Part shown: positions 1 to 64,000 of the stretch, in pieces
Layout of the letters: every line of letters begins with the position of its first letter
Position numbering within the stretch: position 1 is the first letter of the stretch
DNA from: Scolanthus callimorphus
Taxonomy: Eukaryota; Cnidaria; Anthozoa; Actiniaria; Edwardsiidae
Assembly (NCBI GenBank): GCA_033964015.1
Contig: CM066915.1
Span: 4,265,575-4,329,574 of the forward strand
Direction of reading: 5' to 3'
DNA: 64,000 bases
The notes under the pieces: model-generated
What the model was told of the DNA's origin: nothing
Database searches by the model: none
Seen by the model: the letters and a program-made list of their open reading frames with translations, nothing else
Translations under genes and position numbers: made by a program

Positions 1-1510
1 CCTATGCATTTCTGACAAGTAGTGATATTCTTTCTAAACACCAATCAGGGTTCCGATGCCTTCACTCAACGGTCACTGCCCTTCTTGAGGCCACTAATGA
101 CTGGGCATTCGACATCGATCGCGACACCGTGAACTCTGTAGTCTTTCTTGACCTCAAGAAGGCTTTCGACACTGTCAATCATTCAATTCTACTTTCAAAA
201 CTAAATGCTTACGGCTTTGAGTGTTCTGCAAGTAATTGGTTTGCGTCCTACCTTTATGGTCGCATTTAGAAATGTTTTGTGAATGGTCATCTCTCGGAAG
301 ATCGCACCCTTCTTTTTGGAATTCCACAAGGCACAATCTTAGGTCCTCTCTTGTTTCTGATGTATATAAACGATCTTCCGAATTGTGTAGAACACTCAAA
401 GCCACGCATGTATGCCGACGACACTCACCTGACATTCGCGAGTAATAATGTAGAAAATTTTTATCTAAATCAAGATCTTACTAATGTCAGTAAGTGGCTT
501 GTCGCTAATATGCTCACCCTGAACCAATCTAAAACGGAGTTCATGCTTATTGGCTCCAGACAACGTCTATCAACCTTCAATTCAGCCCCCTCTTTGGCAA
601 TTGAAGGAGTACCTATAAAACAGGTATCCCACACCAAATCGCTTGGGGTGCATATTGATGAAATCTTTCTTGGGATGAGCATATACACAAACTAAGCAAA
701 AAGATTGCATCTGGCATCGGAGCCCTGAAACGTGCTAGACCATTTGACCTGGCAACGACATTGCAGTACATCTACAATTCCCTAATTCAACCTCATTTTG
801 ATTACTGCTCTGTCGTCTGGGATAATTGTAGCATAACCCTCGCCGATAAACTCCAAAAGTTACAATATCGAGCTGCGAGGGTTATGACGTTTTCGAGCTA
901 TGACACTAGTGCCGACCCTTTGATTCATCAGTTAGGCTGGAGAAAACTCGATATTCAACGAACGTTTCAAAAAGCTGTTATGGTCTTTAAATCGCTCCAT
1001 GGTCCTGCACCGGAATACTTATCTTCTATCTTTACAGAACGTAGCAGCATAACCAGCTATACTTTGAGAGACACCGAGGGCAAACTAGCTATTCCAAAGC
1101 CCCGCACAAACTATATATTAAATATATATATTTAACATAAATCTCAACCCTTGGTTGTTGTTGTTCATGTTCACGTCTCCGCCGACGCAGACCACCTAGT
1201 TTTCCCGTAAAACTAGTCATACCATTATATATTAAATAGTTTATCTAAAATGGTGCGGTGCTTTGGAATAGCCTTCCGTCTGAGTTGAGGCAAGCAAATA
1301 CCCTTAGTAAATTTAAAGGTGGCTGCAGCAACTTCTTCCAATAATTGGCAACGTAATATATAGTTTCACACACGGCACTCTGGAAAGCAGTTTTTATTTA
1401 CTATTATTTCACATTATTACAGGTTATTGTATCAGATATATATTATTACTTATTGTATAGACACATATAACTGAGAGTCGCCCGTGTATAAATAAAGGCA
1501 TCTCTCTCTT
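1..1510 (+). pseudogene. LINE reverse transcriptase fragment (Jockey/CR1/Rex-like), broken
   Basis: This is the 3' part of a non-LTR retrotransposon ORF2; its 5' end lies outside the window. The reading shows [12 protein letters not shown] near 150-190, GIPQGTILGPLLF near 318-357 and the catalytic MYADDTHL box near 408-431. After that come thumb and C-terminal blocks such as LTLNQSKTEF, LIQPHFDYC, LQYRAARV and LWNSLPSELR (near 1262). The copy is dead: there is a stop at about 268 just before KCFVNG, a frameshift near 660, and a 102-bp insertion at 1125-1226. A short 3' tail with an AATAAA-like signal follows up to about 1500. The family type is inferred from motif spacing; the RT identity itself is secure. 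Confidence 0.85.
1125..1226 (-). mobile_element. Short retroelement insertion in the LINE, related to the hammerhead-bearing insert at 36907-37046
   Basis: The LINE reading is interrupted here by about 102 bp flanked by a 13-bp direct repeat (TATATATTAAATA at 1112-1124 and 1227-1239). The insert is nearly identical, on the opposite strand, to part of the insert at 36907-37046; about 90 bases match with roughly one difference. Its first matching base lies within a few bases of the predicted hammerhead cleavage point seen in the longer copy. It has no coding capacity. Penelope-like elements and retrozymes carry such ribozymes; assignment to one of them is inference. Confidence 0.65.
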
Positions 1511-1548
1511 AGTAAGCAGGATTTTACTGGAGGGGGGGTTCGAAAAGC

Positions 1549-2190
1549 ACATCAAGGTTGAGTTTTACACATCACTGTTCGCACTTTGCATTACGGGTTG
1601 ATAAATTCACATCAAGGTTGAGTTTTACACATCACAGTTCGCACTTTGCATTCAGTGTGACAAATGCATATCAAGGTTGATTACACATCACGGTTTGCAA
1701 GACTATTAGGGAGCGTTCATAATTTATCTAGAGGGGGGGCTATGATGATTTTGAGGGGGGCCTCTCTTTTTCCCTAATATAATTTAGGGGGGGCTATGGA
1801 AAATTTCCAACAAAAATAAAACCAAGCATAGGGGGGGGCAAACCATGTATATGTGCTGGGGTGGTGGTGGGGGGCTATGATATTTTTCTTTGATTATTTG
1901 ACATCTCTTGAGGGGGGCTCAGGAAAAAATCCCTGACATCATCAGGGGGGGGGGGGGGGGCTTCAAAAAATGAAAAGAAAAACATTGGGAAATCATCATA
2001 GGCCCCCCTCTAGATAAATTATGAACGCTCCCTTATTATTATTATTTTGCATACGGGGTGATAAATTCACATCGTTGAGTTTTACAAATAAAATAAATGA
2101 TAAATGTAGTTACAAAACACAGTTCGCATTTTGCATTACGGGGGTGATAAATCCAAATGAAGGTTGGATTTTACACATTACGGTTCGAAA
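1549..2190. repeat. About 60-bp tandem repeats (ATCAAGGTTGAGTTTTACAC), split by a MITE
   Basis: Units begin near 1550, 1611 and 1670 and share AAGGTTGAGTTTTACACATCAC and TTCGCACTTTGCAT. The array is broken by the foldback element at 1709-2032 and resumes near 2045-2185 with more diverged units. No coding sequence is evident. Confidence 0.75.
1709..2032. mobile_element. G-rich MITE with inverted termini and TTA target duplication
   Basis: The element begins GGGAGCGTTCATAATTTATC and ends with its reverse complement, forming termini of about 27 bp. It is flanked by TTA at 1706-1708 and 2033-2035. The interior consists of G-runs and GGGGGGGCTATGA-like units without an ORF. A 3-bp TWA duplication and GGG-starting termini fit PIF/Harbinger-derived MITEs (family knowledge); no transposase is present to confirm this. 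Confidence 0.8.
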
Positions 2191-2890
2191 TGGTTGATGT
2201 GCAAGGTAAAAGGTTGATAATTTCTGGTTGGAGAGCTCTGTTTATTCCGGTTCGAGTCGATGTCATGGGGACTAATACATATGGAAGGTAAATTCCGAAT
2301 ATCGTGGTAAATAAATAATTTTGAAACAGAGGGCGCGCCATAGACGAGAAGCGAGCGAATAGAAATTACTATTACAACTGGCAAATGTACGCAAACTGGC
2401 GTATGAAAATACATATTGTTTGACCGGAAAATGATTGATTCTTGAGATAAAACAATTTTGTCACTCCTCGTCTGTTGCATTTGTTACCTTTCAGCTAGCG
2501 GACTGTGAAGAAAAATACCCTCGACCTTGAGACCATACGACGATTTCCAAGAAACAACTATCATAACCGCGCGTACCGTAGCAGTGATATAGCAGTAGCA
2601 TCTTCTTGATCGCTCCACGCACTCGCGCCTCGTCAAGTTGCGACTCTTGAATTAGCGACCTTCGAAGTCCATGTAGTAATTATTTTCTATGCTGCAAGTC
2701 TAACTGCAATGCTTTTCATCAAAGTCTCGGATCGAAGCTCGTACTGTAGTTTTGTGCTGTCAAGGAACCGGTTTAGTTTGTATCAAGTCACGACTGAGTT
2801 TATTCGAGTCCCGCTTCATAATACAGCTTTGGTACATCAATCCCGAAATCTACCCTTTCAGACATGCATATTGACTGACAAAATACAGCT
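2191..2890. other. No recognisable gene
   Basis: Short open frames occur on both strands but none shows a known domain, splice pattern or low-complexity bias that would support coding. No repeat structure was seen by eye. Confidence 0.5.
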
Positions 2891-3190
2891 TGGTGACGCT
2901 CATTAATTCAACCGCAAAGCTCAATATATATTCCGCATTAAAATTTATATTCCGCCGCAGTAAAGAACAAAAGAATACCTTTATCAACAATCTTAATCTA
3001 TTCCTCCGTAGTAAAGAATATAAGAACACCTGTGTCAACAACAAACCGTAAGCTCATTAATTCCGCGTGGTGACGCTCATTAATTCAACCTCAAGCTCAT
3101 TATGTATTCCACCTCAAAATTAGTATTTCCCTCACTTTAGAACAAAAGGAACATCTGTGTAAACAATCTTAATGTATTCTGTTAATCCTG
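2891..3190. repeat. Degenerate tandem duplication (GTGACGCTCATTAATTCAAC)
   Basis: GTGACGCTCATTAATTCAAC occurs near 2892 and again near 3070. After each copy come similar blocks ATTCCGC/ACCTCA..., AAGAACAAAAG.A and ATCTTAAT.TATTC. The duplication period is about 178 bp, with smaller sub-repeats of about 65 bp. It is AT-rich and non-coding. Confidence 0.6.
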
Positions 3191-3508
3191 TCTTCACTTC
3201 CGGTCCCTAATCCTTCTTAAAACAATGACGTCAACAAGCTGATGATATATTCCCCCTCAGAAATTAGTATTCCCTCCCTAATAAGCCACTAGGGTTTAAG
3301 AAAAACCGCGAGAGTACTGGGTCGAGGGGGAAAAAACTTCACCTGAAGTAATCTTCTTCCATATGTTTTACTGTAAAAAAGCTCAATTTTGAGCTCGATT
3401 AGTTGGGCTCTTGCGTTGTAATTCGCAGCTTTATACGAAAATAACGAGAACAGGATATTAGTTTAATCCTTTCTTCGCTAGAATCAAGGCAATTTTGATC
3501 CTTTTCAG

Positions 3509-3695
3509 CGAGCAGTGCTCTCTGAGTACATTACAGTTATCTCTTGATGCGGCGGGAATTAGACATTTATTAGCTGAAGCAAGAGGTAGCGAACATTGCA
3601 AGCTGACAACGCTAACCTTAAAACCCAGAGGAATATGCACAATAGAACTCCTATGTAATGCACTTACTAGCGGTAATTGCAAACTAACGGCTCAG
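3509..3695 (+). pseudogene. Possible LRR exon (ribonuclease-inhibitor type)
   Basis: The stretch begins right after a good acceptor (CTTTTCAG, 3501-3508) and ends at a plausible donor (CTCAG then GTGAAT, 3695/3696). The reading contains EQCSLSTLQL, SEHCKLTTLTL and LTSGNCKLTAQ, spaced like ribonuclease-inhibitor leucine-rich repeats. It probably belongs with the LRR block at 4364-5095: both junctions are in phase 0 and joining them would keep the frame. The repeats are weaker here than in that block. Because the downstream block is degraded, this exon is best regarded as part of a decayed NLR-type gene. The splice sites are inferred by eye. Confidence 0.45.
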
Positions 3696-4363
3696 GTGAA
3701 TTAAGGCTTGGCTTTCGAATAAAATAGCATAAAATTATATTTTGCATTAGCACTTTTGCTATTTGACATATCATGTTCAGCTGTTTATGGGAGGTACATA
3801 TTAAGACCCGTGACATTTTGATGGGCATAAAATTTCATTTCAAGGGTCACGTGACCTTAAGGGAGCTAAAATGAATTTTCGAAATGTACTTAGCATTAAA
3901 ATAGCTAAGTGAAATATATATTATTTATGAGAGGGTTAGGATGGTTATGAGAAGGGTTATGAAATAGACTTTGCAGGTTGACTACCGCTACTTGGGAAGG
4001 AGATATTCAGGAAAATGTCATATGCAAATTAGGTCACGTGACCTGTTTTGCAGGATATCTCACGTTCTGAAAGGTTTTTCCAAACTTCAAAAACTATTCC
4101 TTAAAGTACTCTGGGAAAGGAGCAAAATGAATGGTAATTTGTAGTATCCTATATTTTCCTTGTACTTCCCATTTTTAATTGAAAAATGTGGCTCAAATTC
4201 CAGTGCTAGCTTGTCACGTGACTACTCTTCGTACCGGAACAGGTATCAAATTTTTTGGTTCAAGGTTTTCTATTAATACATACCAAAACATTTGATATTC
4301 CATCAGTCTGTAAGATGAAATGTCTTAAAAATCAATTTATTGAGCAAATTGGTGTCTAGCCAG
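3696..4363. other. Putative intron between LRR exons
   Basis: AT-rich sequence with three scattered GTCACGTGAC/GGTCACGTGACC-type palindromes (near 3845, 4033 and 4213). No coding potential was seen. It ends in GTGTCTAGCCAG, a usable acceptor. Confidence 0.4.
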
Positions 4364-5180
4364 GCCTTAATCTGCCTGAGGGCGCTAAATCTATTTATTA
4401 GCTGTAGAGATGATGCGGCGGCAGAACATCTATGGACCGCTCTAAGGAGTGCTAATTGCAGACTAACAAAATTAAATTTAATTTGGAATCAAATAACGGC
4501 TAAAGGGGCTGCTTTTCTATCAACAGCACTCGCGAGTGGTGAATGTCGCCTGGAACATTTAGATTTGGCAATCAATGATAAAGGTGCTGAACATCGAAGG
4601 AATTCTCTCAGTAGCAGTAAGTGCAGTTTAACAAAATTAAGATTACATAATAACCACATAGGGCATGAAGGGGCTTATTTTCTATCAGAAGCACTCAAGA
4701 GTGGTAACTGTCGCCTGGAAGAGTTAGATTTAGGAAATAATAATATAGGCGATAAAGGTGCTGAACATCTAGGGAGTGCTCTCTGTAGCGATAAGTGCAG
4801 TTTAAGAAAATTACGTTTACATAGAAACATGATATGGGATAAAGGGGCTGATTTTCTATCAACAGCACTCGAGAGTGGTAAATGTAGCCTGGAAGAGCTA
4901 GATTTAGGAAATAATAATATAGGCGATAAAGGTGCTAAACATCTAGGGAACGCTGTCAGAAGTACTAAAAGCAGACTAATACATTTAGTTTTAGACGAAA
5001 ACAACATAACGGCTGAGGGGGCTGCTTTTCTAACAGAAGCACTCGAGAGTGGTGAATATCGCCTGGAAAAGCTAGATTTAGGTGTGGTTGAATGAAATAG
5101 GTGATTTGGGGCGGAACATCTATGGAAAGCAATAAAGTGGAAATTGCAGTCTGGTAGACTCAAATCTAGAGAATAACGGC
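4364..5180 (+). pseudogene. NLR-type leucine-rich repeat fragment, frameshifted at its 3' end
   Basis: Seven to eight ribonuclease-inhibitor-like LRRs of about 28 residues follow one another from about 4430 to 5095. The recurring pattern is L..LDLGNNNIGDKGAEHL with spacer ALxSGxCxL. Such repeats form horseshoe-shaped ligand or nucleic-acid sensing domains in NLR proteins, a family strongly expanded in cnidarians (established knowledge). No NACHT domain is visible nearby. The open frame stops at 5095 after LEKLDLG. Sequence just beyond still resembles another repeat (IGDLG, AEHLWKAIK), but only after two frame changes, so the 3' end has decayed. It could also be an exon of a gene whose remaining exons are elsewhere. 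The neighbouring repeats are near copies, which suggests recent internal duplication. Confidence 0.7.
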
Positions 5181-5224
5181 CATTCCATTTTGTAGCCGCA
5201 CCCATCTACAGAAGAGGTCATTTT

Positions 5225-5395
5225 CTTTCGTAAAGCCCTTGCTCTACCCCGTCGGAAATACCTACGGAAGAGCCTTTGTTATGTTGTACCTCCTCGGAAA
5301 AACCCACGGAATAGGCATTTTTTATTGCAACCTCTCGGAAGAGCCTACGGAAGAGCCTTTTTTCGGTTTGAACCCCTCGGAAAAAAATGGAATGG
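5225..5395. repeat. About 60-bp imperfect tandem repeat (CTCGGAA...CCTACGGAAGAGCCTT)
   Basis: Three copies of a block containing CCTACGGAAGAGCCTTT, TTATTGTA/CAACCTC and TCGGAA run head to tail. The repeat has no coding signature. Confidence 0.6.
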
Positions 5396-5432
5396 CCCAT
5401 AGTTGAATTTAGAGCAGAATGAACTTGGTGAT

Positions 5433-5925
5433 GAAAGAGCTCAGGAGCCCATAAGTAGGAGCTTTCATCTAACCTATATAGTTGAGGCAGCGCATTTCCT
5501 GAGCTAGTTATTTTTAGATGCAAATTTGCATTTTAAATGTGTTGCTGGTTTCCCAAGAGGTCCGCACAGTGCCGAAACACAAGATTGCGGCGGAGGCCAA
5601 AACGCGATTTTTCGGGGTATTTTAAGGTTAGAACTTCTGCTATAATTGTTATCCCAGATACCGAACTGAGTAATGAACTTCTATAGACATTTACATGAGG
5701 AATTTGACTCGCAGAGTCAGTCTTCGCTTCTTTCCGCCATGTTTATCGATGGCGATAATTTATACAATATCAAGATTTGGAAGCTGACTGGACGCTGATT
5801 GGACAATTTCTGCAACGTTTCGCGCCAAATTTGTTCTAAAAATAGATAGGTCAGGAAAAACGCTGCCTCACGGACCCAGTACCAAAGATGAAAGCTCCTA
5901 CTTATGGGCTCCTGAAGAGCTACAA
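5433..5925. mobile_element. Foldback element with ~30-bp inverted termini
   Basis: AGAGCTCAGGAGCCCATAAG with TAGGAGCTTTCATCT near 5436-5470 is reverse-complementary to AGATGAAAGCTCCTACTTAT with GGGCTCCTGAAGAGCT near 5886-5922. GAGGCAGCG/CGCTGCCTC near 5483 and 5864 extends the symmetry. About 370 bp separate the arms. No ORF with a recognisable domain lies inside. Confidence 0.6.
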
Positions 5926-7579
5926 TCTTTCCCAAAAGGTTTGGAGCGGTAAAACGGACTTTTTTACAAGCAATTTTAGACGAGCACTGTAGAATTTTCG
6001 CCCCCCCCCCCCCCTCCCCTTTCAATGTTTATATCAGTGAGATGAATTGTCTCGGTATTTTTCAAGCCCGCGATTGGACCGTTGAAAATACGTACCAAAC
6101 ATTGACTGGGGAAGGGGAGGGGGTGACAAAATTGAGGACAATCCCTAAACCGACGAGAAAATACAGCGTTCTTAAGAACGGTCCAACCCTTTTTCGCAAA
6201 GATTGTAGTATCTGACAACAGCATTACGTAGCGATGAGTGTAGGCTGGCGTTTTTGAAGTTCTGGCTTTCGGGAACCACCCAGTTCCTTTCGTCAGTGTG
6301 GCTGTGTAACCGAACTTGTGTAGCAACGGATTTCTTATATAGCATACGCTATAGCGAGTTAATGCAATAGATACTTCATGTATGGTTCATCCTACAGTGT
6401 ATATCATCGTATTTGACATTGGGAGAGATTCGTATGGAGTACACTATAATGACCCATATATGAAGTACCTGTCAAAAAATCCGGTTCCGCGCCCCACCCG
6501 CTCTGGAATTTCAGTGCATTTGCAGAGACCACCCTGGAAATCATGATAAGCACCCTGGAATTCAATATTTTGGAAATACCCACAGGGGCGGATTGAGAAA
6601 CGGTAGCAAATGTTACAGTCAGTCATTTAAATGAGTTTTTTTCTAAATCCGCCCCTTACCCGTCCTGGAATTTTTTCTCCAGTACTAGAGTTCCCACTCT
6701 ACAGATCCTCAAGAGGGGGTGCGGATTCTATTTGTGATTGCCTATTTTGATTTTTAGTTGAACTGTTAATTATCGGCCTTAGAACCTTTTTTGTAGAAGT
6801 CTAGAACAGGCAGTAGCTCAATAATTTTCATTTAGTCAAACCTGAAGACTGATTGATAGCTTGACGATTCTAATTGCAATCGTCCATCTTAAGGTCCTAA
6901 GGGCTGCTGTCTGGAACTAGCGCATAAATTCTCCGTGTATTTGTACGAGCTTTAATAGGCGGTTATTTGTTTACTCATTTGAATAAGCAGGGTCTAGATT
7001 CAGAATTTTGAAAGCACTAGAAAATAATCAGCGCTGAATATCAATAGCGAACAACAAATGAAGCATAATCTTTTATTGAAGGTTTTATTTGAAGGTTTTA
7101 GATTCAGTCGTAAGGACGCAGTTCAATGTTCAATGTAGAGAAAACGTGGGTGAATGAACATTCCGCCACACGTGGCTCATTCAAAACTTAGTGAAAATCG
7201 TCAATGCGTTCTTCGGAATAGTAATTATTTGATCTTGAGCAATTTTATTACATTTTTTCAAAAGCAAAGAGGCTTTTTTAAAATACTTGACTTTTTTGTT
7301 TGGCAAGAAGCTCATTAGCCCACATTTTTATTGCAAATTGAGCTCCTCGCCATGCGCTCATAATTTGAGTTACGAACTTTGAACTTTCTTAGTACGCTTC
7401 ATTCACCAGACGCTATTGAAATTCAGAACATTCTTTTTGTACCTCCGTTACGCTTGCTGATTTCCACTAATGCTTATGCAAATGAGAAAAAATCTAAACA
7501 CTGACGTCAAAATAAAATCGCCTATAGTTGTGCAAAGGAGCAATTTATAGGAAGAAACTTGAAAATAAACGTGTGTTGT
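5926..7579. other. No recognisable gene; poly-C tract and diffuse repeats
   Basis: A C-homopolymer run lies at 6001-6014. CCACCCTGGAAAT/CACCCTGGAATTC motifs near 6520-6570 weakly resemble sequence at 19720-19790. Open frames here lack domains. Nothing else could be supported. Confidence 0.5.
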
Positions 7580-8371
7580 GTTGCCTTTACCCGGGGAGGG
7601 GGGGGGGGGTTCTCCCATGTAAGAGTGATAGGGGTGCGCGTCGGGACATCGGAAAATATACCCTAAAAAATACCAGGACACAAAAAACCCAACCCCTAAA
7701 AAATACCTTATAAAACAAAATGACCCCTAAAATATACCAACAATAAACCTTTTTTGTTATTGTTTATTGTTTTTCATCTCAAAACAAGCTTATTTTAGAG
7801 CTATAAGGGACGTGTCATTATTTAGCGGGGGGGGGGGGGGGCTCCTATTTTTGTGGGGAGGGTCCTAATTTTTTTCGCGTGTCTAAAGGGAGGGTCCAAA
7901 TTTTTTTCACTCCTATTTGGGGGAGGGTCATAATTTTTTTCAGCAACATTTGGACGATGAAAAAGGTAAAACACATGGCGATAGTGGTTATTTCAGCAAC
8001 TTCTTCATAAAAATTTCGGCGCGCTTCGCGCGCATAAACAATGACATAATATACTCTTTTAGCTATGAGGAAACTACCGTTGGCAAGAACAAGTTATCTT
8101 GACGAGGAAAATCAAACTCTCCTTAAATCTCCCTGCAAATGATAGGCCTGGAGTCAAGTCACTATATGTTTGAAAGAAGACCCCTTAGGTAAGCGTGAGT
8201 TTTCGACGTTACAAGCATATAAATTCGTCCGTTGGGCAAAAAAATGAATATTAATAACTTCGTCATTTGCGGAGCGCAGTTGTGCGCATGAATAATATAA
8301 CCTAACCTATATAGCTGAAGTAGTGTACTTCCTGACAGGCTTTGTTTACTATGCCATACACAAAACATGTT

Positions 8372-10302
8372 CATCTAGTACAGGAAAATGGTGCAGAATT
8401 GTGCAAATTAGGGAAACAAGCATGAAATTTGGCAGACTGATAGAGTTTCACACGCTGAACATTTTTAGTAGTGGAGCCACGCCCCAAAATGGATACTTCC
8501 AGTTTTATAGCCATGGAATTAATTATCGTAAATAATTTTTAGAACAACAGTTAACGTTTATCAAACGCTGTAAAACTTAGGACTGTGATAAAGCAAAGGA
8601 CGATCAATCATCACACATACAGAACCACACCCTTCGATGGATACTTCCAGAGATATTAGCGCTTTTTCCAAATATAAGAAAAATGACCACAGAGATACTG
8701 TATGGGGCTAGATGGTTTTGAAATTTTGTACATGGAATGTCTTCAGTAATGCAAGAAACTTGAGAAGTGGAGCCACGCCCCAAAATGGATACTTCCAGCT
8801 TTGCAGCAATGGAATTTGAATATCTGAAATATATATTTTTAGAAACGACACTTAACGTCTCTCAAAAGTCTTGAAATTTGGAAGCATGATAAAACAATCG
8901 CATTCGGTCATTATGCATACCGGGCCACGCCCATTCATGTCAACTTACAGAGATAATAGCGCCGGAGACAATTTTATATAAAACGACCATCAGACAAACT
9001 GTATGTGGCTAGACTATTTTGAAATTTGGTACATAGGATGTATTTACTGCAAGTGCCTTGAGAGGTGGAGCCATGCCCCAAAATGGATACTTCCAGTTTT
9101 ACAGGCATGACATTAATTATCGCAAATAATTTTAAGCACAGCAATTAACGTTTCTTAATAGCTATGAAACTTAGCACGGTGATAAAACAAAGGACAATCA
9201 ATCGTTATGGACACCGAACCACACCCTTTGATGGATACTTCTAGAAATGAAGATTATAAAATAATCTCTAGAAAGTCAGTTTATTATAGTTTATTTTAAC
9301 ATGTCCACTACAAGTAACATGAGAGGCCGTGGAGTCACGCCCCATAATTGTTACGCCAGAGTTTTGCAGTCATGGAATTTATTATCTGATATATGTATTT
9401 AGACAAAATATGTAACGTCATAACAACACCATTACATTTATATTTAAAAATATATATCTAGAAACACTTACACAACAACACGTCTCCTCAAAAATCTTGA
9501 AACGTATGACCAACATCAAGCAAAGTACATTCGGTCGATATACACCTAGAGGCACGCCCTTTCATTTGTACTTCCAGAGATAATAGCGCTGATCCAATTG
9601 ACATTTAAACTGACCACTGAGAACTGGCCATGTCAAGCCGGTCTATTTTTTATATTGGAAGAATCTCCCCCAAAAATATGGTATACATATACACACTACA
9701 AATAACACAGGCAAACTTAAACAACCTTTAAACAGTCACACCTCGATGAAAGAAAAGTAAAAAAATTATTTAAAAAAAGTTTGACAGAAAGTGAAACAGA
9801 GGCTCATTTTCTTTCATGATATCGTAGACGGTTTTCTTCGCTAATTGTTTTATTGAACATGAGATTCACTGAGAGTAAATCACATGATGTTTGGCAGAGA
9901 ATCTGAAATTTGCTTTAAAAATTATATAATAGTAGTTGATCGTTCAGTGTCAAAATACACAACAGGGTTGAACTTAAGTCGCGCTTAGACAAGAAAGAAA
10001 GAAAGAAGTTGAAACTTTGGCGAAAAAATTAAACTGAATTGGGCAGTAATAAGAAAAAGTGAAATGTAAATGTGAAATGCATGTCATTATTAATTTCTCA
10101 AACATCATGAAACTTAGTTGGAGATCATCCAAAGGACACACAGAACCACACCAATTTCTAATTTTCCAGTTTTATACTTCTCTGGAACTGTAATACACAA
10201 ATTCCATTCCTGCAAAACTGGAAGTATTCGCTTTAGGGCGTGGCTTCACCTCTATAATTTAATTAAACGCTCAACACATTCAACGTTGCAAACTTCAAAC
10301 AC

Positions 10303-10303
<1 letters not shown>
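8372..10303. repeat. About 295-bp diverged satellite (GTGGAGCCACGCCCCAAAAT) inserted in copy 1
   Basis: Units start near 8472, 8765, 9065 and 9331 with GTGGAGCCACGCCCCAAAAT and GGATACTTCCAGTTTT. Later in each unit come ATAGCG, ACCACAGAGATACTGTATG and GGCTAGA..GTTTTGAAATTT. An inverted fragment of the same unit (GGAAGTATTCGCTTTAGGGC, GTGGCTTCACCTC) sits near 10219-10255. The block is absent from copy 2 at 47930-49887, so it arrived after the copies separated, or was lost from copy 2. Confidence 0.65.
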
Positions 10304-10335
<32 letters not shown>

Positions 10336-10708
10336 TATAATAATCTTTATTCCTGGACACCTTTCTTAGGTACATAGGAAACGAAAACATAAAAATATAC
10401 AAATAATAAAGAGCAGCAAAACTAAAAAAAAAAAAAAACTAAACCGTACATTCCTGAAATATACTAATGATGCTGTAAATGTACTTTGCTGTTAAGTTTA
10501 CAATAGAATCATCTACCATTGCTAAACAGTACAAAAATATATCTTTCTGACTAAAACTACTAAATACTTGATTAACCTCAATCAATCTTTCAATAAAATC
10601 ATTACGCACCACTTCTAAAGCGGGCTTTGAGCAACGAGAGAAAACATGAAATTCATCCCCTATCTCATTCAAATCACAAAGCTTACAAATTCGGGACTGA
10701 TAAGGGAT
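10304..10708 (-). pseudogene. 5'-truncated LINE, C-terminal ORF2 end with ATT-repeat tail
   Basis: On the minus strand the reading runs RICKLCDLNEIGDEFHVF and continues to the AKYIYSI region, then stops at 10439. This resembles the cysteine-containing C-terminus after the reverse transcriptase of a LINE ORF2. The 3' end on this strand finishes in (ATT)n at about 10304-10346, as expected for a LINE tail. Its truncated 5' end coincides with the point (about 10708) where the two copies of the TAA element become alignable again. The clade is unclear. Confidence 0.65.
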
Positions 10709-10873
10709 ATTGTGCGAGCCCGTTTTTCTGTAAAATGTCTACAGTACTAGGTCAAACAGGGGACGGGAGATGTGGGATTACGTTAATCATTGCACTTAGA
10801 GGGAGGATCACTGTATTTTACCTGTGTATTATAAACATCCTCACGTAAATAATCGAGGCGATTAATAATATAT

Positions 10874-11752
10874 ATGCACCAGTCAATTGACACCCCGGCC
10901 CCCACCCCCGGGACAGGGCGGGAAAGTAACGTGGTCAGGCCAGGGATTTAACACATTAATCTACGGAAGGACAGGGAATTTAACACGGACCCTTCTATAG
11001 CGGGAATATTCAGCGGGGCATTAACGGAAAATTAACGCTGAGCCAGAAGTTCCGAAGTTCGATTATCGTGCGAAAATATATTGGTTTAAGGATCACCGAG
11101 GTCGGAGGATTTTGGGAGGGATCACTTCATTTTTGGGCGAGTGAAAATGATCTCTCGAAACCTGAAGCCTTGAAAGAGAGATTCCAGCAACGAGTTCTAT
11201 ATCATTTTCTAGTTTTATTTCACTCATTATGTTGAAAATTTCGGCGCGCTGCGCGCGCATAAGAGATGACATCTAATCTAGTTTTAGAGAACTTGCCCAA
11301 ATAAAACAATACGCTTGTGGCGCTTAAATGGAATGCGCACGAATGTCGTTACAAGCATGTGTATCTTGACAAGGACAAATGGAAACCCCCCAAAGCCCTC
11401 CAGTGATACGCCTGGTTGGCAGTCAATATGTTCCGAAGAAGTGAGTTCGACGTTACAAGCTGCATAGAAATTCGTTTTTGGGCTGCGCTTCACGCACATG
11501 AATCATAATTATTTGTAGCGCGTGAAGAATAAAACTAACAGGCTTTTTTACTACACGCAGAAAATAAAACGTTTATCTTTTCTCTGGAGGCTTGAGGAAA
11601 TGCGTTTATCAAATGCGTTTATGTTGCAAAAGTGTCCCCGGGGGCCTGGAGCTTTAACAACGACCATGTCCCTGGTGACCGGAAAAATAGTAACATTTAA
11701 CACTTAATGAATGTTAAATTGGGGGGGCCGTGATGTCAATTGACTGGTGCAT
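10874..11752. mobile_element. Inner foldback segment with termini ATGCACCAGTCAATTGACA
   Basis: Both ends carry ATGCACCAGTCAATTGAC in inverted orientation, next to a C-rich block on the left and a G-rich block on the right. The same segment occurs at 48179-49055. Internally it contains TTTCGGCGCGC.GCGCGCGCATAA, also present in the outer element near 8020, so it may be a relative inserted into it. No target duplication was recognised. Confidence 0.6.
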
Positions 11753-12299
11753 GACAGAAGTAAGAAAAAAGTAGTTCTGTTATTAAGAAGAAAGAAAGAG
11801 ACATTACATCACTTGGACAATAGTCTATCTAACAGGTTTTTCAGAAATAAATTGCATGGGGGAGGGTCCCAATTTTTTTACCTATGACTGGGGGAGGGTC
11901 ACATTTTTTTTGTTATGTTCAAGGGGAGGGTCCTAATTTTTTTTAGCCTTGTTTGACAAAAAATGGGAGCCCTCCCCTCCCGGTAAATAATGACACGTCC
12001 CTAAATGAACAAACAAAGAAAGAAAACGTTTTACTTGGTTTGTGACCCTTTCATTCATTTGCGTGTACCCCTAAAAATACCATTTATTAGTGAAAGCCAC
12101 AATGTTTCTCCGATAACCCTAAAAATACCCGAGAGTCGATTTTGACCCCTAAAAAATACGACGAGCACCCCTATCAGGTCGACATCTGAAGAACCCCCCC
12201 CCCCCCCCCGGGGGCCTTTAACTAGTCCCTGCTGTCTTACGTAAGCCACTTTGGCAGTACACACCTGCGTTGAGGATTTCGTTCTCATTTTTCCAACTA

Positions 12300-15200
12300 G
12301 GAAATTGAGTTGTTCTACCCTACCCACCCTGGAATTGAGTTGTACCTACCCACCATGAAATTGAGTTGTACCTACCCACCCTGGAATTGAGTTGTACCTA
12401 CCCACCCTGAAATGGAGTTGTACCTACCCACCCTGGAATTGAGTTGTCCCTACCCAACCTGGAATTGAGTTGTCCCTACCCACCCTGAAATTGAGTTGTC
12501 CCTACCCACCCTGGAAATGAGTTGTACCTAACCACCCTGGAATTGAGTTGTCCCTACTCACCCTGGAATTGACTTGTCCCTACCCACCCTGGAATTGAGT
12601 TGTCCCTACCCATCCTGGAATTGAGTTGTACCTACCCACCCTGGAATTGCGTTGTACCTACCCACCCTGGAATTGAGTTGTCCCTACCCACCCATGAATT
12701 GAATTATCCCTACCCACCCTGGAATTGAGTTGCCCCTACCCACCCTGGAATTGAGTTGTCCCTACCCACCCTGGAATTCAGTTGTACCTACCCACCCTGG
12801 AATTGAGTTGTCCCTACCCTCCCTGGAATTGAGTTGTCCCTACCCACCCTGGAATTGAGTTGTCCCTACCCACCCTGGAATTGAGTTGTCCCTACCCACC
12901 CTGGAATTGAGTTGTACCTACCCTCCCTGGAATTGAGTTGTACCTACCCACCCTGAAATTGAGTTGTCCCTACCCACCCTGAAATTGAGTTGTCCCTACC
13001 CACCCTGGAATTGAGTTATCCCTACCCTCCCTGGAATTGAGTTGTCCCTACTCACCCTGAAATTGAGTTGTCCCTACCCACCCTGGAATTGAGTTATCCC
13101 TACCCACCCTGCAATTGAGTTGAAACTACCCACCCTGAAATGGAGTTGTCCCTACCCACCCTGAAATGGAGTTGTCCCTACCCACCCTGGAATCGAGTTG
13201 TCCCTACCCTCCCTGGAATTGAGTTGTCCCTAACCACCCTAGAATTGAGTTGTACCTACCCACCCTGAAATTGAGTTGTCCCTACCCACCCTGAAATTGA
13301 GTTGTCCCTACCCTCCCTGGAATTGAGTTGTCCCTACCCTCCCTGGAATTGAGTTGTCCCTACTCACCCTGAAATTGAGTTGTCCCTACCCACCCTGGAA
13401 TTGAGTTATCCCTACCCACCCTGCAATTGAGTTGAAACTACCCACCCTGAAATGGAGTTGTCCCTACCCACCCTGAAATGGAGTTGTCCCTACCCACCCT
13501 GGAATCGAGTTGTCCCTACCCACCCTGGAATTGAGTTGTCCCTAACCACCCTAGAATTGAGTTGTACCTACCCACCCTGAAATTGAGTTGTCCCTACCCA
13601 CCCTGAAATTGAGTTGTCCCTACCCTCCCTGGAATTGAGTTGTCCCTACCCTCCCTGGAATTGAGTTGTCCCTACTCACCCTGGAATTGAGTTGTCCCTA
13701 CCCACCCTGGAATTGAGTTGAAACTACCCACCCTGCTATTGAGTTGTCCCTACCCACCCTGAAATGGAGTTGTCCCTACCCACCCTGAAATGGAGTTGTC
13801 CCTACCCACCCTGGAATTGAGTTGTCCCTACCCACCCTGAAATGGAGTTGCCCCTACCCACCCTGGAATCGAGTTGTCCCTACCCACCCTGGAATTGAGT
13901 TGTCCCTAACCACCCTGGAATTGAGTTGTACCTACCCACCCTGAAATTGAGTTGTCCCTACCCACCCTGGAATTGAGTTGAAACTACCCACCCTGCTATT
14001 GAGTTGTCCCTACCCACCCTGAAATGGAGTTGTCCCTACCCACCCTGAAATGGAGTTGCCCCTACCCACCCTGGAATCGAGTTGTCCCTACCCACCCTGA
14101 AATGGAGTTGCCCCTACCCACCCTGGAATCGAGTTGTCCCTACCCACCCTGGAATTGAGTTGTCCCTAACCACCCTGGAATTGAGTTGTACCTACCCACC
14201 CTGAAATTGAGTTGTCCCTACCCTCCCTGGAATTGAGTTGTCCCTACCCTCCCTGGAATTGAGTTGTCCCTACCCTCCCTGGAATTGAGTTGTCCCTACT
14301 CACCCTGGAATTGAGTTGTCCCTACCCACCCTGGAATTGAGTTGAAACTACCCACCCTGCTATTGAGTTGTCCCTACACACCCTGAAATGGAGTTGTCCC
14401 TACCCACCCTGAAATGGAGTTGTCCCTACCCACCCTGAAATGGAGTTGTCCTACCCACCCTGAAATGCAGTTGTCCCTACCCACCCTGGAATTGAGTTGT
14501 CCCTACCCACCCTGGAATTGAGTTGTCCCTACCCACCCTGAAATGGAGTTGTCCCTACCCACCCTGAAATGGAGTTGTCCCTACCCACCCTGGAATTGAG
14601 TTGTCCCTACCCACCCTGGAATGGAGTTGTCCCTACCCACCCTGGAATTGAGTTGTCCCTACCCAACCTGGAATTGAGTTGTCCCTACCCTCCCTGGAAT
14701 TGAGTTGTCCTTACCCACCCTGGAATTGAGTTGTCCCTACTCTCCCTGGAATTGAGTTGTCCCTACCCACCCTGGAATTGAGTTGTTCCTACCCACCCTG
14801 GAATTGAGTTGTCCCTACCCTCCCTGGAATTGAGTTGTCCCTACCCTCCCTGGAATTGAGTTGTCCCTACTCACCCTGGAATTGAGTTGTTCCTACCCAC
14901 CCTGGAATTGAGTTGTCCCTACCCACCCTGAAATGGAGTTGTCCCTACCCACCTTGAAATGGAGTTGTCCCTACCCACCCTGGAATTGAGTTGTCCCTAC
15001 CCACCCTGGAATGGAGTTGTCCCTACCCACCCTGGAATTGTGTTGTCCCTACCCACCCTGGAATTGAGTTGTCCCTACCCTCCCTGGAATTGAGTTGTCC
15101 TTACCCACCCTGGAATTGAGTTGTCCCTACCCTCCCTGGAATTGAGTTGTCCCTACCCACCCTGGAATTGAGTTGTCCCTACCCACCCTGGAATTGAGTT

Positions 15201-16530
15201 GTACCTACCCTCCCTGAAATGGAGTTGTCCCTACCCACCCTGAAATGGAGTTCTCCCTACCAACCCTGGAATTGAGTTGTCCCTACCCACCCTGGAATTG
15301 AGTTGTCCCTACCCACCCTGAAATTGAGTTGTCCCTACCCACCCTGAAATGGAGTTGTCCCTACCCACCCTGAAATGGAGTTGTCCCTACCCACCCTGGA
15401 ATTGAGTTGTTCCTACCCACCCTGGAATGGAGTTGTCCCTACCCACCCTGGAATTGAGTTGTCCCTACCCACCCTGGAATTGAGTTGTCCCTACCCACCC
15501 TGGAATTGAGTTGTCCCTACCCACCCTGGAATTGAGTTGTCCCTACCCACCCTGGAATGGAGTTGTCCCTACCCACCCTGGAATTGAGTTGTCCCTACCC
15601 ACCCTGGAATTGAGTTGTCCCTACCCTCCCTGGAATTGAGTTGTCGTTACCCACCCTGGAATTGAGTTGTCCCTACCCTCCCTGGAATTGAGTTGTCCCT
15701 ACCCACCCTGGAATTGAGTTGTCCCTACCCACCCTGGAATTGAGTTGTACCTACCCTCCCTGAAATGGAGTTGTCCCTACCCACCCTGAAATGGAGTTGT
15801 CCCTACCCACCCTGGAATTGAGTTGTCCCTACCCACCCTGGAATTGAGTTGTCCCTACCCACCCTGGAATTGAGTTGTCCCTACCCACCCTGAAATGGAG
15901 TTGTCCCTACCCACCCTGAAATGGAGTTGTCCCTACCCACCCTGGAATTGAGTTGTTCCTACCCACCCTGGAATGGAGTTTTCCCTACCCACCCTGGAAT
16001 TGAGTTGTCCCTACCCACCCTGGAATTGAGTTGTCCCTACCCTCCCTGGAATTGAGTTGTCCTTACCCACCCTGGAATGGAGTTGTCCCTACCCTCCCTG
16101 GAATTGAGTTGTCCCTACCCACCCTGGAATTGAGTTGTCCCTACCCACCCTGGAATTGAGTTGTACCTACCCACCCTGGAATTGAGTTGTCCCTACCCTC
16201 CCTGGAATTGAGTTGTCCCTACCCTCCCTGGAATTGAGTTGTCCCTACCCACCCTGGAATTGAGTTGTGCCTACCCTCCCTGGAATGGAGTTGTCCCTAC
16301 CCACCCTGGAATTGAGTTGTCCCTACCCACCCTGGAATTGAGTTGTCCCTACCCACCCTTGAATTGAGTTGTCCCTACCCTCCCTGAAATTGAGTTGTCC
16401 CTACCCACCCTGGAATTGAGTTGTACCTACCCTCCCTGGAATTGAGTTATCCCTACCCACCCTGGAATTGAGTTTTCCCTACCCACCCTGGAATTGATTT
16501 ATACCTACCCACCCTGGAATTGATTTGTCG
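12300..16530. repeat. 26-bp minisatellite, about 160 copies
   Basis: The unit is CCTGGAATTGAGTTGTCCCT plus ACCCAC, repeated head to tail for about 4.2 kb. Variants include GAAATGGAG, GTACC, ACCCTCC and GAAACTACC. Rare variants recur at multiples of 26: GCAATTGAGTTGAAAC at 13111 and 13423 (312 bp), and GCTATTGAG at 13735, 13995 and 14359 (260 and 364 bp). This shows higher-order block duplication. One unit near 14450 has lost a C. The unit length is not a multiple of 3 and stops occur in the frames, so it is non-coding. Confidence 0.95.
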
Positions 16531-19120
16531 TGGATGGTTAGGGGATGGGGGTGGCAGGCTGAAATGTTTTCAGCTGTAAAAAGATTTTTAAAATCCCCCA
16601 TTGAGTCGCCCACAATATTAGCATCCCCTCTCATAGGCCGGGCTAATATCCAACCCCCTCTCTTATCATCATCCCCATCCCCCATCAGAACAATAGAGGT
16701 AAATGAGAAATAATTTTAACTTTTGGACCGGACAACACTTCAGTTGGCCGAAAAGTCCAAAGTACTGCGCCACACGGAGCTGCATTTCTAAGAGTGGCAC
16801 GTCCTCCCCCATTGTCAAGTGGTTAGAGCACTGGCCTCGTAGTCCTGGGACCCTGGGACCCTGCTCTAGCCACGTTGTTTGTACGAAAAATAGATTACCC
16901 TGTTTTTATAGTCATTTTGAAGTGCTCTATAATTCCAATCATGAACTATAAATCTGTGTTTTCAATAGCCGGCTAGAAGCTTATTTAATGACGAAGGCTT
17001 TTGTTGCACAACGAGCAAAGGCTTTAGACTAAAAACTGATCTACATTACAATACACTGATATAGCATTCAAGTGAAGCTTTGAAAACAGGAAAAACGGCA
17101 AAGTGATGTTGGACCTTCATGTGACTGGTTTCGGTATGCCTAAAGCCTAGAACTTATCATAAGGCTTGTCTTAATGATTTGCCTCATCTTTGCCGGCTGC
17201 CCGCCAGCCATATCGGATTGTAGCTGTTTTTCTTGGGTTGTCTCCCTCTGGAAAAGCCCCAGCCTTTGCCAGGGTCTTCTTCCGAGTGACCCGCCATCTT
17301 GAAAATTACCCAGAAGACCCTGGGAACGAGGTTGGGAATACAAAGAATGATTCAGGCTATAAAAAAACGCGCTCTTCTTTATTCAGAAATGTCCAATAGT
17401 ACGGCGGATTAGAGCAAATATTCGACGAAATTGTGCACTTTAGGCTAAAGCTCCAATTTTTTGCCAGGTGGTAGTTTTCAATGTATTTTTAAATCGTAGG
17501 TATGGAGGCACGCTAGAATTCTTTCGTAGCGAAAGCTAGAGAGGTTTTAGGGTGAACAATTGTTTTGCTCAATAGCAGCCATTTTGAATGCTTTGTTATT
17601 CAAATGAGATTTAGATAATAATAAGAATTATAGATATAGCTTTACATTTCAGTGCTTTACATGCTTTAAATGTTCATCATATGTAGAATATATATATATA
17701 TATATGTATTTAATTAATAAAAATATTCTAAAATTTATAAAAGATAAAAACTCTAAAAATAAAACATAAAAGATAATAAAACTACAAGTTATTTGTGGAG
17801 CCAGGACTCCAACTCATTAGTATTATGTATATATATCCGAAAAAGGTAAGTTTTAAGTTTGGATTTGAAAATTCCCACAGTCTCAGATTGTTTAATTTGG
17901 AGAGGTAGTGTGTTCCAGAGTCTGCTGGAATAAACAGAGAAAGAACTCAGCTTTGTGAGCTTTCAAGTTGTTCTGTAGACTGCACAGCCATAGCAGCTCA
18001 ACATTTGCTAATTCTGAACTATGGATTGATTTGACTGACTTCGGTTGAACGTCTCCTAAGAGATTTTGGTGATTATTAACTGTCACGACCAGTTTATTGG
18101 GAATTTTTATAATTTATATTGTAGAACAAAGCCTGACTGAGATTTGATGAAATGTTTCAAGAATCACCAACAAATTCTAAAAAGATCGAGATAATTGGTA
18201 CCTTATGTGTCGAATGTGTAAAAAGAAGCTTGTCTCTGAATTTTTCACATGATAATTTCTACCTAGTAGTGTGCTCTACTCTATAAACACGGACGATGGA
18301 AAATTTCACGAAATGCCGCAGAGCTCATGAATAGCAAAGGATTCAAAGATGGCTGCCAATGGCAAAACAATGGTCCACATTAAAACTGTTCTAGGTTTCA
18401 CTACGAATAAAATTTAGCGTGCCTCCATCTCTTATCTTCAATAAACTACTGAAAACTATTGACATGCAAAGTTTGGTGTCTTTAGCCAAAAGTGCGTATT
18501 TTTTACGCTAATCCGCCGGACTACAAGCCGTGTCCCACAACACATCTACCGACATGCAACGCGCGCGTGCATTATTGCTTGAATCGTCCATTTGAACAAT
18601 TGACAGAAGGATGCCTTCAAGAAGGAAACCGTGTTTTAAATGTGTGCTGGTCAATTAACAATTTATCGTAGCTGGTTGTATTTTGAAAATTTAAAATCTA
18701 AAACGTTAACTTCAAACCTTAAAAGTATAGTTACATATACTTTTTGTAATAAAAGGATTAATAGCATATAACTGGATTAGCCTTTTTTTGTTTATCCATA
18801 AGCTGCAAAAGGATATATAAGTGTTACCTACGAAACCTTGTTAAGATAAACACCTCTAAAAAGGTGTATCCAGATCTATAAGTCAGACTTTGCCTGTGGT
18901 AGAATTAAATAGTCATATGTTAAAACTGTAACTGCAAACAGAGTAATTTGTGTTACATGTAATTATTAAAAGGTGTTTTTTTATGACAGAAAAAGAAATG
19001 GAAAAGGAATAAAGAGAAACAAATTAACAAGGATGAGGCGACTAACAAGAAGACCAACAGTGTTCAGGCTGAATTTGAGGTACGTTAATTAAAAGTCAAT
19101 ATAATTTAGGGGCTTCAATG
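16531..19120. other. No recognisable gene; decayed repeats
   Basis: A run resembling a decayed tRNA-derived A box (CAAGTGGTTAGAGCACTGGC) lies near 16815 but no B box follows. CCTGGGAACGAGGTTG at 17319-17334 resembles the outer end of the 21058-33000 transposon. A TA microsatellite is at 17690-17705. Several open frames show no domain. Confidence 0.5.
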
Positions 19121-19123
19121 CTT

Positions 19124-19349
19124 AAGCCGGGTGCACACTAGCGACATAACGACATAAGGACGTTATGTTGCAACGAAAAAAGTCAGGAAAATCATTGAAA
19201 TAATCAATATTTTCCATGGATCTTCATTAGATTACTTCACCAAAGCAATCTTACGTTATTTTTTGACGACTTCAACTTCTTGAAACCACTAAATTTGGTT
19301 CGCGTGACAATTTTCTTATGTCGTTATGTCGCAAGTGTGCACCAGGCTT
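19124..19349. mobile_element. MITE with ~35-bp inverted termini
   Basis: The left end AAGCCGGGTGCACACTAGCG with ACATAACGACATAAG is the inverted match of CTTATGTCGTTATGTCGCAA with GTGTGCACCAGGCTT on the right, with only two or three differences. The interior is AT-rich and non-coding. Confidence 0.7.
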
Positions 19350-20099
19350 TACATCACCTCGTGCACAACATGCAACTTCAGCCAAAACCTGCCACTTCCC
19401 ATAACTTTAAGTACAATTTGCAAAATCCTAGATATTTTAAAGTGCTAGCAGTACCTTATTTGCCACTTTCCTTAAATTCCATCCAATTCGGCATACGAGT
19501 TCTAGTAGAGATAATGGTCTTCCAGGGCCAGACCCAGGTTTTTGTCAAGCTCATCAAGCGGAGTGCATTTCTGGTAGAATTGTCAATAAGGGCTAATATA
19601 GATTTAGGCAATGCCTAAAAGCGGAACTTCAATCATACACACTTCTTACTGCACTTCTTACTGCTTGGTTTATTCTTATAACAAATCGGTTGTATCCTTT
19701 TTGAGGGGCCCAGCTTGGGATACACAGCCTGGAATTTCAGTGAATTTTAAAATGATCACCCTGGAATTTATAGTTCCCAACCTGGAATTTTACGCTTGTT
19801 ATTAAATAACCGATTGAATTGAGCAACAGAGAGTTGGCAAATATTATTGCATTATTAGTTCAGACCTTTTTGTCTCCTTGCATCTCTAACTGTTTAACCC
19901 TTTAAAGTGCATATATGAAACGAAAATCAGCTTTACATTTTTCAACACATCGTGTTTGACGAAGTAAGCACTGCAAGTTTAAAGGAATTTCGGCAAAATG
20001 ATTCGACGTTATGGCCGTTCAAAGTTGCGTATTTTGCTGTGACCTCTGGCTAGCACATTGGGCATTCAAGATATACCGCTTCCGAGAAGCGTTGTCACC

Positions 20100-20672
20100 A
20101 GTTCATAAATGACGTCATAAAACAAGAAAAGGTTGATATCTCAGGAAGGGATGAACCTCAGACAACCAAACTTGGATGAAGTTGTCTTTGTGGCAAGGGG
20201 GGTGCAACTGCTCGGTCACGTGGTATGACGTCATCAATGACGTCATCATAGGAGAAAAATAAGATATCTGGGGAAGGGATGAACCCCAGACAACCAAACT
20301 TGGATGAAGTTGTCTTAGTGGTAGGGGGATGCAACTTCCTGGTAAGGTGGTATGATGTCATCAATGACCATCATAGGAGAAAAACAATATATATCGGGAA
20401 TGGCATGAACCTCCGACAACCAAACTTGGGTGAAGTTGTCTAAGTGGCAAGGGGGTGCAACTGCCTGGTCACGTGGTATGACGTAATCGATGACGTCATC
20501 GTAGGAGAAAACGTTGAGAACATCGTTAGATTGGATGAGCCTCAGACAATCAAACTTTGGTGAAATTATGTAAGTGGTAAGGGGAGTGCAAGTGCAAGTC
20601 TCATTAACACAGAAAAATATGTAACCGGGAGCTCCGCTTTTAGCCAGTGGCTAAATCTATATATTAAGACTT
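20100..20672. repeat. About 120-bp tandem array with CRE sites plus one element end
   Basis: Four to five units share ACAACCAAACTTGGATGAAG, TTGTCT..GTGG.A.GGGG.TGCAACT, GGTCACGTGGTATGACGTCA and TCATAGGAGAAAA. The array ends in GGGAGCTCCGCTTTTAGCCA with GTGGCTAAATCTATATATTA (20630-20669). That is the same terminus that bounds the large element at 51603-57768, so this is a one-ended relative of it. Confidence 0.7.
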
Positions 20673-21048
20673 CTATGATATTCAAGTTAGGTTTTTGACG
20701 TGATCGCGTTCATAGGCTTTGTACAGAAGCAAAAAAAAATGATGCGTCAAATTACATTACTCGTGTGCTAACAAACTAGCCACAAAAATCGTGACTTTGC
20801 GAGCGCATAGCTTCGCGGCTATTTATTAAATCTTTCTCAAACTTGGTCAGCATGTTTGTCTAATAATCATGTATCCAGAGATCCGAATTGATTTCGTGCC
20901 ATATGCACTTTAAAGAATCCATATCAATCTTTGTGATTTTTGGGGGTTGGCGTCAAAATGCAACAACGTTTCGCAGTTTGGAGTCGGAACCAAACGCCGC
21001 TGTGAAGGACAAAGCGCGCGCTCAGTGATCCATTACGGACTGTGATTG

Positions 21049-21057
21049 GTCGTGTTT
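21049..21057. repeat. Target site duplication, left copy (GTCGTGTTT)
   Basis: Directly abuts the left terminal inverted repeat and is identical to 33001-33009. Confidence 0.88.
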
Positions 21058-21122
21058 CAATCTCGTTCCCAGAGCCCGTGAATCTTTGAGCCAGCGGCAA
21101 GATTCAGAGCTCTGGGATAATC
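21058..21122. repeat. Left terminal inverted repeat of the RecQ transposon, probable promoter
   Basis: The first 21 bases and a 16-base inner block (GAGCTCTGGGATAATC) match the right repeat exactly, and the stretch between has about a dozen mismatches. TCCCAGAGC and GCTCTGGGA inside the repeat can pair, so the end itself can form a hairpin. The helicase ATG lies 55 bp downstream, so the promoter must lie in or beside this repeat. Confidence 0.88.
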
Positions 21123-21177
21123 AATTTTTTTTGGTCAGGATCTGGGCTTCCGGTTTTAGTGCGCATGTCTTTCCAAC

Positions 21178-24100
21178 ATGGCGGACAAACTTGAAGACTT
21201 TCACAAAGCTATTCAGTTCGCCCTGGAAAAACTAGGGAAACCTGAGTCGTTCGCTCTAAAGGAACAACAGTACGAAATTTTAAAAGCCGTTGTGTTAGAA
21301 AGGAAGGATGTTTTGGGCGTTTTGCCGACCGGCTACGGCAAATCTTTGATTTACCAAACCATAAGTTTCATTTCGGACTATTTATACTGTGGTGTCGAGC
21401 AGCAAAAGCAAACACTTGGTGGTGATTCTCAACCTTCTGTATGTTCTGTGGTTTTAGTTATATCTCCCCTGAATGCTCTGATTGAGGACCAAGTAGAAAA
21501 GTTGAAGGCTCATATAAATGTTGATGTACTAAAGTACAATGGCCCAGATTCAATGACTACAAGCTCAACACTTAGCTCGAGCAGCGTGAACATTGTTTTT
21601 GCACATCCGGAGGTAATTTTGGACAACCAATTTAATCGTAATCGCAAGGCTTTCCAGAAGCGCGTCTGCGCTATAGTGGTGGATGAAGCTCATCTTATTG
21701 AAGAATGGTAAGTTTTCTGAGTTTCTTTCATAAGGAGCAATTAATTTGAAGGCGGAAGAATTCCGAAAGAAACGATAACCGAACGAAAAAAACTTAGCGG
21801 TTTTATCCAGCTGCTTTTGCCAAAAGTTTTGTTCTTTACTCTTGCTCTTAGCCGTCTGCTATAGAAATTATAAATTCACACACACCTTATTCCAAAATGG
21901 CTGACGGGCCCTTGTGGCCTCATTCTCATGAAACAATTCTTTTGTTTTATATTCACTCAAGGACAAAAGATAATTTCGTCAAAGTGAGTCCACAAGGGCC
22001 AATGGAACAAATCGTCGGCCATTTTTGAATAAGGTGTATTATTTAACAATTAGTCGCCTCAGGCTCCGTAAAGATCGGCGAATAGTCACCGAGGCAAAGT
22101 CGTGGTGACTATTCACCAATATTTACGGAGCCTGAGGTGACTAATTGTTTTTATTAGTATAATTACCCAAGCTATGCTAAAATTTTTGACAAAAAAAATT
22201 TAGGGGAATTTTTTTAGTTTCTCATAATAAAGTGTGTGCATGATCCCCAATGCTTTCAGTTATATTCACCTATATAGCAAAGTATTTCGAACGTCTCAAC
22301 CAATCAGCGCACAGAAAAGCTTGAGTAATTATACTAAAGTAAGTTATATAACTAAACTGCAGACAAAAATACTTTAGAAATAGTGGATTCAATATATGCA
22401 GTACTAGATTCCTCTTATATTATTACAACGTCTACACAACCAATTTTTCCTTGATAAATGATAAATATATTTGACAGTGTAGATGAGCAGCAAGTATTTC
22501 CCAGAAAGCTCGTTTTTAATGTTATGCTATGATGAGTAACCCCCTTTGCAAGATCCCCCATATGTAGATGTTTTAAGCAGACCAAAGAGTTATTTTACAG
22601 GGACTCCATGTCATGAGTAGAAAAGCAAAATATTGTGATAATTTCCAAAACGTATTTGTTGTTCCTCTACACAAGCAATTTTTCGCGTGAGAATGTTTTG
22701 TTTATTAAATACATATAGAAGCTTGACATGCTAGTTTTTTTAACAAGGAATATTTGACAAGGACAATTGACAATTTTTGCTATACACAGGCAATTAATAA
22801 GAACTGTCAGATACAAATTGTGTCTACATGGTCAATTATATTTGTTAGGCAGAATTGCTCTGTGCTTTAGCTTCAGCACAACCTATCAACAACAAACTTG
22901 GCAATTTACCAAATTTTTGGTGCTCTGTCCAGGATAGTCTTTAAAATATATTTTTTCTCATTTTTGTTTTTTGTTTTTAATAAAAGATGAGCCACACACA
23001 GAAAATCTTAGCTTGATTATATCAGGTAAAGAAATGTGCAAGTCCAAAAACAAATTCCATAGCTCAACTAGGTAGGGGATTTTCAAAAGGTTTGTCCTGC
23101 ATCTCTGAAATTTCCTTTAAAAAATGCCTCTTCTCCTCTTGGAAAACCTGACCATTGTGGTGGGGGTACATTCCCTTCTAGCAGAAGCCTCTTTTCTCTG
23201 CATTTTGCTGGCTGAGGTTCGCAAGGAAAAGTCTCTTTTCCTCGCAAACCTCAGCCAGCAAAATGCAAATAACAGAGGCCTCTGCTAGCAGGAAGGGGGT
23301 ACAGTGAACATGTATGGGCTCTTTCTGAAGTATGTGACAGTGAACACATGGTCACTCCAGTAACTATGAGAACTCAAAAGAGAAAAATTGTTTTTAAAAT
23401 TTTTCAAACTCTTATGGACATGTTATATTGTTCTGGTTAAACAGGAAGGAGTTTCGACCATCTTATGGGAAACTTGGGGTTCTTGGAAACTATTACCCTG
23501 GTGTGCCCATTGTGGGCCTCACAGCAACAGCTACAGCAAAGACCCAATTGGTGATCTGCACTTCCCTTGGACTTTTTGATCCTTTGGTAATAACTATAAA
23601 CCCTGACAGGCAAAATATATATTTTGCATCACACAGAAGGAAAACAGGGGGTGAAAATAAACTGTCTGAGATTCTGGAACCTCTTGTGGTACAATTGAAG
23701 ACAGAACGACAAGATTTTCCTTTGACTTTAATATATGGAAACCTGGAAACTATATCTGAATGCTACATGTACTTTAATGAATCATTAGGCCAAGAGCAGT
23801 ATCACCCTCCAGGGGCTGATCGTGTTGCAAAGAACAGAATGTTTACACAGTACCATGCCCAGTATCCATCCAGTGAACGCAAGAGAATAGTGTCTGAGCT
23901 TGTAAGTAATAAATCGAAGCTTAGAATATTATTTGTGACAATTGCATTTGGCATAGGGGTGGACATAAATAATATAAGACAAATAATCCACATTGGCGTT
24001 CCATATACGATGGAAGAATACCTTCAAGAAGCTGGCCGTTGTGGTAGAGATGGGTTGCCTGCCAAGGCAATAATATATTTCAATTGCTATGACATTTCAT

Positions 24101-24615
24101 CTGCAAGGGTCCACATGACTAATGTCATGAGGGAATATGTGACACAGAACAAATGCAAACGTGAAGCAATTTTGAGCTATTTTGGGTTCCAAGTTCCCAA
24201 GAGAAACCTTCCAATGCATACTTGTTGCGACTACTGCAAAACATTTTGTGACTGTGATGACTGCATTATTGATGCAGCATCTGAATCAGAAGTTTCTCTT
24301 TTGGCTAATAATGCGAGCACCACCCTAAGCATATCCCAAGTAGATGAAGTAACTAATAAGGGGTTACCTAAGGATAAAAAACAGTCCCTTTTGGATAGGC
24401 TTCATGAGTACAGATTATCACTGCATGGCACTGGCAGGTCTTGTGTTGGAGGAGTTTCATTGGCTACAGGATTCAGCATAGAGCTAATGGAGTCAATTGT
24501 AGATAATGCAAATTCCATTTCCTCAGTTGAGGACATTATTACAGAATATCCTGTGTTTTGTGCAGATCGATTTATGGCATTCTTCAGGAAATTATTTAAT
24601 AGATTAAATCAATGA
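21178..24615 (+). CDS. RecQ-family ATP-dependent DNA helicase (transposon-borne), two exons
   Basis: Exons are 21178-21707 and 23445-24615, joined GT-AG in phase 2 (G/GTAAGT donor, TTAAACAG acceptor), giving 566 residues. The start is in CCAACATGGCGG. Superfamily 2 motifs occur in order: Q-motif region LKEQQ (27-31), Walker A TGYGKS (51-56), Ia ISPLNALIEDQ (95-105), DEAH (169-172), TATAT (203-207), motif V TIAFGIGVDI (342-351) and motif VI QEAGRCGRDG (371-380). RecQ usually has QxxGRAGRDG; here a Cys replaces Ala. A cysteine-rich cluster (437-450) resembles the RecQ zinc-binding subdomain. No HRDC domain was seen. RecQ enzymes unwind DNA 3' to 5'. Here the gene sits inside a transposon and converges with a transposase-like gene, so a role in element mobility or repair of excision sites is inferred. 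An AATAAA lies at about 25059. Confidence 0.92.
21882..22335. mobile_element. Foldback MITEs in the helicase intron
   Basis: ACACCTTATTC.AAAATGGC at 21882 is mirrored by GCCATTTTTGAATAAGGTGT ending at 22037. Next, ACAATTAGTCGCCTCAGGCT at 22047 is mirrored to 22148. TAGTATAATTACCCAAGCT at 22155 is mirrored by AGCTTGAGTAATTATACTA ending at 22335. These are two or three adjacent or nested palindromic elements. All lie within the intron and do not touch the splice sites. Confidence 0.75.
23171..23294. mobile_element. 124-bp hairpin MITE with GGGGGTACA direct repeats
   Basis: Both halves pair over about 50 bp (GCATTTTGCTGGCTGAGGTT against AACCTCAGCCAGCAAAATGC). The ends hold CTAGCAGAAGCCTC and GAGGCCTCTGCTAG. 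GGGGGTACA lies on both sides (23162-23170, 23295-23303), consistent with an 8-9-bp target duplication of hAT type. Located in the helicase intron. Confidence 0.75.
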
Positions 24616-26327
24616 CAACTATTTGTTTGCACACTTAGGATTTCAAACTGCAAGGTGTACCATTATTTCCAAAGCCATGTGACCCACACCAAACTGTACT
24701 GTAGCTATATGAGTGGGTGTTTCCTTTTAGAAATTCTGTCCCTGGTGGGGTATTGATTTTCCTGTAATCACACATTAATCTTCTTTGCCTGTTACAAGCT
24801 GTTTTTTTTGTGTGGCTGATCTTTTATGAAAGAACTTTGGTCAATAATTGTCAAGTTTGACGGTGATAGGTTGTGCTGAAACTACTGTAGTGTTATGGCT
24901 GCTATGCTGCAACCATGTGTAATGCCATGACATTTTATAGAATTCACCATTGTCTAATATTATGGTAGTCATTTGCCTGTGGATTAGTTATAATAATATA
25001 TAATATAATAATATATAATAATATATAATAATATGAATTGATATTGTTAATTCCAGAAAATAAATCATACCTCCTCCTAGGAGGAAACTGGATATTCCAA
25101 GGGAGGGGGGTCAATCTGCCTGATTTTCCAGGGAGTATTAAAGATGCTATTTTCCATACAAACACTGTATTTTTCTTTTAGAAATTCCAGGGGGCATGGA
25201 TTTTTTCTGGAATTACACATTAACTGACGGCTAAGAGGATTCTTCAATCAGATGAGCCTTTTCCACCACTAGCTTACTACAACAATTTTCCAATCTCCAT
25301 AGCTCATACAAATGTACTTTTAAGGGGTTACCTGTGTCCTGATTAATATTTGTATTTAGAAAAAAGCACATGTTACTGTTTTAATTTATACTTTTCATGA
25401 TGCGCTGAGTACTTGGACAGTGTTCCTTGGTTATGGGTACATGTAGATCTAGGGATGATGAAGAGATTTCCCCCCATACATTCTTAGTACAGTATCATTT
25501 TCTTGTAAAAAATATTCCTTTAAAATTCTGGATCAGGCCTTGTTTGCCATTTTTGATTAGGAACAAATTGACCTTTCAACTGAAATCATGGCTCATATTA
25601 GTGCCGAAATAATAATGTCTTCCAAAGTGCAGGCAATGAAGGAAATATCCATACCCTCATCACCAAAGGGTGCTTTGGTATGACCCCACACCCCTCCAAA
25701 ACCCCCAAACATTTCTCAGGGCCACGCCTAGAAATTTTTTTGTACAGGGCAAACCTAAGTGCTCTTGGTAGTTGCCCTGGTGCTGCCTCCCTCCCTCTCC
25801 CACTAGATACAGCCAGTGATTTGTATGGCCGGAAACTCATGAGTATTGATTGTTGAGATATAGAACACATCATTGGGCAAGCTCAACCTCAGGAGTACAT
25901 AACCAGTGACAAAAAACAATGAACCCAGTTAAAAAAACTTGGTGGGATGTTAGCATTAGGGATGGAGCATTGGACAAGTGATGGGGGGTGACTAGTTTGG
26001 AAGATGAATTTTTTTTTTGTTTATCATGGTGGGTTATCTGGCAGATTTATCTGAAATTTTCTAGGAAGAGTTTTTTTTATAATTATATTTTTGCTTTTGT
26101 CGAATTCCCCCATGACTTTTGTAATGGGCCATCCCTCAACCTGAGTAGTATGCAAGTGGTGGTTCTATACCAAACCCCAAAGCAACCTTGTGAATAGGGT
26201 GTATACACTACAATACCACAGTGCGTCAGTAAATGTGGAGGCTATAATACTGCAGTGCATCAATATTGCAGGCTATAATGCTGCAGTGTGTCAGTATATG
26301 TGTGGAGGCTATTATGGTAGAGGGTAG
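24616..26327. other. Spacer between the convergent transposon genes
   Basis: It holds an AT-rich TAATATA microsatellite (about 24988-25034), an AATAAA (25059) and a foldback-like block at 25080-25215 with GGGAGGGGGGTCAATCTG and CCATACAAACACTGTATTTT. Near 26210-26310 there are three units of a ~40-bp repeat containing GGCTATAATACTGCAGTG. No gene was seen. Confidence 0.6.
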
Positions 26328-29300
26328 TTACAGCTGAGGATCTTCAGTGTCACCCATTTCATCTGCCTCATCTTCTAATGCCGCATCCTCTTCTGCACCA
26401 GCGTCATCACAATTTGCAAGATTATCCCTCGCTAGCCTTCGTTTATGCCTATTCAGCCAGGTGTGCAGAAGGGCAGTGTCTAGCTGATCGAGTGGGCTTT
26501 TGGTGATAGTTGGGAAAGAGCGATGAGCTCTTCCAGGGTGATGCTCAAATGGCTTTATGCCATGTAGCAATGTTATCATCTCCCTGATGTCTTGGGTAGT
26601 GCTTGCCTTTGTATGTGATGCTGAGTCTGGTTGAACATTGCTTGTCTTGTCAAAGGATTGTATCACCTTGGATAGACCATAGGCAGCTGCACTGCTTCGC
26701 TCTACTGCCTTCAGTGACTTATTGCCACACAAGCCTCGTGGGATTACTTTGTATTGCTTGATGAGCATCTCCATACGGAGGTCATGTGCACAGTTTTTTC
26801 CTTCTCCTCCTTTTGTATTCACAAACTGGCCATGCAGAACACGGTGTGCCATTTGCTCAGTGTAAAGACCCTTTACATATGTGATGAGCCTCATAGCCTC
26901 ATAGGCATATTTCATGCCATTTGTGCGTGACCTAAAGTACAACATTAAGAGCTTCCAGTTTATGAGACTTCTTTCGCCATCACCCTCTTTTTCAGTGTCA
27001 TTTAATTGCATTAACATCATGCCTAACTGGATGCACTGTGATGCATAGTTCATTACTCTGTCATCTTGGTCAGATTTAATATCTGACATGGGAGATGGAA
27101 GCTTGGGTGTATTCCCCTCTCTTACTGTACCTACTGCCCTTTCTTGTGGAATTGCCAGATGCACACGTGGCCACAAAACTATGTTACCAACTTGGATAAC
27201 TCCTCTTGCAATTGGTTCGATGTATGATACAAGAACTGGGACAGATTGACAGGTTTGAGAATTTTCCACATTTAGAACTTTCCCAACGCCAAGAACATCA
27301 TAACCCGCAGGTGCTTTTGGACGTACCATAACAACAACTTCACCTGAAGGACAATAAAAGGATTTTGATCTTGGAAAGATCAATTTATACAATTTGAATT
27401 TTCAGGGATATTGTGTGTTACCAGAAAATTATTTTTACCCTCCCCAGAAAAGGTGTAGTGATTTGTATGAAAATTGAGTTTCCATTTTTTTCTATGGAGG
27501 GGTATCGAATATGTTTTCTGGAATACACAATTGTGGTTTGCAGATTTCAACAAACATCTAAGCTGGCATTTTGCAGTGATTGAAGAATAATATCCAAAAA
27601 CTCCATGGTAAGGTCACATCCATTTATCACCTGTATTTTATTGCTATGGAAGCCACTGTTATTGATACATAAACCATTGTTAATTTTTTTAATCAAAATC
27701 CACTGTGGTGGGTCCAATATGCAAATTATATTTACCAGCAGAGAGCCTAGATACAGTTGGAGTCCCAGTACTAGAAGTAGAAGTGGTAGGTGTCTGCTGC
27801 CTTTGGCCAGCTGCTTGGGTTTTTTGTTGCTGTTGCTCTCGCCAGCTTTTCTCTATGTCAAATTCAACTAGCACAAATTCTTCAACAAACTTTCCAATAG
27901 TATTCATAATGAATGCGTTCTTCTCTTCCTCACTGGCTCTTGGATCAACAACTTGAATCTTAGTTGGTTTTCCATCCAGGCTATCTAACCCTGCCCATGT
28001 CATGAAAGCAGAACACAAGTAGGCCTTTGTGGCACACAATGCAAGGTGCTCTGCACCCTGGTAGTTTTTCTTGACCTTGGTGTAGACATTAGTCATGTGC
28101 CATTGCTGGCGCAAATGATACAGAGTTCCAGGTTCACGACCACAAATGGCATCAGCTTTGTAGAGCTGTTCCCACATGTACTGTAAAGAAAAGAGTATTA
28201 AAAAGTTTTCCATTAGCAGTCAGCTTTCATTATGTTAGAAATACCACAGTAAAGGGTCTGTTCCAAATCTTTAGGGACAGAGATTATTTCAGAGATTCCA
28301 GCAATGCTTGGCCAAAAGTGTATATTGTTACTAAAAAGTTTAATACCTATTGCCTTTATTGTGGTGTGATTTTGAAGGTTCCCATGAAATAAATAATCAG
28401 TGGTACCTGTAGTCATGCCAAAAAATTCTCATGAAGACCCGAGAAACTGAATGTGTGGTTCCAAAAAATATCCATACCCCCTGACGGAAGGGTGTTGAAA
28501 AGTGACCCCCCAACCCATCTGGAATTTCCGAAGAAAAATACAGTATTTTGTATGGAAAAGGTCAGGTAAATTGACCCCCCCCCCCCCCCCCCCCCACCCC
28601 ATAATTTCTGGAAACACACAATTTCAAAGTCTAAAATAAATACAGGAATGTATATAGGATATCCATTGGCAAATATTTTTCATCCAACATTCTGTGAACT
28701 TTGAATTCTATTTCCTCAGGTTCCACGAGAAATGTTTGGCAGGATGATAACAGCTTATTACTTATATTCATACCTTTCAAAAAACACCACAACTAAATCA
28801 AAGGATTTGTTACTTTTTAGTAACAAGATTTTTGACTGCTTCATGTTCATATTGCTTGAAGTTCTAAAACAACTTGTCTTAATTGTCTGAATGAAGAAAC
28901 ACTTATACAATAATTCTCCTTTGTGTGACAGCCATAATTGTCTGCCAGTAAAGAGATTTTTGCTATACATTGGTGTTGAGATAATTCCAGGTGTTGAGTC
29001 CCCCCAGGTCTCCCCCCCCCCCCCCCCCCCCCCCAACACACACACACCTATGGAATTCCCAATCCCTCCTTTGGGGGAAGGGATTTTTTTTCTGGGACAC
29101 ACAAAAAATTGCCAGTGGTGCTTCCAGAGGCAGAGCGAGGTATACAAGGTTTGCTGATCCCTGGTAATTACTTTCATGGTGACCTGTTCTAGAATATGAG
29201 TTGTCTCTATTTTTGCCAGTTTTCTTGAAAAGATTATTTAAGATTGATGGATTCTCAAAGACTGTTACACCCAGGTAAAGGCCTGAATCCTCAACTCCTA

Positions 29301-32300
29301 GAGCAGCACATCCACTTACATTTTTTAGTGTAAGAAACACCAACACAACATTAATATTTACCCCTAAAAATGACTGCTTCGCATGCCAAAGTGTTGGATT
29401 CTCAATTTCATTCTCAAATCTGTCAGTACTGTTGTCACATCCAAGTCTGGTCTTTTTAGCTCCGGTTACTCTCTCCCGACCCAGCAGGTCCCCACTGAGA
29501 GGTACCTTCATATCTTTCAAGATTTGTTCTCTCTGAGCTGCAACTTGTTCTTCAGAAGCACCAGCTGGCAAGACTGGCTCATCATCTGGTATGCTTACTT
29601 TCATCAAGAAGTCTTGGATGTACTCCAGGTACTGACAGACATCCGCGTGCTTATTTTGATTGTATGGTACGATGGGAAGTCCTATGATTGTTGATTTCTC
29701 TGCCATCTCTTTTGAATACCTACATAATAAGAATAAAAATATCTGGGTTATACTGGTTTGAAATGACAGAAAGCACAATCCTTTTACCTTGATTAGCTGG
29801 GCTGGCTACAGAGAATACCCATATCACTTCACAATGGGCTGTTTCATATATCTGTTACCCCCTATTGAGGAATTTTGAAATTTCACAGTGGTCGCTGTGT
29901 TTGACGATGGAATTTCCATGGGGTTTTTGATTTTGACCCTCAGAATTTCCACAAGGTCTGTGATTTTGGCCCTGAAATTTCCACAGGGCCATTCATTTTA
30001 CCATGAATTTCCACAGGGTATTGATTTGCAACTGTGGAATTTCCACAGGCCCACAAGAGAATGATGGATTTCCATAGCAGTTGCTTCAAATTTCCACAGT
30101 GGTTGTGCAGGAGTCTGGAATTTCTACAGGGGTAGAGCAATTTTTGAAAATTTCCTCGATAGGGGGTACATTTTGGAACAGCCAATATTGATATCCATCA
30201 AACAGCGTAGCTAGGGTTGCATACCTATGTGGTATATGTAGTAAAACTTCACTGCTGACATGATTTAGACAGGAAAAGAATTCCACAAGTACTCTGGCCA
30301 CCAGAATTGTATAGTCCTCCTTCAGTTTAGTTAGCTCCTTCTTGCTCAGTAGGTAATTGATATTGTCAAAGTCTTTCATGATATCAGCCACGATTGGGTG
30401 GGTGCTGTTCAACTGGTCTGAGGGTACCCTATCAAATGTTGCAAAATGTCCTATCCAGTGCATATCAGAATTTCTATGGTTCTTAAGAATGATGTTGGCC
30501 AGAACTTTAAAGTCCAGATTGTCAAATACTAAGCGCACTTTTCTTCCAGCTTGAACCAGCTGACGAACCTCAGATACAACATCACCACCAACTCCATCCA
30601 TAATGCTCAGCAAACTTTCTCTAGTTTGGGTAACACCAATCTTGTTTAGTCTTTGGAATGTCTGAAATAATTTACATGCAGGCATTTTAAACTGGCTTGA
30701 AAATTACTAATCTCATATTAAATCAATGTCTATGGAGGGGGCCTCTCACCCAGCATTGGAGCTTCAAAAAGACAATTATTAAGATCAAAATACATTATTT
30801 TGTGTGGAATATATGGCATCATATCCCTTGAAAATCAGGCAAAGCGACTCCACAGAATCACCAGAATCCTGGAATTGGGCTGTCAATACTTGTCATGTTG
30901 GTATTTTGTGGCTGTTATTTATTCTTCATTAGGGAGAAGTGCAAAGGGAGATACAATAGGTAGAGAGATCTATTTGTGTTGCTACAGTGAATCTTTTTGC
31001 AGATGTAGCTATTTTAAATTCTAAGAATTTATTTCAATAATAAATTTGCTTTGATGTTTCACTTTTGTTTTTCAAAAGGGGGTTTGGGCCCTGCCCCACT
31101 TCATTCCTCTATATATACACCCTTTGGGTTTATATACCTTCTTGGATGCATGGCCCTCTCCAAGGACAACTGCATTTAATTTCTGCACCAAAGAAAGTTC
31201 TCTGTTTCTGTAAAGCAAGTGCATATAAATTTAATAACCCTATTTTTTCTCTAATTTTATTTTCTCACATTTATTTCAAAAGTCTGAGAGGGTACCTGGT
31301 ATTCATTAGCAAGGCATATGCAGTGCAAATTCTTGGGACCTGGCTTCCATCTGATTTTATGGCTGGTGCTGCTATAGCTGTCAGCATTTTCAACACATCA
31401 GGGGCCCTCTCCTTCATCTCAGTCAAAAGAGAAATCCATTCAAATTGGTGCAGATATTTCTGATCCTCTTTTTTCACTCTAAGGACTGATGGATTTTCTT
31501 TTCTACAAAGCACTTGGCACTGACTGCTGATCTTCTGTCTGATTATTGCTTTCACACAAGTACAGAGGAGTGGTATTTTCATAACTGCCTGGGCTATGTC
31601 AGGAGGTGCTGAGTCCATAATCTTTGAAATAAGCTGCTCTTTCTCTTCTGATGTAAGGATCTCTGTGGTCCCATTTTGGTTACTCATCTGTAGAATGGAA
31701 GGTTTTTATACATCAAGACAAGCAACATGCAAAGGGTAGATATAACAGGCTTTTTGCACTTACTGACTTTTGGGATGGTTCACATTTCAAAATACAATGA
31801 CGAGGGGCAAATTTTAATGCCTCTAAATTATAGGCACTATACTTGATATGGATCACTGTCCCCATCCCCCAACATGACCAGGATTTCCCCAAAACCAGTG
31901 CCAGTTCCCATGCTTACATGCAATCATCTTTGAGAGGCAACCAGAACTCAGAAACGGTCCCACCCTTAAGAACTTTAAACCTTCCTTGAAGGGAATTGTC
32001 AACCTTATATCAGACACTAGCCATTTTTTTTTTTTTTGGGGGGGGGGAATTCAAGAATGGGAGGGAGTGTGATATGACACATCCCTTCACTGGCTACACC
32101 ATTGGTTTAAAGTGAGATTTACATACCGAAGTTGTTAGGATCTTCACCCCTGCTTCCCTGTCCAAGTCCGCTTTATTCACTTCTTTTGGTTTTAGGAATT
32201 TCGGTAAGATTCGGGCAGATGTTTCTTGTGCTTGTCCATCATCGACGCTTTCTGTAATCTCTGAAGAATTCTCTGGAGTCGCACTTGCAAGAGGTTTTGG

Positions 32301-32783
32301 TACTATCGGAATATACCTAGAAGAAGAAGTTGTCGCGGCAAATCTAGCTGATAACTTCATCTTTGCGGGTGGACTCGAGGAAAGAGTTTGCCGAGACTTT
32401 TTCTTGGCGTGCGCTACAAGGGGCGAGATAACCGGACCCGACGGGCTTTCTTCGAGTTTTTTTCCTCTCTTGATTCGTACATCTGCAATGTTGGCTTGTT
32501 GTTTTTTATAAGAGTTCTTGCACATAGCTTTAAACTCTCTAAACATCTTAATTCGTCGGGAACATGGTCGGCAAACGTACTGCGATAGTCCGTCATTTTC
32601 TTGGGCTTTGGTCCCTGTAATATCTTCAAAATACTTTCTAATATCTTCTTGCTGGTTTTGCCCGAACAGCCACAAATGGTTATCGTACGGCGTCAAAATT
32701 TTATAACAACAACGACAAAACTTTGTTTTTGAAGCGCTCGCTGGTTTTGTTGGGGTTTTTTCAGCCATTTTATTTTGTAACAT
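26328..32783 (-). CDS. Zinc finger plus DUF6589-like (probable DDE transposase) protein, seven exons
   Basis: Exons in transcript order are 32783-32127, 31687-31296, 31207-31138, 30661-30225, 29719-29362, 28180-27736 and 27343-26328. All introns are GT-AG, and the phases join to 1125 codons including the stop. An in-frame ATG at 32768 has a better context (AAAATGG) and may be the real start. Residues 23-88 form a ZAD-like zinc finger (CRCC, then VCRPC and a later Cys). A basic linker follows. The core then shows VFDNLDF (Asp 420), HWIGHFATFDRV, PLSGDLLGRERV (Asp 596), LWHAKQSFLG, YMWEQLYK and HDLRMEMLIKQYK (Glu 978). This arrangement resembles DUF6589 proteins; the three acids as a DDE triad are inference. 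The C-terminus is very acidic. The gene starts about 220 bp inside the right inverted repeat. Likely role: binding and cutting the element ends. Confidence 0.85.
27408..27534. mobile_element. Small MITE in the last intron of the transposase-like gene
   Basis: ATTGTGTGTTACCAGAAAA at 27411 pairs with TTTTCTGGAATACACAAT near 27515. The interior has CCCTCCCC and GAGGGGTAT. Related termini appear near 28450-28622 (GTGTGGTTCC...GGAAACACACAATT) in another intron. Confidence 0.6.
28440..28625. mobile_element. MITE with poly-C core in an intron
   Basis: GAATGTGTGGTTCC.AAAAA opposes TTTCTGGAAACACACAATTT. Between them lie CCATACCCCCTGACGGAAGG, ATACAGTATTTTGTATGG and a C-run of about 22. Apparent glycine-rich frames here are artefacts of the homopolymer. 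Confidence 0.6.
29837..30183. mobile_element. Foldback element with internal GAATTTCCACAGG repeats
   Basis: The termini GGCTGTTTCATATATCTGTT with ACCCCCTATTGAGGAATTT and AAATTTCCTCGATAGGGGGT with ACATTTTGGAACAGCC are inverted matches. Inside, eight or so short units contain GAATTTCCACAGG, AAATTTCCACAG or a close variant. It sits in the intron between the fourth and fifth exons of the transposase-like gene. Confidence 0.7.
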
Positions 32784-32935
32784 TTATTTGTAACATTATT
32801 CTACATATTCTCTAAACGCGCGGCGCGTTGTGTTACTGGGCGGCAGAACACGTTTATTGTTCTATTCACTTCCGTTTCAATGGCGCATGCTCACTGAAGC
32901 AAAATCAGCAGCCAATCAGAATGGCCCCTCAATTG

Positions 32936-33000
32936 GATTATCCCAGAGCTCCATTTCTTGGCGCTGACCAAAAGAAATGCGGGCTCTGGGAACGAGATTG
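32936..33000. repeat. Right terminal inverted repeat of the RecQ transposon, probable promoter
   Basis: Inverted match to 21058-21122 with the same internal TCCCAGAGC/GCTCTGGGA hairpin. A CCAAT box (AGCCAATCAGA, near 32910) lies between it and the start of the minus-strand gene. Confidence 0.88.
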
Positions 33001-33009
33001 GTCGTGTTT
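33001..33009. repeat. Target site duplication, right copy (GTCGTGTTT)
   Basis: Identical to 21049-21057 and directly abuts the right inverted repeat. Confidence 0.88.
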
Positions 33010-34140
33010 ACGGCGGTCCACACTAACGCAAGTGCGCATGCGTTAATAAGAGCCTGCGATGGGTTGCCTTAATAATAATAATATTTATCTCTTATATTGC
33101 GCATTTTCTATGAATATAATCAAGCGCATTACAGCTAATATATACGTAGTTAAAAATAGTTGCCTTCTCACTGCGACGTTGAATGATATGTATGGGGCTT
33201 CACTCCGCGCCTTCGGCGAGGGGAATTCAGCTACTAGAACCTTTACACAATATTTGTAGTGCAAAGGGGGTGATCACCAAACGCACTCCCCTGGATCCGC
33301 CAATGATCTTGAGCGCTACTATTTGTCATATGACGGCCACGAGAAAGCAAGCACAGTTTTATCGACCTAATATATAGATTAAAAAAGGGGAGCCCCCAAT
33401 AAGATATGAATTTTTCTCCCTTTATTCGAAGATTGATAAATAATGACGTCCTCGATGACGTCACTACACGTGACTAAATTCTTGCATCCCCATATCCCCA
33501 AGCCAATTCTGGCTACAAGAGGTAAGAACTGAACAACAGAAATATCAAAAGCATTCCTCCTGATTCTCCTGTCATTTTCCCGGGTTTTTCACTGCAGAGC
33601 CATGTGTTTTTATTTTCGTGTGTCGGTTGTAAGGTAACATCTTTCTGTGGATAGATTGCACTTCGCTTTAACAGATTAGTTGAAGATATTTCGAGTTAAC
33701 AATCCTCCTTTGTAGTATGCAGTGCTTAAATTGATTTCCTTTTTATCCATTTACCACCCTAACCGATTGTAAACATTGTTAGAAAAGTTAGCTCTTTTAA
33801 TCTACATCCGAGCGGCTGGTCAAACCGCGCGTTTCGTTTCGTCTGTGAACTTAATTAAACTAAACACTACACGTCTAAAATTGCATCTCCAAAATTGCTC
33901 AAACAGCTTTACACCTCAAAGCAACTGAAATCATAGTCCATTGCAGTTTGATAAAACTGTATTTTTTTCGCTCAGAATTCAGAATGTATAGTAGTAAATA
34001 CTTTTTAAGCTTAACTCAAGTAGGAAGTCTGAATAGCATCTAGAAAAACACTTATTTACTTATCAGAAATGAAAATCAAAGTGTAAATCCAATTTCCCAA
34101 TCATTCAGAAAGTAAGCTAATAAACTTATGTTCTGACACT
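33010..34140. other. No recognisable gene
   Basis: A TAATAATAATATTTAT tract with TATTGCGCATTTTC...ATCAAGCGCATTA (33067-33137) looks like the tail of a LINE or SINE. TGACGTCCTCGATGACGTCA at 33442 with CACGTGAC resembles the double-CRE palindrome arrays elsewhere in the window. The rest is unremarkable. Confidence 0.45.
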
Positions 34141-34151
34141 TCCACATGAAG

Positions 34152-34603
34152 TTATGCTTTGTTTATCCCAAAAGTAACTAAAAGGAGAAGCTTCCATTTA
34201 ACTGAAAGGAAGGATTTTCATCACAAGAGGCCAATTTCTTAAACTTATACTCACTGTGCAATCTTTCCCCTGTAAATGTTTCTATGCTATACAATTCAGT
34301 GACACTTGTGTCTTTCAAAATGTTTCTGTACTTACAGAATCCTGCAATGTATATTTGAATTGAAAAAAAAATAAGTGACACAGTATGCTTTTGTTTATCC
34401 CAAAAGCAACTCAAAGGAGAATCCCATTTAACTGAAAGGAATGATTTTCTGTACAAAGGAGGTCAAAGTCTTACACTGTGTAATTTCCCCCTGCATATTT
34501 TTCTATTCTTAAATTCAGTGACACTAGTGTCTATCAAAATGTTTCTGTACTTACACAATCCTGCACTCTATATTTGAATTGTAAGAAAATAAGTGACATA
34601 TAA
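34152..34603. repeat. Tandem duplication, about 235-bp unit, two copies
   Basis: TATGCTTTGTTTATCCCAAA begins copy 1 near 34152 and recurs near 34385 as TATGCTTTTGTTTATCCC. Both copies run through CCATTTAACTGAAAGGAA, ATTCAGTGACACT.GTGTCT and TCAAAATGTTTCTGTACTTA to ATATTTGAATTG.AA..AAATAAGTGACA. They are about 85 percent alike and non-coding. Confidence 0.75.
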
Positions 34604-35989
34604 GTATAAAGATGGAGAATTATCAGGAATTCAAATGGGACTGGATGAGAAAATAAGGCATGTCAGTCACTTCAAAATATATTAGGTAATAAGCATTGGA
34701 TAGAAAATACAACAAATCACACAAACACTATATTACAGTTATGACCTATATATTTCATGTGTCAGATCTATAAATATAATTTCCAAAGCATTCAGACCAT
34801 TTAAGGTGGTGGTTTACTAGATCTTGTAAGGTAACATCAAGATTTTTATCAGTCACAGTTCCTTTTGTTATCTGCAGTGCAGTTTCCAAGACCGAGACAG
34901 CTGACCTTGAGTTGTAGAAAGCTTGTGAGGAATCCATAGTAGCTAAATCCTACTTGAAGAAGACAAAATATCTTGTGTCATTTACTGCTCTCAAGTGAGT
35001 AGGCCTGCTATTTCAGTCATAAACTATTATGGCCAGCTTGAAACAGGGCAAAACATAGGACCTAATTTTTAATTCAATAACATTTTGTTTGACAGAATTG
35101 TAACATGCTGCTATATATAGAGTTAATTAATTCAAATTTGAATGGTAAAACTGCAAAACTTCTACTGGAACTAGTTTTACAGATAGAGGACCATTGTATA
35201 TGCTTTGGGAATTCCATGGAGGAGCAAGTGCCAGCTAAATAAATTAGTAACCTGATAAGTGCAGAAGAGCACTGACATGACAGTAGACTGTCCCATGAGT
35301 GGGTGAAAAGTTTTTATTCAAGCCTGAAGCAATCCATTTTACCAATGTTGACATTCTTTGTTTTTTTTTTGTCATTATCTATATAATATTCTTCTACAAG
35401 TATATCACAAATTCTAACAAGTGCAAAAAAGCTGGTAGTCATCAGAGTTTGATCAGCTACTTTGAAAACATTTTACAGTCCTGGCTCATTTTCATCTGCT
35501 AACAGTCATGGCAAAAAATGGTGTAGTTGTTGTCAATAGACGTATTTGTTTAAAATAGAGAATAAAATAAAATAATTTTATTTTTCTGACTTATTAAATT
35601 AGGAGACAATATAAGCAAACAGAATATGTCAAAATCAAACAAGCCAACTTGCTTACAATACTGTCCTGCCAGATATCCCCCTCAAAAAAGAGGCAGAGAT
35701 GTTTTCCATGACAGATATAGTTGCCACAATGTGGGTGAAATATCTAAACTGGATGGTACTAGAGGTTATCCCAAGCTTCACTCATGTCACATGTCAAGAA
35801 ACTGTGAGCATGCATGTAAGCAAGTGACGTTTAGAATGTATGCAAGTACAGACATAAGTATTCTTGAGCTTCCAGGTGTTATAGTATTTTTAGTCTTTTT
35901 TTATTATTCAAGAAGACTTTATGGGAATTCCATGATTTATTTATACCATAGTTTTTGTTATCATTTTACCTTAAATGCCTATCTTCTAC
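34604..35989. other. No recognisable gene
   Basis: AT-rich sequence with short frames only; the longest (35626-36006) has no domain. The LTR retrotransposon is inserted at its right edge. Confidence 0.5.
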
Positions 35990-36167
35990 GCCAGTATACA
36001 GATTAGTTAGGACCGGTCAACCTGTGGTTGCCGGGTCACCAAGCGCGAGTCGCTCTCTCGTCCATCTTGGATTTCTGTCTACTCGTGTATATCTGTTAGC
36101 CCCGTTGATAAAGTTATATTTACTCATCGTCACGTGTTTGATACGGATCTCTTCCATCCCAACTGGC
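35990..36167 (+). repeat. 5' LTR
   Basis: About 178 bp, nearly identical to 41509-41685. It contains ACCGGTCAACCTGTGGTTGC and ends at ACTGGC directly before the primer-binding-like site. Confidence 0.9.
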
Positions 36168-36286
36168 GTGGTGGCAGCGTCTGGTACAACCCAAGCCATT
36201 TTCAATCGCCTTTCCGCTCAAGAGAGAGCACAGAGTCCGTGCCAAGTCAGTGAAAACTCACTGTGTCTCACGTACGATTTGCCATC

Positions 36287-37500
36287 ATGGCTGCAACACA
36301 CAGAGCCCCAAAACAATGGTGCCTAACAAAGGTAGAAACAATAAATAGTTTCGAAAAACTGGCGGCAAAACATAATCTACACGTTATCACTCGACGGTAA
36401 TTTCGCTCCTTTCCTCGTCGATGAAGTGACATGGCTGAAAAAGTCTTGAACTCAGCCACTTCGAGCTGGATTTACCAACGATGGAGAGGATGTCGCAGCT
36501 GCCCAGAGAAAGACGGCGCAGCAAAAGGTCAGTATCCTGGAACTCATGCTAGGGCAAGTAGCAAATTACTGCCCAGTTATTTCGAGAAATACCATCATTA
36601 AGAACTCCACATCAATGGATTCTATCTGGCAATCTATCAGGTTTCATTTTGGGTTCCAAGCCACCGGGGCTCACTTCATCGATTTTAATGACATCAAATT
36701 GGAGCCTAATGAACGCCCTGAGGATTTGTACCAAAGATTAGTTGCCTTCGCGGAAGACAACCTTCTAAAGGCAAATGATCTTTCCCATCATGGGGTCACC
36801 ATTACTGAAGATGAAGAGTTATCCCCATCTCTGGAAAACTTTTTAGTATTGACATGGTTAAGACAGATTAATCCCAGTCTCCCCAAACTAGTGAAGCAAA
36901 GGTATGACTAGTTTTACGGGAAAACTAGGTGGTCTGCGTCGGCGGAGACGTGAACATGAACAACAACAACCAAGGATTGAGATTTATGTTAAACGCCGTG
37001 GAAAAATGGTGTTTTGCTGACGTTTCGAGCGTTAGCCCTTCGTCGGAGCAAAGGTATGGGACAGAGCTGAGATCACAAACCCTTGCTTCTATAAAGCCTG
37101 AGATATCTCAGGCATTAGATTCCCTGTTAGAAGAGATCCAGTCTAGCGATGATGCCAGAGTGATGCGTACTGCCGCATTCCGCACGCGTGGCAGGTTCCA
37201 GGGTAACCAGCATAGCACAAACGTCCCAAACAAGGCATCACCAAGGTCTAACCAGACACGCCAGCGCTCTTGCCCCCTTTGTAAACAGGCGGGGCGCCCC
37301 ATTTATGACCACTTTCTTAGCGAGTGCAAGTTTTTACCAGACCATGATCGACGGTTTATTTTAAAGGCCAGACAAATCGCCTCTGTCATCGAAGATGACA
37401 ATGAGCTTTCAGACATTGTTGATGATTTACCCCAAGAAAGCGTTTCCACTGATTTTCAAGACGCCCCTACCACCCCTTTGTCCTGCCTTGTGCAAGTACG
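36287..37500 (+). pseudogene. gag of the LTR retrotransposon, interrupted
   Basis: The apparent start ATGGCTGCAACACACAGAGC is followed by frame changes near 36355 and 36445. An open capsid-like stretch at 36546-36911 includes [10 protein letters not shown] and [11 protein letters not shown] 140-bp insertion plus a 12-bp duplicated target then shifts the frame by 2. The reading resumes at RYGTELRS (37053) and leads to a zinc-knuckle-like CPLCKQAGRPIYDHFLSEC. Removing the insert in thought puts gag and pol in one frame, so the parent had a continuous gag-pol. No restored sequence is given. Confidence 0.75.
36907..37046 (-). mobile_element. 140-bp retroelement insert with degenerate hammerhead core
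   Basis: The insert is flanked by AGCAAAGGTATG at 36895-36906 and 37047-37058. On the minus strand it starts CCGACGA, then a GGGC/GCUC stem with UAAC loop, then GAAAC. This is the hammerhead layout CUGANGA-stem II-GAAA with one core change (U to C). A 5-bp stem III (ACGUC/GGCGU) can form, placing the cleavage site about 55 bp in. The remaining ~85 bp is shared with 1125-1226. Penelope-like retroelements are known to carry hammerheads; the assignment here is by analogy. Confidence 0.65.
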
Positions 37501-37529
37501 TCAGTCACCATATATTGATACTTTCCATA

Positions 37530-39400
37530 AGCATCACCGTGCACGCATCACTATTGATAGTGGCGCAACAGGAAATATGATAAGGCTCTCTACTGTAGAG
37601 AGGCTCGGTGCTAAAATCTGCATTAGCTCCCAGTCCGCGCGCCAAGCAGACGGAACCTCCCCGCTCGACGTAGTGGGCGAAACTGAACTAGAATTTACTA
37701 GAAGTGGGCATACGTTTAATTTCAAGGGTCTAATCATTGAGAATCTCGATGTTGAAATCTTAGCCGGCACACCATTCATGGAACTTAATGATATCTCTGT
37801 CCGTCCGGCAACTCGTCAAGTCCTCCTCGGTGATGGGAGCGCGTTCGTGTATGGCTCCCAACCACGAAATGCTACCCATAGCTCAGTTCGGCGCGCAGTT
37901 ATCCTCCGCGCCCCAGCTGAGTCCACCACCATTTTACCTGGCGATTTCCTAGAGATAGACATTCCCCATGACTTTTCTACCGATGATGATTATGCTATTG
38001 AGCCCCGCACCGATACATCTCGAGCACGTGCTGCCAAGATGTCAGCGGTCTGGCCCCCACCAAGTATTGTCCCCAGCGTGGCGGGTAAGATAAGGATCCC
38101 CAACCTTTCCAACCAACCCCAGAACCTCGGGCGTAACGAACACTTTGCGCAGATTACTCACCTATATGACCCACCTCCCAGCCCCAAGCCTTGCAACCCA
38201 CCAAGCCCACAGAGCTCCAAAGCCAACCCTGCAAGCGCGCCACATTCTAGCGATGTAAAGCTAGACCCCGCTGACCTGCTCCCTTCCGATGTCAAGTCGC
38301 AATTCCAAACTCTCCTAGAAACACACGACAACGTTTTCAACCCAACCATAACTGGGTATAATGGAGCGTCGGGCCTATTTGAGGCTCGAGTAAATATGGG
38401 ACCAGTGGAACCGCCACAGCGCAAGGGCCGCTTGCCCCAGTACTCGCGCGACAAGCTGGTTGAATTGCAAGATAAATTTGACTCGTTGGAAGAACTAGGC
38501 ATTGTACAGCGCCCAGAAGACATTCATGTCTCTGTCGAATATCTCAACCCTTCTTTCCTTGTAAAGAAACCTAACGGTGGGCACCGCTTAGTCACCGCAT
38601 TTGCAGATGTGGGGAGATATAGCAAGCCTCAGCCATCTCTAATGCCTGATGTTGAGACCACTCTCAGGCAAATAGCACAGTGGAAACACATCATAGCAAC
38701 CGACTTAACTAGCGCGTTTTACCAAATCCCATTGTCCCGCGATTCTCTGAAGTATTGTGGGGTCGTCACACCCTACCGTGGTGTCCGTGTATACACCAGG
38801 TGCGCAATGGGAATGCCAGGGTCTGAGACCGCCCTGGAGGAGCTCATGTGTCGGGTGCTAGGAGATTTACTGAAGAAGGGTGTTGTGACCAAGCTAGCTG
38901 ATGACTTCTACTGTGGCGGGAATACCCCTCAAGAGCTGCTCCACAACTTGACAAGAGTACTTATCGCCCTTCACAAAAACAACCTTCGCCTTTCTGCGAA
39001 CAAGACCATCATTAATCCCCGTTCTACTACCATACTCGGGTGGATCTGGTCTCAGGGTACATTACAAGCAAGTCCCCATAAAATATCGGCTCTTTTAGCG
39101 TGCAAACCCCCTGAGACGGTAGGAGGCCTCAGATCTTTCATCGGTGCCTATAAAGTACTCGCCCGTGTCATCCCTCATTGCTCATCTATGCTTGCACCCT
39201 TAGATGATGCGATCGCTGGCCGCAAGTCCCAAGAGAAACTCGACTGGACAGACGATACACTGGCAGCTTTCAGTGACGCTAAGAGCTCCCTATCCTCAAG
39301 CAAGACTATCACCCTACCCCGACGAGATGATCAGCTGTGGATTGTGACGGATGGTGCGGAAACCAGGTATCGGCGCAACCCTCTATATCACTCGTGGTAA
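37530..39400 (+). pseudogene. pol: protease and reverse transcriptase of the LTR retrotransposon
   Basis: The long open frame holds an aspartic-protease motif (TIDSGATGNMI, near 37549-37581) and a central spacer rich in Pro and Ser. A Gypsy-like RT follows with PSFLVKKPNGGHRLV, ATDLTSAFYQIPL, CAMGMPGS and catalytic LADDFYCGG in place of the usual YxDD. The thumb has LGWIW and SFIGAYKVL. The frame enters RNase H at WIVTDGAE (near 39340) and stops at 39400. RNase H continues in another frame from 39351, so a frameshift lies in the overlap. Confidence 0.85.
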
Positions 39401-40076
39401 CCGCGTATCACTGGCAGGCTACTTCAGCGCAAAATTACGAGGGCATCAACCATCATGGCTTCCATGCGAAATCGAAGCGTTAGCCATAGCTGTCGCAACG
39501 AAGCACTTCAGTCCCTACATAATCCAATCCTCAAAAAGTGCTTGTATCCTTACCGACAGCAAGCCATGCCTGCAAGCTTTCTCAAAGTTGTGTCGTGGCG
39601 AATTTTCGACGAGCCCACGTGTTTCCACCTACCTGTCCGCCGTGAGTCGTTATCAGGCATCAGTACAACATGTCGCTGGAGCCGCTATTTTGCAGTCTGA
39701 CTTCGCAAGCCGAAATGCCCCTGAGTGTACCTATGAGGCCTGCCAGGTCTGTACCTTCATAAGGGACGTTGAACACTCTGTTGTCCGAAGCACGTCTATA
39801 CAGGACATACAATCAGGATCTTGCAAGCTCCCGTTTACCAACCGCACAGCTTGGCTATCCCTACAAGCAGAATGCCCCGACCTTCGACGGACGCACGCCC
39901 ACTTCAGACAAGGTACGCGCCCGTCAAAGAAACTTACCAACGTGCGAGACGTTAAGCGTTATTTAAATGTTGCGTCCATCGCCAAAGACGGGCTTCTTGT
40001 GGTCCGAAAACAAGAGCCTCTTGCCCGGATCGCGAATGTATCACTGTTCCTCGCAGATTCCTCCACGGTCTTCTAA
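39351..40076 (+). pseudogene. pol continued: RNase H and start of integrase
   Basis: Frame-shifted continuation of pol. It carries RNase H blocks ([41 protein letters not shown]) and a cysteine-containing linker ([11 protein letters not shown]). It ends in STVF at 40076; the HPSC region of an integrase zinc domain follows in the next frame (near 40093). Confidence 0.8.
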
Positions 40077-41332
40077 CGGCTTTGCACGTTCAACTCAATC
40101 ATCCAAGCTGCCATCAACTAGAGACCGTCATTCGTCGATACTTGTTCGCACTTGATATGGATAAGGCTGTTGAGTTAGTACAAGCAACTGCCATCACTGT
40201 ACCTCCCTCCGTACAGTTCCACACACTTTACAGGAACAGTCTTCCGCCCCACCTCCTGAAGTTGTTGGTGTTTCATTCGCAGCCGATGTCATCAAGCGCA
40301 ATAGACAACAGATACTTGTGCTTCGCGAAACCGTTACCTCCTTTACCACTGCTATGATCATACAAGATGAGCGTCATGAGTCTCTGCTATTGTCAGGTTA
40401 TGCATAGAGCTCCGCCCACTAGATGGCCCCTAGCGACCATCCTCACAGACCCTGCTACGGGCTTTCAAGCCCTTAAGGATGACAAACTCCTTCGGAAACA
40501 TCGGCTCTGTCTCGAAATCGGACGAGTGAAGAACCGTAATAAAAATCCCGTAGCCGAAAAGGCTGTGCAGGAACTTGAGAGCGAGCTACTTAAACAAGAC
40601 CCTCTCGGCAACCCTGTAACACCACTCACGCTTTCTGTTGCAGTCGCTACTCTCAATGCCCGCATTTGGACACGCGGGTTATCGTCACGTGAAATGTGGA
40701 CCCAACGCGATCAATTCACGAGCGTTCAGCTTCCGATCAGCGATCGAGAACTGATCTCTACACAAGCCCAGGACAGATCACGAAATCACGCCTACAGTGC
40801 TAGCTGCAAAGCACCTCTCGGTACGACAATCCTGACCCTCGACATATCTCCTGGTGATCTCATCTACTTATACGGTGACCGGGACAAGTCACATGCCAGA
40901 GACAGGTATTTAGTTACATCTACGGACGGTCCTTGGTGCGATGTACAGAAATTCAAAGGCACCCAACTCAGAAACACTTCGTATAGAGTCAAGAAAAGTG
41001 AGTGCTTTGCGGTTCTGTCTAACATAGACATTGTATCCCGTTCACGAGGTGATTCCACTCCCCTGCACTTGATAGACAGCGGGCCCGCAGCTACCTCAGC
41101 ACTCGACGAAGAGCAAACATCAATTCCGTCTGTGGCAGCTGCTCCACCTCCCCCAGACATACCGATGCTGATATCTACAGCCCTTGATGCCGATACATCT
41201 TCTAAGGAACCAGTAACTCCTGTGCAGATAACCACTGGGCACGCTCCGGACGAAGGTACCTCAACGCCCGACTCAGACACAGATCCTACTCCCGCTAGCC
41301 TACTCCCGCTAGCGTCAGAGACGTCCCCCTGA
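40077..41332 (+). pseudogene. pol continued: integrase core and C-terminal part
   Basis: The beginning is fragmented: LNHPSCHQLETVIRR in one frame, then AADVIKRNRQQILVL in another. The open frame from 40367 carries the second and third acidic positions of the DDE core (ILTDPATGFQAL, then KNPVAEKAVQELE). A C-terminal tail rich in Ser, Thr and Pro follows and stops at 41332. Domain order fits a Gypsy integrase, and the frame breaks mean this copy cannot encode a whole enzyme. Confidence 0.8.
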
Positions 41333-41508
41333 ATACCTTACGGACTACATCATTGACTTTGATAGATAGTTTTAATAGTCAGGCAGTATACATCGTTACA
41401 GTGTACTATCGTTCATATTGAAACTGTTCCCGTTACCAATATTGATGCCGCTGCTACAGCAAGGTCGATCGAGCTGTTGTCTTATGTTTGAAGAGAAGAG
41501 GAAGCCGC

Positions 41509-41685
41509 GCCAGTATACAGATTAGTTAGACCGGTCAACCTGTGGTTGCCGGGTCACCAAGCGCGAGTCGCTCTCTCGTCCATCTTGGATTTCTGTCTAC
41601 TCGTGTATATCTGTTAGCCCCGTTGATAAAGTTATATTTACTCATCGTTACGTGTTTGATACGGATCTCTTCCATCCCAACTGGC
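41509..41685 (+). repeat. 3' LTR
   Basis: About 177 bp and two differences from the 5' LTR. A purine-rich tract lies directly upstream. Confidence 0.9.
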
Positions 41686-42855
41686 GCTAGTATTAATGAA
41701 AGCTTTTATAGGTCTAAGCTCTAAGATATAGCCTCTCACAGGTTCTGAAATCAGGCACAATAACACAAAGGAAGTCATTTCTAGCAACAATTTTGCTCTG
41801 GTAATTCTGATATTCTTTTTCTGTCATTGAAGACTGATATGGTGTCAGACTGTGACAAGTTCCCGTAATGCAGAATGCATACACTTCTCCATGTGTCCAT
41901 GTCCCAGTGCAGTTCTTCGTGGTGTTAGTTTTTTAAATCAATTTTTACAAACTCTTTCTTGTATCTTAATTACACTCCATCTTGAAATATGTCAATCGCT
42001 ATCTTCTGCTAAAACATCAGGCAATTGTAAGCCATAATCATCGCTTGTGACGAAAATTTGCAAGGAATTTACAGAGGAAGACGCGATTAAAATAGGAGAC
42101 GTGGTAGCGAACGTTTACACGAGTCGAACTCATTTGTTGAAATTCAAGAGAATCTGTAAAGTAAATGTTTCGTTCCTCGACAACAACGTCCCCTGAAGCT
42201 TTTTCTTGCAAACTTCCTCATCTTGGGCAGGGTATGACGGTTGAACTCATCATAAATATTGATCAAACATCCGTCCTTTGCACTGCTCCGTGTTCGAACG
42301 CGCCGCCATCTTGCTACTATCACAGAAATATGCAACCGCTGACCGCGAGTCCTGGCGAACGTACCGCTTTGGCGCGCATTTATGCCCGCTGTGTATGTCC
42401 GGAAAGGAAACTCTAAATAGCAACTTATATTGGAAATTGCTGTCCATATATTGATGACATCACTGATAACGTCAAACAAAATATCATAAAAACGTATGAA
42501 AGCACTCAAAATCGACTACAATGATGAATTCTGATACCACTTTTCCTTATTTTATGGTGCTTCGCTCGTGCGGCGCTTCGTGGGACCTAAAAAAACTACT
42601 CTCCAACATCCGCGAAGTTTTTTTTTTAATACTATAACCATCCTGTGGTGGTATAGCGAGCTCCCCAAATAGGGCTAGGCGAGAGGACACTCTTTTGACA
42701 GACGTGACAACACGGAGCCCGATTTGCAGAACTTGTGTATGACCATCTCTGTGTTTTGTAACAAGAAGGTTGTTTATGTTTCAGGAGATGTTGAAATATG
42801 TCGAAGTAATGAACAAAACTGATCCAGTATCATACAAGCCTTTAATACCCTGACA
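41686..42855. other. No recognisable gene
   Basis: Short frames on both strands lack domains. GATGACATCACTGATAACGTCA near 42450 and a poly-T run near 42608 are the only notable points. Confidence 0.45.
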
Positions 42856-42859
42856 GAAA

Positions 42860-43424
42860 ATGGCCAATCCAAAAATAAGGTCAACAAATGCTGTTCAGTC
42901 CATTCAGGGATATCGCACGATATTACAACACTATGGTAAGTTCACAGTTGGTGGAGAGAGCTGAAAATAAGTGCTGGTTAGGTTAGGTCTTGCTATGGCA
43001 TTAGCTTCATATCTATCTGGCTATCCTCAAGCATAAGCTTGTGCGAGTGCTATGAATGCTTTATCATTATTTTCAAATTCTGCATCCTGATTGGTTCTTA
43101 AAGCATGTGCTCACGGGTGAGAGTTTCCTCCTCACCATACAGTAACAGTAAACATTTTGCACGTTTTCAGTACGCTTTGTTGATCGGTATAGGTGAAAAA
43201 CTGTTGTCTCAGCCATTAAAAAAATGTTGATCTTGGCCTTAAAACCTTCCTAACGATCATTATATTTACATTATATTTTTGCAGAAACATTTTGGAGCAA
43301 CCAGATAGAGGGACAGCTGAAGCAGCAAGAAGGAAGGCCTTCCATATTTAGATGCTTTAGCCCTGACGACCCATTTAAACTTCTGCGCTGTGGTGACATC
43401 CACCCAAACCCAGGTCCCCATACG
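42860..43424 (+). CDS. Two-exon fragment ending in a 2A-like motif (partial, possibly LINE-derived)
   Basis: Exon A runs from ATGGCC at 42860 to 42935 (TATG then GTAAGT). Exon B runs from 43285, after TTTTTGCAG, to about 43424. The junction is phase 1 and gives a frame without stops. The reading ends in FKLLRCGDIHPNPGPHT. NPGP preceded by D-I-x-x is the hallmark of 2A-like ribosome-skipping peptides, although the usual Glu is His here. Such motifs occur at the N-termini of many LINE proteins and of some invertebrate NLRs (established). No further domain follows, so this may be a stranded 5' end of a retroelement. Exon A is supported only by its splice site. Confidence 0.45.
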
Positions 43425-44005
43425 GTCAGTATAAACATAATGGACCCCCTCATCTATATTTGGGATTATTCACTTGACACCTGTAAACATCTGTATTTTT
43501 ATTGTTCTTCTGAAAAGTCCTAATTGTTGTCGTTTGTAGAAACTTAGATAAAATGGTACTTTGAAAAACGTCTTAAAGAACTCCTGGATAAAATTTGAGT
43601 CAGTGAAAACTCCTGGATCCTTGTTCCATAGGTTCGTAAACTTGATGTCATTATTTGTTAATGTGGCAGATTTAACAAAATCTTTACCATGGATAACATA
43701 TTCCATGTCTGAGCCTTTTTGAAGTCATATCCAATGTTTGTTTTTTTCGGAAAAGTCACAAAAAGTGCCGACATAGCAAAAATCCGACTACTTAACCAAA
43801 TGGGCCACGCTTGAAAAACGTAACACGGTTTTAACATAATTTGATTATTACTAGTATTAACAATTAAAAAGTGTTAAATATAAAAAATATCAAAGGAACC
43901 TATAAACCATAATTTGTAGGGTTGGCTTTGTATATAAAAGATGAGAAAAAACAAACAGCGACGCTCCCGGATCCTTAAGGATGCTGGTCTCTCCGAAGAT
44001 AAGTT

Positions 44006-44151
44006 AAAGGATAAAAAGAAAGAGAGACTAACGGAGTTATTATTGCCAACGTTTCGGACTCTTTATTCTTTATTCTTGAAGAAGGACTGAATAAAGAGTC
44101 CAAAACGTTGGCAATAATAACTCCGTTAGTCTCTCTTTCTTTTTATCCTTT
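44006..44151. repeat. Long near-perfect hairpin (about 60-bp arms)
   Basis: AAAGGATAAAAAGAAAGAGA with GACTAACGGAGTTATTATTG opposes its reverse complement ending at 44151. The arms include GCCAACGTTTCGGACTCTTT against AAAGAGTCCAAAACGTTGGC. The loop is about 20 bp. CAACGTTTCGGACTC resembles the ends of the small ribozyme-bearing elements, but no intact hammerhead core is present. Confidence 0.85.
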
Positions 44152-44354
44152 TGTAGGGTTGGCTAGAACGCGTTCCAAACTAATTTGAGGTTTTCCAAAA
44201 TCGTCAGATTCGTAGCAAGTTGCCTATTTTTCAACACAAACATATTTATTTAGAGGGAAAACGCGACTTCACGCGTACTTGAAAAAACGGTTTGTGGTAT
44301 TCTTCTGAAAACCTCTATTTTTTTAGGGGATCAGAGCATATGAACGGTTTCATG

Positions 44355-45065
44355 CTCGAAAAAGGGTAAGAAATTCCTACCAATTTGAAGCCCGTAAAAG
44401 GGTAGAAAATTCCTACCAGTTTGATGCCCGCAAAAGGGTAGGAAATTCCTACCAGTTTGATGCCCGCAAAAGGGTAGGAAATTCCTACCAATTTGAAGCC
44501 CGTAGAAGGGTAGGAAATTCCTGCCAAGTTGAAGCCCGTAAAAGGGTAGGAAATTCCTACCAATTTGAAGCCCGTAAAAGGGTAGGAAATTCCTACCAAT
44601 TTGAAGCCCATAAAAGGGTAGGAAATTCCTACCAAGTTGAAGCCCGTAAAAGGGTAGGAAATTCCTACCAAGTTGAAGCCCGTAAAAGGGTAGGAAATTC
44701 CTACCAATTTGAAGCCCGTAAAAGGGTAGGAAATTCCTACCAATTTGAAGCCCGTAAAAGGGTAGGAAATTCCTACCAATATGAAGCCCGTAAAAGGGTA
44801 GGAAATTCCTACCAAGTTGAAGCCCGTAAAAGGGTAGGAAATTCCTACCAATTTGAAGCCCGTAAAAGGGTAGGAAATTCCTACTAATTTGACGCCCGTA
44901 AAAGGGTAGGAAATTCCTACCAGTTTGAAGCCAGTAAAGGGGTAGGAAATTCCTAGCCGTTTGAAGCCCGTTAAAGGGTAAGGAAATTCCTACCAGTTTG
45001 AAGCCCGTAAAAGGTAAGACCGATAAAGGGTAAGAAATTCCCAGCACTTTCAAGCCCGTAAAATA
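44355..45065. repeat. 36-bp minisatellite with a GGTAGGAAATTCCTACC palindrome per unit
   Basis: About 19-20 head-to-tail units of AATTTGAAGCCCGTAAAAGG plus GTAGGAAATTCCTACC. Because 36 is a multiple of 3, several minus-strand frames remain open (repeats such as LVGISYPFTGFN and IGRNFLPFYGLQ). Those frames are probably not genes: two overlapping frames are equally open, there is no signal or flanking exon, and units decay at the 45000 end. Confidence 0.9.
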
Positions 45066-45734
45066 AGAGGAAATTCTTAGCAGTTCAAAGACTGAAATGA
45101 AAGGGTAAGAAATTTCTACCAGGTTTTAAGACCAGAAAAAGTCAGAAAAAAGGGCAAGAAATTGATATCAGTTACATGTCAAAACTCGTGGTAATAACGA
45201 TAAAGAGAAGATACACTAAAAACCCAGTGTTTGATATCTTAAATAATGATTCACTTTGTTCTTACATACATTATTTCTCAGCCCTTATTAAAGCGCTTAA
45301 TAAACCCTGGTTTTATGGTGTTATGACAGTCAATGCTATACATTTACTCAATTTTGAGTGGAATGTAACAGTTTAATGTCCTATTCAATTCGAGAGGACA
45401 TTTATAATGCACGTCTTTGGCAGCAGAGACCACGGATAAACTTTCTCGGGCCATATTCTTAAAGCGTCCAATTACCCTGATACGTTCGCTTCCAGCAGTG
45501 AGCAGTGGAGTTAAGACAAGAAGTACCTCCATTATCTTTTATGAATTCCCCCTTTCACTGAAATACACAGCTCCAGTTTTCCAAGACCATAACCGGGTTC
45601 TGTCTTTCCCTCACTGTTCTTTGCAGTTCAATATATCTGAAAAAATATATATATATAAATTTATGCAATGGAATATGGTATAAGTGATGACGCTGCACAA
45701 CTGATGGAGGTTATCAAACAATTATTTACGGAGC

Positions 45735-45757
45735 TTTCGGTCTTCGACCTTCTTCAG
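45735..45757 (-). ncRNA. Hammerhead ribozyme core (retroelement-associated)
   Basis: On the minus strand the order is CTGAAGA, A, stem GGTC, loop GAA, stem GACC, GAAA. This matches the conserved CUGANGA-stem II-GAAA core exactly. Stems I and III and the cleavage site were not resolved by eye, so activity is unproven. It lies in a short repeat like those at 36907 and 47728. Confidence 0.55.
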
Positions 45758-45953
45758 CGTTAAAAATGTTTAAAAATATAAAGTCCAACACTTGAATATT
45801 CAAGGATTAAAGGCTTTAAAAGTTGATTAATAACGCCGTTTCGGGTGTGGAAGCTCTGGACTTTTTCCTTTCGACGCATTATACAACAATCTTCTATGTC
45901 CTTAATACAAAGAACGAGTATAAGAGACAAAAGAACTCCTTTGTAGAACTATA

Positions 45954-46275
45954 AAGGCCAGTTTACACTTGCGATTTTTGCTGCAATTTTTGTCGCGCGA
46001 GTCCCCGCGATTTTTCTCGCATGTACGCGTCAACTCGAAATCACTAATGTAAACTAGGTGCAACTCGGCGCGATCTGCCGCGATTTTTGTCGCGTGATGT
46101 CGCTGAGATTTCAAACATGTTCGAAACTCTGCAACTTGATGCGATTTGAAGAAAAGAGAGCACAGAAATCGCACCGGATTTGCATCTAGTTTACACAAGA
46201 GAGTTGGAATTGCAACTCGCGCGAGAAAAATCGCCGCGACAAATGCAACAAAAATCGCAAGTGTAAACCGGCCTT
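45954..46275. mobile_element. MITE with termini AAGGCC.GTTTACACTTGCG
   Basis: AAGGCCAGTTTACACTTGCG with ATTTTTGCTGC opposes GCAACAAAAATCGCAAGTGT with AAACCGGCCTT. The interior is rich in GCGATTTTTGTCGCG-like palindromes. No ORF domain. Confidence 0.8.
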
Positions 46276-46872
46276 AATAGAGACAAAACCAACTACGTCC
46301 TTTCACTGACTGATTTCGCGTGGAGCAAAACAACCACGCGAAATACCAGAACCACGAACAGCTTTGCAAGCTAAAGAGAACCACTGCTTGAATAGTACGA
46401 TGATAATCGGTATTCACACGCATCAAAGCACGGGCGTTGGAGGCGAGAAAAATCAGTCGAACAATGCAAAGCAAAGCAACTTACCAATGATTCTTCGATC
46501 GATTCGGTGTTTGAAAGGGAATTTTGAGTCCGTTCGCTTCGTCTTGATCGGTTCGAAAATTCAACATCTGGAAAATTAAAATCGGGTGCAGGGTCACCGC
46601 CTTGTAAATCTTCTTGACTCCATCAGACATACCAGAACAAAAGTATCGAGATATTCACGTTTGAACTGTTTGAGCTTCAACAAAATCAACAGTCAACAGT
46701 CTCTCTACGTGTGACCTGCGTTTCATCTCTGTTTCAAATTGACGCCTCACGTATGGGCTGCAACGCAATTGGCTACCGTGAAATAATAGAATACAACAGG
46801 CATTAGTAATTTCCGTTTGAGATATTCCTCTGTTTACAAAGCTGTAGCCGCGGAAGGCTGCCGAGGGTTACC

Positions 46873-46965
46873 TAGACTGCTAGCAGCCCCTACTTTGGCG
46901 CTCACTTTCTGGGTCGCGCTCGCTTTCTGGGAAATGCGCCAAAGTAGGGGCTGCTAGCAGTCTAA
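46873..46965. mobile_element. 93-bp hairpin MITE, hAT-like 8-bp target duplication (GGGTTACC)
   Basis: The termini TAGACTGCTAGCAGCCCCTA with CTTTGGCGC are inverted over about 30 bp. GGGTTACC lies at 46865-46872 and 46966-46973. An 8-bp duplication with TAG-starting ends is typical of hAT-derived MITEs. Confidence 0.85.
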
Positions 46966-46973
46966 GGGTTACC

Positions 46974-47926
46974 AAGGCATTAACCTTTTAATAAATATGC
47001 CAGAAATACCATTTTTCAAAGACTATACTCATCACATTGTGTGATAGCTTAAGAAACGTTTCTCTGGAATAAAGCAATCTGCTAACTGCATTCGACCCAT
47101 CTGTCAACAATCATTGTTAATTGACAGCCGTACAGCATCGTTGTAGATCAAGTCAATCGACTACCTTCGACCGTTATTGTTGAGTCTCCAGTAAAAGTTA
47201 TGGTGGACAGAAATCGCTGCCGATGGCAAGCCTGTAATTTTAAAGCAGAAAGCAGATTGAGATGTTGAGAGCCAGGCACCTAACAGCCAGCATCCAAGGA
47301 CGAAGAGCATTATTCTGGGTAAGAGTCCCTACTTCGGCATAAACGTTTTATCTGTGTTTGGGTATTTCCTCGCGCCGCTGCAAGCCTGGGCGCGGGGGCT
47401 TTGTAGTCACCAGTCATTCAGAATCTTGTCATATGACTTTGGAAGCATCAGTTTGCTTGGTTTATCCCCGGTTTATCATCATCATATACGTTTGTGTTAT
47501 TCTGAACTGATCATAATATCTTCGAACCTCTGGTGCCCAGGTAGCACACATCTCACACGATTCAAATGTTTCAGCATTTAATCCAAACGTTTGTCAACTA
47601 ACCTGTGTTAGGCTCTAGTTTTCTGCTTTTGATGTCATATGAATAAACGGAATTGCTATAATTATAAATAGGTGAGTGATGTAGAGGGACTCTAAATTCC
47701 TCACAGAACCATAATTTAATAATTTATACGTTTCGGCTTTTGAGCCTTCCGTAAATTCAAGCAAACAAGTAACAAATATTCCACTGACCAAATCAGTTTG
47801 CTTTCCGTTAACTATTCCATTCGCAATGCCATACTTAATTGGTGTTGTTTCAATATGTGATTCCTTTTTAACAGGAAATGGTATGAGTGGCGGGTGTTGA
47901 AGCTACATAGTCGAGGATGGCATACC
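46974..47926. other. No recognisable gene
   Basis: A degenerate hammerhead-like GGCTC AAAA GCC GAAAC on the minus strand near 47728-47752 is the only structure seen. Open frames lack domains. Confidence 0.45.
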
Positions 47927-47929
47927 TAA

Positions 47930-49887
47930 GGGACGTGTCATTATTTACCGGGGGGGGGAGGGCTCCCATTTTTTTCAAACAAGGCTAAAAAAAATTAGGA
48001 CCCTCCCCTTGAACATAACAAAAAAATGTGACCCTCCCCCAGACATAGGTAAAAAAAATTGGGACCCTCCCCCATGCGATTTATTTCTGAAAAACCTGTT
48101 AGATAAACTATTGTCCAAGTGATGTAATGTCTCTTTCTTTCTTCTTAATAACAGAACTACTTTTTTCTTACTTCTGTCATGCACCAGTCAATTGACATCA
48201 CGGCCCCCCAATTTAACATTCATTAAGTGTTAAATGTTACTATTTTTCCGGTCACCAGGGACATGGTCGTTGTTAAAGCTCCAGGCCCCCGGGGACACTT
48301 TTGCAACATAAACGCATTTGATAAACGCATTTCTTCAAGCCTCCAGAGAATAGATAAACGTTTTATTTTCTGCGTGTAGTAAAAAAGCCTGTTGGTTTTA
48401 TTCTTCACGCGCTACAAATTATTATGATTCATGTGCGTGAAGCGCAGCCCAAAAACGAATTTCTATGCAGCTTGTAACGTCGAACTCACTTCTTTGGAAC
48501 ATACTGACTGCCAACCAGGCGTATCACTGGAGGGCTTTGGGGGGTTTTCATTTGTCCTTGTCAAGATACACATGCTTGTAACGACATTCGTGCGCATTCC
48601 ATTTAAGCGCCACAAGCGTATTGTTTTATTTGGGCAAGTTCTCTAAAACTAGATTAGATGTCATTCCTTATGCGCGCGCAGCGCGCCGAAATTTTCAACA
48701 TAATGAGTGAAATAAAACTAGAAAATGATATAGAACTCGTTGCTGGAATCTCTCTTTCAAGGCTTCAGGTTTCGAGAGATCCTTTTCACTCGCCCAAAAA
48801 TGAAGTGATCCCTCCCAAATTCTCCGACCTCGGTGATCCTTAAACCAATATATTTTCGCACGATAATCGAACTTCGGAACTTCTGGCTCAGCGTTAATTT
48901 TCCGTTAATGCCCCGCTGAATATTCCCGCTATAGAAGGGTCCGTGTTAAATTCCCTGTCCTTCCGTAGATTAATGTGTTAAATCCCCGGCCTGACCGCGT
49001 TACTTTCCCGCCCTGTCCCGGGGGTGGGGGCCGGGGTGTCAATTGACTGGTGCATATATATTATTAATCGTCTCGATTATTTACGTGAGGATGTTTATAA
49101 TACACAGGTAAAATACAGTGATCCTCCCTCTAAGTGCAATGATTAACGTAATCCCACATGTCCCCTGTTTGACCTAGTACTGTAGACATTTTACAGAAAA
49201 ACGGGCTCGCATATCCTTCGTTGCGCGCGAAGCGTGCCCAAATTTTGATAAACGTTTGTTTGTTTGTTTGTTCATCGTTTTTTTATTTGTTCATCGCATT
49301 TCATCAAGCCTCAGAGAAAGGGTAGATGAACATGTTTTGTGTATGGCATAGTAAACAAAGCCTGTCAGGAAGTACACTACTTCAGCTATATAGGTTAGGT
49401 TATATTATTCATGCGCACAACTGCGCTCCGCAAATGACGAAGTTATTAACATTCATTTTTTTGCCCAACGGACGAATTTATATGCTTGTAACGTCGAAAA
49501 CTCACGCTTACCTAAGGGGTCTTCTTTCAAACATATAGTGACTTGACTCCAGGCCTATCATTTGCAGGGAGATTTAAGGAGAGTTTGATTTTCCTCGTCA
49601 AGATAACTTGTTCTTGCCAACGGTAGTGTCCTCATAGCTAAAAGAGTATATTATGTCATTGTTTATGCGCGCGAAGCGCGCCGAAATTTTATGGAGAAGT
49701 TGCTGAAATAACCACTATCGCCATGTGTTTTACCTTCTTCATCGTCCAAATGTTGCTGAAAAAAAGTATGACCCTCCCCCAAATAGGAGTGAAAAAAATT
49801 TGGACCCTCCCTTTAGACACGCGAAAAAAATTAGGACCCTCCCCACAAAAATAGGAGCCCCCCCCCCGCTAAATAATGACACGTCCC
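47930..49887. mobile_element. Non-autonomous TIR element, copy 2 (inverted relative to copy 1)
   Basis: It has the same termini as 7807-12001, with TAA at 47927-47929 and 49888-49890, and is 1958 bp. It lacks the satellite and LINE insertions of copy 1 and therefore shows the ancestral arrangement. It contains the inner segment at 48179-49055. The near identity of the two copies suggests fairly recent movement. Confidence 0.85.
48179..49055. mobile_element. Inner foldback segment, copy 2
   Basis: Termini ATGCACCAGTCAATTGAC as at 10874-11752, in the opposite orientation, with G/C-rich subterminal blocks. Confidence 0.6.
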
Positions 49888-49937
49888 TAACAAGAAAGAG
49901 TAATCAAAACTGCGAGTGGTATATGGTAGGGATATGA

Positions 49938-50070
49938 GTCTACTTTTATGAGTCTACTTTATGAGTCTACTTTATGAGTCTACTTTATGAGTCTACTTTT
50001 ATGAGTCTACTTTTATGAGTCTACTTTTATGAGTTTATTTTTATGAGTCTATTTTTATGAGTCTCACATC
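49938..50070. repeat. 14-16-bp microsatellite-like repeat (ATGAGTCTACTTTT)
   Basis: About nine units of ATGAGTCTACTTT(T/AT) in a row; later units change to GAGTTTATTTTT. Confidence 0.9.
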
Positions 50071-50319
50071 GTCTCGCATCTATAAAAGCTGGTGTGTGAG
50101 CGCTGTGAGGTATTCACAATGATGCGTGGAACTCAGTTTGAGCAAGAATGGAAGTTGCAATGGGATCGAGATGGAGCATTTTACTCGAAGTTTGATGCAC
50201 TATTGTGTACATTATAATGGTCGTATTGGATGTCCATTCTTGTTGACGAGCCATTTGAAGCCAAAAGATTATGTGATTTTCCTTGGCGAAGTGTTTCTTG
50301 CCGATTTTCCCCAGTCTCA

Positions 50320-50780
50320 GGTTGACCATGGTACCATGGTCTTTCACTGTCAACCATGGTCAACCATGGTTGACCGTGTGTTATCCATGGTGCCTGACTA
50401 TGGTGAAAATTTTGCTTAGACCATGGTCCAAAGCTGACCATGGTCAAAATGTAATTTTTTTTAAAAAAAGATAATGCTCAAAGATCTTGAAAAGAAAGTA
50501 TTTACTTGATTTAACACATTTTTAGCTTTTTTGCATCAATTTCTTATCACTTCGCAGATATCTTAAGTCAGGGAAAGATGGCTATGGTCTACCATGGTAG
50601 ACCATGATCTGGTCAGACTTTACTCCTCAGATGAAAATTATGCAAAGTTTAACAATAGTGTAACTGCTCTCATCTTAGAACTGTGGCTAGACACTTAACA
50701 AACATTAGTCTACAATAAAAGATATTATCGAGTTGAAAGATTGAATGACCAAAAATGACCATGGTAAACCATGGTCATCT
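50320..50780. repeat. Cluster of ACCATGGT palindromes
   Basis: GACCATGGTACCATGGTC, CAACCATGGTCAACCATGGT, TCTACCATGGTAGACCATG and GACCATGGTAAACCATGGTC are spread over about 450 bp, densest at both edges. The layout suggests a foldback element, but exact termini could not be fixed. Confidence 0.55.
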
Positions 50781-51235
50781 GTGAAATAAAGGTTGCATGC
50801 ACATTCGTCATCCGTTTTTGCAAAAAAGTATTTGACATATTTGGACTCTCACCAAGTCCAATATAACCTGATGCATGTAACCAAACAATGACACACATTT
50901 TGTAGATTGGAGTTCATCTGAGTCATCCAATTTTTTCTTAATTTGTACAGCATGGAGTCCTATTATATATAAAAATTGTCCACTGTGCTAATGGTTGATA
51001 CAGAATACAGGTCGATACAGAAAGATTGAGTTTTCTCATCACCTGTGCTCCAAACTGGCGGGGGTGGGGGGGGGGGGGGGGGGCAGCAGCTTTTATTGCT
51101 GACATTTAGAAGTACAAAGAGTGACAAATCAACACATACCGGTACTGTATTGCACCATACTCTGGGCATCAAAAGTGTATTTTTTCAAGAGTTAATATTT
51201 ACAATGCTAAGTGATTATACACATATTGCTTTATA

Positions 51236-51600
51236 ACTTCTAGCAATTTGAACAAGAAGCGGTCAAAAATCTTGTTACTCAAAAGTAAGAAATCATTTGA
51301 TTTGGTTTTGGTGTGTTTTGAAAGGTATTAAATTTAGCCATGATTGTCCTGCCAAACAAACCTCATGGGAAACTGATAAAATGCAATTGAAAGTTCACAT
51401 AATTGTTGCATTTAGAAGGAAAAATATTTTTCAACAGCAATCCTATATACCGGTACATATATTGTATTAGAAAACTTTGAAATTCAGTTTCTCAGGCCTC
51501 CAGGAGAATTTTTTGGCAGGACTACCACTGCTTATTTCTTTCATGGGAATCTTCAAAATCAAACCAAAGGAAAGGCAATAGGTAACTTTTTAGTTACAAT
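51236..51600. mobile_element. Palindromic MITE; a half copy lies in the RecQ transposon at 28690-28880
   Basis: The left half (ATCTTGTTACTCAAAAGTAA, AAATCATTTGATTTGG, GTCCTGCCAAAC) is an inverted, diverged copy of the right half (TTTGGCAGGACTACC, CAAACCAAAGGAAAGG, AACTTTTTAGTTAC). Both halves match sequence at 28690-28880 (GTTTGGCAGGATGATAACAG, AAATCAAAGGATTTGTTACT). Confidence 0.65.
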
Positions 51601-54600
51601 AATATATAGATTTAGCCACTGGCTAAAAGCGGAGCTCCTAGTTATAAAATTTTCTGTGTGAATGAAAGGGATTCCCATGTGTACATGGTTTACATGGTTA
51701 CTTTAGAGTCTTCCCTTCACGAGATATTAATTCTTCAAGCATAAATGACATCATCGATGACGTCATATTACGTGACCACTTCATTTCGCTCATCTAATGA
51801 CCTAGACTACACTACCAAAGTTTGGTTGTTTTAGAGTATTCCCTTCACGAGATATTAATTTTTCAAGCATAGATGACGTCATCGATGACGTCACATCACG
51901 TGACCACTTCATTTCGCTCATCTGGTGACCTGGATTACATTACCCAAGTTTGGTTGGTTTAGAGTCTTCCTTTCATGAGATATTAATTTTTCAAGCGTAG
52001 ATGACGTCATCGATGACGTCATATCACGTGACCATATCATTTCGCTCATCTGGTGACCTGGATTACATTACCCAAGTTTGGTTGCTTTAGAGTCTTCCCT
52101 TCACGAGATATTGGTTTTTTAAGCATATATGACGTCATCGATGACGTCATATCACGTGACCACCTCATTTTGCTCATCTGGTGGCCTAGACTACACTACC
52201 CAAGTTTGGTTGTCTTAGAGTCTTCCCTTCACGAGATATTGATTTTTCAAGCATAGATGACGTCATCGATGACGTCACATCACGTGACCACTTCATTTCG
52301 CTCATCTGGTGAACTGGATTACATTACCCAAGTTTGGTTGGTTTAGAGTCTTCCTTTCATGAGATATTGATTTTTCAAGCGTTGATGACGTCATCGATGA
52401 CGTCATATCACGTGACCACTTCATTTCGCTCATCTGGTGACCTGGATTACATTACCCAAGTTTGGTTGCTTTAGAGTCTTCCCTTCACGAGATATTGATT
52501 TTTCAAACATAGATGACGTCATCGATGACGTCACATCACGTGACCACTTCATTTCGCTCATCTGGTGACCTGGGTCCAGTTGCTCGAAAGTGGTTCAAAA
52601 CTAAACCTGGTTTAAATTTAATCCACCTTTGAACAACCCGCACCTGGATTACATTACCCAACCAGCTGATCTGAGATCGTGACGTCACATGACGTCACGG
52701 AAAAACTGGGTTATCACCTTGCCCGCGATACTTGTCAGCAGTATCACCCATTAGGCTCTCATGCTCAAAGAAAATAATGGCGGACTTCGAAGGGAGAAAA
52801 ATGCCCATCCTTTTCTCTGGCTTCGGAGGTCCACATTTCTAAAGTGATTGCCCTAGTTTTCACTCAAAATGCTTACTTAGTAGCAGAGTTTTATGAATGA
52901 AAGAAGAATCCAACTTTTAACTTGCGATTTGTTGATTTTTGGCTGGTATATTTTCTGGCTCCATTCGTTCCGCATCCGATACCAGCCGACACTACGATAA
53001 CTCCCAGTTGCTGCTTACAAATGCCAACTCTAAAAGCCCTGACATAGAGCTTACACGCTTGGTAAGGAGGTAATGGCTTCTTCATAGAAGGAATTGATAA
53101 AAACAGCGTACTATATCTTGTCGAGGGCCCTGTTTTCTGTACGAGATTCCTAGGAGGTATGATGCGAGGATGACGTTCGAACAATGAAGGAATGAATGTC
53201 CGAAACATTGGCGTTAATCCTGCTTCTGGTTGGTCTTCGTCTTTATATAAAGCAAGCAAGCAAACTCCCAAAAATGGGCTGTTCCCCCGTGTAAGAATCT
53301 GGAACAACTCACAAGCTGCGTCACAATAGCTTCCTTTGTTTAGTAGAACGAATCATGATGAAAGGATAGCTGAACACAAAGGTGTCCTCTGGGAATGGTT
53401 CTTACACCGCGGATTACCCCAAAAATGCCACACTTCTGTACCTACAGCTTAAACAAAATCCGTTTTTTTTTACTTCTTTTATGCTGTTAAACTTGTTTCT
53501 AAAAGCCAGAAAAGGAAAACACACAGCGAAGAGGCCTAATCAAGATTGTAACCCTGAACAAAGCAAAATTAGACACGAAGGTAGCACTTTCTAATCAATT
53601 ATTAGAAAAATAATGACCCCTGTACAATGTTTGTACTGTCACTGTGTTTACATGTAAATGAGATACTAATCAATCAAAGTAAACAAACCAGTCACCATAC
53701 AAACACTTTATTTCAGATACAAATACAAATCAATATTAAGCCTGAAATACATGCTGATTATGGCTTCACTAGCAGTGTTGGGAATGGTTTCATTGTCATT
53801 TACCTATTGACTAAGCAAAAGAATACTGAGTAAATATCTGAAACCAGAAGCTCATAAGTAGCTACTTATGAGCTTCTGCCGAAACCTGATTAATGTTTTT
53901 ATTATGCTTTGCCATGCCATGTGATGCCATGTGAAGCAAATGGTGTTGTGGTTGTTATAACTGTGGAGTTTTTAAATATTCATGAACCCAGGGCACGGAT
54001 GGCAGTGATGTTTCAGGATTTGTTCCATCTACCTGATAACATGAAAACAAGACAAATCAGGCAAATAATAATAGTAATAATAAAGCTCAGATGATCTGGA
54101 AAATTGACAGGGCTTTGTAATTAATAACAGAGCAATGTTTGCATATTTTCCTGGTCTATGGTAGTTGAACTCCAAAAATTAGTTGAATTTTGAAAGCTAT
54201 TTTGCTATTATTTAGATTTTGATAATCTTCAGAAAAAGCAGGAAGAACTGCAAACGTTTTTCCTTTCCCAAAAAATGCCTATAGGCCCCTCGACACTGCA
54301 TTCCATGAAACTGTAGCTAAGGCTACCAAGAATGTATTATTTTTTAAAGGCTGTGCCAAGCAGCCAGCAATTAGCCATTCTTTGGGGCTGTCAGTATAGC
54401 CTTCTTGGATTTTATATGAATCAATCTGACACTACCATAGAACTTGAAATTAAAAGACTTTGCAGTCACAGTAAGGATGGCATAGCTTGGAGGCTGTGGC
54501 CCATTAGCAGTGTACCAAGTACTATTTGGAGGTGCAAATGATTTCAAATTTGCTAATTGGGGGTCCATACATCCCTTACTTGTCCAAAAATCTTAATACA

Positions 54601-54822
54601 TTGGCAATAATAATAATAATCAACTTTCTGTCAAGAGAGTAGCATGTGACAAAAACTTGTTGCCCTCTTGTAGTATTCATTCTTCACCCTTATTCTATTA
54701 AATGTATCAGTTAATTCCAGCAGTGACCATGCCCATTTGTCATTTTTTAGAAAGAAATATGGTTCATAAAAACCATCCCTCCTGCATTTATCACATTATG
54801 TTTTTTTTTTACCGACGACCGG

Positions 54823-55225
54823 TTAGCGCAGTGGTAGAGCGCCGGGCTTATGTTCGGGAGGTTGGGAGTTCAAACCCTGGCCGGGCCAACACTCAGGGTC
54901 TTTTTTTAATAATTGAGGAGAAGGTACTGCCTTTGCTCTAACATCTGCAAATGGTTAGACCTTCGCGTCTTCTCGGATAAGGACGTTAAACCGTAGGCCC
55001 CGTCTCTCACATACACTACACTAACCGGAACCAGAGGGACGTTAAAGAACCACTAGGACCGTCGGAAGTTGCCCAACCTCAGTGTCACAGAACTCACAAT
55101 ACTAACACACACTCATGTTTATAAAGCTGGTTCTTATAGGATGAGTTATCCATTAATGTAAAGCGCTTTGAGCCGCGAGGATAAAGCGCTATATAAGCAC
55201 GTTATTATTATTATTATTATTATTA
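54823..55225 (+). mobile_element. tRNA-derived SINE with LINE-like tail
   Basis: A pol III A box (TTAGCGCAGTGGTAGAGCGC) lies near 54832 and a B-box-like GGGAGTTCAAACCCTGG near 54863. A conserved body follows, including GGACGTTAAACCGTAGGCCC. The tail has TAAAGCGCTTTGAG and TAAAGCGCTATATAAGC, then (TTA)n at 55202-55225. Such tails are shared with L2-type LINEs that mobilise SINEs (established). Confidence 0.85.
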
Positions 55226-56150
55226 TAAACCACGGAAATCCTCGTTTTATTGCTTATGTTCCATGTATTTTTCAACTTCTAAGGGCTGGTCACGGTCATC
55301 ATAGCAAAAAAAAAACATCTTAGAAAATTGGCCATAATTTATATCACATAGAAAATTTGGATGAATTTTTTTACAACAAAAATGCACTCACATTCCACTG
55401 CTTGGGCTGTCACAACGATCAGACCCTTCCCTGCTTAGCAGAGGCCACTTCTATCTTGTTTTGTGTTTTGAAGTAGCTTCTTTTGCGCAGTTGAAACACA
55501 CAAGAAATCATAAAAATTAAAAGTAAAAAGAAACGCGCAAGATAAAAAGTAGCCTCTACAACCAAAGTTAACCCCAGACAACATATTCGAAGAAATATTC
55601 CGCTCTTCAACATAGACATTTCGAAATGTCCTTTTTAAAGGAAAAACTTACATTGATTTGTAGTAGTCAGTAAGTATAGGCGTAGCCTTCTTGGCTCAGA
55701 AGTTCGGCTGGACGCACTGAGAAATAACGGTTCAAGCACTGCAGCACCACTCCTTGAGGCTGATCATGATACCAATAACAATCTCAAAGTCTCCCCGGAT
55801 CATCGAAGATCATTTCCAGAGCTTCTTGCTCTTCTGGTTTCACATTGTTTTGTACACAAAATCACTCGGAAGTTCTCCCTGCCAATCTCGACCTATCCAA
55901 TCTCGAGCTGTTTTTTGAAGACAATAACGAAATTTGCAGCGTGGCATCACGCAAAAGTCCTGTGACTCATTCAGGCCTTGTTGAGATACACAACATACGA
56001 AATGAAGTCGCTCAGACGGCAGAGAACAGTAAAAAGAGAAACTCAATAAGCGAAAAACTGATCCTCCCCTTCGAATTCTGAGTCCCACCATCTTGCAGGC
56101 CAGGTTACCAAGGGTGATAACCCAGTTTTTCAAACTCCCTCGATTCTGAT
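55226..56150. other. Interior of the foldback element, unassigned frames
   Basis: An open frame at 55845-56081 (78 residues, acidic and Ser/Asn-rich) has no recognised domain. A longer unstarted frame precedes it from about 55690. No splice partners could be supported. Confidence 0.35.
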
Positions 56151-56383
56151 TGGCTAATATTTTTTCCCAGATCAGCTGGAAGTTTGGTTGGTTTAGAGTC
56201 TTCCCTTCACGAGATATTGATTTTTCAAGCATAGATGACGTCATCGATGACGTCACATCACGTGTCCGTGTTACAGCACCCCCCTTGTGGCATAGACAAA
56301 ATAATCCAAGTATGGTTGTCTTAGCATGTTCCCTTGAGGAGATATAATTTTTTCTTTGCATACCACAGGGTTCCCATGTGTAC

Positions 56384-56482
56384 ACGGACGGACGGACGGA
56401 CGGACGGACGGACGGACGGACGGACGGACGGACGGACGGACGGACGGACGGACGGACGGACGGACGGACGACGGACGGACGG
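56384..56482. repeat. (ACGG)n microsatellite
   Basis: About 24 units of ACGG with a single interruption near 56468. The frame through it is a repeat artefact. Confidence 0.97.
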
Positions 56483-56714
56483 CGTACGCTACAGGTTTAA
56501 TACCAGAAAAATAAAGGAAAAATCATATCTCCCGAAGGGAAGCTTCTATAGAAGCCAAACTTGGACAAAGTTTCAAAGACCATAAGAGGAACTCTACACC
56601 AAAGTCACGTGCCCTTACGTCATCAATGACGTCATCAAAATGATCCATAATGCCCGTGACGTTCAAAAATCAACTCGATAGTATACTATACGTTTTTCCC
56701 TTAGGTATGGTGCT

Positions 56715-56760
56715 CCGCTTGCGCGGGCCTTCGGCCCGCGCAGGAGCTCCGCTATAATAC
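56715..56760. repeat. GC-rich hairpin (GCGCGGGCCTTCGGCCCGCGC)-type
   Basis: A 9-bp stem with a TTC loop (GCGCGGGCC/GGCCCGCGC) at about 56725-56745, between GCTCCGCTTGC and GGAGCTCCGC. It lies next to the right array of the large element. Confidence 0.7.
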
Positions 56761-57768
56761 CCGAGAAGACTCTAAAACAACCAAACTTGGGTAGTGTGGT
56801 CTTGGTCACCAGATGAGCGAAATGAAGTGGTCACGTGATGTGACGTCATCGATGACGTCATCTATGCTTGAAAAATGAATATCTCGTGAAGAGAAGACTC
56901 TAAAACAACCAAACTTGGGTAGTGTGGTCTAGGTCACCAGATGAGCGAAATGAAGTGGTCACGTGATGTGACGTCATCGATGACGTCATCTATGCTTGAA
57001 AAATGAATATCTCGTCAAGAGAAGACTCTAGAACAACCAAACTTGGGTAGTGTGGTCTAGGTCACCAGATGAGCGAAATGAAGAGGTCACGTGATGTGAC
57101 GTCATCGATGACGTCATCTATGCTTGAAAAAATAATATCTCGTGAAGGGAAAACTCTAAAAGAACCAAACTTGGGTAGTGTGGTCTAGGCCACCATATGA
57201 TCGAAATGAAGTGGTCACGTGATATGACGTCATCGATGACGTCATCTATGCTTGAAAAATGAATATCTCGTGAAGAGAAGACTCTAAAACAACCAAACTT
57301 GGGCAGTGTGGTCTTGGTCACCAGATGAGCGAAATGAAGTGCTCACGTGATGTGACGTCACCGATGACGTCATCTATGCTTGAAAAATGAATATCTCGTC
57401 AAGAGAAGACTCTAGAACAACCAAACTTGGGTAGTGTGGTCTAGGTCACCAGATGAGCAAAATGAAGTGGTCACGTGATGTGACGTCATCGATGACGTCA
57501 TCTATGCTTGAAAAAAAAAATATCTCGTGAAGGGAAAACTCTAAAAGAACCAAACTTGGGTAGTGTAGTCTAGGCCACCATATGATCGAAATGAAGTGGT
57601 CACGTGATATGACGTCATCGATGACGTCATCTATGCTTGAAAAATTAATATCTCGTGAAGACTCTAAAGCAACCATATAAACCATGTACACATGGGAATC
57701 CCTTTCATTCACATAGAAAATTTTATAACCAGGAGCTCCGCTTTTAGCCAGTGGCTAAATCTATATAT

Positions 57769-58711
57769 TATGTTTTGCCAAGGATTGCTGGAATCTCTAA
57801 AATAATTTGTCTTAACAAGAAACACACTTGCATGAGTCTGGCAATCATACCTTGTATAAATTATATTATGCAATGATTAATGTATTCTTAAATTAAAAAA
57901 GATGCATTCTAACTTAACTTCTAGATTTGAATATGTTTAAATGCCTGTTTGTAACATTTGACTTCTATCAGTGACAGTAGCACTCAAATAGCATAGGTGG
58001 TACCTTGAATGTTTAAAGTGTCGTATATCAGTAAATGCCATTAATGCTTTGCCATTGTAGTGCCATTATCGAGACTGTTGGCCAAACTTGATGTTAGGAT
58101 GATTTATTAACAGAAGCAAAACAATTCCAGCTGACATTCAAAATTACGTAAGAAAATGTAAAAAAAAATGCATGTCTCTAAATTGATATTTAACAATCCT
58201 CTATAATTAATAGAGGTCATTCTTCTGTTTTGCATGCCACCATGAGTGCGTACATGCAAGCCAAGTACCCCTATTTGAGCGACACTTTTTTGGATGAAAA
58301 AATGAATGGGCTTCCCCATTTTAGTAGCCCAAGGGCACCCCCTCTTTATTTCATATTTTCACTTCTTATGAATATACTAAATAGTAAATAGAGGGGTATT
58401 ACAAATCCTGAGTCCGAGATGTAAAGTCGCTGGTTATCCTCGCGCATAGTTATCATGTGATCCAGAGCTATCATCCGATGGTATCGTGCTTCGCTTACAA
58501 GTAAAAAAATAAAAATCCGAGACTCTGAGACCACAAAAAACGATACTCCAGGATGTGCGGGTAAAACACGCTGAGATTCTGAGAATTTACAGTATTTTAG
58601 CGAGACTTTCGAAATTTGAATGCAACCATTGCTACCCCTAAATAGGCAAAATAAGAAAACAGTTTTATTTCAGAAGAATGACCTTAACTGACAAAATTTG
58701 AGTTCCCTCAC
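57769..58711. other. No recognisable gene
   Basis: AT-rich sequence; the frames at 58107-58319 and 58346-58534 carry no domain. No repeat was noticed. Confidence 0.45.
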
Positions 58712-58715
58712 TTAA

Positions 58716-61700
58716 GGACGGTGCCTACAAAAACGAGTATTTTTTTCGCACTTAATGACTATGTGGCATTGAAAGGTAATATGAAAGGCTATCCATTTCC
58801 GATAAAAAAAGGTAGGGTAACCACGCAAGTTTTCGAGATAACCCACCCCCAACACCCTAAAAAAGCAGAATTATCGTTTTTTTAGAAATTACGAAAAAAA
58901 AATATTTTTCTCGATAGTTTTATTTAAATTCTACTTTCGCTCGTAAAATCAGCAGCTGTTATTGCATTTGTTGGATTCCATAACAAATAAATGTAAATTT
59001 GGCTTTTAAAGGTATTTTAGGGGTTAAAATTTTCTACAGAAGGCCCAAAATCTACCCTGACACCCGCTACTTTATGCGTTAAAAAATAGCCTCAGCATAT
59101 TTTTCGCACGTTAAAAAATTGCAAATACGCTGCAGAGGATTCATATTTTCGATTGATGTAAAAAAATATAGGGGTAGCCACGCAATTTTTAGAACTATCA
59201 TGCATTTTAACAGCAGGTAGAATGGTTAAGTGACAAATCTGCGCACCCCTCCCCTGTGAGTAGAAATTGACATTCAAAATGGCGACTATTTAAGTAAGAG
59301 GGGAAAAGTGGAAAAATCAAGGTAACTACGTGGTACATTTACTAAAAATCATTTAAACATTGATTTTAGACAAAAATGTAGTATATTTGATTCCACAATT
59401 AATAACAAGCAGGTCGAGATTATTGAAATTAGCATAGTGCAGCCGCTTGGTGCAAAATTGTTCAGTTTTATGGCAAAGTTACCAAATTTGGCACACATAA
59501 TGCTAACCACCCATAGATTAATATTACATATGGCCCCACCCGGGGTCCGCCCTGGATCCATCCCATAATTACAGTTTTAGACGCCGGTAAGGTTGCTCAT
59601 TGAAAAATGTATGTATCTGTCTATTTAAAGATTTTATGTGTATATCCTTCCATTAACTCCAAAGAATGTGGTTGTTACAAAATATCCCATAATTTTTACT
59701 TTTAAGGTGGCTCGGGAGAAAAAAATAAAATAATTATTAACAAAGTCTTGCAAGGTTATTATCTACGTGCTATAGCCACCAAAATTCCCACAAAAAACAC
59801 TACATTCAAAGATTTAATCGACGAATGGCTCCACTAGGGATCTGCCCTGCATCCCATAATTTCAGTTTTAGCTGTCGGTTAGGTACTCATAAAAAATGTA
59901 TTGATCTGTCTATTTCGCAATTTTTTTGTTTACATCCTTTCATTAGCTCCAGGGAATGTGTTTGTTACAAAATATCCCATAATTTTAACTTTTAAGGTGG
60001 CTCGGGAAAAATACTAAATAATTATTCATAAAGTCTTGCATGGGTATTTTTTACATGCTAGAGCCACTAAAATTCGCACGAGCAAGAACAACTATAAAAA
60101 ATTAAATCGACACATGGCTCACCGGGGATCCGCCCTGGTTCCATGCTATAATTTGATTTTAAATTGTTAAGGTGGCTCATAAGAAAAATAAGTGGATATG
60201 TGTGTTAATTATACAAATGTAATGTTGATGTCATTACTTGTGCGATAAAAGGTTTAAGGGATTGAAAACATCTTATAATTTCTAAAGTTAACGGTAGAGT
60301 AAACCTTCGAGATAACATGATGATAATTGTTTTGTTTTTAGAATAGTCAATAAGTACTAAGAGTAAAAACTTCAATATTCACAAAAAAAATTGAGTTAAA
60401 CTGTCTTGTATTTCACAGAGAAAAACAAAAAAAACGTTTTTCCCCTCTACCAGAAACATATAACTTAGTTGAAACAAGCAACGGTGAACCAAGCTGCGGA
60501 TTATTCGTAGCGAGTGTATGACCATATCTGGTGAATAACGAACTCTCGCCTGCTTGCCCAAGCCGAACTCTCGCCTGCTTGCCCAAGCAGGTTTTCTCTT
60601 GATAATATTTCATGTTTCGCTTCGAATAAAGTAGAGCAATAGTGGTAAGTGATAATATACTAACATTTAACATCTTGAAGTCCTTCAACAACATTTTCAA
60701 AATCAGTTCAATTATTGATTCTGCGAATATTCCGCAGCTTAGCACTAAAGCAATGTATGTTTGTTACACGTTTCAACTCACTTATATGTTTCTGTCAGTA
60801 CTTCCTTACAAGATTCAGGGGTTATAATCTTTAATCCTGTTTACTATGTTGAGGAGGCAAAAGCCTTCGACGTACGCTGCAGTCATCTTTGGGGTACTTT
60901 GCCCATTACATTTCATACGAAAACCTTTGAGATTGCCTCAAGCTTTTTTAGCCACGCTACCACCAAAGCAGAAGCACGTCATAAAATCTGAGCGCAATAA
61001 TACTTTCCTGCGTACACATAAGACTTGCCTGCAATTGTACCATTTGTTTGTTCTCCTGCTGTTAGTGCTCCAGATGTTTACACAACTTCAAAGGGTAAAC
61101 GCTTTCATTTTGCTGCAGATTTGATGGGCCAGGGCACTTAAACATCGGTCTAACAGCAAATAATATGTTCTCACAAGAGAAAATATCCAGCACAGTTATT
61201 CGTTAAGGTTGCCCCCCAACTTGGAACAGTTCGTTTGAAATATTTTGTAACCATGGTAGCCGATTGCTTTACATGGCAGAGCGTGACAAAGGCAGGGTGT
61301 AGGGTAAAGTCAGTTTGGCCTATTTTCCAACGTGACGTGGTTTCTCATGTTGACTAACGGGTGTAAAAACAATTCATGACAATTCAAATGAAGGGATGTC
61401 CAAGCAATTCTGATTTTGAGATGAAGCGTCAAATAACAAACCAGCAAAAACCATGATTGTAATGAACATTTTCAGCCATGCTCCTTTGATCTATTTGGGT
61501 ACCACTTCGCTCTTCTAATACTACAAGAAAGTATACCAAATATTATTTGTTTTCCTACCCTCCTGAAATGGTATATTCATTCATTTCAAAACAGGTGGGC
61601 AATTGTTTAGCTCAAGACAACAATTTAGTTTCCACACTTCATTTGTCTAGTAAAAGTTTATAAAATCTAGAGGTTACGGAGATGGAGAATCTATCTGTTT

Positions 61701-63605
61701 CCATATCTTTTTTTGTCCTTTTTGTGTTTTAGAATAGTGACTAGCAGCTGCATTTACGTTATCTAAAGCATTGAAATTGCATTTATGATAGCAAAGTTTT
61801 TTTTTTTCATTTAGACACCTTACGTTTACGGACTACCTTCGGGGTACTTTTTTGGTTAAAATGGCATAATTTCACACAAAAATGGTCATATCTTTACAAG
61901 TGATACCTCATTTTAAAGCATGTATCCTTGGCTAAACTATGGTATATAATTTGTTTATCAAACTTATTTATGGAGTTCCCTTTCCGATGCATCAGTTCAA
62001 CTTTTTATAGTTACAACCTCGCCAGTATTTGCTATTTTCATTCATTGACCCCATATTAGCGTTGAATAAGATTCGATTTCCTTTTCAAGAATTTTTTCTA
62101 CATTCTGGCTCTAAAATCGGCTCTTTTTAAAATTTCAAAAATCCCCGACGTTTTTTTTTTAGAACACACTTAAGTCCACGGTAAAATGTTTTCAGGGATG
62201 GAGCGGAAAGTTAAAACATGTAAAAAGGAAAAACATAGTTTAAATGTTTGGTAAATACTATTCTTTTTCGATTTAGGTGGCTGTAGCACATAATTAAAAC
62301 CCTTGCGGGACTTTATTCATGACTATTTCATATTTTCTCCCGAGCCACCTTTAAAGTAAAACGTATGCGATATTCTGTAACAACCACATTCCTGGATGCT
62401 AATGAAAGGATATACGACTTAAAAGTGCATAAAAAAACAGATACGTACATTTTTTAATGACTTTATTTATCATTATTGTGTTTTTCTCCCGAGCCACCTT
62501 AAAAGTAAATATTATGGGATTTCTTGTAATACCCACATTTCCTTCTAGCTAATGAAAGGATGCAAGCATAAAACTTGCAAAATAAACAGATAAGTACATT
62601 TTTAATAAGCAACCTTACCGACAGCTGAAACTGAAATTATGGGATGCAGGGCGGATCACAGGTGGAGCCATGTGTCGATTTAATCTTTGGATAGTTCTTG
62701 TTCTTTGTGGGAATTTTGGTGGTTCTAGCACGTAGATAATACCCTTGCGAGAATTTATTAATGGTTATTTTATTTTTTCTCCCGAGCCACCTTAAAAGTA
62801 AAAATTATGGGATATTTTGTAACAACCATATTCCTCGGAGCTAATGGAAGGTTATACACATAAATGTTTTAAAATAGACATATATCTACATTTTTCAATG
62901 AGCAACCTTACCCGCGTCTAAAACTGAAATTATGGGATGGATCCAGGGCGGACCCGGGTGGGGCAATATGTAATATTAATCTATGGGTGGTTAGCATTAT
63001 TTGTGCCAAATTTGGTAGCTTTGCCATACAATTGAACAATTCAGCAATTTTTCTGCACCAAGCGGCTGCACTAGCAAGGCGAAACTGAAACTGAAACTGA
63101 AACTGGCGAAGTTACGAAGTCAGGTTCTCTTTCAAACGATAACAACGACGTTTTTGTCATTTACAGAGGGAGTCTTGTACAAACATTATTGAAGTGAAAC
63201 TGCATGTACGCCATATAACTTAAAGTATAAATATACATTAAGTTTTCTTTTTAATTTGTGGTAATTTTTTGCGTAAAGATATCTAGACTTTTAGTATCAA
63301 AGGGATGGCTACTTTTACTCAGAGAAAAATCCCGATATTTTACTAAATGTAAACTTTTGTAGGATATTTCCCCAAGAAAGTTCCAACTGCAGGTAATTCA
63401 CAGAGAAAAACAAAGAAAAAAAAAGAAAAAGGAGGAAAAAGAAAAAAATAATCCACGGCCCCGAGTGAGTTCCGAACCTGGAGTACTTGCAGTCCGTCTA
63501 ACGCGCTACGCACTTGCGCCATCGAAACTTAGACGAAAACATAGAATGCGACATCCGCATAGAATGCGCGAGCAGGATGCGCAGTAGCAATTGTAGGCAC
63601 CGTCC
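58716..63605. mobile_element. 4.9-kb inverted-repeat element with TTAA target duplication
   Basis: The ends GGACGGTGCCTACAA and its inverse TTGTAGGCACCGTCC are flanked by TTAA (58712-58715, 63606-63609). Each arm holds tandem ~280-bp units in mirrored order: 59440-60180 and 62330-63075. They share GGATCCATCCCATAATTACA/GAAATTATGGGATGGATCC, TTTTAAGGTGGCTCGGGA and TGTTACAAAATATCCCATAA. TTAA duplication is used by piggyBac and Kolobok transposases (established). No transposase is visible, so it is presumably mobilised in trans. A/T-rich non-coding spacer fills the middle (60200-62300). Confidence 0.8.
63455..63530 (-). other. tRNA-like pol III promoter remnant
   Basis: On the minus strand there is an A-box-like TGGCGCAAGTGCGTAGCGCG, a GACTGCAAGTAC anticodon-like stretch and a B-box-like GGTTCGGAACTC. 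Acceptor and T stems do not pair well, so it is not a functional tRNA. It may be the head of a tRNA-derived SINE inside the TTAA element. Confidence 0.35.
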
Positions 63606-63940
63606 TTAAGCAAGCCATGCCCATGCACATTAGCAGTGCGGATAACATAGTCTTGTTTCTCAATTGTAAGGAAAAAAACCTTCTCCTTTATGCTCTCTAC
63701 GGGGATGACTACCATGCTGTCTCCTTTCCTTACACGGATTACATGACGTGCAACATTCTTAAGAATGAAGCACTCATTCTCAATATGAAGTGTTTGACAA
63801 AGGGCATAAACACTTTTCTGACAAAGCTTGAGGTCCTGCGTATGGAGAGAGTGAACGTGGAAGAAGAGAAAACATTGTTCATGGGCCAAGCAAAGAAATG
63901 GCATGCTCAGGAGATGTATTATGGGGGTCGTACGTTGTAC
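63506..63940 (-). CDS. Unrecognised exon or ORF fragment reading into the TTAA element
   Basis: The open frame is bounded upstream by a stop near 63940; its first ATG is at 63904. It contains KLCQKSVYALCQTLHI, ENECFILKNVARHVI, RVRKGDSMVVIPVESI, EKVFFLTIEKQDYVI and RTANVHGHGLL, a compact globular-looking stretch of about 100 residues. I do not recognise the family. At 63605 the frame enters the inverted repeat of the adjacent element, which supplies KDGAYNC and the rest, so the natural end has been replaced. It may be a terminal exon or a fragment of a larger mobile-element protein. Confidence 0.45.
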   Translation of the reverse strand, partial: VQRTTPIIHLLSMPFLCLAHEQCFLFFHVHSLHTQDLKLCQKSVYALCQTLHIENECFILKNVARHVIRVRKGDSMVVIPVESIKEKVFFLTIEKQDYVIRTANVHGHGLLKDGAYNCYCASCSRILCGCRILCFRLSFDGASA

Positions 63941-64000
63941 CTGTTCCGTTTAGCGGATTACGTGGCGCGATGGCTTCTACGTCAAGGTGAAGCAGCTGAG

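Follow-up and report, generated by a model that had tools for sequence, protein, structure and literature searches.

A probable AcademH-type DNA transposon with convergent RecQ-like helicase and DUF6589 genes in Scolanthus callimorphus

Background

Within a stretch of 64,000 nucleotides of the Scolanthus callimorphus genome (contig CM066915.1, positions 4,265,575 to 4,329,574; hereafter, the window), a RecQ-like helicase gene and a gene for a DUF6589 protein lie between inverted ends, and the question is what kind of mobile element they form. The first-pass annotation took the pair for an element of a little-described family and the helicase for an unusual transposon cargo. Terminal inverted repeats are typical of Academ transposons, and duplications of 9 or 8 bp are made by MuDR, hAT, and P. 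The AcademH lineage of the Academ superfamily was reportedly described by Kojima in 2020 (Mob DNA 11:15). According to the excerpted text of PMC10045372, AcademH elements have 9- or 10-bp duplications and encode a helicase, and AcademX elements have 3- or 4-bp duplications and encode a nuclease; the AcademH lineage is also treated in PMC10799480 (excerpt). KolobokH elements have a RecQ helicase and TTAA 4-bp duplications and, in the excerpt of PMC9587614, are reported from fungi only; the same excerpt mentions a Kolobok from one red alga in which the complementary strand encodes a RecQ helicase. Academ-1 elements are already listed in a RepeatMasker table for three corals (PMC12005156, excerpt).

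Results and discussion

Ends of the element and evidence for mobility

The transposon proper occupies positions 21058-33000 of the window (11,943 bp). It is bounded, as is typical of Academ, by terminal inverted repeats of 70 nt each (left, 21058-21127, + strand, beginning with CAATCTCGTTCCCAGAGCCC; right, 32931-33000, - strand, pairing with the left arm); the arms are 80% complementary, and their 21 outermost bases are identical. A perfect 9-bp target-site duplication, GTCGTGTTT, is present on both sides (21049-21057 and 33001-33009). The first-pass annotation had reported this duplication correctly; its inverted ends were also present, at 70 nt instead of the 65 bp claimed, and its span of 21049-33009, while precise at both ends, takes in the two duplications. 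Five extra bases (GATTG) are common to the left flank and the right terminus. Despite this extra match, the length of the duplication was set at 9 bp because of the end symmetry and the sister copies. Inside the ends are two spliced genes with open frames in convergent orientation, the helicase gene on the + strand and the DUF6589 gene on the - strand; the first-pass annotation had noted such a convergent spliced pair.

A search of the 597-Mb assembly with the left terminus gave at least 44 matches, three of them perfect, including that of the window itself (the best 40 of 768 candidates were scored). At a perfect match begins a second full-length copy, on C11 (11,935 bp), which is 99.1% and 99.4% identical to the window element in two BLAST blocks and 99.6% identical when substitutions alone are considered (86 gap columns). 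It is flanked by its own, different 9-bp duplication, TTCCACACT. When the joined C11 flanks were searched in the genome, eight matches were obtained, namely, one uninterrupted stretch on C1, the two C11 flanks, and five partial matches. The C1 stretch is identical to the joined flanks at 291 of 300 positions, contains a single TTCCACACT, and is a paralogous empty site for the C11 target; the check for empty sites proposed in the first-pass annotation gave this one, for the C11 copy. Because the 9-bp duplication around the second copy differs from that of the window and its target has an uninterrupted relative, the structure is more than a chance arrangement, and the window element is a real, recently mobile DNA transposon that moved as a unit.

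In C11, the DUF6589 frame is open, with 12 nucleotide differences from the window (4 synonymous and 8 replacement codons). The C11 helicase frame is broken where the two copies differ by one base in a run of A, and this interruption weighs against the reading preferred below. A 10-base difference near the 3' end of the helicase gene alters the last ~10 residues of the window product relative to C11; the earlier description of the window element as intact-looking therefore holds for its two open frames and is qualified at this helicase C-terminus.

Related elements and deleted derivatives

A relative on C5 (17731890-17742932) shares the terminal motif of the window element and carries a 9-bp duplication, CAAAAGGGC. 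In a further family, found on C37, C3, and C9, the left-end stretches are 99.3-99.9% identical, with the identity stopping precisely at the terminal motif; the flanking 9-bp duplication is ATTATAAAG for the C37 copy and AAATCGGCT for the C3 copy. Five long copies (window, C11, C5, C37, and C3) accordingly have duplications of 9 bp, within the 9-10 bp of AcademH. At nine of 18 further left-terminus loci, terminus pairs with a duplication of at least 8 bp were found. These correspond to 11 paired deleted copies, partly dependent on each other (L014 and L017 have common flanks, and both L015 pairs overlap in their duplications), in which the duplication was exactly 9 bp in nine cases, 10 bp in one, and 8 bp in one. 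Two pairings with 4- and 6-bp matches were dropped as cross-pairings, and pairings below 4 bp were not reported. One locus, L023, had a terminus pair without a duplication of at least 4 bp, which weighs against the preferred reading, as do the 8-bp and the 10-bp case; the other eight left-terminus loci had no terminus pair within the stretch examined. The first-pass annotation would have been refuted by termini that never flank 8-9-bp duplications elsewhere; such termini flank 9-bp ones at C11, C5, C37, and C3 and at 9 of the 11 paired deleted copies.

RecQ-like helicase gene

The helicase gene consists of two exons on the + strand, exon 1 (21178-21707), with the Walker A motif and the DEAH box, and exon 2 (23445-24615), with Helicase_C and QEAGRCGRDG. 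The product is 566 aa long, the only stop is terminal, and Walker A, DEAH, and motif VI are present. In Pfam, DEAD and Helicase_C passed the cut-off, and the RecQ zinc-binding match, in exon 2, was sub-threshold (20.5 bits; cut-off, 25). The nearest solved structure was WRN, followed by RecQ and BLM. In a 32-sequence tree, which is indicative since the other 31 sequences were hand-picked from the best 120 of 672 matches, the window helicase joined its cnidarian relatives with a support of 1.000, and these, together with fish, amphioxus, mollusc, and Lithocolla proteins, were split from the remaining RecQ proteins in the sample, RQC-bearing ones included, also with a support of 1.000.

Pairing of the two genes across the genome

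The 78 helicase matches were grouped into 72 loci and the 62 + 103 DUF6589 matches into 110 loci, all counts being lower bounds. A DUF6589 locus was present within 10 kb of 50 of the at least 72 helicase loci (50 DUF6589 loci); 45 of these pairs were convergent, 5 were divergent, and none was in tandem. Both genes have thus been retained together, and their pairing is a trait of the family, as the first-pass annotation had supposed from one locus.

Among the matches listed, 22 of the 72 helicase loci had no DUF6589 locus within 10 kb. Six of these 22 are no more than 5 kb from a listed left terminus and resemble deleted derivatives; L019, a 5,251-bp copy bearing a 9-bp duplication of its own, holds one of the six. 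The remaining 16 had neither a listed partner nor a listed terminus nearby. The check for genes occurring apart from the termini therefore came out mostly, and not wholly, in favour of the element. Conversely, 60 of the 110 DUF6589 loci had no helicase within 10 kb among the matches listed, and they are not thereby shown to be unpaired. The two proteins may be linked in other cnidarians as well: the contigs of P0005 and P0088 are equally long (965,351), and so are those of P0002 and P0013 (64,437,903), which suggests that each pair is on one contig.

DUF6589 gene and candidate catalytic residues

The DUF6589 gene has seven exons with GT-AG introns on the - strand and a product of 1124 aa. Exon 1 (32127-32783) contains a zf-AD (ZAD) domain by Pfam match (32496-32717), exon 2 (31296-31687) and exon 6 (27736-28180) follow from the gene model, and the small exon 3 (31138-31207) was recovered by comparison with homologues. 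By motif alignment, exon 4 (30225-30661) carries FDNLDF with the candidate catalytic residue D420, exon 5 (29362-29719) carries GDLLGRER with the candidate D596, and exon 7 (26328-27343), which includes the stop, carries NDTEKEGDGER with the candidate E906. The DUF6589 domain scored 114.5 bits (cut-off, 27) and the zf-AD, close to the start of the protein, scored 44.9 bits (cut-off, 28), both on a 1112-aa model without the small exon.

A protein search gave five homologues with 46-52% identity (from Dendronephthya, Oculina, Porites, and Montipora) and a profile search ten, one of them from fish; in both, the best 8000 candidates by common words were scored. The D...EGDGxR motif was present in all 14 sequences that span that part (17 aligned), and the FDN and GD motifs were invariant across the ten-protein alignment. 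Of ten diverged genome loci, one had the DN motif and five had GDQL, and the others did not span those parts in the matched pieces. Because the longest frames of the diverged loci correspond to the last coding exon only, with earlier pieces for some, the first two acidic motifs are backed by fewer sequences than the third. Their conservation suits a reading of D420, D596, and E906 as a putative DDD/E triad. In the predicted structures of two homologues (P0001 and P0009, each with a 10-sequence alignment), short strands stand right before the first two acidic residues, which is a hint only at mean pLDDT values of 43.3 and 41.2, too low for an RNase H fold to be recognised. Comparison of a profile of the DUF6589 alignment with the PDB gave one meaningless match (E = 0.43), and 92 pattern matches in viral contigs included no relative.

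The DUF6589 protein, the sole candidate for this function within the element, is most likely the transposase; a candidate function is thereby suggested for an unnamed Pfam family. As for other transposases that leave duplications of similar length, the Pfam transposase domains of MuDR, hAT, and P were not found in the 1112-aa model, in which only DUF6589 and zf-AD appeared at E-values up to 0.1.

These features suggest the following mechanism. The 1124-aa protein would act as a DDD/E transposase with an N-terminal zf-AD module followed by the DUF6589 catalytic region, the zf-AD probably dimerising the transposase or positioning it on the ends. It would recognise the CAATCTCGTnCCCAGAGCC termini and join them to the two target strands at cuts staggered by 9 bp, from which 9-bp duplications would result. 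For the RecQ-like helicase, whose gene runs on the other strand, the most likely role is to assist in melting the ends or the target or in processing the strand-transfer intermediate; judging from its conservation, it probably unwinds the ends, the target, or intermediates.

Classification

We regard the window element as very probably an autonomous AcademH-type DNA transposon. We base this assignment on the helicase, the duplication length, and the host, all of which fit the description; the Academ relationship of the transposase is putative. Compared by description (PMC10045372, excerpt), AcademH and the window element have in common that they are helicase-encoding DNA transposons with 9- or 10-bp duplications in an animal host, and the helicase gene here lies inside the ends. 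The window element may differ from AcademH in the zf-AD ahead of the probable transposase and in the helicase being a separate, convergent gene. If the assignment is right, AcademX belongs to the same superfamily and differs in its nuclease and 3- or 4-bp duplications (PMC10045372, excerpt). A link to AcademX was sought through XPG_I and was not found, the nearest of 29 matches being ~80 kb from any DUF6589 locus among the matches listed; at two of the 29 loci, no transposase was recognised by eye in the ORF lists.

The same three features bear on the possibility that the element represents a separate, undescribed superfamily, in which DUF6589 would be a DDD/E transposase with no relationship to Academ, and the RecQ helicase and the 9-bp duplications would have been acquired independently. 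Our literature search found no mention of DUF6589 (the string PF20231 occurred only in an unrelated optics paper), and Academ is known here by description, both of which leave room for such an origin; it is nevertheless improbable, given that the element agrees with what the excerpt of PMC10045372 says of AcademH in the length of its duplications, its helicase, and its animal host. An element of the KolobokH type, that is, a Kolobok with a RecQ helicase, would account for the helicase, and the red-alga Kolobok noted above has one on the complementary strand. Its duplications are TTAA and 4 bp long, and KolobokH is confined to fungi in the excerpt of PMC9587614, whereas those found here are 9 bp long and not TTAA; length and sequence refute this identity, to which we attach a negligible probability.

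A further alternative, compatible with membership in AcademH, is that the helicase is passenger cargo from the host and dispensable for transposition. RecQ helicases are host enzymes, the helicase frame of C11 is interrupted, and, among the matches listed, the partnerless loci noted above (22 of 72 and 60 of 110) would be accommodated by it. The 50 pairs are spread across diverged families, however, with 45 of them convergent, and the tree separates the window-type helicases from the other sampled RecQ proteins with full support, which is unlike the result of a recent capture; we therefore give a dispensable passenger little credence. Under the AcademH reading, the element is an addition to an already described transposon lineage. 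The view of it as a member of a little-described family is not supported, since a helicase and 9-10-bp duplications are published marks of AcademH (PMC10045372, excerpt); RecQ helicases are also known in KolobokH (PMC9587614, excerpt). What this one genome offers is a nearly intact AcademH-type element that moved recently, together with an empty site related to a target, copies shortened by deletion, and numerous sister families that have diverged, and such material suits the question of what a RecQ-type helicase is needed for in a transposon.

The zf-AD domain on the probable transposase

The less expected part of the element is the zf-AD on its probable transposase, a zinc-binding domain known chiefly from gene regulators of insects and absent from the first-pass annotation. 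It passed the cut-off in the window element and in two other lineages of this genome, the C5 relative (42.4 bits) and a C2 relative (47.6 bits). It was sub-threshold in a Dendronephthya homologue (18.2 bits) and was not reported in three other homologues, of which P0009 and P0003 begin inside the protein and the fish P0010 has an N-terminal part. Genome-wide, 20 zf-AD matches were found, all above the cut-off, including those in the C37 and C3 copies (28.6 bits). For eleven of the 20, a DUF6589 match follows downstream, on the same strand and no more than 10 kb away (165 DUF6589 match rows), where chance would place ~0.1% of zf-AD matches, copies made by transposition not being independent. 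The other nine had no listed DUF6589 match there and could belong to host genes or decayed elements.

Among the titles listed in a literature search, none linked ZAD with a transposase. The origin of ZAD zinc-finger genes has been placed in the vertebrate-arthropod ancestor (Kasinathan et al., PMC7655104, excerpt). The insect proteins are alike with the probable transposase in the zf-AD (PF07776) and differ in that their ZAD is joined to C2H2 fingers and not to a transposase (PMC7655104, excerpt). Since at least 11 of the 20 ZAD matches here start DUF6589 genes, outside the vertebrate-arthropod ancestor, transposons may have been a source of ZAD; we regard this as unlikely on present evidence and yet worth testing, and an origin of the insect ZAD family from transposons becomes a testable idea. 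The presence of ZAD on cnidarian transposases is compatible with a transfer in either direction.

Domain matches in the genome

The probable transposase of the element, a DUF6589 protein, carried a zf-AD domain (domain match; window 32496-32717, - strand). Throughout the genome assembly that holds the window, 11 of the 20 zf-AD matches were located 5' of a DUF6589 match on the same strand and at a distance of 10 kb or less; the other nine had no such DUF6589 neighbour among the matches listed. XPG_I gave 29 matches at 29 places in the same genome, which exceeds the few cellular genes that would be expected. These loci are perhaps elements of AcademX, the nuclease-bearing Academ lineage; a transposase was not recognised at the two of the 29 loci that were read.

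Other features of the window

The intron of the RecQ-like helicase gene contained two hairpin-like inverted repeats, at 22045-22149 (46-nt arms, 91% complementary) and at 23174-23292 (58-nt arms, 88% complementary), both of which are possibly small inserted elements. LTR-retrotransposon-like open frames with reverse transcriptase and RNase H domains were located at 36929-40073 (+); an aspartyl protease match was also obtained there, but below the cut-off. A reverse transcriptase fragment was located at 270-692 (+). Leucine-rich repeats were observed in an open frame at 4319-5092 (+), and a 36-bp unit was repeated in tandem at 44360-45014 (18.2 copies, 93% matches), where both strands carried open frames.
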